Of a DNA stretch of 64,000 nt, positions 1 to 64,000 are shown piece after piece. Positions within the stretch are counted from its first letter, which is position 1. Each line of letters opens with the position of its first letter. Below the pieces are notes generated by a model. The model did no database searches, was not told where the DNA came from, and saw nothing but the letters and a program-made list of their open reading frames with translations. The stretch is from Peromyscus leucopus. Taxonomy: Eukaryota > Chordata > Mammalia > Rodentia > Cricetidae. The position numbers and the translations under genes were made by a program. The stretch lies in NCBI RefSeq assembly GCF_004664715.2, contig NC_051067.1:69520982-69584981 (forward strand), read 5' to 3'.

Positions 1-1802
1 TCCTCCAATTTAGTATTTGGAAATTCAATTGTAACTTCTGGGTGCTGACTTTCTTCTTCTAGCCTCACTATTTCCACGCCCTCCGAGCTTAACAAGAAAG
101 GCATTTCCTCAAATAAAAGTAGAAAAATCAGAATGCTGTATGGGTCTCTGAAAAACAAAACAAAAACAAAGGAACTTAAAACTGTGTCACTTAGTAATGA
201 GAAATTTATTTGAACTCACACAAATAAAATTCTAGCAAGATGAGTTTGCCTGTATAGCTGCTGACCTGATTGAAAGTATTCCAGCAGAAGTCATGAGAGA
301 GACAGTTTCCAAATCCCTTAGGATATTTCAATCTATGCTTCTCACCAGCGATGTTATCTGGTACTTTCATAATATCAAACCCTTCTCAACATCAATTCCT
401 ATGTCAAATTTATTGACCTTTGCTTTTTTAGCTATTATAAGTCACATCTCTATAAAGACACTGCCATATTCAGAAAAAGAACTTCAATTAATTTGTGTAG
501 CAAAATGTCCTGAAAGTTTCTAACTTGTATTTGAACTCTGGAAGCCATTTGTACATATTTTGCTGTATGTGCAAGGTTTTCACAAGTTTGCAGACATGAG
601 ATCGTTTCCCAGAAGTCAGTTGAGACTACTTAGAGTGAGAGTAAAACAATCTAGTAAACATAAGCCAAGTTTTGTTTATTTAATATTAAAAATAGCTGTA
701 TCCTTAATTCTCAAGAGAACAGCACACTGTCTAAAAATCTTGCCTGTCTTGTTCATCAGGTCTACACTTGAACATGAGCTTATTAGCTAAATGTGGCAAA
801 GATACACTTCTATAGTGACTGCTTAACCTTAGACACTAAATTTTAAATTACATTTAATTAATTTTAAGTTCAAGATCAGCATGTGACCATTGGCTGCCTG
901 ACTAAACAAAGCAACAGGAGAACTTATACACACATATATTTAAGTAAAATATTGACTGCCAAGTGTTTTTAAAATAACTTAGTTAAATATTATTAATAAT
1001 GCATTTCAAGCATAAGTGTACTTATTAAATAGTAAATTTTGAAATATAATAATAGTATTCATAATTTTTATTTGATGGTAGTGTATAGTTATTGTAATTT
1101 AACAATTAGAACTTTTAATATGAAATTAAAACTATGAAAGCACAAATAATCATGTAAATTTTTTCTTCTAGATTATTTCATAGAACCCATTTCAAGTGCT
1201 TCCAGAAGAGCCTAGTTTATCTTTTTACAGTCATCTGTCCTGTCATTCATTTAGGCCAAATCAGTCTATAAATCTCCAGTGAATGGCGTAAGCTGATCTC
1301 TATTCTCTCTAAGTGCAAAGCCCTTCAAAATTATTCATTCTGCAGAATGTAAAATTGCTTCCCTTTGCAGCACCATTCCATTGGCTGCTTTGATTTCAAG
1401 CCTGAACTAGCTCACCAAAGGCTCAATGAAAGGATAAATAAAGAATCATGCTCTCCTTTATAAAATACCATCTTATTAAGGAGCATTGGGCAAAATGATA
1501 TTTCATTTTAATTCATGCATTATTAGCATACTTTATTTAGTTGATCTTGAGTTTCATTTGATCAATGCACACTTGCTAGCAGTCCCATTGGGACAGGATT
1601 AATTGATCTAAGCAAGTGAGAGTCAGCACAAAATGCTTTTTTTTTTTTTTCACGCAAGCAGCGAATGAAGAGCTCATCTTTGAAGACCCTTCTCTTTACT
1701 CCATAAAGCATGGGCATGAAATTGCTAACCAGTTAGAAGTGAGGGGTATTTTTAAATTATTTTTAATACTTAATTACTTTAACTGTCATGGTCTGATACA
1801 AT

Positions 1803-1850
1803 ATTGTTTTTGCTTTTCTATTTTGTTTTTGCTTTTCTATTTTGTTTTTG
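1803..1850. repeat. Short T-rich tandem repeat
   Basis: A unit of about 17-18 bp (ttgtttttgcttttcta) is repeated roughly 2.6 times head to tail. Confidence 0.75.
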
Positions 1851-3267
1851 CCTCAAATTCATACTTTCACTTTAATAATTCCTTCCCTCAACAGTTACAT
1901 AACAAATTTTGTTTTCTTTACACTTGCCTACTACAGAGGGAGCACTGGATTTTTAACTAGTTCTGGTCACCAGCCCTAGAAACATGCTGGCATGTTAATT
2001 CTCCCAACTGAATTTTGATATTGAAAACTTCCTTTTCAGCACAGTTTGTACTGCTATGGTGTAGGCCAGACATCTAAATGATTGAGCCCTAAATACTTTC
2101 CACTGTTTTGCCCGTGCTTGTCTTGTTCAACAATTGATTCTAAAGGTGAAAAAACTCATACTCCATTCCACTAATTTCCATTTAATGAAGCCATTGTTTC
2201 TCCTTCCTTTTCTCTGAAAGAAAAAATATATAATTAATGGCATGAGATTTAATAACATGGCATTTGATTTAATGACATCTCAAATGTGCATGACACAATC
2301 TTCTGATTCTTGGGAGCAAGGATGTGTGCTTCCCTAGGGTCTGGAGAGCTGTGTTAGTCAAAGGGCTGTGAGGATCCCACTCTGTCCTTCTCTCACAGCC
2401 TGGCTTCTAAGTCTCTGGGCAGATGATTCCGAAAGGGAGTCAGGAAATGAATCCTATTTGAGTATCAGGAAGCTGGGTGAGGAAAGAAGGGGGCGGGGAA
2501 AGTGTATTTTCCCCCACAGATCTGATATCCTTTACTCAGGGGAAAGCATCTGACATGTGACTCTTCGGCTTGAGCAATGCCCTGAAACTTGTGAAATAGA
2601 GAGGGAATGAAAAAGCAGTACATGAGGTCTAGATGAACACACTTTCTGATCAGCCAAATTTATTCTCCTATATCCAACGTTTGGCTAATGTTCCATGGAA
2701 TCACAGCAGAATTAGGAAAAAAAGTTTGCAGCCGACACATTCAAATGCTTTTCTATGTGCTTTCTTTTGCAGCTCCCACTAGCTAACTCTGTTACTACGT
2801 CTGTGTGTGGGAAGCTTGTAGCTGCTGTAATAGTATCCTGTTTTTCCTTAACTTTTTGTTTACTTTCCCTGAGCCCTCATGCTGAGAAAGAATCTTGTGA
2901 TGTGCTTGACCTACTGTTTGCTTTAAAGAGTACTGAGTAGCAGGCGCTGGGACCAATTTGGATTGGAGAACAAGTGAGATGCAATCATTGGGAACCAGTC
3001 GTTAAGCAACCCAAAGGAGACAGTGGCAGCAAAACATGTGCTCGACCATTCAATGGACGAAGACATGTAGTAAATGCAAGGATAGGGCAATGGAGGACAT
3101 TACCATTATCTTCTCTGGTAAATGTTTGCTTTGAAGGCAAGGAAGCAAAGCAGAATCCAGTTAATCCACTGAGGGTGGATGTGGAGAGGGATAGGATTCC
3201 TGGAGGTTCTTCTGTATGACCACACTGGCCCTACCGAATGGATCTGTATCATCAAGTTTTTAAATAG

Positions 3268-3432
3268 AGCAGATTTATTTGCCCCAGAGGGACAAAAGGC
3301 AGAGACTGAGAGACAAAGACAGGAGACAGAGGATGAGGGAGAAGGGGAAAGGTACAAGGGAGAAGAGGAAGGGATATTTGGCCCCAGAGGAGAACTAAGA
3401 ACTGCCTCTGCATAGAGAGGAGAGAGATGTAG
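3268..3432. repeat. Purine-rich (GA) tract
   Basis: This is a long run of imperfect GA/GGA/GAGA sequence on the + strand. The surrounding 3.24-3.76 kb has the look of an old interspersed repeat, but I cannot assign a family. Confidence 0.6.
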
Positions 3433-5156
3433 CACATAGGAAAATAACAGTTTATAAAGGAAAAAAGGGAAACCCCATGTTAGGATGAGGTGGTTAATTT
3501 TAATTGGTCATGTTAATTAGGTGAGCCAACAGGGGCTGTTGATTGCTGGACTTCAATACTTTGATAGCTGGACCTTGGTAGTCAGCCTCAGTAGGAGGAA
3601 GTGGCCAAATAAGGGAATAGCCACCTTGGTGGCTAACTTCAGGAATGTAATCTAATGTTTTTTAGCAAGGCAGAGAGAATGGGAGAGAAGGGTAAGGCCT
3701 GCTGGAGCCATGCCTGCCATGCTTTTGCTGGCCAGAGTCCCTTCACCTACCCTGATGGTGATATTTCATCAAGCCAACAGTTCAACATTTGCACACTGAG
3801 TCATAGCACCATAATATCTTACTCACAGGACTGTATTTTCTCCAGGTGTTACTCTGTGAAGGTTTATTTTATTTTCTAATTTGTAACAGTCCTTAACTGA
3901 TGAGTATTATAGTCAATCTTAAGTTTTTTAAAAGTTATATGAAAGTAATTGAAGTAACAAACATTTATTTTAACATTGTGGCTTGCTTTCTTGAAGGCAT
4001 ATGAGCTAAATACATTTCTGGAGTCATATGAAAGCTCTACGCTTGGCAGGGCCCACCAGTGAATAAATTCCTAATGACTTGTTTTTAACAGAGTTGTCTG
4101 AATTGTGACAGAAGCAAGCATTTGGAAGCTGTCATTGACTGGCGGGTCACCAAACAAAATGATTTTCATTAATTATAGTCTTGTTAAATTAATCTCCTCC
4201 CAATAGTTGGGGCACTAGGCAGGCAATAAAACCAGCATAGAAAATGGTTTCTCCTTCCCTCCACTTCATATACCCTATCACTATCTAACTCCTCGGAGGG
4301 CTTCCCACTCATTGCCACTACCTGAGGCTTTTAAAGTTTAATATGACATGAACAATGTGCTGATGTGGTAGAAATAAGCTACTGTGATGGGCACTTTCCA
4401 AACTTTCCTGTGAAGACCCGAGAACCTTCATCCTAATAATAGTATGATAAGCCCTTATTCTTTTGGCTTCTAGAAACTAAATTGGGAAAAAACACATGGG
4501 AAAGAAATATGTTAGGAACTCACTCAACTTAGGTGTAGGGAAAGAGTGAGCAGTCATTATCTTTTCTCCAAAGGTTAAAGACTAAAGAAGATGCTATGAC
4601 TCCTTACCTCAAGGAAACATATCAAGAAATCATTATTTTTTTCTAATGACAGGAGAACTTTGTCCTTCTTCAGTTATTAATGATTGAGAAGAATATGTAT
4701 GCTTCTTTCAATTATACAAAAAAAGAAACTAATTTGATTACTGATTTTAAATTTTGTTTTAAATTTTCTAGTCTCATTAACATGAAGAGCTTTCCAGTGA
4801 GTGACATAATAGACACAAACTTATATACTTTCCCACCTAAGACAGCTTCAAATTAAAGCCCATCCTGTGAAGAGATTGATAATCACAAAATTAAACCTCT
4901 ATATCGCATATCCATATAACCAGAAGTGATTTTTATCATTGATGTGCAAAGTGAGATTTAAGACATTTCCCTGAGTTAGCAGGCCTCCAACTAACTGCAA
5001 TACACACACAGCCTCAGAGGCTCCTTGATAGATTTTCATATTTTGAAGGATTTGATACATGAAATCCCAATGATAAGATGATATAGTTTCTCCCACTTTA
5101 AGCTGAAGTGGCTTTTTTAGGAATGGGTAGCACTTCTGTGTCTGTTATTAAAATGA

Positions 5157-5627
<471 letters not shown>

Positions 5628-5748
5628 TAAAAGAATAATTAATAAATATGATTTTTTATTTTTAAAAAGACTTGTTAACTATACCTGCTGAGTTATAAAT
5701 TTTGTCAAGTGTATAGATCATGTATGCATTGAATGTATAGGTGTGAAC

Positions 5749-5756
<8 letters not shown>

Positions 5757-5780
<24 letters not shown>
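5757..5780. repeat. (TA)n microsatellite
   Basis: About 12 TA units, flanked by degenerate TG/TA sequence. Confidence 0.9.
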
Positions 5781-6496
5781 CTGTGAGTATATATGTTCAT
5801 ATGTGTTGTATATGAACACATAACATATAGAGGCATAGTTGGACAGACCAAAGTGCAAAACCATTGTGCTCAGAAAAGGAGATTTCAGCATATTCATTTA
5901 TCAAATGCTTAAAATGACTAAGAACCTCCATAGTCTATATGGCCACAACATAACATAGATTTATAATTCTCTATAGGGTTTTAAATACATCACGATGTAG
6001 GTACTGAAGCCTTCAATGGATAGTTCCAGCCCCTATTCTGCAGAAAGTATGGCATGAACTATGTTTTCCATAGTAGGAATACATTCCAGTAATCGCATGC
6101 ACATTCTTAAAAAATTCCTCTCCAGTGGCTGAAAGGGCATCACTCAAGGTTACTAATGTAGGCTGAAGATGACATCACCTGACCTTCCTATGATTGGAAC
6201 GTGTTTGTGGCTTTAGCCTTGTGCTCTAATTGACTTAGAAACTTAAGATGCATAGTTTGCTCGTGTCAAAATTACTGGTTTTCTTCAGTGGTAAAGGAGA
6301 TTGTTCAATTTCAGGAGTTTTACAGAAACTGAGCAGTGTGAGAGATATATGACACTGGAGAGCAGATTGCCGGTCCTCGAAATGATGAATGGACATACTT
6401 CCACCAAACACTTGTATAAATTAGTGACACCGAGCTGACTCAAGAAGGAATCAGTTCAATGAATATTTCCTGGTTCTGGGAAAGCAGAGGGCATTA

Positions 6497-6965
6497 GTTA
6501 GGTTTCTCCAGAAGAACAGAATGGGTAGAATGGATTTATATTATAAAAGGGGTAAATTAGATTGGCTTACACAATATAGCTCTCGGTAGTTCAGCTATAG
6601 CTAGCTGTCTAAGTGCCGAAACAACTGAGTCCAGTTGCTGTTATGCCACAAAACAGAATGCCCGGTAGCCCCAGTGTGATTCTGAAGGCCTGGAAAATTC
6701 CTGCGAAGCAGCTGCTCTTTATTTATGATGGAAGGCCCAAGAAGCTTGGCTTTGACAGTGACAGTAAAAGTAACAATGGGATCTGTACCTCACCACGAAA
6801 CCCAAAGACAAGCAGGCATCAGTGCTTTTAGTGACATCCTGTCCTGCACATCCTAGAGAAGGGTTGCCACCCCTCTGTTCACTGTTCCCAGAAAAACCCT
6901 TCCTCACCAGCCCAGAGGTATGTCTGTTAGTTGGTTCCAGATCCAACAAAATTGGCAACCAAGAG
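6497..6965 (-). mobile_element. Interspersed mid-repetitive element (L1/Lx 3'-end type)
   Basis: It begins 'ttaggtttctccagaagaacaga' (broken here into a familiar repeat start) and ends with a segment resembling the 'aagttgacaaccaag' end of common mammalian and rodent L1 3' ends. The family is uncertain; the repeat status rests on recognition of these conserved ends only. Confidence 0.45.
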
Positions 6966-7039
6966 TGCCTACCTCAGGGAGCATAGCTGTAAAGGATTTA
7001 ATACAGAAGACTCTTGAGAAGTCACTCTGTCAGTGACTG

Positions 7040-7150
7040 TCATTTGCTGAGCCATTGTGCACATCATGTGTGTCCAAGGTGCTTGAAACATAGCAGTGAA
7101 GCACATGAACAGGATCCCTGCACACGGGTGGAGTTGCAGCCTCCATCATT
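7040..7150 (+). repeat. Possible MIR SINE fragment
   Basis: The order 'gtgcacatcatgtgtgtcc', 'aaggtgcttgaaacatagca' and 'gatccctgca' follows the core of old MIR elements. It is highly diverged. Confidence 0.35.
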
Positions 7151-7565
7151 CAGAGACTTTGAAAAGACATCTTCTCCCTCCAGGTGGTGTTCTTCGGTGG
7201 CTTGCTGCTATAGAGGATAGATGCTGTCTCCTCATCTTCCTGCTGCAGCATAGGTGCCATGCTAAAGGCATGTTAAATGCTACTGAAGGAGTAAAGATAG
7301 AATGCAACATTTTTCATGACAATCTTGGGAAACGTTTTAAACTGACTAACTTTGGAGTAACCACTGCAGTACTGCAGTTAGAACAATGTTGTTGATGAGA
7401 GCCTTAGTTTTGTTCTCAGCTCAACATGCTGTGCCAGCCATTTTCTTTGGGAAATGAAATTCAAATAATAAAAAAGCAACCAGGCAGTTAGCATTTTTCA
7501 AAGCAGATTTTAAATGATTTGTATACTCAGAGTGAGTAGAACCACTGTAAATCAAGGATCAGTGG

Positions 7566-7566
<1 letters not shown>

Positions 7567-7619
<53 letters not shown>
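7567..7619. repeat. (TA)n microsatellite, long
   Basis: An uninterrupted run of about 26 TA units. Such runs are prone to length variation and cruciform extrusion. Confidence 0.95.
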
Positions 7620-7621
<2 letters not shown>

Positions 7622-8075
7622 CTAAGATTTTGTACAGATCGCATGCATATCAGCAGTCATTCAAATCTGTTTAGATAGTGACCTCTGAAATGAAGAATGC
7701 TCAAAGCAGTTTAACAAAAGATACTGATCAGCCATCTTCACAGCACTTCAAGATCATGTTTATTGACTACCATCCTGATACATTACCATAAGAGTAAGAC
7801 TTGCAGGTCTTTGTCCATTTTTTCATAGTCTTTGCAGGCATGTTAAAGGCAAAGACCATGTATGATATTTCCCTTTATCTCCATTGCCAATAAATACCCT
7901 GATATTATATTATCTAAATGATAAATTATGATTAGTTTCTGGATGAATAAATTGTGTGTAGGTTTTTCTGGGACGAAAGAGTGTTCCAGGACAAGAAACT
8001 TTCCAGTGCTAAAGCCAGAAGGTCTGATGAAAGCCAGCACAAGTTGATGGCCCTTATCAGTGTATGATGGCTTTG

Positions 8076-8171
8076 TTTGGGTTTGTTATTTGAAATAGTG
8101 ACTTGCTCTGTAACCCAGGGTAAACTTGAATACTCCATCCTCCTGTCTCAGCTTTCCACATACTAGGATTC
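8076..8171 (-). mobile_element. Old B1-like SINE
   Basis: On the + strand it reads like a reverse B1: 'gacttgctctgtaacccagg', 'tcctcctgtctcagcttt' and 'ctaggatt'. It is truncated and diverged. Confidence 0.6.
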
Positions 8172-9450
8172 TTGGATAATTAGAATTTCTGCCTAAAACA
8201 AGGTTAAAGTAAAGGAAGGCTTTGAAGACTCAGCTACAAACACACATAATGTCAACCACTTTTTAAAGATGCAAAAATACATGTTCTGACTTTTTTTTAA
8301 AAAGGCAATATTTTCATTTAAAGCATACTCACATGTAGAAATCTGCTTCTATTCTTAGTATTTCCATTTTATTGAGAAATTTATCAACCAGGTAGCATGC
8401 ATGCTGAAGAGTTTACAGATATTATATGTAAGAGTATATTTGCAGTAGAGGAAGCCAGGATACTTGGGCTAAGTACTTAGGGTTTCCAGCCTGGTGGTAA
8501 GTTTGGAAACTAAATTTGAACCTGTGTGACTTCCAGCTTTGGGTCTTGCTAGCTCACCTGCTCTGTGTTATACCTCACAGGTGGATGTGTTAAGCAAGCT
8601 AATTTTAAAATGGTGCATATTGATACTGCAAGAAGATTAGATGGTTTTTCAAAATGGCATAACCAAAACATAGAGGATAGTCACAATATTCCTAAGATTC
8701 TTGCACATTACTGACAGCATAGTAAATGTGAAATGTGATTCAGAGGATTCATCGCTGACAAGCATGCATTTTTACATGTTACTGTGTCTTTTGTTCTGTT
8801 AAATATGGAGCCCAGATTTAAAATATTAGATTTGGTTTCAATTTTGAGCAACCCCGTTATATTCACAGCAAAATTTGTCTCGTTAATTGTTTTAACTATG
8901 GCTCATTGCACTTTGATTTAACTTCCGCACTACATTTTACTAATTTCTCCTCAGATCTATAAAGGTCCAAACTTTGCTTTGCTGTCCAGTATTATTTTCC
9001 CAGACTTTAGTGCTTTTATGAGAAAACAAAACAAACAGAAAACAAAATAAGAGACATGTTAGATTAAGTACCACAAATATTGCCTTGATTTCTTTCATTC
9101 CATCATTATTTATTACATGTGATCATTTATCCTAGACTGATAATCAGTTGCTAGTAGTTTCTCACCTCTCAAATTGGGCTTGCTCAATATAAAAGATAAT
9201 TGGTTTCTTGATTTTCATTTATTCCCATTTTTGGGGAAGCAAAAACAAAGACAAAATGCATGCCATGGCTGGCCCAGGATCTAAGAGCATTTGTGACAGG
9301 CATACATAAGGAGATCCAGGATGGAAAGAACTTAATGAAAATACTTAGCCCATGGTTTTCTAGTATTTATTTCCTCTCTGAGAATTGACAAAACTAGAAT
9401 TAATCATTTTTTAATTTTTATTTATTTATTTACTTATTTATTTATTTATT

Positions 9451-9604
9451 TTTGGTTTTTCGAGACGGGGTTTTTTTACTGTGTAGCTTTGGAACCTGTC
9501 CTGGAACTTGCTCTGTAGTGCAGGCTGGCCTCAAACTCACAGAGATCCACCTGCCTCTGCCTCCTGAGTGCTGGGATTAAAGGCGGGTGCCACCACCGCC
9601 CGGC
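9451..9604 (-). mobile_element. B1 SINE (full length)
   Basis: The reverse complement starts GCCGGGCGGTGGTGGC and carries the B box 'gggattaaagg' and the right end 'gagacgggg' with an (AAAT)n-type tail at 9416-9450. Flanking 'tcattttt(t)aattttt' copies look like an imperfect target-site duplication. It lies against the A-rich 3' end of the neighbouring L1. Confidence 0.9.
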
Positions 9605-9619
9605 TCATTTTTAAATTTT

Positions 9620-11210
9620 TTTTAAATTAAATTATTTATTTTACATCCTGACCAGTTTCCCCTCCCTCCTCCCCTCCTATCTTCCACCCCACTTCCCTCT
9701 GCCCCTCCACCACTATTCCACTCCTCCTCTGTTTCTATTCAGATAGGGGCAGCCCTCCCATGGGTATCACCAAAGCATGGCATGTCAAGTTGCAGTAAGA
9801 CTTAGCACCTCCCCTTGTATTAAGGCTGGGCGAGGCAGTCCAGTATGAGGCATAAGTTCCCAAGAGCCTTCCAAATCCTTAGGGACGGCCCCTGATGCCA
9901 CTGTTAGGAGTCCCACAGGAAGAGCAAGTGACACAATTGTCATATATATGCATAGGGCCTGGGTAGGTCCCATGGAGGCTCCCACGTTATTAGTTCAGAT
10001 GCCTTGAGTTCCTATGAGCCAGATTAGTTGTTTCTCTGGGGTTTTTGTGATGTCCTTGATCCCTCTGGCTCCTACAATCCTTCTGCCCTCTCTTCAGCAA
10101 GATTCCCTAAAGACTGGCTGTGGTTTTCTGCATGTGTTTCCATAAGTTATAGATGAAGGCTCTCTGATGACAATTGGGGCAGTCACCAATCTGATCACAG
10201 GAGATGGCCAGTTCAGACTACGTATCCATTATTGATAGGAGTCTTAGCTGGGGTCATCCTTATAGATTCCTGAGAATGTCACTTGCATCAGGTTTCTATC
10301 TGACCCTAAAACGCCCCCCTTTCCAGTCATTTTATTCAGTACTCTCTCCATTCATCCACCCCAACCAGATCCCTCAAGTACCCATCCCCACCTGTCCCCC
10401 AGCTCACCCAGGAGATTTCTTCCAATTTCCTTTCTTAGGGAGATCCATGCATCCCCCACTTGGGTCCTCATTACCTAGCCTCCCTGGGTCTGTGGATTAT
10501 AGCATGGTTATCCTTTACTTTACAGCTAATATCCACTTATGAGTGAGTGAATTCATACTATGTTTGTCTTTCTGAGTCTGTGTTACCTCACTTAAGGTGA
10601 TTTTTTTCTAGTTTTATTCATTTGCCTGCAAATTTCAGGATGTCATTTTTAACAGCTGAGTAATACTCCATTGTGTAAATGTACCATTTTTTTTTAACCA
10701 TTCTTCAGTTGAGAGGCATCTAGGTGGTTTCCACATTCTGGCTATTAAAAATAAAGGTGCTGTGACCATGGTTGAGCAAATGTCATTGTAGTATAATTGA
10801 GCATTCCTTGGGTATATGCTCAAGAGTGGTATAAGTGGGTCTTAAGGTAGATTGATTCCCAATTTTCTGAAAAACTGCCATACCGATTTCCAAAGTGACT
10901 ACTATCTTGCACTCCCACCAACAATGGAGGTGTGTTCCCCTTGCTCCACATCATTTCCACCACAAGCTGTCATTTGTGTTTTGATCTTAGTAATTCTGAC
11001 AGGTGTAAGATGGAATCTCAGAGTCATTTTGCATTTCCCTGATAGCTAAGGATGTCAAACATTTCTTTAAATGTTTCTCTGCTATTTGAGATTCTTCTGT
11101 TGAGAATTCTGTTTAGGTCTGTACCCCATTATTAATTGGATTATTTGGTTTTTTGATGTCTAACTTCCTGAGTTCTTTATATATTTTGGAGATCAGCCTT
11201 CTATCAAATG
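9620..11210 (-). mobile_element. L1 LINE, 5'-truncated (3' UTR and ORF2 end)
   Basis: On the minus strand the element runs from the C-terminal part of ORF2 (about 11210-10560) through a purine-rich 3' UTR to an A-rich end near 9620. The + strand shows the familiar 'ttcttcagttgagaggcatc' and 'gatttccaaagtgactac' ORF2 C-terminal sequence, and the pyrimidine-rich 'cccctccctcctcccctcct' of the 3' UTR. Frameshifts and stops break ORF2, so it is inactive. It is antisense to PLXDC2. Confidence 0.92.
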
Positions 11211-14200
11211 AATTATTTTAATTTCAGCATATATCATCATTCATTCAAGAATAAAGTCTCTTCTGAAATTCCTATTCAAGACCATATGCTAAGTTGGACA
11301 GAGGGAGAGGGGGGAAGAACGAGGATTGATTCAGTTCATTACTAGAACTTGCACTTTTGGTATGGGGAGATAGTCTTTGAGCAAAAAAAATGTGGTGTGA
11401 ATAGAATTAGTATTATTGAGAGCTACAATAAGGAAAATAAACATTTTATTTTTTCTACAATTGTTAGAAGATATAGAGAACATTTTTAAGAAAAAAAGTT
11501 TTATTGAATTAAGTTTCATTTGATTTTTAAATTAGCCATACAAAATAGTGGTTTCATTATCATCTTCTTATACATATAGTCACTGTACTTTCCTCAAATT
11601 TATACCCTATATCCAATTATACCCCCTTACTCCATGTGCCGATCCCCTTTTTCCCCAAATAGATATTTCTTTTCATGTCATATGAATGCTCATATATGTG
11701 TATATCAACATTAATATGTTTTATATGCATATTAGTCATACATTTTATAGATGTTTAAAACTGAATTCTGCATGAGAGCAATATGATACTTATCTTTCAT
11801 TCTCTTTCTGTAACCCTCTCCTGTTCCCCTCCTTGAACCTTCAAGGATACATTGATCAGCAGTCCTCATCCAAAAGTGAACTTTTAATTAAACTATATTT
11901 TGACTATTAAAATACTTGCTTATTTAACAATATACCAGTTACCATATCTGAAACATTACAACAGTCAATTATTGATCAAAGCTACATCTCTTGTAGAGAT
12001 TGGAGTTTAATTTAATAAACTAGAAAGTGAATGAATTATGAATTGCATGGGTCTCAGTGCCAAGTGCTCTACTGGTCTTGACAAAGGTGGTAGTTGCTGT
12101 GACGAGCTGGACGGGAAGGACTTCTGGAAGGAAGTCATAATGTATGTGTGCTTTGACAGGAGCCAACTCCAGCGATGTGAAAGCCAAGTCTACCTTGCCT
12201 GGGTCTGCACTGGGTTCAAACTTGACTGTTGAGGAAATGAAGCACGATGAGGGGCAGATCTGTAAGCTGGGTGTGGAGAGAATGTGGGCCCAGGAGATCA
12301 GAGAGAGGGTTTGGCATAGTGGTGGTCCTATTCTCAGTCTAACAGAAAGCCCTTAGGTTCTAAAACTTAGGAAAGAGAAGTGTGATTTTATTATATTTTA
12401 TAAATATAGCGCTGGAAGCTCAAAGAAAATGTTTTCTCAGTTGTTTGTAGAGTAAGTTATAATGAAAAAGAAGAGGAAGCGTGTGTATACTCTGAGAGGA
12501 TTTCTAGCAACAGTATCTGCCACTGAAAAGTCTCTAGTGCACAGGATGAGGAATTCCAGTGTATCTATGTTTTTATTTTTGGATTCATGAATTAAATTCT
12601 TGTTACCTGGAATTGAGGGCAAGAGGAAACAGTGAAGAATATTTCACCTAATATAAGCCTCTTTATGGAGCACGGTCTGCTTGTTGCAATGTCTCCCACA
12701 GTGCGGCACACACTGTCCAGCCTGACGTAAACACCTATGCATAGGGTTAGACTGTATGAAGACAATTGAGCCTGGAAAATTCCAATTTTCTTAGACTCCC
12801 AATTGTTCCTTTGAGTTAGTAATAACTATTGACTTTGTCCACATCATCCCAATTGCTGTAGAAAGAGCTATCAACCTGATGTATTCCATAAGATGTCAAA
12901 ATTCACAATTAGTATGATATAAAATTACTTGATATTGTGATCTCTTTTGATGTCTTACTTTAAAATTTTTTCCACTTCTCATTTTCTTTCAAATTAAAGA
13001 AATCAGTATTGATGAGACTCAGAGAATAATTATATTCCATACCTCCATCTGTTCAAATAACAAACAGAATAATGTACCTCAAACCAAATAATATAAATTA
13101 TACAGACCTGTATAATAGTTATATAACATATTTATACTTAAGAAATGAATGATGGTGGGAAAATATGTTTCCCAGAAACTTCTGTGTACTTTTATTTTAA
13201 TCTTGTGTGACATACATGAAAATGACATGCCTAAAATACATTATCTTGTATACTATCTGTTTATATATAAAACAGAATTATTATAATATTCAATTTAACT
13301 TGACTGATTGGATGACATAAGGATCAGATTGAAAAGACATCTAAATTCGGATAGAAGAGTTAAACAGATTTTATAATCTATGTTCAAATATGCTGATTTC
13401 TTTCAAGTTGAAATCACCTCCATTTCTTTACCAGAGGGACTGAATTACTGTTTTGATAGCTCAAAACTTCGTTTTATTATATATAAACTAAGTATGTCTG
13501 GTGAAAGATATGAAATATGACTCTATTTATAGCTCTAAAAGTTGTCGTGTTGATAGGTGCTATGTATTCACTGAAGTATCAGAAACAACAAAGCATCTAA
13601 AACAAGACCAGTCACAGTGCTCCTTGTAGTCTTTGCTTGGCCAACATGGACAGTAAAGGAGAGAAGTGATGTCATTTTTTTATTGAAGGCATCAAACATG
13701 AAGCTTTAATAATACATAACAACAACAATGTGTAAGTTGCTCGTGTGCCTAGGACCGGAGATCAAGTAGACATGGTACAGACTGAAATTGTGGTGTATTC
13801 TCTATTAAGTGCATTGGCCTTTTTGGTACATCAGGAGCTGTCTGCCCAGCCATGTTTTAAAGCATTCAGGATTAAGGGAGCACTTCAGAGTTCTTTAACA
13901 GAGTGAAAAATGCCCATATTTCTGCTGGAATGGGGCCATGTAGTGTGGCCTTGAAGAAGTTAGACTGTCACGATAGGTGCATAGCAGCACAGACAATTAA
14001 CAATGCTGGACAAAGCAATAAAACTTTGCTCATCAGCCAAAAATGTAAATTAATGTGTCACTAAGATATGTCTGATTCCAACATTCTTTAAATCAAAATG
14101 ACCCCAATTTTCAATCATTATCAACTGAGTGTTCGGTAGGAATAGCTACAGGAGCCTGTCAAAATGCAAGTCTGTGTGCTGCCCAGTAAGGTGTTCATAT

Positions 14201-14489
14201 TTAATGGTCCAAAGTGAAGCCTAGGATTTCAGCTTTTTAATAAATATCTTTAGGTAGCCTGAGGTGGTATGAGAAAAACATGGTGGAAATGTTGTTTCAT
14301 ATATGTGCACTAAGAATCTTGCGAGCTTTTTCAAACTTTATGTTTGATATTAGAATATAATTACATTTCTTCCCCCGTCCCTTAATGGCTTTGCCAAAGT
14401 TTTGTAAAACAGTGATTCCTAATTTGAAAGTGAGACCTACCACAGAAATAAATTATGTAAATAAAAATATTTGCTGCTAGCCAGATGAT

Positions 14490-14852
14490 GGCTAATTTTA
14501 ATTGTCAACTTGACACAATCCACAATCACCTGGGGAGAGAGTCTCCGTGTTGGATTTTCTAGATCAGGTCTGTGTGGAATTGTCTTGACTGTGCTAATTG
14601 ATATGGGAAAGCCCTGAACACTGTGGGAGATGCCATTCCCAAGGCTTGGGATACTGAACTATATACAAACAGAAAGGGCAAACTAAGCCCTGGAGGCAGG
14701 CAGGCATGCATTCATTCATATTCTTGACTATGAATGTGGCTAGGTGCCTCAATTCACAGCCACCTTAAAATTCCCTGCTGTGATAGAACTGTAATTTTGA
14801 GCAAAAATAAACCATTTACCCCTGAGATATGTTGCATCAGGTTGTTTTATAA
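14490..14852 (+). mobile_element. Rodent interspersed repeat (L1/Lx 3'-end type)
   Basis: It starts 'taattttaattgtcaacttg' and ends near 'aaaataaaccatttacccct' followed by 'ggttgttttataacaaaaca'. These are recognisable ends of a very common rodent repeat. I am not sure whether databases class it as an Lx L1 3' UTR or a separate family. Confidence 0.65.
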
Positions 14853-14854
14853 CA

Positions 14855-14974
14855 AAACACCAGGTGCTATGGCAATCACCAATATTCCCAGTTCTTGGGA
14901 GGCTGAGACAAGATCCAGAATGTGAGGTTGATCTAGGCTCCATAATGATACACCGCCTCAAAAAAAAAAAAAAA
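14855..14974 (+). mobile_element. Old B1 SINE
   Basis: Reads 'accaggtgctatggcaatca', 'cccagttcttgggaggctga' and 'ctccataatgatacaccgcc', followed by an A15 tail. It is diverged but complete in outline. Confidence 0.75.
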
Positions 14975-17284
14975 TGTCAGACAACAGAAAAATATTTTTA
15001 AAATATATTAGCAGTTCCCAAAGAAGAGTTTGACTTCAAAAAAAAAAGGAAGTTTCTGGACAAACCTTATATATAATAAATAAATCAGTTTAAATCATTG
15101 GAACATATTTTATTTCTGAGGTTTGATAAAATTATTCCTACTAAAGTGGCCACTCATTGTACTTGTAGAAATGTACTCTAGCCATGATAAAATGTTTTAA
15201 GCCACAAAACCTATGGGTAATAAATTGAATTTTTACTTTATTTTTGTCTAGATCCCTTTATAATAATTGTTCTTAAAGAATCTTAGTAAACGGATTCAAT
15301 GGGTGTTGAGTTCAAGAGGGACACTGAAATGGATTACTGAGAAGTAAGGAGTTTACTTGAAAAGTTATTAATGCTGTTTGCAGACACAGATGGAGAGGCA
15401 GCATTTTGGTTGGGGCTACAAGGAAAGTTAAGGCTCTAACACTAGGGACAGACAAGCATGGTGGAGTACATAAAGAGAGGAATGTTTGCCCAGTTGGCAG
15501 AATGGGGTATTTTTTATGCTTTTTATATATCTGATGATGAAGGGAGGTTCCCAGTTCAAGTCTGCAACCATAATCTCTGATTTCTGGACAAGAGTCAGGC
15601 AAAGGACTAGAGAACAGGGTGTGTAAATTCACTTCCCAGGTGAGAGATCTGGTCACCTGGAAGTCTCTGAGCTAAGGACAATGCCTTCTGAGTAAGTTAA
15701 TCAGTATCTGTAAAAGAGAGGGAGCAGCAGCAGCTAAATTCTGACATGAATTGGTTAACTGAAGCAGCTTAAACAAAATTGTTCTTTAAAAAAAAGTCAC
15801 CCCCTTGTCTGGTTTTCCATTTCTTCTAGCCTGTGCTCTGACCATAGTGTGTCTGTACCATGAGCTGATATAACAGGGCAATGGTATTCTACATGAAAAC
15901 ATTTTGAAGTAGTTTCAAAAACAGAGAAAATAATTGAAAAATGTTTAACATTCTAGTAGTAGGATTTCTCTTTGGAGAACAAGGTTGGAGTAGTCCATTG
16001 GGTACCACCATTCACTTCACTGTATTTCTTTTTGTAAGTTTTGAGTCTTTACTATATATGTAATACGTTAATCCATCAAGGAACAAAGCAAATTTTCCCA
16101 AGGAGGAGTGAAAACAGTATACTCAAGTGTATTAGGATTGTTACTTCAAAAACTCAACAGTTAAATTTCTTCAACAAAGAGTTAATGCCCTCTGCAAATC
16201 TACATCTCTTTGCTCTGGAAAGATTCTGTTAGATTTGCTCGCCTTTCGGATATAGAATGTATATGATTATTTTCTCTTCTTTAAAATATAAAATATAGTG
16301 TTGAAAAGTGTGTATTTGCACATACACATCATACATTCTACATTTTGGTTTCTGTTTCCTCTGGCCATTGCTTCTTTATCAGAATCAGGGAAGGATATGA
16401 ATACAAAAGAGAAGTCATTTTCCTTTTTTCTGAGTTCTAAATAAGTACATGCTTGATCAACGTCTGCTGATGTTCAAGTACCACTTGAAGACACCAAGGC
16501 ATTCTCCTAAATTGTTTTTGATTTTCCAACTGACAAACACTGTGTTTGCTCTCTATCTGAGCACCATTTGGCTAACTATAGAGAAAAATCTGTCCTGCTA
16601 TTTACCATCACGTGTGTTTGTAACAGTTTTTTCAAGATTGTTCAATGATATGAAAGTTTTGTTTACACTAACCCACCATGTGTTTATAAATGAGATGGCT
16701 ATACTTCAACACATTCAGTCTAAGGGACAGATAAGGAATTTCTTAAAATGGCACATTTTAATGTTAAATTTAATTCTAATCTGTTAGCTTGTTGGCATTA
16801 ATAAGATATGGAGTTCCCCTGAAATAATTAAGTTAATTGTCTAAAAATAAAATTATGTATGCTCAATTTTGTAAAATAGTAAGTACCAAAAACTCTTATG
16901 GGGATAAGAATGTAGTCCTTAAAGAACAAGGAAATAAACATTTTTAAAGAAAAGTTTATAGTTGTCATCTGTTAAAACAGCAGACATGAGTATTGAATGT
17001 TGATGAACCTTAGGTTGACAATATTCTTTTGAAAAGGATGATATGATGCTTAACAAAAACAGTAGCAAGAATTGTTCATAGTGTGTTTGCCTTGCTGGGA
17101 ATATCATGTGAAAATTCAAAACATGACATGATGATACTCAAGCCAGCATGTCAATATTTATATAAAATATAAAAATTATTATTAAAGTATTCTCTGATCT
17201 TTTTACATTTCATTAAAATGTATCCTCTAGCAAAACTAGAATATGACAATTTCATAATCCTTGAAAGGAACATTATCCTCATTT

Positions 17285-17525
17285 CATTTCTGTTGTTGTG
17301 ATGGCAAAAACACAGGGGAGTACAGATTTATTTCATCTTACAATTGCAGATTTTGGACCATCCCTGGAAGACACAGCATCAGGAACTTGAGAGAGTTGCT
17401 TATGTCACATCCCTAGTGAAGAGCAGAGAGAAATAAATGCATGCATGAGTAGCATTCATCCCTTTTCTTTTGAGAATCCAAACCAGGGAATGGTACTACC
17501 CACTTTCATGAAATTTAGTAATTCA
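17285..17525 (-). mobile_element. Rodent interspersed repeat (L1/Lx 3'-end type), diverged
   Basis: Begins 'ttctgttgttgtgatggcaa', the reverse end of the same repeat class as 40.69-41.10 kb, with the matching middle 'gagaatccaaaccaggg'. A (TTTG/TTTTG)n stretch follows at 17549-17583. Confidence 0.5.
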
Positions 17526-18139
17526 TCAATGCATGTACTAATCCCCATGGTGTTTTGTTTGTTTTTGTTTTGTTTTTGTTTTTTGGTAGTTCTGTAGTTC
17601 TACAAAGTTCTAGATATTAGTTTAAAGGTATATATCTTCATAAAATTGCACAGCAATCTTAGAAGTCTAGGATCCATTTTAGGGGAAAAATGAAGTTTAG
17701 TAGTTGAATAAAGATCAGCGTTCTTGCTTTCTCTCTCTAGAGTTTTTATAGAAATGACTGGGAGACTCTGGAGAATCGTGAGACTCATTTTTTCTCTCTT
17801 TCCTAGAAAGCTACTTTTCCTTTTATCACCCCAGCTCTTGATTTCTCTTTTCTGTGACAATTCATGGCCAAGGAAGAATTTTTTATTCTCTCCATGAATC
17901 GTATCCTCAACTATAACAATTTCTGAAGATTAGTTCTCTTAGAAGTACACAGGTTTATATTCCTAATGCAATGCCTTGTGATCCCCCAGAGAAGACCCCA
18001 GTACTGCCCTGTGCCCTGATCAAAATTTATCTATCTCTCTTCTGGACTCTAGCAACACATAGGTTTAATTTAGTACTGTTTGGATTTTCTGCTGCTATTC
18101 CTGCTAAAATACAGAAAGGACAGGGAGGCTGAAGGGTAG

Positions 18140-18370
18140 GAATGCCATATACGTAGACACTTTTAAAGCAATTATAATAACTAACTTTTGCTCTATGTGT
18201 ATTCTGAATCATACACCTCCTGAAACCTTTCCTGCTGCTAATGTCTATGAATTTGATGGTCCCATTCAATTTTCACAGTTATGTGAAAAGTTGATAAAAT
18301 TGATATCAATTTGTTTGATAAATTAAGTAAATGAGCATTAAAGAGTTGGAACCTAGGTAACAAAAAAAGT
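18140..18370 (+). repeat. Possible MIR SINE
   Basis: The order 'aatttcacagttatgtgaaa' (approximate), 'aagtaaatgagcattaaaga' and 'gttggaacctaggtaac' resembles the 3' half of MIR. It is highly diverged. Confidence 0.35.
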
Positions 18371-18494
18371 AATTAGTAGAGCAAGGATTTTAAAAAAATA
18401 AATATAGGTTGTACATTTGGGGAGATGCAAAACAAATAAAAGTTAGGGTTTAAACTTTAGCACATATGACATTCCCAAGTATGTTCATAGGCTA

Positions 18495-18860
18495 TGCCGG
18501 CAATCCTAAACAGAGGACTAAGTCCCCACTTGGCTTCCGGAGAAAGAACTGCTACCCTACTTACACTACGTAGTCAGAAGGTTTTTTGTGTCCCTCTCTG
18601 CTGGCAGTCGGGACAAATCTCTTTTACTTGCTTCCCCCAAGTAAACACACAGAGGCTTATGTTAATTAAAACTGCTCGTCCATTAGTTTAGGCTTTTTAC
18701 TGACTAGCTCTTTGCCAAGGTTTACTTTCTTTCCATAATTTATCAATGTCCTCCTTAGTTAAAGGTACGACAATTTCTGCTTGATCTATTCCTACTAATT
18801 GACGAAGTCTCAATTTTCCTTTTAAAATCAAGTTAGAGATCATTTTCATGTAAGTTTTTA
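18495..18860 (-). mobile_element. ERV fragment: pol remnant fused to LTR 3' half
   Basis: On the minus strand, 18860-18711 reads without stops as the reverse transcriptase-RNase H connection of a betaretrovirus-like (ERVK/mys-like) pol, including the motif IVVPLT. It passes directly at about 18711-18700 into LTR sequence containing 'cctctgtgtgtttactt', which is also found in the + strand LTR at 19.7 kb. The integrase, env and 5' part of the LTR are missing between them. The junction word gagctagtcag fits both partners, suggesting joining at short homology. Inactive remnant. Confidence 0.72.
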
Positions 18861-19225
18861 ATTTTTACTCCATTTATTTGGTAGATAGAGGAACTTTGGA
18901 TGACTGTCCAGGCAGGTAGCTGTCTCTGTCATTGTAGATTTTCCTGTTTTTCCTGATTTTACTGTTTACTTAGGTAATATTGTATCCTTTGGAGGTCTTT
19001 GATGTGATGTAGTTGAAGACTAGATATAATTTTCTATGATAAGTTAGATATGAAACCTTATACTCACAAATATAGGATAAATTGAATATTTTCTTTAAAT
19101 TTGCCAACCCTCAATGGACTGGTCATTGTAACTGTAATTCTTCCTTGATAACTGTTTTGTTATATATAATTTTACTATGTTAAAGTAAAACTTTGTTTTT
19201 TAATTAAATGGAAAAGGGGAGGTAC
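18861..19225 (+). mobile_element. ERV 3' internal (non-coding) segment with polypurine tract
   Basis: This AT-rich segment has the character of the 3' internal region of mys/ERVK-type elements. It ends in a polypurine tract (ggaaaaggggagg, 19210-19222) directly before the TGTGGG start of the + strand LTR. I see no env reading frame. The left border is approximate. Confidence 0.6.
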
Positions 19226-19768
19226 TGTGGGATGTTCTGTATGCTGTGAATGTGTTGTTCTGATTGCTTAATAAATAAAATGCTGATTGGCTGGGCGGTG
19301 GTGGCACACGCCTTTAATCCCAGCACTTGGGAGGCAAAGCCAGGCGGATCTCTGTGAGTTTGAGGCCAGCCTGGGCTACCAAGTGAGTTCCAGGAAAGAC
19401 GCAAAGCTACACAGAGAAATCCTGTCTCGAAAAACCAAAAAAAAAAATAAATCCTGATTGGCCAGTAGCCACGCAGGAAGTATAGGCAGGATAAGCAGAC
19501 AAGGAGAATTCTGGGAAGAGGAAGGCTGAGTGAGGAGATGCCAGCCCACTTTCCAGGGAGCAGCATGTAATGGCACACAAGTAAAGACATGGAAAACGTG
19601 GCAACATATAGATTAACAGAAATGGGCTGAGTTTAAATGTAAGAGCTAGTCAGTAGTAGGCCTGAGCTAATAGCCAAGGAGTTTTAATTAATATAATCCT
19701 CTGTGTGTTTACTTGGATCTGAGCAGATGCGGAGCAGGTGGGATACAGAAAAAAATTCAGCTACAACA
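19226..19768 (+). mobile_element. ERVK/mys-like LTR (interrupted by B1)
   Basis: The LTR begins TGTGGGATG and ends cagctacaaca. It includes 'ctgattggccagtagccacg', 'ggaagtataggcaggataag' and the 3' 'cctctgtgtgtttacttgga'. A B1 has inserted at 19291-19447. With the upstream polypurine tract this is the 3' LTR of a truncated provirus. Relatives in this window are the minus-strand LTR half at 18.5-18.7 kb and the LTR at 42.4-42.8 kb. Confidence 0.8.
19291..19447 (+). mobile_element. B1 SINE nested in LTR
   Basis: A full-length B1 (ctgggcggtggtggcacacg to the A-rich tail). The flanks 'aaataaaatgctgattgg' and 'aaataaatcctgattgg' form its target-site duplication within the LTR, so the B1 is younger than the LTR. 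The right arm carries the cricetid-type 'ggaaagacgcaaagctacac'. Confidence 0.93.
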
Positions 19769-21350
19769 CTAACCACTGTACAAAACATATTCAGATGCTT
19801 GGTCATTGTAAAGCATTTTGAAGATACAGAGTTGTTGCTTCAATTGTAGTTGGGATTATGTTCATGCAAAATGCAGGATTTGCATGATAAGAGTTTTAAT
19901 GAAAAATAAATATCACAGATGAAGCTAAGCAGCAAAGATAGTAAGTACATAGTATTCTCATGGGAAAAAAACAAACAAACAAACAAAAAAAAAAAACAAG
20001 ATTTGAAAATAATCAATTTAAAGCCTGTGCTTTGAAAAGAGTGTATGGAAACTTCATTTTGTGGGGGAGAATTATGCCTATTATGCTTTCCTATGTTTCA
20101 TTTTCTACACATTATCAAAATGTGGAGCATCAGTTTGCCACTGCCTCTACTCCTAAACTGAAGCATGCGGTCTATGCAAAAAGACAGTATTTGGGGGGCT
20201 AAAATACTATGGAGACTTCAGTTATGACTGTGTAATCATGAACTGAGTTACCCGAAGTCATAAAGTATGTATATTCAGAGATGGCTTTCTTATAGAAAAG
20301 TTGGCTAACAAGGCTCATTGAGAACAGACACTGCAGGCATGAGGACAGTGCACTGTACGAAGGGAGAGCATCACATCTCTCCAAAGAAACATGCTGGGTT
20401 CTTCAGGACAAGCCAGACTGAGGCTTGTCCATCTCCCCATTCAGCCATGTTCTCCTTTCCTTCCCATACCTGGTATATTTACCTAGAATAAATTGCACGG
20501 TCATCCTACCAAACACCATTCTACTGACCTCCTCCCTACTCCTTGCTGTTGTCTGAGTTTGCCATGTTTGGTGCACTCAGTATTTAGGCAACACCAAATG
20601 CTGCACCACATTTGCCTTCCATGTGGGAGAGACTATATGGCCCATACATCTAGACAAATTGCTTTGTGACCTTGTATGAAGGACATTTAATCAACATGTT
20701 GGTTAATAAGTAAAATGTCTGTTCACACCGAATTTGGAAACAAATATTGAGTCTGGTTTTGATGGGCTTGATGAAGTATGCAGTGATGCCATATAAATAA
20801 AACAGGACATTAAGGAAAATGAGGTCTTCGGGGGATGTGGGAAAGGCAGGGAAGAGAAAGTAACAGAATATATGGGACATAAGAGAAAAAGTGTGACTAG
20901 TAGAAAAAAGGGATCTAGAAGAGTTCTGTAGAGAGGAGAACAAATAAAAAATACAAATAAGAAATTATGTAATGCCATAAAGAAACTCATTATAGTGTAT
21001 GCTAACTTAAAACAAGAATAAAAAAGCAAAGCTAAGAGGAACTGTCCAGCTATGAGTGTTTCAGTTAACACAAAGTGACATCGGCTATTTTATGAAGTAG
21101 AAAATTGCTTCACACTCAAATTCTTTAAAAAAAATCCTCTTTTTTCTCTCTTTAATAAGACATAGAACAGTGATAAACATGAGCTGCATAAAAACTCAAA
21201 TAGAATTAGCATTTAAAAATTTGATATTTTATATGCCCTACAAGACTGATGTAGAATAAAGTTAAGAAATATGGAAGAACACACTCTTCTATGACCAAAA
21301 TTATTTCTTTTTGTTTGTTTGTTTGTTTGTTTGTTTTGTTTTTTTGTTTT

Positions 21351-21530
21351 TTTCGAGACAGGGTTTCTCTGTGTAGCTTTGCGCCTGTCCTGGGACTCAC
21401 TTGGTAGCCCAGGCTGGCCTCGAACTCACTGAGATCCACCTGCCTCTGCCTCCCGAGTGCTGGGATTAAAGGCGTGCGCCGCCGCCACCGCCACCGCCAC
21501 CACCACCACCACCACCACCACCACCCAGCT
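21351..21530 (-). mobile_element. B1 SINE with internal trinucleotide expansion
   Basis: A reverse-oriented B1 with a (TTTG)n/T-rich tail side at 21310-21350. A perfect 15-bp target-site duplication, ccaaaattatttctt, lies at 21295-21309 and 21531-21545. The normal GGTGGTGGC box near the 5' end has expanded to about 40 bp of (CCG/CCA)n on the + strand, 21480-21526. Confidence 0.95.
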
Positions 21531-21814
21531 CCAAAATTATTTCTTAAAATAGGAGTTTACTAATGTGTTGTGGGCCATCTATCTGCTAAAAAGCTTGTTC
21601 TTGTAGATTGTTAGAAACCTTCCAGGCCTTTTAATGAGTTCACAGATGGATGATGAGGAGATCAGAACAAAATTTCCAGAAGAAAACCAAGTTTTCTATG
21701 TTCTACAATCACTACTAAAATTATGTAGCAAAGATCTTGGGAAACAATTGGTGGTAAAGTGTATGCTGTGCTACATGAGAACTGAAGTGCAGATCATCTG
21801 ACCTATGTAAAACT

Positions 21815-22080
21815 GGTGAATGTGGCAACTTGCCTGCAAACTGAGGACCTGGACACACAAGCAGCGACTCTCTGGAGCCAGTTTTTCAAAATTTGAACTC
21901 TGGAGTCAGCAAGAGATCCTGCCTCAGAAAATAAAGTGGAGAGCCACCAAGCAGGGCACCCACCGTCAACTTCAGACCTCTATAGGTACTTACACATATG
22001 TGAGCTAACACACATGGAAACATGTGTGTACACACCAATGCATACCAAACACACATATCTGCACAAGACACAAATAAAGA
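21815..22080 (+). mobile_element. B4-type SINE
   Basis: Has a tRNA-like 5' part ('cttgcctgcaaactgaggac'), a damaged B1-like middle ('gcaagagatcctgcctcaga') and a CA-rich tail with 'caagacacaaataaag'. Confidence 0.6.
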
Positions 22081-22087
22081 AAAATTA

Positions 22088-22170
22088 TCCATCTTTACTT
22101 TGCAGCAAGGGATCAAACTCAGGACCTTATGCTGAGCAAGCATTCTACCACTGAAGGACACCCCTAGTCC
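22088..22170 (-). mobile_element. ID-type SINE
   Basis: The reverse complement contains ID/tRNA-Ala-like boxes; the + strand shows 'gcaagggatcaaactcagga' and 'ctgagcaagcattctaccac'. It is not a functional tRNA. Confidence 0.65.
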
Positions 22171-22687
22171 CCACCTTCCTACTTTCTAAGCATTGAAACT
22201 ACAACTTAAAATTAAAGAGATGAATAGAATTCCACATACATACATGTAGACACAAAAACATATGCCACATAATATCTGACATTTATATGTACCTAAGTAT
22301 GCAATTCAACTTTTTCAGACATGATATTTCTTAATAAAGAAATAACCTTGCATCAGTTTCTAATAAGCATGAGAAAAAGTTTCCATAAAAGTTAATTTAT
22401 TTATACTTGCAATTATGAAAGTTTAAAGGGGCCATTTTATTGTAAATGTGAGTGGGGGAACAAAGTCCTTTGATCCAAATAAGTTAGTGATATTGAAAAA
22501 TGAATATTTTTCATGTTGCATGGTTAGTGTAACTGAATATTGACTATGATATATACTTAAGAAAAGAAATTTAACTTAACAGAAACATTAGAAAAGTTAT
22601 CTCAGATATATAATCTCTTAAGGCATATAAAATTGAAATTCTAAGTCTTTGCAGAAATATTTTAATATTGTATATTATCATTATTTG

Positions 22688-22742
22688 TGTGTATGTGCAT
22701 GTGTGTGCATGTGCGTGTGCATGTGCGTATGTGTGTGTGTAT
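22688..22742. repeat. Degenerate (TG)n/(TGCATG) repeat
   Basis: Alternating purine-pyrimidine TG/CG/CA sequence of about 55 bp. Confidence 0.85.
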
Positions 22743-24317
22743 GAAATGAGTAGCTATCATAGGACAACTTTTGGGAGTCTATTCTCTCCTTATCAGACTT
22801 TAGCAACAAGAGCACTTGGCCATGGAATCACCTCACAACACAGGAGTTTGTATTTTTCTAATGGTTATGATGTGCATAGTTATGATTATCTAGCATTACA
22901 GACAGCAACAGTAGGAATCTACTGCTTTCTCTTATTCCCTGACCGTTACCATATATCAAATGAGCTCATATTACTTGTCTGAAAGATTTAATGACACTAT
23001 AAAATACAATGATAAGGAGTCTGTATTAATTAATGAGCAAGCTGTCCAAGAGAATCAATAACATGGTTTTCAAACTTGTTCTTCTTAAGTGGGAGGAACA
23101 CTTTGAAAGTGGAATTTCAGACACACAGCAGACAAAACTAAACTCTCTTGAGTATAGCCTAATGGGGACTCACAGCCAAGCCTTCTTGCTTTAGCTCCCA
23201 ACTACTGAAGTCCTTGAGAAAACATAACCTGAACTCTGGCATTGGGAGAAAGTCAGTGATAAATTCACGCTTGCTCAGTGAAAACCCTTCCAGAGCTACA
23301 CAGTTCTTTCTGGAGATCATCTGTGAGGATTCAAGCCACCTATGATTCTCAATGCTGTCTCTACTAGTAATTGAAGGGTCAGGGGAGGACAATGGCATCT
23401 GTTTTCTGACAGTGGGAAATAAGGATGCTTTCTATTATCCCCAAATATTCCTTTCCCCATTGTCTATGGCTCTAAATGGGATTCAAATTCAGGCTAGAGT
23501 TCTGAGAATCTGGACATACAGCCTGTGTCCATTTTTCTGCCAATTTCAACAGCCCAAGGGAAATTCTGAGACTTTCCTTCAGTAAAATAATAAATTAGGA
23601 TGAGATTTATTTTTCCTTTGAAGAGACCATCATTGCAAAGTGATCTTGCAGCCCTTGCTTGAATTCAGCTTTGTTCTTGACAAGCTGGGGGTGAGTTGAA
23701 TCACACATTATCGGTGCTTCTGAGGAATGCAGACTGCCCGAGAACAGAAAACATGAAGCTAAGCACTGCTGAGTCAAAATTTATAGACAAGGAGAATGTT
23801 TTATTAAGCACAACAAACTTACACTTCCAGATTTTACATTCCTTTTTCAGAACCATCGACATGACTAATGCCATGCACAGTCCGTTAATGTTCATTTTCG
23901 GGCAGGGAGATGTGCAGCTTACTGTGGGGGCATTTGGATTAAAGCCAGGAATTTTTAAGAAGGAATGTCAGAAATGGAATCCTGAAACTTCTGGAAGTAG
24001 ACTGTTCCTCAGTGTCTGCCTCAGTGGCCCTCCACCAAGGGGTTTGGACATGCTTCCTCTCTTAAAGACACAGTGTTTCTTTGTGTTCCACCGAAATAGG
24101 AAAGTTAGATTCTAGCAAGGGAATGTTTGATTCCAGAAGAATTCGTTCACCCAAAAGTGAGGATTTTTTTCCCCTCTGTTCTGCCTCTCTGGCTTTATTG
24201 AGGAAGGAAGCTGGAGTCTTTTCAGGTCTTGCCTTACATTGTGTGGATTTTCCTTTATGCATTTTGTTACATCATTTTTAATAGGCACTTTAGAATAAAG
24301 GTAGAGGTATTAAAAAC

Positions 24318-24440
24318 ATATTTATTGTAAACCTACTATGCAAAGTGATAAGGCAGTTCTTCACCTACATTATCTCATTTACTCCTTATAAGAGCCCAGC
24401 CAAGATAGATTATATAGTCTCCATTTTCACAAAACTGCAT
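24318..24440 (+). repeat. MIR SINE fragment
   Basis: The MIR core order is clear: 'acctactatgcaaagtgata', 'cctacattatctcatttact', 'ccttataagagcc' and 'tctccattttcac'. Confidence 0.7.
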
Positions 24441-24539
24441 CTCTCTGTTAACCATGTTAACCTTCAGAGATCACCACAGCTAACAGAGCCAAAAACTGAT
24501 TCCATATTTGTGAGGTCAATTTAATATTTACTATTTATT

Positions 24540-24747
24540 ATTTTATTGTATGTGTAAGAGTGTCTTGCACGTATAACTGTATACCATATGCATGCAGTAC
24601 CTGTGTAGGCCAGAGAAGAAGATTGAATGCTCTGGAACTTGAGTTACAGATGGTTGTTAGATGCCACATGGGTTCTTAGAAACAAACCCAGGGCATTATA
24701 CAAGAACAGTCAGTGCTTTAAACCATGGAGCCATTCATCCAGTCCCT
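24540..24747 (-). mobile_element. B3-type SINE
   Basis: The reverse complement shows the B2/B3 tRNA-like head; the + strand ends 'aaccatggagccattcatcc' and has 'ggccagagaagaagattgaa' in the middle. Confidence 0.7.
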
Positions 24748-25189
24748 CATGTATGCAACTTTAAAACTCCAATTCCTCCCATTAAGTTGTATGGTCCTGA
24801 GTTTTTGCAATAGTCAAATAAGAATAACTGTGAAGACTATTGATGGTGAGAATTCTGTAGTGGACAACTGTTGATTGGAATTCAAGTCAGGATTCAATGC
24901 ACACTCAAACAAGTGTCAGAGACCTTCACTATTTCCATTTATTTCTTCTCCCTGTGAAAGTCACAGAGAACAAGGCCATATTTTCCCCTGAAATGCATGT
25001 TAAAACTGTAAATCAAATAGTTAATTATTAGCTCATGGCTCATTGACTCAAGAGACTTTGGCTGCTTTATCTTGGAATGAGAGTAAACTATGCAATATAG
25101 ACTATTTTTCTGTATTTATACTCTATATTAAATTAAATAATTCTATTTTGATATTCTATATTGATAGAATGCTTTTTCTCTTTTTAAAT

Positions 25190-25628
25190 GATTTTTATTC
25201 ATTCATTCGTTTGTTTGTTTGGTTTGTATTTATTTTACATTCTGGCTGCCTTTTACCCTCTCTTCTCTCCTCCCAGCCCTTCCCCCGACTACCCCTTTGT
25301 TCCCATCCCCCAATCCACTCCTCCATTTCTGTTTATGAAAGGGCATGTCTCCTGTGAGTATTAATAAAACATGGCATATAAAGTTGCAGTAAAACTAAGC
25401 ACCTCCCCATATATTAATGCTGGCAAGGAGACCCAGTATGAGGAGTAGGTTCCCAATAGCCAGTAAAAGAGTCAGAGACAGCCCTGTTCCCACTGTTAGG
25501 AGTATCACAAGAAGACCAAGCTACATGACTGTAACATATATGTAGAGTGCCTAGGTCAATCCCATGTAGGCTCCCTGGTTTTTGGTTCGGTCTCTGTGAG
25601 CCCCTATGAGTGCAGGTTAGTTGATAGA
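25190..25628 (-). mobile_element. L1 3' UTR fragment
   Basis: Pyrimidine-rich on the + strand ('tttaccctctcttctctcct'), then 'aacatggcatataaagttgc' and 'ccatgtaggctccctgg'. This is the same 3' UTR type as the L1s at 9.6 and 55.6 kb. It is 5'-truncated and non-coding. Confidence 0.88.
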
Positions 25629-25884
25629 ACACTTTTTCTAATAGAATACTTGCTACTGTAATTCATTTCTTTAGGTTATCCTAGCATGTCACTGTCCATA
25701 GGATTCTATAAGTTATATATTTAGTTAAGTAGAAAAATAAAAGTATTCTTTAAAGAAATATTTTATAATTAATAAATTTTATAATCATTTATCCTCAAAG
25801 CTAAAAAAGTGGTAGCTTTACTTTTGGGTATGATATAATAATAAATATATTCTTTTCTAAAGTAAAAATATTTATTATTTGGGA

Positions 25885-26215
25885 TGGATAAAGAATTCAG
25901 TCAATAGAGTGCTCTTTGGCAAGCATAAGGACCTGAGTTTAATCCCCAAAAGCCACATTAAAGTACCATGCATGGTGGCATACACTTTTAATCTTGGCAC
26001 TTGGATGGAAGAAACAGGTGGATCCCTAAGACTTGCTGACCTAGCCAGCCCAGCCTACTTGACAAGTTCCAGGCTAGTGAGAGCCCCTGAATGAAAAAAC
26101 AAAGTAGACAGCTCCAGAGGAACAATATCCAAGATTGTCCTCTGGCCTCCACTCTCATGGGTACACACATGTATGCACATCTATATACACATACGCATGA
26201 AAATATTAAGTTATA
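25885..26215 (+). mobile_element. B4-type SINE
   Basis: An ID-like head ('gcataaggacctgagtttaa'), a B1-like body ('catgcatggtggcatacact') and a tail with 'gtcctctggcctccactctc' followed by CA/TA-rich sequence. Confidence 0.75.
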
Positions 26216-27169
26216 GTTCATTTACACATATACGGTTTGAAGAAATGAAATAAAACTTTTAAGTGATATAAAAATCTTTCTCAATAAAAATATTTCAGCT
26301 TCTGATTATCATTTACCCATGAAAAGCTAAAATAGCTAACCCCAAATTGAAAATATTTCATAAATAAAGATTCAAATTGCTAAAACATATTTCAAGACAG
26401 ACTCTGGTACTTGAAAAGCCATATTTTAGATCAGTCATCAAAGAAATATTTTCTTCATAATACTGGAATAACCTGCCTGATTTTAAATGTTCATCACTCC
26501 TAGTAAACTCAAACTTAATGTTCGCATTTCTAATTTAAATATTCTCATTAGATAATCAATTTCCTATCCTCCAGCTGTGTGCTGTGACCTTGCATAAAAA
26601 CTGGAATGGAGTGAAGGATGTTCTATGATTAAGGGACACTCTTCCTGGGAGAGAAACTTGCATGTTTTCAGAGAAGATAAAAGTAGTGTGTGGTGGTACC
26701 TCAGAGCAGAAGGCAAGCAACCAAAGTGATCTAGCTCCTACAGGCAACTGCTTGGAAGGAAGTTTAGGAAAGACAATGGAAAATGTCAATGAAAATGCCC
26801 TTTATTGTTGTGAGGGGTGTTTTAAAGTTTAAGTTCTCATCTAAGTCTCAAAAAACACCTTCCTGGAAACCCTGGAACTGGTCATTTCTGGAGATAACTA
26901 TATTGACAAATGCACTATGCCCAAATGTTTGGTCTCATTTAGGGATAGATATTAGTTCTTGGGTTTCAAAACCAGGAATTCATATAACTTTTATTTCATT
27001 AGCATAATAGCTTATACTTCATATCCTACTTAAAAAGTACACCATCTACTTCTGTACATTTAATCCCCAGGACTGTTTAAGTTTCTTCCTGACCGTGTGC
27101 TTTGTGTATGTGTGTACAAGAGTGTACATGTGGCATGCCATTGTGTTCCTTCTCAGGTCTTTGATGGGA

Positions 27170-27478
27170 TTGAAGACTAGCAGTTATAGTTACAACTTAG
27201 TATATATAACGTCTTCGATATAACATATTAAGTATTATCTTCAGGTTCTTTAGGGTAGGACACCTTTTGGAATGATCTTTATAACATGCCATTTACCTAT
27301 GCTCTATACTTCTCTGGATTTTAGTATATGTTTCTTGCTTGATATTGTTTGCATTGGTTGTAGTTCCATCTTATCTAGGTCATTATCCCTCATTATTCCT
27401 GGACAATATTTGATAACCATTTGTATGTAGTCTTGTATTAGTTGAGAACCTTCTTATTTAGACAAAAAAAGGGGGAGA
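27170..27478 (+). mobile_element. ERV 3' internal segment with polypurine tract
   Basis: AT-rich non-coding sequence ending in a strong polypurine tract (aaaaaaagggggaga, 27463-27478) immediately before an LTR. Its left border is approximate and no reading frame is recognisable. Confidence 0.5.
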
Positions 27479-27781
27479 TGTAGTAGGTAGCCATTCCAGC
27501 TTGGATCTGGAAGTTCCAAACCCCACTGAGACTCTGGCAACTGTCACACCTACGAGGTGGGGCCAGGGGAGGCGCCTGGAGCCCCGAGTTCTGAATGGGC
27601 AAGCCCTCTCTGTTCCGGGACCCTGAACAGTAGAGGTGGACCTAGCAGAGCTCCAGAGAACACCACTGGACTGTGATACACTTTCCCCAGACCCCGCGAC
27701 CTACCTATGCCTTAATTTGTAAGTTACCCACTAAATAAATCTTCCTTTTAACTACGTGGAATGGCCTTAATAATTTCACCA
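27479..27781 (+). mobile_element. ERV LTR (about 300 bp)
   Basis: Starts TGTAGTAGGTAGCC directly after a polypurine tract and ends near ttcacca. It is GC-richer than its surroundings and contains 'ggggccaggggaggcgcctg' and an AATAAA at 27733. Its sequence differs from the other LTRs in this window, so it is a separate family. Confidence 0.75.
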
Positions 27782-27782
27782 A

Positions 27783-28068
27783 TATTGCTGCATGTGTGTG
27801 CATATGCAAACAGAAGGCAGAGGACAATCTCAATGTGCTTTGTTTGAAGCAGGGTCTTGTATTGACCTGAAATGTTGCCAAGTAGCCTAGATTAGCTTGC
27901 CAGTGAGGTCCAGAATCCCACTTGTCTCCACCTCTGGTGTCACTGTGACTGGAATGGCAAACACATGCTCCCACACCCACCATTTCACCTGGGTTCCGGG
28001 AATGGAACTCAAGTTATAACGTTTGGGAGTCAAGTGCTTTATTGGCTGAACTGATGCCTCCTTGCTAG
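27783..28068 (-). mobile_element. B4-type SINE
   Basis: The + strand shows 'gcagggtcttgtattgacct', 'caccatttcacctgggttcc' and 'caagtgctttattggctgaa', which is a reverse B1-like body plus tRNA-like head. Confidence 0.7.
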
Positions 28069-28571
28069 ATTTAACTTAGTGATTGTTAAATCATGGCTTC
28101 CCAACTTCTCAATAACATAATGGATAATAATTTTTGTCTCTGAAGAGGATTAGTCTTAACTGTTCAATGAATATCCTTTAATCTGGTGTAGTTGCTGTTT
28201 GTTTGTTTGTTTGTAACCATCCAGCTCAGAGCTGATGTCTTTTACTTTGTACTCTTAAAAAAGAAGACCACAGAGCATGAAGTAACCATGACTTGAGTGT
28301 TCCAGATATTGACTTTCTTAGGTTCTATTTTCTCCTTACTTTTAAAAATCAGTACCAATCTACATAGATTGGCAGTAGTGAGTGGCTGTTTGATCTTTTT
28401 GATCATCAAATTCAACTTTCCTTATAATGTATAGCATTAGTTTTTTGTTACACACAGATTTATTATTATTGAATTTTCATACCTCAATGGTTAAAACTCA
28501 AATCCAAATAAAAGGCAAAATTAAAACATAATCAAATAATAAATTTACCACATGACTACATTACTTTAACA

Positions 28572-28690
28572 AATCGATGAATGTGATATGGCTCATGTCC
28601 ACAGTCTCAGCACATGGGCCAAGATAGATTGGTTACAAGGTTAAGGTCAGCTTGGGATACAGAAGCAAAACTGTCTCCAAAGAAGAAAAG
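28572..28690 (+). mobile_element. Old B1-like SINE
   Basis: Contains 'tgatatggctcatgtccaca', 'ctcagcacatgggccaagat' and 'actgtctccaaagaag'. It is strongly diverged. Confidence 0.55.
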
Positions 28691-30182
28691 AAGTATTTAG
28701 TTAAATACATAGCACTGGTACTGATGATCATTTTGTATCTTGAAATTTGGGGGAACATTTTGGGAAAAAAAACCCAGTATATTTCATGATAACTAAAAAT
28801 ATATTACCCAGCTGAAGTAGAATACTAATTAAATATACCAATAAATATTATTTCCCAACATAAAATATACTGTTGGAGCCCCAGTGGCACTCCTATTAAA
28901 ACAGGGAGTGAACCAAGACTGTGAAACCCAATATTATGTGACATTTCTAGTTAATTCACAGTGGTAAACACATAAACAAGAGATAGGATTATTAGCAAGA
29001 GAAACAAGCTGTAAATTGTAAATAAAGGATCCGTTTACAAAACAATTACACAAATCAATAGCTCTCTGTATCAGAAATAGCCATGGAGACAATACAATAC
29101 TAAAACCTAAATAACAGCAAAAATAGTTAAACTAGTCTCCGTCAGATTTAATAATGTGTGGAATCTGCATAAGGGAAACACTGAAATGCTGACAAGCTGC
29201 TTAAATTCGACCTGGATACACTCTAGTGTCTGAAAAGCTCGAATGTATTAAGACTTCAATTATTTCCACATCAATTCTGTCAAATGCACAAGGAGGCTAT
29301 TATTTGGAACATCAGAGTATGATTATAAAATCACAGAGAAGAAGAAATGAGACTGTTCTAGAAAATAAGATCAGTGTATGAAAATGTAAGCACTAGGCAT
29401 GCTCTGTATGTGTGGCCCTAGGCATCTTTCTTATCTATTTTAAAGAAATAAATACTTTTAAAATGCAGGTCTTATTTCCTGTTATATATCAAAGTAAACT
29501 CAAGAGGGGTATAGAGAAATACTATACCAAAGAATTAAAATATTGAGATATTCAGTATAGAAAATTATATATTTCTCTATGGAATTCATGTTTTGTATTA
29601 AATAGCAAATTACAGACATGTGAAATACGTAACAATTTGAAAGTCTTGGTTCATATCAATACAAAAAATGATTAGCAAAATGGAAGAAATAGTAGATAAA
29701 AATATGTAATCACCTGCCATATAACATTTTACGTTAATGCAAAGGAATACAGTAAGTATTTATAATGTTAGCTTTCCATAGAGAATTGGAATGTAACTCA
29801 GTTGAGTACTTGCATGTAGGTAGGTCAGTTCCTAAAAATTTAAAAACAGATAAGCAGAAAACAAATTAAAAATAGATACAATGACACATATTTTCATCTA
29901 TACTTGGAATAATTTTATGGTCGTAAAATGAAGTTTATCCTGTTATTCTCCATTATTTCTTAAGAAATCATTTATAGACATGAAAAGAATAACTAAATTA
30001 CTACATGTAGAAAAGTGAGGTTAATATTGAGATAACAGTTTGATTACTATAAAGATATAAGTAAATATGCTTCAATGACTGACTAAAAAAATTAACTAAT
30101 TAGCACTGATGCTCAGTGTTATCTCTTTTTTTAATTTATGTTGTTTATTTTGGTTTTGGTTTTGGTTTGCTTGTTTTCTTTT

Positions 30183-30311
30183 TACAGGGTCTCACTATGT
30201 GTTCCTTCTGGAACTTTCTATGTAGACCAGGCTAGCATAGAACTCAGAATGATCCTTCTGCTTCTACCTCTGAGTGCTGAGACTAAAGGCATGCATCACC
30301 ACACCCATACC
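30183..30311 (-). mobile_element. B1 SINE
   Basis: The + strand reads 'cagggtctcactatgtgttc', 'gaccaggctagcatagaact', 'gtgctgagactaaaggcatg' and 'catcaccacaccca'. Confidence 0.8.
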
Positions 30312-30654
30312 CTTTTTCTGTAAATTTCTAATAAAATGGCTAGTCAAAAGAATTCATGGTATGATTATGAAGGAATGAATATTATTTAACATATAAAATA
30401 CTTGTTGGACAGTGTTTTTAAACTGGGGCTCTCTATAGGGGACGGGGAACATGATACCAACTACTCAGTAAATTGCAACCAGAATGTTTAAAAAAAAAAA
30501 GGAATTAGAATGAAATAGAAAACATATCTGTGTTTCACGTGGACATTTGGAAATAAAATAAAACAGAAAAAAAAATGCAAGCATACCTAGCATCAGTATA
30601 TACACAGACACTTTATTTGAAGTATATTTCTCATGTGATGTTTTAAAAAGTGTT

Positions 30655-30855
30655 TGAAAGTCTTCTGTGTTGGATGTTCTTTGTGTACATGTGTGTGCAT
30701 GCCACAGGCTAATGCCAGACATCTTCCTCAACGGTTTTCAACCTGTGTTTAGAGACAGAGATTTTCACTGAATCTGGAGTTCACTGCTTAAACGGACTGG
30801 CTGAGCAGAAAGCTCAGGAGATCTGCCTGTCTCTATCCCCATCCTCCTTGGAGTA
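30655..30855 (-). mobile_element. Diverged B4/B1-like SINE
   Basis: Weak reverse-strand resemblance ('gtgtacatgtgtgtgcatgc', 'gagttcactgcttaaacgga' and 'gagatctgcctgtctctatc'). Confidence 0.4.
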
Positions 30856-31954
30856 CTCCATTTTGTCAGGAATGAAGATTTCTGAAAGTCCTTACTTTGC
30901 ATTTGTAACCCTTTCTCGTGCAATTGACTGCCTACCTGAAATCCACTGATTTCTTCACTATTTCTCTCTCTACTTGTTTAAAAAAGAAAGGAAAAACAAA
31001 AAGTAAACTCAATATCCAGGCAAAGGACTTGGAGTTATAAAATTATGAAAGACAGGATGCTTTATAATGAAGGATCCTTGCACTCATTACACAGCCAAAC
31101 TTGCGTCATTTACCACTAAGCAGCTGTCTCACCGGGAGAACTGGCACTTCTGAGTTCAGTAGAGAACAGAGGTGCATGTTAAAATTATCAACAAAAACAA
31201 TATTGAAGTCTTTTTCTCAGGTTATTTTCTTCAAATAGATTTTTAACTATTTCCTAATGAAGAAATGTTTTATTCTTGGGTACCTCCTAAGCAGTAGTTA
31301 AACATTTTTAATGATGCCATTTAACAAATAATTTAATATATAACCTAAATCAAATAACCTCAATTACTTTGATGTAAACACACTAGTAGTTAACATCTGT
31401 GTGCCTTTTCTGACTCCTTTGCTCTAATCTGGGATTTGTGGATTGCTGCATGTAAAACTGACTTTGCATCATGATTTCAAGCACATTTCATTGAGCTCTC
31501 ACACGTTTACCATTCTCTCAAGGCCCAGAAAATTCAAAATTGAGATGATTTTGCCACCATGAGCAGTGGCTTTTAACCAGAATGCTTTATGAAAAGATTA
31601 ACCTAGCATCCAGATAAGCCTGAGTATTGGTTCTTTCTGGTGTTAATTCTTGCCTGCTGTGAAACTCAAGAGTCTAGTCCTTAGCGGGTGACATGGGAAT
31701 AAGAACTTCAGCATGAAACGTCGATTGTGAAAATCTTTTCTTTTCCCCTGTGGAAAAACAGATCAGTGAAAGATAAGTTAACAATGGCATGTTTCTTTAA
31801 CAGTTTTTTGGAGGACAGGAATAATGTAGATTTCTGACTTAGCAGAATGGGAGAATGAATATCCCTGATGTTGTTATGTTTGGCAAATATTTATTAGAGT
31901 TAATATATATTCAAGACCTGAAAAAAAATTGAGCCTTTACTGTGTGATATCTGT

Positions 31955-32026
31955 GTGTTTGTGTATGTGCGTGTGCGTGTGCATGTGCGTGCGTGCGTGC
32001 GTGTGCGTGTGCGTGTGCGTGTGCGT

Positions 32027-32064
<38 letters not shown>
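31955..32064. repeat. Compound (GTGC)n(GT)n repeat
   Basis: About 110 bp of perfectly alternating purine-pyrimidine sequence, (GTGCGT)n passing into (GT)n. This is the classic Z-DNA-forming type. Confidence 0.95.
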
Positions 32065-32067
<3 letters not shown>

Positions 32068-33479
32068 CATCATATATGAAGGACATCATCAGAGATATCC
32101 ATATTAGGTGATTTCATCCCTATTTTCCATTGAACTTCTCACTTAGAGAAACTTTCCTCAATTCTGCAGAGAACTATACTTATTTACACTAAATTATGAT
32201 TTTGAGCTATAGTTAACACCAAGAGCTTTATTCAAAGAAAATACATAAGGCTTTGAAAAGGGAAGAGGAAGAGAAAGAGGGGGAAAGAGACAAAAAAGAA
32301 CAATAGGTTGCTGAATATGGTCACAGTGCCTTCAACACATGTATGAAAATGTAACAAACCTGATACTCTACAGTTAACAATGCATTTAAAAAAATAAGTC
32401 ACATTCTTACAGCATACAGCACATTTTTATATATCAAGGTGAAATTTCATAATTAGTCCTGAAATATTGTCAGCCTACTAGGGTGGTGATAGATTCATCC
32501 GTCATTCTTGCTTTACCAGAGATGTGTGCCATGAGTCTTAAAGAATCATGTTATTGACTTAAGAAGATGTTTGTGGGATAAAAATTTTATTACCACACCT
32601 AAACCAATTAAGAATGGCAGGCACACCCCATACTGAAAATGACATATCATTTATTTTACTAAATTTGATTTAAAAGTATTGATGATAAAGGTCAACATTT
32701 TAAATTTTATAAACTACTTTCCAAGCTTAAACATTCTAAGATTTCAAAAGAATAGTGTTTCCCATCACTTACCTTCCACACCATATTATGTACCTCACCC
32801 TGGAGAGTTTGCTAAAAACAAAATCACCGAGCTCCAATTGCCAGAGAATCTTGCTCAGTTCACTCAGTTAGCAGGCATCACAGATGAACAGTGTTAAAAT
32901 ACTGGAAAATCAATATACTAAGACATGCCATGGCCAAGGTCACTCTTTGTGGGATTGTACTGAGGACGAGGAGTTAAAAAGCATCTCAATGGAGACAGGA
33001 AAGTCTTCCCCAGAGTGCTTCCTTTTTATTTTCATAGAGTTTAGAAATAATATAAATTTATATAGCATACATGTATTTGCTCACCAATTGCTGTTAGGTA
33101 CTATTTAGATCAGTAATTTTAAAAGAAAATAAGGAAAGAAAACCTCAGTTTTACTCATTTTCTATGAGGTATGTCTGTATATACATATGTATCATATAAT
33201 TTCAGGTACATGTGCACATGTCTGCACACATGAATGTAGAGACCATAGATTGGTGTTGGACGTCTTTCTTAATCCCTCCTTTACTGTTTGAAACATCATC
33301 TAACAGCTAAACAAGCCAACCACCAAGCCTCAGGGGTTGTTTTTAATACTGAAATAATAGCTTTTGAGTGGACACACCAAAACAGACAACCTAAGAAAAT
33401 TGAATGCCAATTTGTCATAAAACAATAGAGGATTTAGAAAAATAAGCAAAAATGTGTATAAGGCAAATTTTAACTCATG

Positions 33480-33680
33480 CCCTTCATTTTAATCATGTTT
33501 TCTTCAGCTGTCTGTGGGTCAGTCAGACCCAATCTCTACTTCCCTGGCACCGTGACTAAGGGTTCATCCTGCTTTGCCCCATTGTTTTCCATATATGCTG
33601 GGTACCTAAACTCAGGTCCTCACACTTGACTGCAAATCCTTTAATGCAGGGAGCCACCTCCCTGGTTCTAGTTTTGCCCA
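33480..33680 (-). mobile_element. Diverged B4-type SINE
   Basis: The + strand contains 'atgctgggtacctaaactca', 'ggtcctcacacttgactgca' and 'ttaatgcagggagccacctc', as in a reverse tRNA-like SINE head. Confidence 0.5.
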
Positions 33681-34012
33681 TTTCTTTGTCATCCTCAGTC
33701 CTTCCCGCCTTCCAATAACTACAGAAAAGTACTAGGCAATGAACTGTGAATAAATAAGCAAGTGAGTTAGTTAATTGACTTCACATAGAGCTTAATTTCA
33801 CACAAGATAACTTGAGGATTGTTTAATAAATCAAGGAAACTGTGTGTTCCTATTTTTCCCTGGTAAATTTAACAAATTAAGTGACTAATTTTTCTAAGTT
33901 AGGATCTTACCCAGTGACACAACTGTAAGATTTGGTACAATTTTATTATAAATTATGTAAGTATATCCAAGTGATACTTTTAAGTGAGAGTATATGAAAA
34001 CAAACTTTATTT

Positions 34013-34104
34013 AAAAATTATCTGTTGCATTTAATTACTGGTGGTTAAGCGACTCCTCAAAATTGTTTTTGGCAAAAAAAAAAAAAAAAAGGTTTATTCA
34101 CACC
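34013..34104. repeat. Direct repeat, left copy
   Basis: 92 bp from 'aaaaattatctgttgcattt' to 'ggtttattcacacc', with a 17-bp A run. It is repeated almost perfectly at 34491-34583; the only differences I see are one G/T and one A in the run. It ends exactly at the LTR. Confidence 0.95.
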
Positions 34105-34484
34105 TGTAGATGTAACCAATTGTCTTATTAAAATAAGAAACACAGAGCCAATGTAAAAGAGAAAGCTCAGAGATAAAATCTTACCTCCTGCAGTGCTCCT
34201 AACTTCCCTGAGAGAGAGCTTCTTCCTGTTTTTCTGTATTTAAATAGTCTTTCTGTTCTGCCTTTTCATTGATTGTAAACCCAACCACATGACTGCCTCG
34301 TCACTGCCTGTAAGTACCGCCCTCCAGGTCTTAAAGGCATATGTCTCCAATACTGGCTTTATCCCTGAACACACAGAAATCTACCTAGCTCTTCTAACCA
34401 CCACGCTCTTGCTATGGCTCTAATAGCTCTGACCCCAGGGCAACTTTATTTATTAACATAAAATTAAAATTACATTTCAGTACA
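34105..34484 (-). mobile_element. Solo LTR (380 bp), antisense
   Basis: The minus strand starts TGTACTGAAATG and ends GGTTACATCTACA, so it has TG...CA ends. It contains AATAAATAAA, 'ttgccctggggtcagagcta' and a B1-box-like 'gcctttaagacct', features shared in outline with the LTRs at 59.4 and 61.3 kb. It is flanked by 92-93-bp direct repeats instead of the normal 4-6-bp duplication. Confidence 0.75.
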
Positions 34485-34490
34485 AATATT

Positions 34491-34583
34491 AAAAATTATC
34501 TGTTGCATTTAATTACTGGTGGTTAAGCTACTCCTCAAAATTGTTTTTGGCAAAAAAAAAAAAAAAAAAGGTTTATTCACACC
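34491..34583. repeat. Direct repeat, right copy
   Basis: 93 bp, separated from the LTR by six bases (aatatt). It matches 34013-34104 except for one substitution and one extra A. Confidence 0.95.
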
Positions 34584-35317
34584 TACCAAAAATGAGTATC
34601 AACACATTCTTTACTGTTTAAAAGTGGACAGATAAAAAAGAAGATGCAACAGTCATCTCACTAGCCCAGAAATAAATAGGCACCACATCCCACAGTGTCA
34701 CTGAGCAGCAGCAATAGCTGCCGCCACCTGGAGATCCCCAGCATCAGGATGCCAGAGCCCACATGGACACTGAGGACACCCTTGAGCTTGTTCAATGCAG
34801 GTGTTTGGTGTAATGCAGCCAGGCTTCAATGGGTCAATCTTTCAATGGGTCAGTCTGGAGGAAATGATAAATATGGTCTGTCTTGTTGACAGGAATGTTG
34901 TTTTCACATTCCATTTGAATTAAATTATGCTCTTTCAGGCAGAGCTTTGTCTCTGGTGAGGATTCTTAGAAAAAGCCATCATGTGAACTCATTGCACAAC
35001 GAAGAGCAAAAGGAAGGTTGCAAATTAAAACCATAAGAAATATTAAATAAAAATTGGATGACATATTTATTTTGCTAAGTCAATAAATTCCTGTTATATT
35101 AAAATATGTCACCACATTCTTAACTATAAATATATATTCAATTATTAAAATTAAGGGGAAGTATAAATATCCTTAATACCAATAGACTGTCAAAGCTAAT
35201 TTGAATTTCTATACAAAAAAGATTGTCAGAGTCAGATAGATTAGATATAATCAGTATAAGATTCTGACTTAAATTTAAAATGATCTCAATTAAATTTAGC
35301 CATTAAGTCATGAGTAA

Positions 35318-35397
35318 ATGGGGCTTGGTAGATAACTCAGTGGGTAAGAACACTTGTTACACAAGTTTAAGGGTCTGAGTTTAAATCCTCAAAATTC
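35318..35397 (+). mobile_element. B2/B4-type SINE head
   Basis: 'ggggcttggtagataactca' and 'gtgggtaagaacacttgtta' are the tRNA-like head of a rodent SINE. It abuts the end of the L1 that follows. Confidence 0.7.
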
Positions 35398-35401
35398 TAT
35401 T

Positions 35402-37455
35402 TTTCTTTGTTAATTTTCTTTATTAAGAAATTTTTTATTCATATTACATACCAACCACAGATTCTCCCTCTCATCCCTCCTCCCACTCCCCCCTCCCAGC
35501 CTTCTCCCCACAAACCATCCCCACATCCCCTCCTCTGAAAAGACAAGGTGGAGTCAGCAAAGCCTGGTATATTCAGTTGAGACAAGCCCAAACCCTTCCC
35601 CACCACATCAAGGCTGTGCAAGGTGTCCCACCATAGGTAATGGGCTCCAAAAAGCCAGATTGTTTATCAGGGATAAATTCTGATCCCACTGCCAAAGGCC
35701 CCTTATGTAGACCAAGCTGTCTGTTTTATATAGAGGACCTAGTCCAGTCCCATGCAGGCTCCCATGAACTAAAGTTCATGAGTTCCTACTACCTTGGTTA
35801 GGTTGTATCTGTAGATTTCCCCATCATGACCTTGATGCCCCTTGCTCATAGAATTCTTCTTCCCTCTCTTCAACTGGACTCCTGGAGCTCGTCCTGATGC
35901 TTGGCTATGGATCTCTGAATCTGCTTCTATCAGTTACTGGATGAAGGCTCTATGATGACAGTTAGGGTATTCACCAATCTGCTTACCTGGGTAGGCCAGC
36001 TTAGCCACCCTCTCCACTATGGCCAGTAGTCTAAGATGGAGTCATCTGTGTGGATTCCTGAGAACTTCCTTCACACCAGATTTCTCCTTATCTCCATGAT
36101 GTCTCCCTTTGTCAAGATATCTTTTTTATTGCTCTCCTACTCTGTCCCTGTTCCAGCTCGACCATCCCATTCCCTTATGTTCTCATCCCCCACCCTCTAC
36201 CCTCTATTTTCCCCCCCTTTGCCCCCAGGTTACTCAGGAGAGCCTATTTATTTCCCTTTCCTAGGGCAATCCATGAATCCCTCTTAGGGTCCTCCTTCTT
36301 AGCTAGCTTCTCTGGCACTGTAGATTGTAGTCTGGTTATCCTTTGCTTTACAACTAATATCCACTTATGAGTGCATACATACAATGCTTGTATTTCTAAA
36401 TCTGAGTCACCTCATTCAGGATGATATTTTCTAGTTTAATCCATTTGCCTGCAAATTTCATGATGTCATTGCTTTTTTGCTCCTGAGTAGTACTCCACTG
36501 TGTAAGTGCACCACATTTTTTTATCCATTCTTCAATTGAGGAGCATCTATGTTGTTTCCAAGTTCTGGCTATTATGGATAATGCTGCAATGAACATAGTT
36601 GTGCAAGTATCCTTGTGGTATGATTGAGCATTCCTTAGGTATATGCCAAAGAATGGTATCATTTCGGTCTTGAGGTAGATGGAGTCCCAATTTTCTGAGA
36701 AACCGCCATACTGATTTCCAAAGTGGCTGCACAAGTTTGCACTCCCACCAACAGTGTAGAGGTGTTCCTTTTGTTCCACATCCTCTCCAACATAGGCTGT
36801 CATTAGTGTTTTTGATCTTAGCCATTCTGACATGTGTAAGATGGTGTCTTAGAGTTGTTTTGATTTGCATTTCCCTGATGACTAAGGATGTTGAGTATTC
36901 CTTCAATATCTTTTGTCCATTTGAGATTCTTCTGTTGAGAATTCTCTTTTTAGATCTTTAGCCCATTTTTTAAATTGGATTGTTTGGTATTTTGATGTCT
37001 AGTTTCTTGAGTTCTTTATATATTTTGGAAATCAGTCCTCTGTCAAATGTGAGGTTGGTGAAGATCTTTTCCCATTCTGTAGGCTGTCATTTTGTCTTAT
37101 TTACAGTGTCTTTTGCCTTACAGAAGATTTTCAGTTTCAGGAGGTCCCATTTATTAATTGTTGTTCTCAGTGTCTGTGCTACTGGTGTTATATTCAGAAT
37201 GTGATCTCCTTGTGCCAAGGTGTTCAAGGCTACTTCCTACTTTCTCTTCTATCAGGTTCAGGGTAACTGGATTTATGTTGAGGTCTTTGATCCACTTAGA
37301 CTTGAGTTTTATGCATGGCAATAGATATGGATCTGTTTGCAATTTTCTACATGTTGACATCCAGTTATACCAATACCATTTGTTGAAGATGCTTTCTTTT
37401 TTCCATTATACAATTTTGACTGCTTTGTCAAAAATCAGGTGTGCATATGTGTGCA
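35402..37455 (-). mobile_element. L1 LINE, 5'-truncated, 2.05 kb
   Basis: This is the longest L1 piece in the window. On the minus strand it holds about 1.1 kb of ORF2 C-terminal region (37455-36390) followed by the 3' UTR. Recognisable ORF2 words include IKDLNINPVTLNLIEEKVGS, LLHCWWEC-like [20 protein letters not shown] and NDIMKFAGKW. These lie in different frames, so the reading frame is broken by frameshifts and the element is inactive. It is antisense to PLXDC2. Confidence 0.95.
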
Positions 37456-37484
37456 ATAAAATCCCCAAAATTCTTGACAAGAGC

Positions 37485-37770
37485 TGAATATAGTCACTTA
37501 CACACCTGAGACCCTAGTGCTTTGGGAGGCTGGAGGTAGAGAATATTGGGGCTTGATGGCCACCAGCCTAGTTACAGGTTCAGTGAGAAACTTTGTTTGA
37601 AGAGAATAGGGCACTGAGTGATAGAATAGGACAACTGACAATCTCCTCCTGTGAGACCCAGGCATGCACGACCACTAGCATGCATGGACATATGCTATAC
37701 ATACACTCATTCACACACACACACACACACATATGTGCACATACACACACACACATTCACAAACACACAC
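37485..37770 (+). mobile_element. B4-type SINE with (CA)n tail
   Basis: A B1-like core ('ctagtgctttgggaggctgg') and B4-like 3' segment ('gagacccaggcatgcacgac'), ending in (CA)n at 37712-37770. Confidence 0.65.
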
Positions 37771-38549
37771 CCCAAAATTAAATTGTTAAAAAAGATAAAG
37801 GTAAATGAACTGTTTTATGAAGGAGAAAAGCTGAAAAATAAAAATAAAAATAAATTGGCCACAGTACTTACAAAGCTTCATTGGGGGCATGCTCTTGATT
37901 AAAACTACTGGGTCTTAAAAATGAATGTGCTGTAAAGGGTAGATAAAATAGGAAAATATTCCCATTGAAGAAAAGACTGAACAAGATTTTATTGATGTGG
38001 TGCTTGCCAAATCAGATGATTTTTTGGAGTGACCTAATCATGCATAGCTGAACATTTCCCCAAAACATACTCAAGATCCCTGGAGAGACTCACATGGTAC
38101 AAAAAGCTGTTATGCTCAAAGTTGTCATTTATTATAGGTAAAGAAAATGAATTAAAAGTAGGATTGGGAAAAGATTCATAGGACATCGCCCAACAGACCT
38201 TGTGAGACCAGGCATTAGCTTGCAGCTGTTTTCTTTTGGCAGCAATGTGCGACAACGGGAATGTTGTCAACCAAGGAGCTCAGCCTGCTTGGATGTCCAG
38301 GGTTCTCATAGAGGATCAGTCCTGCAGGGATAGAATATGCCTGCCATTCATCTTATTTGTATCTCAGGCTCCAGGTCTCCAAAAAAGCAACCTATTCAGA
38401 ATGGAACAGGGATCTATCTTGGAATAAACTCTGACATTCACAATAAGTCATGTTTTCAGTGTAGTCTATCCTATATAGCCTAAGAGTTAAGATCACCCTA
38501 CTACCCTACTATCAAACAGGTTTTTTTTTTTAACCAGGGTTTAAAGCAA

Positions 38550-38773
38550 AGTTCTCAACCTATGGGTCACAACCCTTTTGTGCGTCAAACAACCCTTTCA
38601 CAAGGGTTGCATATCAGATATCATGCATACCAGATATTTACATTACAACTCATAGAAGTAGCAAAATTACAGTTATGAAGTAGCCACAAAAATAATTTTA
38701 TGGTTGGGTGTTACCATGACATGAGGAACTGTATTTAAAACGTCTCAGCATTGGAAAGATTGAGACTGGCTTA
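38550..38773 (+). mobile_element. URR1-like hAT MITE
   Basis: Terminal inverted repeats 'gttctcaacctatgggtcac' and 'ggaaagattgagac' bound a 224-bp element with the middle 'aattttatggttgggtgtta'. This is a non-autonomous DNA transposon known from rodents. A second copy is at 58.25 kb. Confidence 0.85.
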
Positions 38774-39239
38774 AAGGTTATCCCATGGAAGCTGTTTGAA
38801 GACTTCAACACCTCTGAGTTTAATAACAATCAAGAGTTTACAAGATGGAGATACATAAATAAATGAACAAGAAATAGTTTTAAAATGATGACTACAAATG
38901 ATTTGTAAGCATTTCTTTAGTGATTAACTGGGAAAATAAGGGAAAGAAATCCAACATTATATACTGGTGATTTGTTTATTTTGCTTAGGATTATGTCTGC
39001 ACTGTGTACTGTGGTAGGCCTCAGGGGAGTGAGGTTTTGCTATATGTGATGCTCACAGTGAGTGAGGGAAGTCAACCAATGAATGGTACAGTGTGTCTCG
39101 AGTATTCAGTTCATCTGAAGAAAATGGATGTTGTACTAAACTGAAAATCCGAGAACTATTTATTTACCAGTCTTTTTCTTTCTGTTCCCCTCCTTACATA
39201 CTATGCTTCTTCTCTTCAACTACAATGGGGTCTTTTTGA

Positions 39240-39365
<126 letters not shown>

Positions 39366-39439
39366 TAATTAGAATGGTATCTAATTTAGTTCTTTAAAAA
39401 AAAAGCTATAGACACTGAAAGCAAATCCTTAATGTATGC

Positions 39440-39640
39440 CAAATGTTGGGGCTAATGGCTTGCATGTATCACCACAATTTATTCTTACCCATCCTCTGAA
39501 GAGATACTGTTACTGTCATGAAGGAAAGAAGGGGTGACGGAATATGGTGTTGGGAGTGTAAATGAGAGCTCACGGCCTTAGGTACCTGGATAGAGAACTG
39601 GAGATTCAGGATTTGAACTTGGATGTACAAAAGGCAAATC
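39440..39640 (+). repeat. Possible MIR SINE
   Basis: The order 'gctaatggcttgcatgtatc', 'acccatcctctgaagagata' and 'ggagattcaggatttgaact' resembles MIR. Confidence 0.45.
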
Positions 39641-39909
39641 TTCTAAATATTTGTTCTTTTTGTCATTTAAGCAGTCATTGCTCCTCTTCTAATCTCAAAT
39701 AGCAAAATGACTGTGGGAGGGGAAAGATTGATCACAGGGAACTAATAAGAGCAAAGTGGTGTAACAGTAGGATAATGTGATTATCATTTTTTCACATGAA
39801 AAATCAATTTTAACCTGTCTAAAGTTTCCCTGAATCTTACTGCCAGTCATTTCAAAGCTCCCTAAGTTTTTTTATTGTTCATTAAGTATTTCTTGTCTCT
39901 TATTAAGTG

Positions 39910-40105
39910 TGATTATCTGTATGAATGTATGTGCATCACATGCATGATATGCTCACCGTGTCTAGAAGAGGACAGCAGGTCCCTCCATCAGGAGATGGAG
40001 TTATAGGGGACAGTGAGCCACCTGATGTGGGTACTGAAAGCCAAGCTTCAGTTTTCTTTAAGAGTAGTATGTACTCTTAACCACTGAGCCATCTCTCCAG
40101 ATTCC
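39910..40105 (-). mobile_element. B3-type SINE
   Basis: The + strand ends 'taaccactgagccatctctc' (the reverse of the SINE head), with 'gaagaggacagcaggtccct' upstream. Confidence 0.85.
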
Positions 40106-40294
40106 TCCTTTGTTAAGTTTTAAACAATAAATTTTAATGACAATGAACAATGACATGCATTTTCTCATGTAGTGAATCTAGTCAAGCTGCAGTGCTACTG
40201 TAGGAAACACTAGGAATATCTTGTGCTACTAGGAGCTTTGTGAAAATACACTCAGGGTTGGATGATTCATAGAGATCTTTGAGACCATTCTGGG

Positions 40295-40500
40295 GCTCAG
40301 AATGCACCTCAGTGACTTAACAGTTGTCTTGCATGTGTGAGGCCCTCAGTCAGATCTCAGTATCACAAAATAAAATTTAAGATATATAAATAAAAGGAAC
40401 ACTCTTGAAAGTCAACATGGATTATACGTGTAATCATAGCATGCATATGAATTTGAGGCTAACCTGAAGTACATGGTGAAACTCTATGTCAAAAATCCAA
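40295..40500 (+). mobile_element. ID-like plus B1-like SINE remnant
   Basis: An ID-like head ('gtcttgcatgtgtgaggccc') and a diverged B1-like part ('gtgtaatcatagcatgcata' and 'actctatgtcaaaaa'). Confidence 0.5.
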
Positions 40501-40686
40501 CCAATCAACCAGCCAACACTGTTGAACTTTTAGTTACACTATTATTATGGGAGCCTTAATCTGATTTTTGAGATTCACTTGGAGAATTAGAGTGATTTAC
40601 ACAAATCATCTATCTCAGTTATCTGACACAGGTCCAAAGACAAAACATTGACAAATCTGATTGTGTTTTCAGATCCTTGTTTTGTT

Positions 40687-41103
40687 CATTGTGTTAGTTA
40701 GTGTTTCTGTTGCTGCAGTGAAACACCATAACTAAAAAGCAAGTTGGGGAGGAAAGGGTTTATTTGGTTAACGCTTCCACATCACTGTTCATCACTGAAA
40801 GAAATCAGACAGGGACCCAAACAGGGCAGGATCCTGGAGGCAGCAGCTGATGCAGAGGCCACGGAGGGGTGCTGCTTGCTGGCTCATTCCCCTTGGCTTC
40901 CTCAGCCTGCTTTCTTATAGAACCAGCCCAGTTATGGCACCACCCACAATGAGCTGGGCCCTCCCCCATCAATCATCAATCATAAATAAGAAAATGCCCT
41001 GTAGCAGGATCTTATGGGGGCATTTTCGCAATTGAGGTTCATTCCTTCCTTTCAGATAACTCTAGTTTGCATGCCAAGTTGATATAAAACTAGCCAGCAC
41101 ATT
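40687..41103 (-). mobile_element. Rodent interspersed repeat (L1/Lx 3'-end type)
   Basis: A well preserved copy of a very common rodent repeat: 'gttagtgtttctgttgctgc', 'gcaagttggggaggaaaggg', 'ggatcctggaggcagcagct' and 'ccaagttgatataaaactag'. The class is recognised, but the exact family name is not certain. Confidence 0.8.
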
Positions 41104-41805
41104 CACGTAGTCATGGTTTTCTCAAAAAATACTTGAAATGAATGTTCATAATTGTGTAAAGGTTCAGAATATGATCCAGATATTTTAGTTTTCTTGCTCC
41201 AGAGTATTCTCCCTATAAAACATACAAGGCAGAGAAAAATCTCCCAAGTACAATGGTGGATAATTTACCATGTTCTTTGGACTGTGATATCATTAAAGAA
41301 GGTCAGAATCTAGTGCATTCTGTAATAATCCATGTTTCCTGTTTTCTGTAATTAAATTATCCACATCACTAGCTTTGTGGTAAGCAATCCTTTCCTCACA
41401 GGTAAGTACACAAGTTAATCAACTCCAGTCTATTTTCCTTACATAAGATGAGGGCTCAGTATTCTCTCAGGTATAGGATAGTGAATTTCAAAAATAAAGA
41501 AACAGCTACAGAGATTAACACAGATAAGTGGGAAAACAACAGTGTTTTTCACTGATGAATCAGTCTGAGAAGTGTTTTTAATACGGGAAAGTAGCATACA
41601 ATACTAGGAACAAACACATTCTTGGTCATTGATAGTACTAGTGCTTAAATTTCACAATACAATCACATGTACTCATTTTCATATTGTACTTCAGAATTAC
41701 AGTAGTATTAAACTTGCTAAACTATTACAGATTTTTTAAAGAATATAAAAGGAAATATAAAATACTTTCTTAGTTCTCACATCCATTAAACCAACTAATT
41801 CTTTT

Positions 41806-42166
41806 TATTTATCTATTTTTAAAATATATTTTTATTTTATAATTAATTTAATTTTATGTATCAGCCATGGATTCCCCTGTCCTCCCTCCTCCCACCCCCC
41901 AGCCTTCCTCCCCGCAATGCTTCCCACATTTCCACCTCCTCCAAGGCAAGGTCTCCCCTGGGGATTCAGGTCAGCCTGGCAAAATGTCTCAGCATAGGCC
42001 CTAGGTTCCACAAAGCCAGCTCATGTACTAAGGACAGGTCCCAGTCCCACTGCCTGGTGGCTTCCTAAATGTTAAAGCTAATCAACTGTCTCACTTATCC
42101 AGAGGGCCTGATCCAGTTCCATGCGGGCTCCTCAGCTATTGGTTCACAGTTCATGTGTTTCCACTC
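41806..42166 (-). mobile_element. L1 3' UTR fragment
   Basis: Pyrimidine-rich 'cccctgtcctccctcctccc', then 'aaggacaggtcccagtccca' and 'catgcgggctcctcagctat'. Non-coding and 5'-truncated. Confidence 0.85.
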
Positions 42167-42390
42167 ATTCTTTTACCACCACCATCACAGTGGTCTCCAC
42201 ATTAGTCTAAATGACCCACAGCTCTGGCCTGGACTATCCTGACAGTTGTCATATTGGCCTTTTTGCTACACAACCTACAGCCAGAGTATTTTTCCAACAC
42301 AATATGTAGATATTATACCACTGACTAATAAATTCACCATGTTGCATGTGGTGTTCTACTTAACTGAACCAAGTGAGCTGGTAACTCCTG

Positions 42391-42789
42391 TGTAGCTGTA
42401 AGTTTCTTGGGTCCTGCCTGGCCCCCTGCCGTCCAGACAAATCTCTCTCACCCATTGTCCTACATTCATGATGAAGTAAATACACATATTACTTCCAAAC
42501 TGTATGGCCTATTGGTTCAGGCTTCTTGCTAGCTAGCTCTTTCAACTTAACTCATTTCTATTAATCTATAAGTTGCCATGTGGCCTCGGCTTACCGGTAC
42601 TTTCATATCTTACTTCTCCTGGTGGTGCTGGTGTCTCCCTAGACTCTGCCTTTCTCGTTCTTGTCTCTCTCCTTGGATTTCCAGCCTGCCTCTAATCTGC
42701 CTTGCCATAGGCTGTAGGCCAAAGCAGCTTATTTATTAACCAATGAAAACAACATATATTCACAGCATACAGAAAGACATCCCCCAGCA
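42391..42789 (-). mobile_element. Solo ERVK/mys-like LTR, antisense
   Basis: The minus strand starts TGCTGGGGGATGTC (a mutated TGTGGGGATG start) and ends 'agaaacttacagctaca'. The interior has 'taataaataagctgctttgg' and 'gtctggacggca'. It is about 399 bp and related to the LTR at 19.2-19.8 kb. I see no matching 6-bp flanking duplication. Confidence 0.78.
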
Positions 42790-42847
42790 TTTGTGCATAA
42801 CAAATACATTTCAAATGTACATAGCAGGAGCTTCTTAGTTTTATGGC

Positions 42848-42865
42848 GGGGGGGGGGGGGGGGGG
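42848..42865 (+). repeat. Poly-G run (18 G)
   Basis: Eighteen consecutive G, followed by cgcggggg. It sits at the tail side of the adjacent SINE and probably grew from its GT/G-rich tail. Confidence 0.95.
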
Positions 42866-42871
42866 CGCGGG

Positions 42872-43052
42872 GGTGGTGTTTTGCCTGCATAGTTTGCTGC
42901 TATGTGAGTGAATTGCCAGAAGAGGGCATCAGATCCCCTGGAATTGAAGTTATAGATGCTTATGAGCCACTGCATGAGAGCTAGGAATTGAATCTGGGTC
43001 CTCTGGAAGAGCAGTCAATTCTCTTAATTACTGAGCCATCTCTTTAGCCTCC
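42872..43052 (-). mobile_element. B3-type SINE
   Basis: The + strand shows 'gccagaagagggcatcagat', 'gagctaggaattgaatctgg', 'gtcctctggaagagcagtca' and 'ttactgagccatctctttag'. Confidence 0.9.
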
Positions 43053-45427
43053 ACTGTCAATATTTTATAAATCTTAAAATTATCTTAATCCTTGTCATTC
43101 ACATTAAAGTCTTCACTATAGTGTGAGATGTGTTGGCACTTTAGGTTCTGAATTTCACTTTAGTTTCGGTAGCAGACACAAATTGTCCACTGGTTTTGCT
43201 AACTCTCTATCAGACTCTTTCTCTTTGTGTTCCTTTTCATTTCATGTAATTAGAAATGTGCATTAATTTCATCTTAGTCTGTGGGAATTCGCCCTGCCTG
43301 AGTAGACTATGCTTTCTGACAAAGAGAGTTGGCCTGTAGGACTCATGGGTTTCAGGATACCCCTGGTTCTGCCGTCACAGGAGAAGGTTTATATTTATTA
43401 CCTCATCTACTGCTGATGCAAGGTTGGTCTCCTTTAAGCAATACTTATTGGCATTTGTTCCTCCAGGCCAGCACTGCTTTTATATTTGTGCTTTTAACTG
43501 TTACTTAATGTATTTTATTCCTACTGTCTTTAGAGCATATAGGGCTTTGGGGAGGAATGATGGGAAGATAATTAAAACGCATATTTAGAGGTTTTCTCAT
43601 GTCTTGAAAAGTCTAATACTACTTTAATTTACATTATATACACAACCATCTTCTTTTGTAAATGCAAAAGCAAACCAAATCCAAGATTTCACCTTAAACA
43701 CAAAGATGTTTAGCAATAACTACTCATTGAGAGCAATAGATAGCAAATCCCATCTCAGACTTCTTTATTTTGAGATGTCCAGGATATCCACATGAATATG
43801 TCTTTTCAATCAATGAATGATTGAGCCCAGTTTTCAAGAGAAGAAGATCAACTTGAGATACAGATTTGTAAACATCCAATGTCAAGATGTTAAACGAAAA
43901 CCTGGGTATAGAGATGGAAGTGCATGAAAAAACACAGAGTGAAAGGAAAGGTCAAGAAATATCCATAAGAATTACAAACCTGAAGGGAGGTAGAATGAGA
44001 AGGAAGCAAAAGAGCTGTAAGAGAGGAGTCAAAAGATAAGTGAGTGTGTGTCACAGAAACTGAGAGTGGGCATCTGTGTTCACCAGTGTGAATTAGCCAT
44101 AGGTGTCCATTGGGAGATTTAGTAACTATAGAGATATGTGGAAACACTGATAGGAGACATTCCAAGTTGAACATGCTACAGTAGCACTGTAACTAAGTGA
44201 GGAAACCAAGAATCTGAGATGACCAAGATACAACAAACTGCTAGGAAGTCTGAATATGACTTGATGGAAAAATAGAATAATGCAATGCCAGGATGTATTG
44301 TGGAGCATTGTGGGGGAGGGGGGAGATAGAGTATAAGATTAGGCATGCTTACATATGTTTGAATGTTAGCAATAACAAATCATCAGAGAATGACGAATAA
44401 CTGATGTTGAAAAGAAAAAAAAAATTCATCCAAATATCAAGTTTCCAAAACCCAAAGTGTGGACCGAATTGAATGCAGCTGGAAAGAATATCTATAAGGA
44501 ATTTTGGTAGCTGCCCTCTGGAATAGAAGAAAGGGGGCATATGTTCAGGCACAAACAAGTATGATGTGTAAAGAAATCCTGCTGATGGTCTCTTTCATCA
44601 AGGCTATGAAAGGTGAACCCAGGGCAAAACAGGGAGAATCACTGTGGGATTGTGGTTGTTAAGTAGAGTGAAGGAACTGGTACTCTGGCTTTAAACATAC
44701 TATTATCCGGACACAAAGTCGTTTCCAGGCACCATTGATTTTCTGAATGAGAATGCTGAGTAGTTTGTGGAGTTTCCAGTGGGGGTGACCATTCTGTCCT
44801 GCCTGCCTTTGGAGTGAGCAAGGTTAAGGAAGATTTTTCACTTTGTCCAGAATTGGGCATTTTCCAACAAGGTGCTTAAAAATATGAGAAACTTGAAGGT
44901 ATCGAAAAGTTAGGTGGAGATGCTGGAAGAAGGGAGATTAACGTAGAGCAATTATCGTGAGTTCAAAGGAGAAGAATTTCTGTAGAAAGATAGACAAGTG
45001 GAATGAAACAAGATAAATGGGCTTTGAGAAGAGTTCTGGAGATTTCCATCTGGATATCGGGAAATGTGGATTATAGCTAGTGAGAAGTCAGAGCTAAAGG
45101 GATCTTTGAGTCTTTGGAGCTGAGAAGATAGGGCGATTTGAGGAGAGAACAAGCCTAAACCTGTAGTATATCTGACTAATGAAAAAGCTGCTTCCCAGGG
45201 ACTCTTCATTCACTGCTGATAAGATGCTTCATCCTCCACTAATGCCAAGACAGTTACTTATTAATAATTTTCGAAAATGTCCTGAGTCCCGCCCATGTTT
45301 AGAGCGGCCACCTTCTATTGGAGAGATGGGGTCTTTCAAGCCCAAAGAGGCTGTTCACAACATCAACTTTTAACTATAGAATCTGAAGTCCTTACTTGTG
45401 AAAGCTGTGGGATTTACTTTTTTGGGT

Positions 45428-45502
45428 TATGAATGAATGAATGAATGAATGAATGAATGAATGAGTAAATAAATAAATAAGTAAGTAAATAAATAAATAA
45501 AA
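45428..45502. repeat. (GAAT)n/(TAAA)n microsatellite
   Basis: About nine GAAT units pass into TAAA/TAAG units. Confidence 0.95.
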
Positions 45503-46112
45503 ATGCAGGAAATGTTAATCTCCCTGGTATCTTCTGTGTAGCCCTGTTCGGAAGAATTAAGCTGTGTTTAAATGAGGGCTTTATCTGTGTGGTATTGGAT
45601 ATTTCATAGGAGAAAACAAAATTTAAAATTTCTGCTCAACTTGGAGATTAATTTTGAGGTCATAAAAGAGCCTGGGGCAATGAGGAAATGTTTAAGATAT
45701 AGCATTGTCCCTTTGTCCATCCAAATAGGTGTTAAATCTTCTTTATAGGCACATGCTTTTTTTCTAACTTTAACTTCTTTTACTTTTCGACATTACATAT
45801 TTCTTAGATATATCTGTCATATAAAGAAAGGTGAGATAAAGAATAATATAAAAAGTTAAATACAAATGAAAATGATGATTCCAAATATCTAAAAGAAGTG
45901 TATAATTTGTTGTAATTTGTTACATCCCCCTCTCTCTTATCTTATATTCTTCATAAATTAGCAAAATGTATAAATAGTCTGACCCCAAAATGATTTATTG
46001 TTTCTATCAATTTGAGATGTTTTTGTGCTTTACAGTTCAATTTCTTTTATGTAAGTTTAAAAGACACAAATGTGTCCAGTCTGCTGATTTTCACTTCTGT
46101 GTCTCCTGCTAG

Positions 46113-47542
<1,430 letters not shown>

Positions 47543-47581
47543 ATGACACAAAGATAGCACTGCATCTCAAAGATAATGGAG
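47543..47581 (+). CDS. PLXDC2: PLXDC2 micro-exon (39 bp, juxtamembrane stem)
   Basis: A 39-bp exon encoding (D)DTKIALHLKDNG plus the first base of the next codon. This is the acidic segment that precedes the transmembrane helix in PLXDC2. The acceptor is cttctctttcag and the donor is GGAG|gtagga. It starts and ends in phase 1, and its length is a multiple of three, so it could be skipped without a frameshift. The exons for the transmembrane helix and the short cytoplasmic tail were looked for in 47.6-64.0 kb and not found. Confidence 0.93.
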
Positions 47582-48486
47582 GTAGGAGTGCTTATCTTTC
47601 TTTCGTAAACATTTGTAAGACACTAATTCATTTTAATGGGATAAAAGGGCATGTGGGATTCCAAAGACAGAATAGGGTTTGATTTCATTCCAATTGGTGT
47701 TTAACATGTGAAGAATTCAGTGGTTTGGGTCAAAAAATGAAACAAAATCCTAATCCTTGTGTTTGTCTATACAATTGCATGACATCAGCCACCATCTATG
47801 AGGTCAGACAATCATCCACACATATTGCTGCACTGTGTTGCCCTTCTCCTTAGGTCAGCGTGTGTATAGTTATCTGCACAGCTGCAGACACTTGTTACAA
47901 AAGTTTTCTTTCACTGAGTTGTATGGTTGGTTGATTTGCACAAACAATTAAAAAATAGGACAGTAAGTATGGAAATATATTGTGATCAATCTTTTCATCT
48001 GTTATGTGATTCAAAGGACAAAATTTAAATATTCAAAAGAACATGTACAAGTAACAAAGTTTTTCTAAGAGAATTTAGGAGTATCTATACTGGCACTTGA
48101 AATTTTGAAGAAAATGGATTTTTAACTAAACAATACCATGAAAAATATTAATTGTTTTTTAAAATGTACTTTTACTAAACTATATTAGCTCATGGCTATG
48201 ATAGATACTGATCAAATGTATTTTTATGAAAAATTCTTTATTTGCTTCAAGGAAATATTGCTATTTCTTAATAGCATCTATCATACAGACATGAAAACAC
48301 TTTGACACTGGCCTATGCATGGGTTACTTCTGTAGTCTCATATGATTTATTAGCTGAACCTCATACAAGAGACTCAAGTAGTATGATGATGAGTTAAAGA
48401 TCAGTCTCAGATAAGTAAGGAGAGCTTGTCTCAAAAATAACAACAAAAAATGACTGAGAAAGGAGAAAGGAAAAAATAGATGATAG

Positions 48487-48572
48487 ATGACAGATGACAG
48501 ACAGACAGACAGACAGACAGATGGATAGATAGGTAGGTAGATAGATGATAGATAGGTAACTGATTGATAGGT

Positions 48573-48625
<53 letters not shown>
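48487..48625. repeat. (GACA)n(GATA)n tetranucleotide repeat
   Basis: Compound GACA, GATA, GGTA and GATT units with a final uninterrupted (GATA) run of about 13 units. Confidence 0.95.
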
Positions 48626-48627
<2 letters not shown>

Positions 48628-50039
48628 GATTGATAGAGGATGTAGTTGAGGCTATTTCCCTTGTAACTGTAGAAAATCGTTCCTAAACCACTCAATCTGT
48701 ATTAAATAACCAATGGTCTGTGCATTATTAGGTCAATGCTTATATGTATGTACATCCTAGAGTTTACACCAGACCATCTAAAAGAACAACAGCTTGATTT
48801 CTCTATAAGTGTCATTGCACCAGTTGTCTACCATTTCATACTTGCCCAGCATGTTTTGATGCATTAATTTTTTATTCATTATTGCATTAAATCAGTAAAT
48901 GGGTATATTTGTAGATGGCCCTTGTGAATTACAGTTGTAAAAAACTAAAATCACAGGATACAAAAGTTGTTAGCAATTCCCAATTCAAGATTTTCCAGAG
49001 AAGGATGTTAATAAGTATCTTTTGATCCTAAGTCCTAATATCAGGTCACCCCACTTTCAGGAATGAGGAGATGTCGTATTCTGTGAAGTGGGGTGTTCAT
49101 TCACACTGCTTCTGAAGTCCTCTGTCTATGTAAGGAAGGCATTCCCAAGATACTGCTGGTTTTTCTGTTATATTTGTGATGTTAAAATTCTTAACACAAG
49201 TAGAAGTTTCATGTTTGTTGTAGTTTTCTTTCTTCGTTATTCTGTTTGTTTGCTTGTTTGTTTAATTTTAACCTGCTCAGGAGATTCTATATTGTTAACA
49301 GGGAAAAAATGATTCCTGTGATCTTTCGTTAATAAGTATGAGATCCTCTGAGTGGATGATTATTAAAGTTTCTTCAGTGAAGAATTGTTTACCACCTTGG
49401 TTCACTCACTCATCCATTTAATCATATCTTATGAATGCTTGCTATACCAAGCATTGTTGCAGGCTTGAAGCTTATAACAATGGGTGATTGTTAAATAAAT
49501 TCTTTACTTCAGTGAATATGTCCTCCAAAGAATCTTCAAGATGATTGCGAAGATATTCTGTCTATCATTTCTCCAGTATTTGGCTATAAAATTGTCTTAC
49601 AAGTAGCCTCTCACAGAATTAATTTTTGTAGAATGCACATTGAAAGTAGATCCCTAACATATTACCAATTATTCCCAGTAACATCTTAGTTTTATTTAAA
49701 GCATTAAAGGATCACACAACAAAATATGTTCTTAAACTGTGCATTAGAAATAGACTGTGATGGTGGTGAGAGGGGAATTAAATAAACCACATGATAAAAA
49801 ATGTAGCATTTGAAGTACACTTGGCAAGGAGTTGTTGCATTTTGAAATAGTATTTAGATAATGGATAACACAGGGAACCATCAGAATTCCAAAATAATCA
49901 CAATGAGTATGAACATTTTCCACACCTCAGATTGTTTCAAGTGCCTTTGCCATATACCAATCTGAGCTGAATCTAGCTGTATCTCTTCTAAGAATGCTTG
50001 GCTGCAGACAGAACTTGATAAACGTTCAAAGGCCTTGGC

Positions 50040-50335
50040 ATTGAGCCCTAGCACCATAGAGAAACAAAAAGCACTTAGGAGCATCAGAGTTCACTTCCCA
50101 GAACCTACCTCAGCAGGCTCAAAACTGCTTGTAAAGCCAGCTCAGGGGATCTGACACCTCTAGTCACTCTTGGAACCCACACATTTATACACATAATTAA
50201 AAACAATAACATAAATATCTTCAAAGTATTACAGAAAGTTAGATTGTCTAGCAGAAATGGAGACCCCAGTTTTAATCCCCAACACCACAAAAAGGAAAAC
50301 AGAAACAGAATAAAAACAAACAAACAAAATAGGTT
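50040..50335 (+). mobile_element. B3-type SINE followed by ID-like SINE
   Basis: The B3 part has 'ccagctcaggggatctgaca' and 'gaacccacacatttatacac'. A diverged ID-like head follows ('ggagaccccagttttaatcc') with an (AAAC)n tail at 50312-50330. Confidence 0.6.
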
Positions 50336-50449
50336 ACTAGAGTTCTTTGGGACAGAGTAGAGATGATGATCTATGTAGGAGACTCCCTATGAGTAATGGC
50401 TTTATAAAACTGATTCTTTCTCACAATACAAATCCCTTTTGTTTGACCT

Positions 50450-50530
50450 AAGGAATGCCAACAATAAGCTGTTTTACTTACACCTGACCTGAACCTATGG
50501 AATGGCAACAATAAGCTGTTCTACTTAAAT
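50450..50530. repeat. Local direct duplication
   Basis: 'ggaatgccaacaataagctg' at about 50452 recurs as 'ggaatggcaacaataagctg' at about 50501, each followed by tt(t/c)tactta. A second short duplication, 'taatttaatttaaagttctt', lies at 50733-50783. Confidence 0.8.
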
Positions 50531-50965
50531 CCACTTCATTGTATTTCTTTTCTATAATGATTGATTACACTTGCTAATGTTTAAAAATGAAATTTCTTTT
50601 TTATACAGTCACACACTAGTTTCCACTTCATCTGTTCTGCTGAAAGTGGGATGCATTAGGCTCCAATGGAACCCAGTTGCATCACAGTCAGTGGTCTCCA
50701 GTCTCCAAAACCCAGATATATCTTGTAACATGTCCAAAATTTAATTTAAAGTTCTTTCAGCCTAATTTAATTTAAAGTTCTTGGCTTCTCTAGAAATTCT
50801 TGTTGAACTCACTTGGCAAGGGAACCCAGATTGTGTTCTTAGAATTCATAAATATGTGGATAATGGTTATAGTTATATGCACTTGAAGCAAAAATCTCTT
50901 TAGGATTTTCAGATTCCAGGGATGGTTTATTAGAAGAATTTTACCTTTTAAGAATGTCTGAACTG

Positions 50966-51113
50966 AGCCGGGCGGTGGGGGCGCACGCCTTTAATCCCAG
51001 CACTTGGGAGGCAGAGGCAGGCGGATCTCTGTGAGTTCGAGGCCAGCCTGGTCTCCAAAGTGAGTTCCAGGAAAGGCGCAAAGCTACACAGAGAAACCCT
51101 GCCTCAAAAAACC

Positions 51114-51142
<29 letters not shown>
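50966..51142 (+). mobile_element. Young B1 SINE
   Basis: A full-length B1 starting agccgggcggtggggg with the cricetid-type right end 'aggaaaggcgcaaagctaca' and a tail of about 30 A. A perfect 16-bp target-site duplication, aagaatgtctgaactg, lies at 50950-50965 and 51141-51156. The intact TSD and long pure tail indicate recent insertion. Confidence 0.97.
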
Positions 51143-51144
<2 letters not shown>

Positions 51145-52614
51145 ATGTCTGAACTGTATAGATTAGCAGCCATGACTACTAACGGCTTTTCTGACATTTG
51201 AATAGGTTGCCTTCAAATGACACTCACCACCTAATTAGAAATGTAAATGTCTTCAGGATGCAAACTGAAGACAGTTATCCAGGACACAGAAGAAGTTTGC
51301 TAGCTGAATCAAGGGCATTATTTTTAATCGAAACATAACATTTTTGACTAGAATTAAACTAAACTTAGCTATCCTAATGGTGATTTTCTGCTATACTGCA
51401 ATTGTGAAAATTATTTCAAGCTTCATAACCCTGAACAGACTTCGTTATTTTAAATTTGTCATCAGAACTATTAAAGTACCAAAATTGTATTCTTTATTGA
51501 TTGTCTTAAAGGTTTTTCCATTTTATTGAGTTGAGTTTCTTTTTAAAAATGTTTAAGCATACATTTTTAATTGCTACTATTTAAACTCAGCCTTATACAC
51601 AATCCTGGTGTAGAATAAAAGGCCAAGACTGCCATTCCTTCTCATTGCTATGAATGTCCTATCCCTGGAGCACAGAGGCTGGCTTTTCTAAGTCAGAGGG
51701 TGGTGTCTGCCCTAAGAGGTGATGCAATTGCTACATCTCAGCATGTTGATGAAGTTAATTCAGGAGTAAATGTCTCTAGAGTGAAAGGTTGTAAAAAGCC
51801 AACAGAGATGAGCTTTGATGCTTCCCTGGCTGGTTAAACTCAAGTTCTGTTGTGTTCAGTTTCCTATTTCTGAACTTAATCCTAAAGTTTTGTCTGGAAA
51901 TAAATGTTAGAGCAGGATCCTGACTTACACAAAACTGCTTCTGAGGTCCTATTTTTTGTTTAGTCTGTTGTGGCAGATCAAGCATCTACTGTTACGTTTA
52001 TCCTTCAGTCAAATTATTTTTTGTCTCTCATACATAAATCATCAAAGCAACATGTCTTGCGCTGTGTTTGTGCTGCCTTTTGTTTTTCATCTACTTCCTT
52101 TGTGGAGATCACAGTCTCAAAAGCAAAGGGAGGCTGTTATTTGCTTTTGACAGGCTATTGACTATCTATCACCTTCTGTTTGGAACACTGTAAAATATCT
52201 TGGCATTTTGTTTTATCTCTGGCTTTGTTTGGCTACTTTTCATGCTAGCCCCAACTCTATTCTGAGCACATATCTAGTGTAACAGTGAACACTTCTTATG
52301 CTTTGAATGTTTTGAGACTGCCCCAGTATTAAGACTATCTCTCCTCAACTATTTTAAAGAGTTGTGGTTCTCATCTCTTTCTTTATAATGAGTTCTTTTT
52401 GTTGTTTGCTAATTATTTTTTATTTTGGTTTACAAAATTAAAAAAATATTCTATGCTGGGACTGTCCCAATTCAATTTTAATATCTGAGCTTAGGTCCCG
52501 GCTCTCAATATTCCCACCAGTTCCAGTAAAAGAGTGGTGTGATCAAACTTCATCAATCAATATAGAACATCAAAAAAATTAGGCTAGGGAATCTTGTTAA
52601 AAATATACATTTTA

Positions 52615-52850
52615 ATGGAGGCTCTAGAAGAACAGAACTGTAGCCTCAGCTAGTCAGGAGGATGAGACAGAAAGGTTCACATACCAAGGCATACCTGGGC
52701 TAGAGTGAGTTCAAGACCAGCCTGGACAAACTAGTGATAACTTGCATGGAAATAAAAAGTAGAAAGAAGACTAGGGTTATAGATCAGAGAGATAGTGCTT
52801 GCTGGGAAAATATAAGACCTTAGTTCAGTCTAGAATAATCAATCAATCAA
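52615..52850 (+). mobile_element. Old B1-like and ID-like SINE pair
   Basis: 'gcctcagctagtcaggagga', 'agagtgagttcaagaccagc' and an ID-like 'ctagggttatagatcagaga' with an (AATC)n tail. Confidence 0.65.
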
Positions 52851-53704
52851 ATGGCCTAATGACTCCACTGTATTTCTTACTAACTCTAGACTAATGAAAT
52901 TGCCACCCCTTCTCAGAACTCACCTGATTATCAAAGGTTGAGTGTTTGATTTCTTCATGGCCAATCCTTAGAATAAGAATGGCACTTGTATCTCTGAATC
53001 CACTCATTGGTCTTGACTGTGGCTATCCTGAAACACTTTAATTGTTGGCAAAGAAAAATTGGTTCCATTTCCACCTGAAGAATGCATCTGCTTTCTTGGA
53101 TACAAAGGACCTGAAAGCATCATTTCTGTTACCCTTGTAACTCCTCTGAATGTAGTGTGTAAGAATTAGTTTAAGATGTTGGCAAGTTTATTTGTTTTAG
53201 TAAACATGGTTATGCTTTCTGCTTTGTTGAACTAAATGAAGTTGCTATTTCAAAGTCATTTTTACCTTAAAAGTTGTGATTTCATTGTTGTGATTTCATT
53301 GTTTCACCTAATAGCTTGAAAAATTGTTATCTGGCATGAGGAAAGAAAAATAAAAACAACTCACATTGTAATGGCCCTTTATCTTCTATGTTGATGTGTA
53401 GGTGGTATTTGTAGTCAGAATTTCTGCTTCTAGTAGAACATTGAATAAAATATTATGTACCATTTAAGACACTGCAAATATATTTTCTATTAGCTGCTTT
53501 CAAATGCCCTACCATGTCCACTTGATCAATAACTACTTTCTCTTTAAATCCAGTTTTATATCTATCTGCCCTATTCCTGGACTAGGAAATATTCTTCCAG
53601 AAGAAAGAAACTTCTATATTGGATTTTGGTACCTGACACTTATGAGTGATCTCAGAAACTTGTTTCATATACAAGTCACGTCAGTGTGTTAGCCATGTGT
53701 GCTG

Positions 53705-54080
53705 GTTTAACTGAGAATCCCACTCTAACTCACCCCAATAGACTCATATATTTAAATGCTTCCTCTCCAGTTGTTTGAACTATGTGGAAAGGAGTAGGAG
53801 GTGTGGCTTTGTTGGTGGAGGTGTGTCACTGGTGGTGGACTTTGAGGTTTCAAAAACCCATGCCATTCCCAGGTAACACTTTCTTCCTCCAACTTGTGGT
53901 TCAGAATGTGAGCTCTCAGCTCCTGCTCCAATGCCATTGTTGCTGCCTGTTTCCATGCTCCCAACTGTGATAGTCATGGACACTAACACTCTGAGACTGC
54001 CAGGTCCCCAGTGAACTCTTTCTTCTACAATTTGCTTTACTCCTTGTGTCTTATCACAGCAATGGAAAAGCAATCATGAC
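53705..54080 (+). mobile_element. Rodent interspersed repeat (L1/Lx 3'-end type)
   Basis: 'gctggtttaactgagaatcc', 'aggaggtgtggctttgttgg', 'tggtggactttgaggtttca' and 'gtgtcttatcacagcaatgg' are hallmarks of a common rodent repeat. The family name is uncertain. Confidence 0.75.
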
Positions 54081-54082
54081 AC

Positions 54083-54216
54083 TACGTGTGGTATTTCTGT
54101 AATTCCAGCAGCTGGGAGGTAAAAGTCAGAGGATCAGAAGTTAGAAGTTATCTTTAGCTACACAGTAGGTTCAAGATCAGCCTGGGCTACATGAGACCTT
54201 GTCTCAAAAACACTGT
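54083..54216 (+). mobile_element. B1 SINE
   Basis: 'gtgtggtatttctgtaattc', 'gttcaagatcagcctgggct' and 'acatgagaccttgtctcaaa', followed by a GA-rich tract at 54218-54262. Confidence 0.8.
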
Positions 54217-54884
54217 GTGGAAGGGGGGAGGGAAAGGAGAGGGGCAGAAAGAGAGGGGAGGTGCAGAGTTAAGCAGTAAATTCTGCTCATTTTCATGTGA
54301 ACAAACAGTTTTTAGTTATCATATAATACAGCGATCCACTTAAAAAAGATCACAATACTTCAAAAATACTAATTTTTATAACAGTTTGATGCTTCATTAA
54401 TTAATACTAATTTCTACTTTAGTTTCCTTCTTTGGTGTTCAAATAACACCATGCAAAAATTTAAAGAGAAAGGTTAATTACTTAACACTAATTCTTAAAT
54501 GTTGTAAGCTAACTGTGGCCAAATGCTATTATTGCAATTACAACAATGAATTATCAACTTGTTCCATAAAATTTAAGCAGAAGTGCTTTTAGTACATGTT
54601 AACATTAATGTTCAGCAACCACCAAAGGAAAAACAATAGTCTTGAAAGTTAAGCTGAAAGTCTTGGAGACATTTAAATAGAAGTGTAAAATGTATTTATT
54701 GGACCCAAAGAAGGCAGGAGAGAAAAGGATATGGAATACAGAACAGGCAGATCCAACCAGACAGGCAAACCAAAACAACAAAATGGCAGATGAGTTCCAA
54801 CAACAATAGTTGTCCTAGTTGAAACTAATAATCAGGCATTGCTTATCAGACTGACATCTTCAAAAGCAAGATGCATTCCAGAGG

Positions 54885-54958
54885 TAAGGCTAAGTGACAA
54901 GAGTGCTTCCTCAGCACACATGAGGCCCTGGATTCAATCTGTGGCACCACAGAAAACA
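54885..54958 (+). mobile_element. ID-type SINE
   Basis: 'gctaagtgacaagagtgctt' and 'gaggccctggattcaatctg' match the ID/tRNA-Ala-derived consensus. Confidence 0.7.
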
Positions 54959-55289
54959 CAAATCAAGACCAACTATGTGTAGTGTATGATTAATGTGCCA
55001 GGAAAACAAAAGGTTATGAATATAAAGAGCTCCAAGGTGAAGTGACTGGAAATATGCATATCATAAACATAAATTTTAAAACCTGGAGTAACTAAGTATC
55101 AAACTAAACTTGAACACACAGAGATAAGCAAGAAAATATAAGAGGGTCAGTTCATCAGAAAAACATAACAATTTTTGAAAAATTAGTCAAAAAATAGAGG
55201 GAAAAAGATTGCTATACTTTAAACCACATGATCAACCAATATGGATATGATTAATGATTTTAGATTTCTGTTTCTAACAGCTATAGAAT

Positions 55290-55560
55290 ATGAATCAATT
55301 TGGCTTGGTAGTTAAGAGCACATGCTGTGCAATCATGAGGACTGAGACTTGGATTCAAGTAACCACATTACAAGCCATTGATACAAATGGCTGTAACCTC
55401 AGCTCTGAGGGATTTTATGCCCTCTTCTGGCCTCTGGACTTGGACATGAGTGTTCGCTTGCATGCACACGTGCACACACACACAAATACACACCCATACA
55501 TGCATATACACTCATGTAGGCATGAGCAACAAAATGTCAATACAAATATACACATTTTAA
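55290..55560 (+). mobile_element. B3/B4-type SINE with (CA)n tail
   Basis: 'tggtagttaagagcacatgc', 'ttatgccctcttctggcctc' and a CA/TA-rich tail. It abuts the A-rich end of the next L1. Confidence 0.75.
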
Positions 55561-55564
55561 TCTT

Positions 55565-56160
55565 ATTAAGTAAATTTTTAAATTACTTTTTTCATTTATT
55601 TTGCATCCCGACTTCAGTTTCCCTTCCCTCCTCTCCTCTTGTTCCCTGCCCCCCTCACTTCCCTCCAACCCTCCATCCATTCCTCCTCTGTTTCTGTTCA
55701 GAAAGGGGCAGGCCTCCCATGGGTGTCAACAAAGCATGGCATATCAAGTTGAGGTAGGACAAAGCTCCTCCCTTTGTATTAAGTCTGGGTGAGGAGGCAG
55801 CCCAGTATGGGAAATAGGTTCCCAAAAGCCAGCTCAAGTGCCAAGGACAGGCCCTGATCCCACTGCTAGGAGTCCTACAAATAGACCAAGCTACACAACT
55901 GTCACATATGTAGAGGGCCTAGGTCTGTCCCATGCAGGCTTCCTAGCTGTCAGTCCAGAGTTTGTGAGCTCCTATGAGCCCAGGTTAGTTGTTTCTGTGG
56001 GTTCCCTTGTGATGACCTTGACCCCCCTGGCTCTACAGTCCTTTTTCCCTCTCTTCAACAGGATTCCTGAGCTCAGCCCAGTGCTTGGCTATGGATCTCT
56101 GTACCTGCTTCCATCAATTACTGGATGAAGGAGCTCTGATGACAATTAGGGTAGTCTAGT
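55565..56160 (-). mobile_element. L1 3' UTR fragment
   Basis: A good match to the other L1 3' UTRs in the window: 'ggcaggcctcccatgggtgt', 'gccaaggacaggccctgatc' and 'gaaggagctctgatgacaat'. The next 190 bp (56163-56350) are purine-rich on the + strand and may be an inverted L1 3'-end piece. Confidence 0.9.
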
Positions 56161-56714
56161 CTGAGAAAGACAACTACCACATGGTTTCTCTCTTTTGTGT
56201 GTCTTAGAATTTATAGTCTCATAAAATCATATAAGTAGCAGTGACAAGAAAGGAGAGGAACTGGGGAGCAGAGGGGACTAACAGGAGGAAGAGGTGTGGA
56301 AGAGTATGCCCTTATATAACCCCGTCTAATAACAATAAAATAAATTTTAAGGTGGAATTAGGAAGAAAATACAACATTTGGATTATCCCCAAATATGTAG
56401 CAAGTCAATAATACTGAATAATGTATGATTAAAAAAGAGACTATAACAAAATTTAATAACACTCAAAGAAGTAATAATGAAATAAAATAAAATAATGACA
56501 TCTTGCAAAGTGAGGTGAAGAGACCAGCCAGCCACTTCAGATTGCTTATAGTATGACTCAGTTTATATGAAATTCATATAAATACAAAGTTAATTTACAG
56601 TAATACCAATCAGTTCAGTGCTTGCCTGTGGGTTAAGAGTAATAAAGATTGAAAGAAGAACAAGAAAACTTTAGAGGGAGCCAAATTATTCAGTATCATA
56701 TTTTAATCATTACT

Positions 56715-56885
56715 GTTTATTTATTATGGTATATGTGTTTTAGATATGTGCAGGTAAGTCCAGCTGTCCCTAGAGGCTGAAGCCAAGGCATGGGATGCCC
56801 CTGGAGCTGGAGTTATGGGCAATATGAGTAACCCAGAGTGGGTGCAGGAAACTGAACTTTGGATCTCTGTAAGAGAAATTAGCCT
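56715..56885 (-). mobile_element. B3-type SINE remnant
   Basis: 'gctggagttatgggcaatat' and 'gtaacccagagtgggtgcag' read as a reverse B3 body. The head is missing. Confidence 0.6.
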
Positions 56886-57059
56886 GCTTTTTTGAAAGGA
56901 TTAAATATTTTATTCATTTTTTATTAGTTAAAACTTTATTATAAAGAATTTGCTAATAAAAACTTTATACACCAAAACTAATGACACCCAAGTCTACATC
57001 TCACTGAACTTCTACACAATTAGAGTAGCCATTCTAAAGCTATGGAGCTTTATATTGGA

Positions 57060-57700
57060 TTTTAATTGATTAATCTTTAACGTTTTATTTAAGATATAGT
57101 TACATCACTTCCCCTTTTCCCTCCAGCTCCTCCCCTTCACTCTCAAATTGAGAGCCTCATTTTCTTTGATTGTTATTGCTACATATGCATGTATACATAA
57201 ATACAACCTGTTAAGTCCATTTTTGTTGTTTAGATATATAAGGTTTCAGGGGTGACCAATTATTATTGAATAACCAAGTCAGGAGGCACATCCTTGGGAG
57301 AATCTAATTCTCCCTGTCTCTCAGTAATCATTAGTTGCCTGTAGTTCTTAGTCTAGGGGTGGGACCCTATGAGATCTTTCCTCTTCTGAGTTAGCTTGTC
57401 TGTTGATATTGCCATTGTTCAGATGCTGTTTATGCAGCCGTTTTTAGGAGAGGCAGTCTCACAGCAGACTTCTTGGTACTCTGGTCCTTAAAATCTTTCT
57501 GCCCCTCTTCTGTGATGTTCCCTGAGCCATAGATGCTGAAGCTGTGCTGCAGCTGTATCCATCGGAACAACCCATTGATCTCTGTAGTGTGTCCAGTTGT
57601 GGTTTTCTCCATTTGCTATATAAGGAAGCTTCTTTGATGAGGGGTGATGGTTACACTTATCTGTAGGTGTGAGAATAAGATTTAGAATTTAGTTAAATAT
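57060..57700 (-). mobile_element. Older L1 3' UTR (Lx-type)
   Basis: 'cacttccccttttccctcca', 'gcatgtatacataaatacaa', 'tatccatcggaacaacccat' and 'tgatggttacacttatctgt' fit an older rodent L1 3' UTR subfamily, clearly different from the younger one at 55.6 kb. Confidence 0.7.
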
Positions 57701-58250
57701 TTATGCAAAAAGGCAATAGTAGATTTTCTTCTGAGATCCATGGTCTCACTAGGCCAGGACAATTGACTAAGTTTCTAGTTAGCCCTCTTAACTGTGGAGC
57801 TGTCCTCATGGCCATCACATTCCATATCTTGCTTTAGATAAGGTTACTTGGGTAGATATAGTTATTTAAGTTTGTTAATTTGCATATCTACAATCTGTAT
57901 GTTTCAATAATATAAATTTTATCTTGATTTCAAAAAAAGAGAAAACAGCACATTTTGGTATGCTTTTCTTCAAAGTATGTTTACTTTCTTCATGTCTTTT
58001 TTAAGAAAATGCTTCCAGATGTCTTGAAATTCTCCTCTAAAGCCAAGAGATTTATCTTTACTGCATCAGCTTCTTTAATTAATAGTTGGAAAATTGGACA
58101 CTTCTGATTACTTATGTTTTACTTTAAATTATTTATAGAACCTTCCAATTTACTTGCTAATAGTAAATTTAGCTAATTCTTGGAATAATAACTTTCCACC
58201 AGGCAGGTTCTGAGGGCGTGGCATATTTAACCTACTCAGCCTCTCCAGGA

Positions 58251-58441
58251 GGAGTTCTCAACCTTCCTAAAGCTGTGACACTTTAACAGTTTTTCATGTT
58301 GTGCTGACCCTCAACCATAAAATTATTTTCATTGCTATTTCATAACTTTAAATTTGCTACTCTTACGAACTGTAATGTCAGTTATCTGTGTTTTCCGGTG
58401 GTCTTAGCAACCCCTGTGAAAGGTTGAGCACTGCTGCTCTA
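58251..58441 (-). mobile_element. URR1-like hAT MITE
   Basis: Inverted ends 'ggagttctcaaccttcctaa' and 'aaaggttgagcactgctgct', with the middle 'ccataaaattattttcattg'. It is the reverse orientation of the copy at 38.55 kb. Confidence 0.88.
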
Positions 58442-59364
58442 CAGCATCCTGTCATCCCTTTCACACATGAAGTTTCAGAAGCACGGAGTCTGTCCTTTGC
58501 CCGAAGGTCCCATGCATGTAGCACTTTACCAGTACACTGCCCTCCCAAGGTTATTGCTTCTCATGTTGCTTGGGTGATTCTACATTCATTTAGTGGTCAG
58601 TTCTCCTCTACTAAACGATCCCATAGGTCAGACAGGAAACACCAACTTTGCCAACTCCATTGTAATATAAAAAGGAGCCTTGTTACTTCTCAGATCCCAT
58701 CCCTCAACAGTCTGAAAGCAAAACCCGTGCAACTATTTAAATCATGAGTTAGCTATGCATCAGGTGGAGGCTTTTGTACAGTTGACTGACTGAAACAAGT
58801 TAAATCCATCTCATGATCACCCACAGACAAACAATAGTCTCTCTAATCATCAATGCATGATAATATATTTTTTGTAAGACTTGGTATCCCAGGTCTTGAG
58901 AAACAGACAGTGTGGAAACATTGCTGTCACTGTTAGAGGGACAGTTTTAGCCTGTGTTTTCAATGATATTGACTCCTAAACTGTACACACCAAGCAAACT
59001 GTACCTTAGCAGTTTCAGGTTTTTCTTCCTCTACTTCATACATGAAACTTTATTTACTGACTCTAATAACATGATCTAAATTGAAACTCAAAGCTCTAGC
59101 CAAGTGTTATTTAGGGGGAGGGTATTGTCCTCACCAGTCTCTATCTCCCTGAGATATATCACCACAGATGGAATCCTGCTCATATTCCCTTCTAGGAACC
59201 TGAAGCAGACATCAGGCCACAATAGTATTTCAATTGTAAGTACATCAATAACTCGGATTCCAATTCTGAGGTATACAAATTACCAAACTAACATCTTCAG
59301 CAGCTAAGTGAATCCATGTTTTTATTTCTGCAAAATTCAAAGGATTTTAGTCTTAAGTATGAGA

Positions 59365-59895
59365 TGTGAGATCAGTGAACTTGAGTTTTCCTGGGGATCT
59401 TGGAATTTTCAAGAGCAGCTTTGGTCTGAATCGTAAAGTGTTCTTATTAATAAGATCAAACCCAGACCAGGTATTGGGGTGAAATGCTGGATGGTCAGAG
59501 AGACAGAACAAGACACAGCGAACCTCACCTGGCCAACTTCTCAGCTGATCTTGTTTCCTCAGCCTGGAAGCCTCTGTGTCCTCATCCCAATGGCTCTCAG
59601 CTGAACTGCTGCTCAAAAGCCTGAATGCTTAACCAGGCCAAATGCTTAACTAGCCAAATGCTACTAGTTTCTAGTCCTCATACCTTATATACCTTTCTGC
59701 CTTCTACCATGACTCCCTGGGATTAAAGGCATGAGTCACCATACTTGGCTATATCCTTGAACAGATGGATTTCTGCCTCTGGAATGCTAGGATTAAAGGC
59801 GTGTGCTACCACTGCCTACCCTCTATGTTTAATATTGTGGCTGTTCTGTCTTTGACCCTAGATAAGTTTATTTCCGGGAACACAATACCACCACA
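59365..59895 (-). mobile_element. 3' LTR of antisense non-autonomous ERV
   Basis: The minus strand begins TGTGGTGGTATTGTG right after a polypurine tract. It carries a TATA box (TATATAAGG, 59683-59691) and B1-box-like sequence ('gcctttaatcccaggga'), and matches the LTR at 61316-61778 from about 59473 to 59895. The outermost ~108 bp (59365-59472) have no counterpart in the other LTR. The outer end, tgtgagatcag on the + strand, is my best guess from the TG/CA rule. Confidence 0.75.
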
Positions 59896-59909
59896 TTTCC
59901 CCTTTTTTG
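59896..59909 (-). promoter_or_regulatory. Polypurine tract (ERV plus-strand primer)
   Basis: The minus-strand sequence CAAAAAAGGGGAAA is immediately upstream of the TGTGG start of the left LTR, as expected of a retroviral polypurine tract. Confidence 0.85.
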
Positions 59910-59997
59910 TCTAAAATTTTAAAAAAAGATTATAACTTATACAAGAAAAATTATATCCAATAAGTATATACAATATACACAGTCAAGATTACATTAA

Positions 59998-60300
59998 CGA
60001 TGTCTAGTCCATTAACATTTGACAGATTCAGACAAAAAATTCCATTATATATATAACAATGTCCAGTCCAGTAACATTTGACAAATTCAGACAAAAAAAT
60101 TTCATTACTTATCTTATTTAAAACAAGTAATTCCTTTTTTAAAGTATTTTTTCTTTCCATAATAGATTCAGTAATCTACCTTTTGTCATTTTTATGTCTT
60201 CCTCTTTTTCTTTTTAGTGTAGAATCAGTGATCTACCCATTTATCCTATTATTCTTTATCTTTTTTTCTCAGAATAGATTCAATGATCTATCTCATATCT
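59998..60300 (-). repeat. Tandem motifs in ERV 3' internal region
   Basis: Two copies of an approximately 57-bp unit (with 'ccattaacatttgacagatt' versus 'ccagtaacatttgacaaatt') are followed by three spaced copies of a motif like 'aatagattcaatgatctatc' near 60163, 60223 and 60272. The position just upstream of the polypurine tract is where simple betaretroviruses keep RNA transport elements; any such role here is a guess. Confidence 0.7.
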
Positions 60301-60854
60301 ATATTCTTTTCTGTTTTCTTTCTTTTTTAAACAAAACTTCTGAATCTAATCTCCATGTTCAGCTTTTTTCCTGACCATTAACAATTAACAACTTGTAACC
60401 AACCACCATAAACAATGACAATATCCATAACTCATTAAATGACCAAAACCTCCCATCCCACCTCTTGGGAATGTGGGTGTCCTCTTCTTAAAATTACTTC
60501 CATCTTTAGGAAATCCTGAAAAGAAAATTTTGGGTTACTTGTCAAGTACTGTATCATTTGTCCAGTTGCTGCATAATGAGAAAGTGCAGGGCTTGTTTCA
60601 AGTCCTTATTCAAGTAGTCTGTCAGGCTGGATAATCTCAGCTAGCCATCTCAAAATTGTCCTAAGCAGTTTGTAGTCCAAAATCAATCTTTTGGTGGTGT
60701 TAATCAGCTTAATGGCTTTACTACAGTCCTTGTGGAATCATCATTGTGGAGTCCTGTTGTCTTTTTGAAGATTTCAAAGTCACCGTTAGGCGTGGTCATG
60801 GTTCACTTTTTTGGGGGGTGGGAGAGGGGCCTTTCTGTGGTTTGGAGTAATCAT

Positions 60855-61115
60855 AGTCTAATAAATGTCTGTCTTTTGGAACCATAAACATTCTTCCCTA
60901 GAAAAGAAAATCTTCACAGCAATTTCTTCCCACCATTTGTTTTACCAAACTTTTCCAAACTGACCTTTGCCGATGCTTTCTTGTAACACGATGGTCCTGG
61001 CAATTGTTCTCTGAACAATTTGTCCCAGGTGGCTGCATCACTACAGTCACCAACATGGTGAGAAGAAGCCAGCAACTCGGAGCAGCTGCCACTTCCTCCA
61101 TGGTCCCACCACTGT
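60855..61115 (-). pseudogene. TGFBR1 (ALK5)-derived segment captured in ERV
   Basis: On the minus strand a start codon at 61101, in context GGTGGGACCATGGAGG, opens MEEVAAAPSCWLLLTMLVTV then VMQPPGT. This resembles the signal peptide of TGF-beta receptor type I, encoded by its exon 1. From 61016 downward another frame reads [18 protein letters not shown], then QFGKVW, stop, NKWWEEIAVKIFFSREE, and after CLWFQKTDIY another stop. This is the receptor's GS-box end, glycine-rich loop (GxGxFGxV) and the catalytic-lysine strand (AVKIF), ending soon after. KW and EE in the loop strand favour TGFBR1 over the activin receptor ACVR1B. No intron separates the two pieces, and the ectodomain, membrane helix and rest of the kinase are absent. 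Two stops and the frame offset make it a pseudogene. It lies about 190 bp inside the 5' end of the ERV. Confidence 0.9.
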
Positions 61116-61300
61116 TTTTGGCTAGGTCCCAGCTGAAGCTTCTCCTTAGCAAGTCTCCTAGGATGGCCTCAAACTCGGGATCCTCCTGCCTCTGCCCCTT
61201 CAGCAAATCTAACCCGCATGCATCACCACAACCGGACGAGTGCAGCTCTGGCCTGAGCTGGGGCCCACAAGCACCTTTTTTTTATGAATTCGTACCACGA

Positions 61301-61313
61301 ACGTTGGGCGCCA
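61301..61313 (-). promoter_or_regulatory. ERV primer binding site (tRNA-Lys1,2 type)
   Basis: The minus strand TGGCGCCCAACGT lies two bases inside the right LTR and matches the first 13 bases of the tRNA-Lys(1,2) primer site used by several betaretroviruses and lentiviruses. The remaining 5 bases of the usual 18 do not match well. Confidence 0.85.
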
Positions 61314-61315
61314 GA

Positions 61316-61778
61316 TGGAGCATGAACCTTAAATTTTTATTGGGGTGAACTGGAAGATCAGAGAACCAGAACAAGCCACAGCTACCTCACCTCACCGGAT
61401 CCTCAGCTGATCTTGTTTCCTCAGACTGGAGGCCTCTGAGTCCTCATCCAGAATGGGTCTCAGCTGAACTGCGTTGCTACAAGCCTGAACACTTAACCAG
61501 CCAAATGCTTCTAGTTTCTGGTCCTCATGCCTTATATACCTTTCTGCCTTCTACCATGACTCCCTGGGATTAAAGGCTCACTTTCTGGGATTAAAGGCAT
61601 GAGTCACCATACTTGGCTATATCCTTGAACAGATAGATTTCTGCTTCTGGAATGTTAGGATTAAAGGCGTGTGCTACCACTGCCTATCCTCTATGTTTAA
61701 TATTGTGGCTGTTCTGTCTCTGACCCCAGATAAGTTTATTAGAGTGCACAATATTTCAGGGAACACAATACCACCACA
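61316..61778 (-). mobile_element. 5' LTR of antisense non-autonomous ERV
   Basis: A 463-bp LTR, on the minus strand TGTGGTGGTATTGTG...GCTCCA, with a TATA box (TATATAAGG, 61530-61538) and an AATAAA signal near its 3' end. It contains two B1-box-like 'gggattaaagg' copies about 20 bp apart plus another copy further in; the left LTR lacks one. It also has an extra 'agagtgcacaatattt' absent from the left LTR. The two LTRs are thus related but not twins. Confidence 0.85.
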
Positions 61779-61989
61779 AGCAGCCCTTTAGTTATGACCT
61801 CAGGCAACTTGATTTTATTTAGATCCCTACTAGGCCTCAGCATCAGGAGACTGTGGGCAAGATGGCAGCTCCCAGGTCTGCTCCTGTCTGCCACTTTCCT
61901 GTTACGGTTCCAAAATACATGCTTCTCTAGAGGTAGGGATGCAGGACAAGTACCTGTATTACTGACCGTCATCTTTCACTTTGAAAACT

Positions 61990-63510
61990 CTTGCCCAGTA
62001 CTCTTATTGCTCAAGACTGTTTTGGCTCTGTAGGATCTTTTGTGTTTCTGCATGTATTTTTGCTTTTTTTTTTCTATGAAAGTGGAATTGAAGTTTTTAT
62101 TGGGATTGTATTGAACCTGTATGTTTCCTTTGATAGTATGGATTTTTCACAAATTTTACTTTTCTGATCTGTGAGCATTGGTAGTCTCTACATCTTCTAT
62201 TGTCTTCCTCAGTTTCTTTCTTTAGTGTTTTGAAATTTTAATTTTCACTTTCTTAGTTAAGATTATGCTGAGGTAATTTTTGCGGTGAGGGGTGCCTATT
62301 GTAAAATGTTTCCCTGGTTTCTTTCTCAGTATATTTGTCATTGGTGTATAGGAAAGTAACTGATTTTTGTGCATTAAATTTTTTACCGTGCCACTTTGCT
62401 GAAAGTATTTATCAGTTATAGAAGTTCTCTGATGGACTCTTAGAGTCTTTTAAGTATATATTCTGAAAATACAAGTAGCTTTATACAGACTGAGCAGGTT
62501 GTAGTTATGTGTTCAGTACTATCTTTCTACCTACCTACCTAGCTATAATTAATGAAAAATGGGGCTGTGAAATTGAAAGACAACAAAGAGGTTCTGGAGG
62601 GGGCAGAGGAAAGAGGAAACGATGCAATCATATCTCACAAATTTAAAGACATAATTTTAAAAAGAATACTTTTACCTCTTCCTTTCATATTTATAACTCT
62701 TCTCTATGTTGTATTGCTCTAGCTAAGAGTTCAAGTGCTGTATTGAAAAGGTGCATGGACATTGGTCAGTCTCGTCTCTTTTTTGATGTTAATAGAAATG
62801 TTTCTAGCTTTTCCACATTTAGCATGACCTTATATATAGGCTTGTTGTTTTTTTGTTTGTTTGTTTTTGTTTTTTGTTTTATGTTTCTTGTTTTTTTTTT
62901 TTTTTTTTTTTTTTTTGGTTTTTCGAGACAGGGTTTCTCTGTGTAGCTTTGCTCCTTTCCTGGGACTCACTTGGTAGCCCAGGCTGGCCTCGAACTTGCA
63001 GAGATCTGCCTGGCTCTGCCTCCCAAGTGCTGGGATTAAAGGCATGTGCCACCACCGCCCGGCTAGGCTTGTTTTATATAACCATTGTTGAGGAATGTTC
63101 CCTCTATCTCAAGTCTCACTGGAGCTTTTATCATATTTTTTGATTTATTCAATTTTGCATAGGACTTTTTTTCATCTACTGAGATTATCAAGTGATTTCT
63201 TTCCCTGAGTCTATATTGAAGCTCTGGTGTTTACTTACATATGTTGAACCATCTCTGCACACCTGGAATGAAGCATATTTGATTGTAGTAGATGAATTTG
63301 CAAGTGTTTTGTTGAGAATTTTTGCATCTATGTTCATCAAGAAAATAGGTCTATAATTTCTTTCATTGCATCTTTATTAAGTTTAGCTTTAGCTATCAGT
63401 ATAATTCTGGCTTCATAAATTTGAAAGTATTCCTTCCTTTTCTATCATATGGAATAATTTGAAACACTTCAGTGTAGTTCTTCTTTAAAGGTCAGGTGAA
63501 ACTCTATGGT
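61990..63510 (-). mobile_element. Old L1 ORF2 fragment (interrupted)
   Basis: The + strand shows 'ttattgggattgtattgaac', 'agaagttctctgatggactc', 'cacacctggaatgaagcata' and 'ttgttgagaatttttgcatc', all reverse-strand L1 ORF2 (reverse transcriptase region). A B1 interrupts it at 62847-63063, and 62500-62700 may hold other inserted sequence. It has many stops and is antisense to PLXDC2. Confidence 0.85.
62847..63063 (-). mobile_element. B1 SINE nested in L1
   Basis: A reverse B1 body (62918-63063) with a long T-rich (A-tail) side. The 10-bp target duplication taggcttgtt is at 62837-62846 and 63064-63073, so the B1 landed in the older L1. Confidence 0.94.
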
Positions 63511-63599
63511 ATATTTATTTCAGCAACAACATTACTGATAATATTAGCATGATTGATAGAGCATCATAATGCGTAGGATAGCAATTATTCTGAACAGCA

Positions 63600-63775
63600 G
63601 TAGCAGCAGACATTTCACCAAATACCCACCATATGTGAAGACCAATGCCGACCACTTTATAAGCATCACCCCATGTCTTCAAAGCCATCATGGGTTAGGA
63701 AGCACTGTTATGCTCATTTTTGAATAGGACACAGAATGGAAGAGACACTCTTGTCCTTTTGATCAGACAGTGTGA
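63600..63775 (+). repeat. MIR SINE
   Basis: The MIR order is clear: 'ataccc(a)ccatatgtgaa'-like start, 'gccgaccactttataagcat', 'caccccatgtcttcaaagcc' and 'gttatgctcatttttgaata'. Confidence 0.65.
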
Positions 63776-63845
63776 GCTGCTCCTATTCTTGGCAGCCTAA
63801 AGGCTGTGTATCAGGTTAGTGTTGGAGAAATGTATCTATTGTGTG

Positions 63846-64000
63846 CTGGGCGGTGGTGGCACACGCCTTTAATCCCAGTACTTGGGAGGCAGAGCCAGGT
63901 GGATCTCCAAGAGTTCGAGGCCAGCCTGGGCTACAGAGTGAGTTCCAGGAAAAGCACAAAGCTACACAGAGAAACCCTGTCTCAAAAAACAAAAAAATAA
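63846..64000 (+). mobile_element. B1 SINE (runs to window end)
   Basis: 'gctgggcggtggtggcacac' to 'aaaccctgtctcaaaaaaca'; the A-rich tail reaches the last base of the window. Confidence 0.93.

Follow-up and report, generated by a model that had tools for sequence, protein, structure and literature searches.

Tgfbr1 exons inside a high-copy, retrovirus-like repeat family in the genome of Peromyscus leucopus

The element in the window and its host-derived block

The window, a stretch of 64,000 nucleotides of Peromyscus leucopus DNA (C5:69520982-69584981), carries on its minus strand an LTR retrotransposon, or endogenous retrovirus, which encloses a piece of the TGF-beta receptor type 1 gene, Tgfbr1 (Table 1). 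The element consists of a 5' LTR, a primer site, a leader, a fragment of a SINE, the Tgfbr1 block, an internal 3' region, a polypurine tract and a 3' LTR, in that order. An earlier note, made from the letters of this DNA alone, had described two related LTRs and a primer site around the block, and both were found: the two LTRs are about 91-92% identical, with a K2P distance of 0.079-0.098 in which the choice of columns decides, and GCTGCT stands outside both of them. The primer site, TGGCGCCCAACGT, is presumably of the tRNA-Lys(1,2) type. A 6-bp target duplication and a Lys-type primer site are linked to betaretroviruses, and their joint presence would fit the label of a betaretrovirus-like (ERVK) element. 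The element carries no gag, pol or env frames, as in the non-autonomous mys-type families. Its longest stop-to-stop frame has 148 codons, and six minus-strand inner frames of 42-127 codons gave no Pfam match at E 1.

Table 1. Features of the LTR element in the window, in the direction of its own 5' to 3' strand.
Feature	Position	Strand	Basis or remark
LTR element, 2.36 kb	61778-59420	minus	paired LTRs, primer site, polypurine tract, 6-bp target duplication
Target-site duplication, left copy, GCTGCT	61779..61784	minus	same 6-mer directly outside both LTRs
5' LTR (TGTGGTGG...CTCCA)	61316..61778	minus	aligned to 3' LTR; ends set by eye
Primer binding site	61301..61313	minus	read directly; 2 nt past LTR end
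B1-type SINE fragment, sense	61157..61250	minus	between leader and Tgfbr1 part
Tgfbr1 5'UTR (about 56 nt here) and exon 1	61022..61157	minus	start codon 61101; aligned to same-genome exon 1, shuffle test
Tgfbr1 exon 4, exon nt 13-184	60850..61018	minus	two in-frame stops
Tgfbr1 exon 6 scrap, CDS 1099-1116	60834..60851	minus	18-nt local match, alone not significant
Internal 3' region	59911..60833	minus	no Tgfbr1 match or recognised gene; family-wide
Polypurine tract, acaaaaaaggggaaa	59896..59910	minus	read directly; adjoins 3' LTR
3' LTR	59420..59895	minus	right end placed by target duplication
Target-site duplication, right copy, GCTGCT	59414..59419	minus	matches left copy

The SINE fragment is one that we take to be B1. 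Its test covered only about 61157-61196, where it matches three other repeats of the window at 81-85% over about 40 nt, and the remainder was assigned by eye. SINE-like stretches (acgcctttaatcc) also lie inside the LTRs, at 61640-61684 and 59772-59816; as they match repeats elsewhere in the window, the LTRs seem to have absorbed SINE sequence. Elsewhere, at 36396-36957 of the minus strand, two open frames that overlap each other (150 and 136 codons) resemble, as we assume, the C-terminal part of LINE-1 ORF2. Scans with Rfam at curated thresholds and for tRNAs were empty, and four exact patterns scanned in viral contigs found no match. A 20-mer of the LTR did match three gut metagenome genomes among bacterial contigs, which was taken as chance.

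The TGFBR1-like character that the earlier note had read on the minus strand is borne out. Compared with PDB chains, the minus-strand frame of 60855-61115 matches TGF-beta receptor type 1 first (E 4.5e-20), and the next receptors, BMPR1B and ACVR1, reach 1.7e-15 and 3.3e-15 at best. Against the Tgfbr1 gene of the same genome, identity is 85% over exon 4 nt 13-184 and 70% over 121 columns of 5'UTR and exon 1 (E 5.9e-10). Aligned to the presumed human mRNA sequence, exon 4 scores 99 (at most 20 in 100 shuffles), and 5'UTR with exon 1 scores 30 (at most 16.5 in 300 shuffles). Pfam finds a sub-threshold kinase match in the Tgfbr1 fragment and nothing else. No gene outside the TGFBR1/ALK-type receptors matched better, Tgfbr1, including the gene of the same genome, being the best match. 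ALK4 and ALK7 were considered as the source and dismissed because exon 1, exon 4 and the exon 6 end match same-genome Tgfbr1, the comparison being with Tgfbr1 and not with the ALK4 and ALK7 genes themselves.

The span given in the note, 60855..61115, was right in its identity and too narrow in its extent. Tgfbr1-derived sequence runs from about 61157 to 60834, without exons 2 and 3, and includes the scrap of exon 6, which together with exon 4 marks an internal deletion common to the short copies of the family. The note had also placed a Met start and a signal peptide upstream. The start codon is indeed found in exon 1; in the window copy, the frame of the signal peptide differs from that of the kinase part. 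About 14 nt are missing at the exon 1/exon 4 joint of the window and are present in the other copies printed.

Copies, joints and subfamilies across the genome

The genome searched comprises 2.475 Gb in 1840 contigs. It holds the real Tgfbr1 gene, introns included, on contig C2, with exon 1 near 58433588 (97 coding nt up to the donor) and exons 2 and 3 near 58466216 and 58470549. Exons 4-6 have introns and AG/GT sites on both sides, the acceptor of exon 7 is present, and the end of exon 6 reads GTAGGCACTAAAAG followed by gtacac. Pieces of a related LTR lie antisense downstream of exon 7, in intron 7 of this real gene (L071 4564-4996, C2).

A count of copies, as the earlier note had proposed, was obtained from the exon 1/exon 4 joint. 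A 30-letter pattern allowed up to three mismatches is found at 1054 places (547 forward, 507 reverse), counted by pattern and not all read, and the reversed-pattern control gives 0. When the 326-nt block served as query, 1551 first-look candidates yielded 40 scored matches. At the protein level 87 matches were obtained; many lack introns and fall within residues of about 190-380, which correspond to exons 4 to 6, and four are exons 2-5 of the Tgfbr1 gene itself. The best 30 of these 87 match within CDS 575-1130, with none in CDS 98-574 or 1131-1512. Furthermore, the internal 3' region has 46 matched stretches among those listed and 6510 first-look candidates in the genome.

From these searches 56 distinct copies, 26 of a short and 30 of a long form, were read as best matches and not as a random sample. 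They comprise 20 of the 39 other block matches, five places of the internal 3' region, the best 30 of the 87 protein matches and the window; the duplicate loci L012, L015 and L019 were removed ahead of the counts of copy context. The internal 3' region is present in 55 of the 56 (exception L055), the B1 fragment in 53 (exceptions L065, L066 and L069) and exon 1 in 50, and no copy matches exons 2-3 or exons 7-9. LTR matches were counted at 100 columns or more because short ones may be SINE cross-matches. At this threshold they lie upstream in 34 copies, downstream in 33, on at least one side in 46 and on both sides in 21 (14 of the 26 short and seven of the 30 long copies), the long copies having been read only 1500 nt outwards, so that LTRs absent there may lie farther out. 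When shorter matches are included, the counts are 41 upstream, 37 downstream, 31 on both sides and 47 on at least one. Element sequence adjoins the Tgfbr1 block in every one of the 56 copies, and the order of leader and B1 fragment, Tgfbr1 and 3' region is constant in nearly all copies read, L065 and L066 being rearranged. An exact 6-mer target duplication was found in four of 13 copies tested, the window included; the other nine have none at their assumed ends, with one further duplication of 5/6 by eye. The captured segment thus moves with the element. At L021, a second partial piece of exon 4 (4430-4498) lies inside the downstream LTR region and suggests a nested or recombined element.

The copies bear on the simplest reading of the locus, namely an ordinary Tgfbr1 pseudogene that lies by chance beside an endogenous retrovirus or was hit by one. 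Nothing beyond the single-copy view of the window speaks for it. However, the same arrangement recurs at the 56 distinct places read and at 1054 joint matches, and in the window one target duplication encloses the whole from LTR to LTR. The earlier note had seen in copies outside LTR elements the sign of such a pseudogene, and none of the 56 lacks both LTR and internal 3' region. Because of the copies, this reading is regarded as refuted, with practically no chance of being correct.

The joints of the block are informative as to the nature of the captured molecule. In the copies, the last letters of exon 1 (GGGACAAAGG) pass directly into the first letters of exon 4 (GTTTACTGCTGCTTGTTCAG), and the 30 long copies carry exons 4, 5 and 6 without introns. 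Where intact, the right edge passes from GTAGGCACTAAAAG to TTTTCTGCAGTGAACC, exactly at the end of exon 6; this joint was found at nine places with 1-3 mismatches and at none exactly, with a control of 0. Since introns are absent and the joints lie at real exon ends, a spliced mRNA was taken up, as the earlier note had held; both the inner joint and the right edge coincide exactly with exon boundaries, which speaks for splicing rather than random breakage. At its left edge, about 64 nt upstream of the ATG, the block adjoins the B1 fragment with a short GAGGC match. An alignment with exon 1 of the real gene told B1 from 5'UTR, homology to the gene beginning at this distance from the ATG. In many long copies the joint of exon 6 and element is occupied by CA or A runs; the CA runs, seen for example in L041, L042, L043, L046, L049 and L066, vary in length and have apparently grown from GGCACTAAAAG.

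The two forms of the family are related by a deletion. Exon 4 ends at nt 184 in all 26 short copies except L020 (182), and therefore one deletion founded the short subfamily. Among the other 25 distinct short copies, four (L022, L031, L034 and L035) match the exon 6 end over 31 nt. The copies show that the deletion, which runs from nt 184 of exon 4 to the exon 6 end, came after the capture, and that the window belongs to the resulting short subfamily.

Another route by which spliced mRNA could have entered the family has to be considered. A processed pseudogene of an exon-skipped Tgfbr1 mRNA, made by a LINE, might have landed in one LTR element that then spread. A single insertion of this kind would likewise give a single shared set of joints, a 5' edge about 64 nt before the ATG suits a copy reaching near the start of the mRNA, and the A-rich or CA runs at the right joint recall it in many long copies. 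LINE retrocopies normally retain the 3' end and lose the 5' end, whereas here the 5' end is kept and the 3' end lost. The block stops at exon 6, with no match to exons 7-9 in any of the 56 copies, and no poly(A) stands at the right joint in copies with that joint intact. A likeness to exons 7-9 after exon 6 was tempting by eye; over the 500 nt downstream of exon 6, nine long copies show no match to exons 7-9 and score within shuffle range. Hence the hallmark of a processed pseudogene, an mRNA 3' end with poly(A), is absent from the elements at exons 7-9 and the joints, and origin by way of a LINE is considered quite improbable.

Age, coding constraint and a possible path of capture

The age of the insertions was estimated from LTR pairs that were hand-cut from BLAST spans. 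The median K2P distance is 0.079 (range 0.027-0.165) for 13 short-form pairs and 0.128 (range 0.067-0.434) for seven long-form pairs; two of the long pairs are short (146 and 85 columns), and the value of 0.434 comes from only 85 columns. In a tree of exons 4-6 with 27 long copies (L065, L066 and L069 omitted), the copies are split from the gene and the presumed human sequence with support of 99/97, which places the capture within the rodent line. The median end branch is 0.078, and the own branches of the gene and of human are 0.0066 and 0.086. The inner forks of the tree are mostly weak, with 17 of 26 open and two starred. In exon 4 of the window, 11 of 103 non-CpG sites at codon positions 1 and 2 differ from the presumed human sequence. 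This exceeds the prediction from half the LTR-LTR distance (binomial P 0.001), and the capture therefore seems older than the insertion in the window; against the full distance the excess is not significant (P 0.11).

The block has diverged from the gene with little regard to codon position. With CpG positions and gaps excluded, divergence at positions 1/2/3 is 7.6/6.8/8.8% in 30 long copies and 9.8/6.9/9.2% in 20 short copies; the tally for the window, 6/49, 2/51 and 4/53, is small and uneven. Between the gene and the presumed human sequence, by comparison, 43 of 45 differences fall at third positions. The nearly even divergence indicates that no clear coding constraint acted on the drifting block, and the near-neutral codon pattern speaks for a putative non-coding passenger. 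The earlier note had likened the element to acute oncoretroviruses. Transduction is upheld; nothing shows an oncogene-like action of the piece, whose codon pattern speaks for a non-coding passenger.

It might be supposed, on the other hand, that the captured piece was once useful and later decayed: a short hybrid protein of signal peptide, GS box and kinase part, or its RNA, would have aided the element, perhaps through interference with TGF-beta signalling or through silencing of Tgfbr1. The ancestral joint of exons 1, 4, 5 and 6 is in frame with a stop codon directly after, the hybrid frame from the exon 1 start is still fully open in one of 30 long copies (225 codons), and in the short subfamily exon 1 survived along with exon 4 as far as nt 184. 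Yet an in-frame skip is expected by chance in one case out of three, the whole frame is open in no other long copy examined, so that one in 30 fits plain decay, and the codon-position divergence is nearly even. Past usefulness of this kind is accordingly judged very improbable. There is also a small chance that the hybrid frame, or RNA of roughly a thousand copies, favoured the element or put the host gene under pressure, with small RNAs directed at Tgfbr1 exons 1 and 4 as one conceivable means. If true, the family would correspond, in the germline, to an acute transforming retrovirus, preserved as a fossil in the form of repeats.

On the whole evidence, a single capture of an exon-skipped Tgfbr1 mRNA by a betaretrovirus-like element is very probable, as is the spread of Tgfbr1 block and element as a unit. 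Host exons without introns lie inside the element and the captured segment moves with it, which are features of retroviral transduction. The captured mRNA would have been a spliced, exon-skipped Tgfbr1 transcript with 5'UTR, exon 1, exon 4, exon 5 and exon 6. Such a molecule could arise if exons 2-3 were skipped and the donor of exon 6 were spliced into an element that lay in sense orientation within intron 6 of Tgfbr1 and acted as a splice trap. The chimeric mRNA so formed would already end in retroviral sequence and an LTR, and could enter one particle together with an element genome. Reverse transcriptase, on nearing the mRNA's 5' end, might then switch to the leader template, with the short GAGGC homology to the B1 fragment. 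The resulting hybrid would retain primer site, polypurine tract and LTRs and would presumably be copied in trans by an autonomous mysTR-like relative. Copying in trans is suggested by the absence of genes from the element and by the non-autonomous ERVK subfamilies of the deer mouse (PMC10089650).

Some findings tell against parts of this path. A splice trap in intron 6 is judged somewhat less likely than not, because the present intron 6 (2178 nt, searched over its whole length) holds no part of the LTR element. Moreover, the letters directly downstream of exon 6, TTTTCTGCAG, resemble a splice acceptor, a sequence that a simple splice would exclude. The right joint could instead be a template switch that fell at an exon end. 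The proposed path also leaves the B1 fragment on the left side unexplained.

Relation to known systems

Endogenous retroviruses with captured host mRNA have been described before; the Tgfbr1 receptor as cargo and a copy number of about a thousand were not found in print. The earlier note knew of no retroviral capture of a TGF-beta receptor sequence, and no report of Tgfbr1 capture by an endogenous retrovirus was found among the papers listed from the accessible literature, largely without subscription papers. The family may already be catalogued as a repeat with its origin unrecorded. For one family of non-autonomous, retrovirus-like repeats, the 'unrelated' inner part is hereby traced to the spliced mRNA of a host receptor, with its cuts at exon boundaries, and the order of events (capture, decay, internal deletion and spread) can be read from copies within one genome. 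Transduction of host genes thus becomes testable as a source of new mammalian repeat families. In practical terms, about a thousand Tgfbr1-like stretches can mislead Tgfbr1 annotation, RNA-seq mapping, probes and guide design in the animal studied.

Acute transforming retroviruses capture host genes by read-through or splicing plus template switching. Those of v-src or v-sis type resemble the present family in being replication-defective, in carrying intronless host exons and, probably, in needing a helper (PMC13297096). In contrast to them, the family shows no sign of selection for the captured protein, and it has spread as a germline repeat family and not as a tumour virus. The inner sequence of mouse ETn has, to our knowledge, no known gene as its origin. 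ETn/MusD of mouse is described as a non-autonomous ERVK moved in trans by a coding relative (PMC10089650); the Tgfbr1-bearing family would be a similar non-autonomous, ERVK-like case, presumably moved in trans as well.

In the deer mouse, high-copy, non-autonomous ERVK subfamilies related to mysTR and without ORFs have been described (PMC10089650). As proposed there, recombination swapped the inner part of an autonomous element for non-homologous sequence, and the stretch before the 3' LTR was kept. The present family is likewise high-copy and ERVK-like and, to judge from the element in the window, without ORFs. Unlike in those subfamilies as described, the replacing sequence is here identified as Tgfbr1 exons; section 7 of that paper gives no origin, and 'TGF' occurs nowhere in its main text.

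The closest germline precedents come from crocodilians, in which endogenous retroviruses captured the host genes KIT-ligand (CrocERV29) and nectin3 (CrocERV31) (PMC4299795). Nine copies of CrocERV29 retain, between pol and env, a whole soluble KIT-ligand ORF under purifying selection, and the nectin3-derived ORF of CrocERV31 is present in six insertions in one species (PMC4299795). As in these cases, so far as described, host mRNA lies inside a germline retrovirus and is inherited by several copies. Unlike in the crocodilian elements, the Tgfbr1 piece is exon-skipped and without sign of coding constraint, and it is carried by a short element with about a thousand joint matches.
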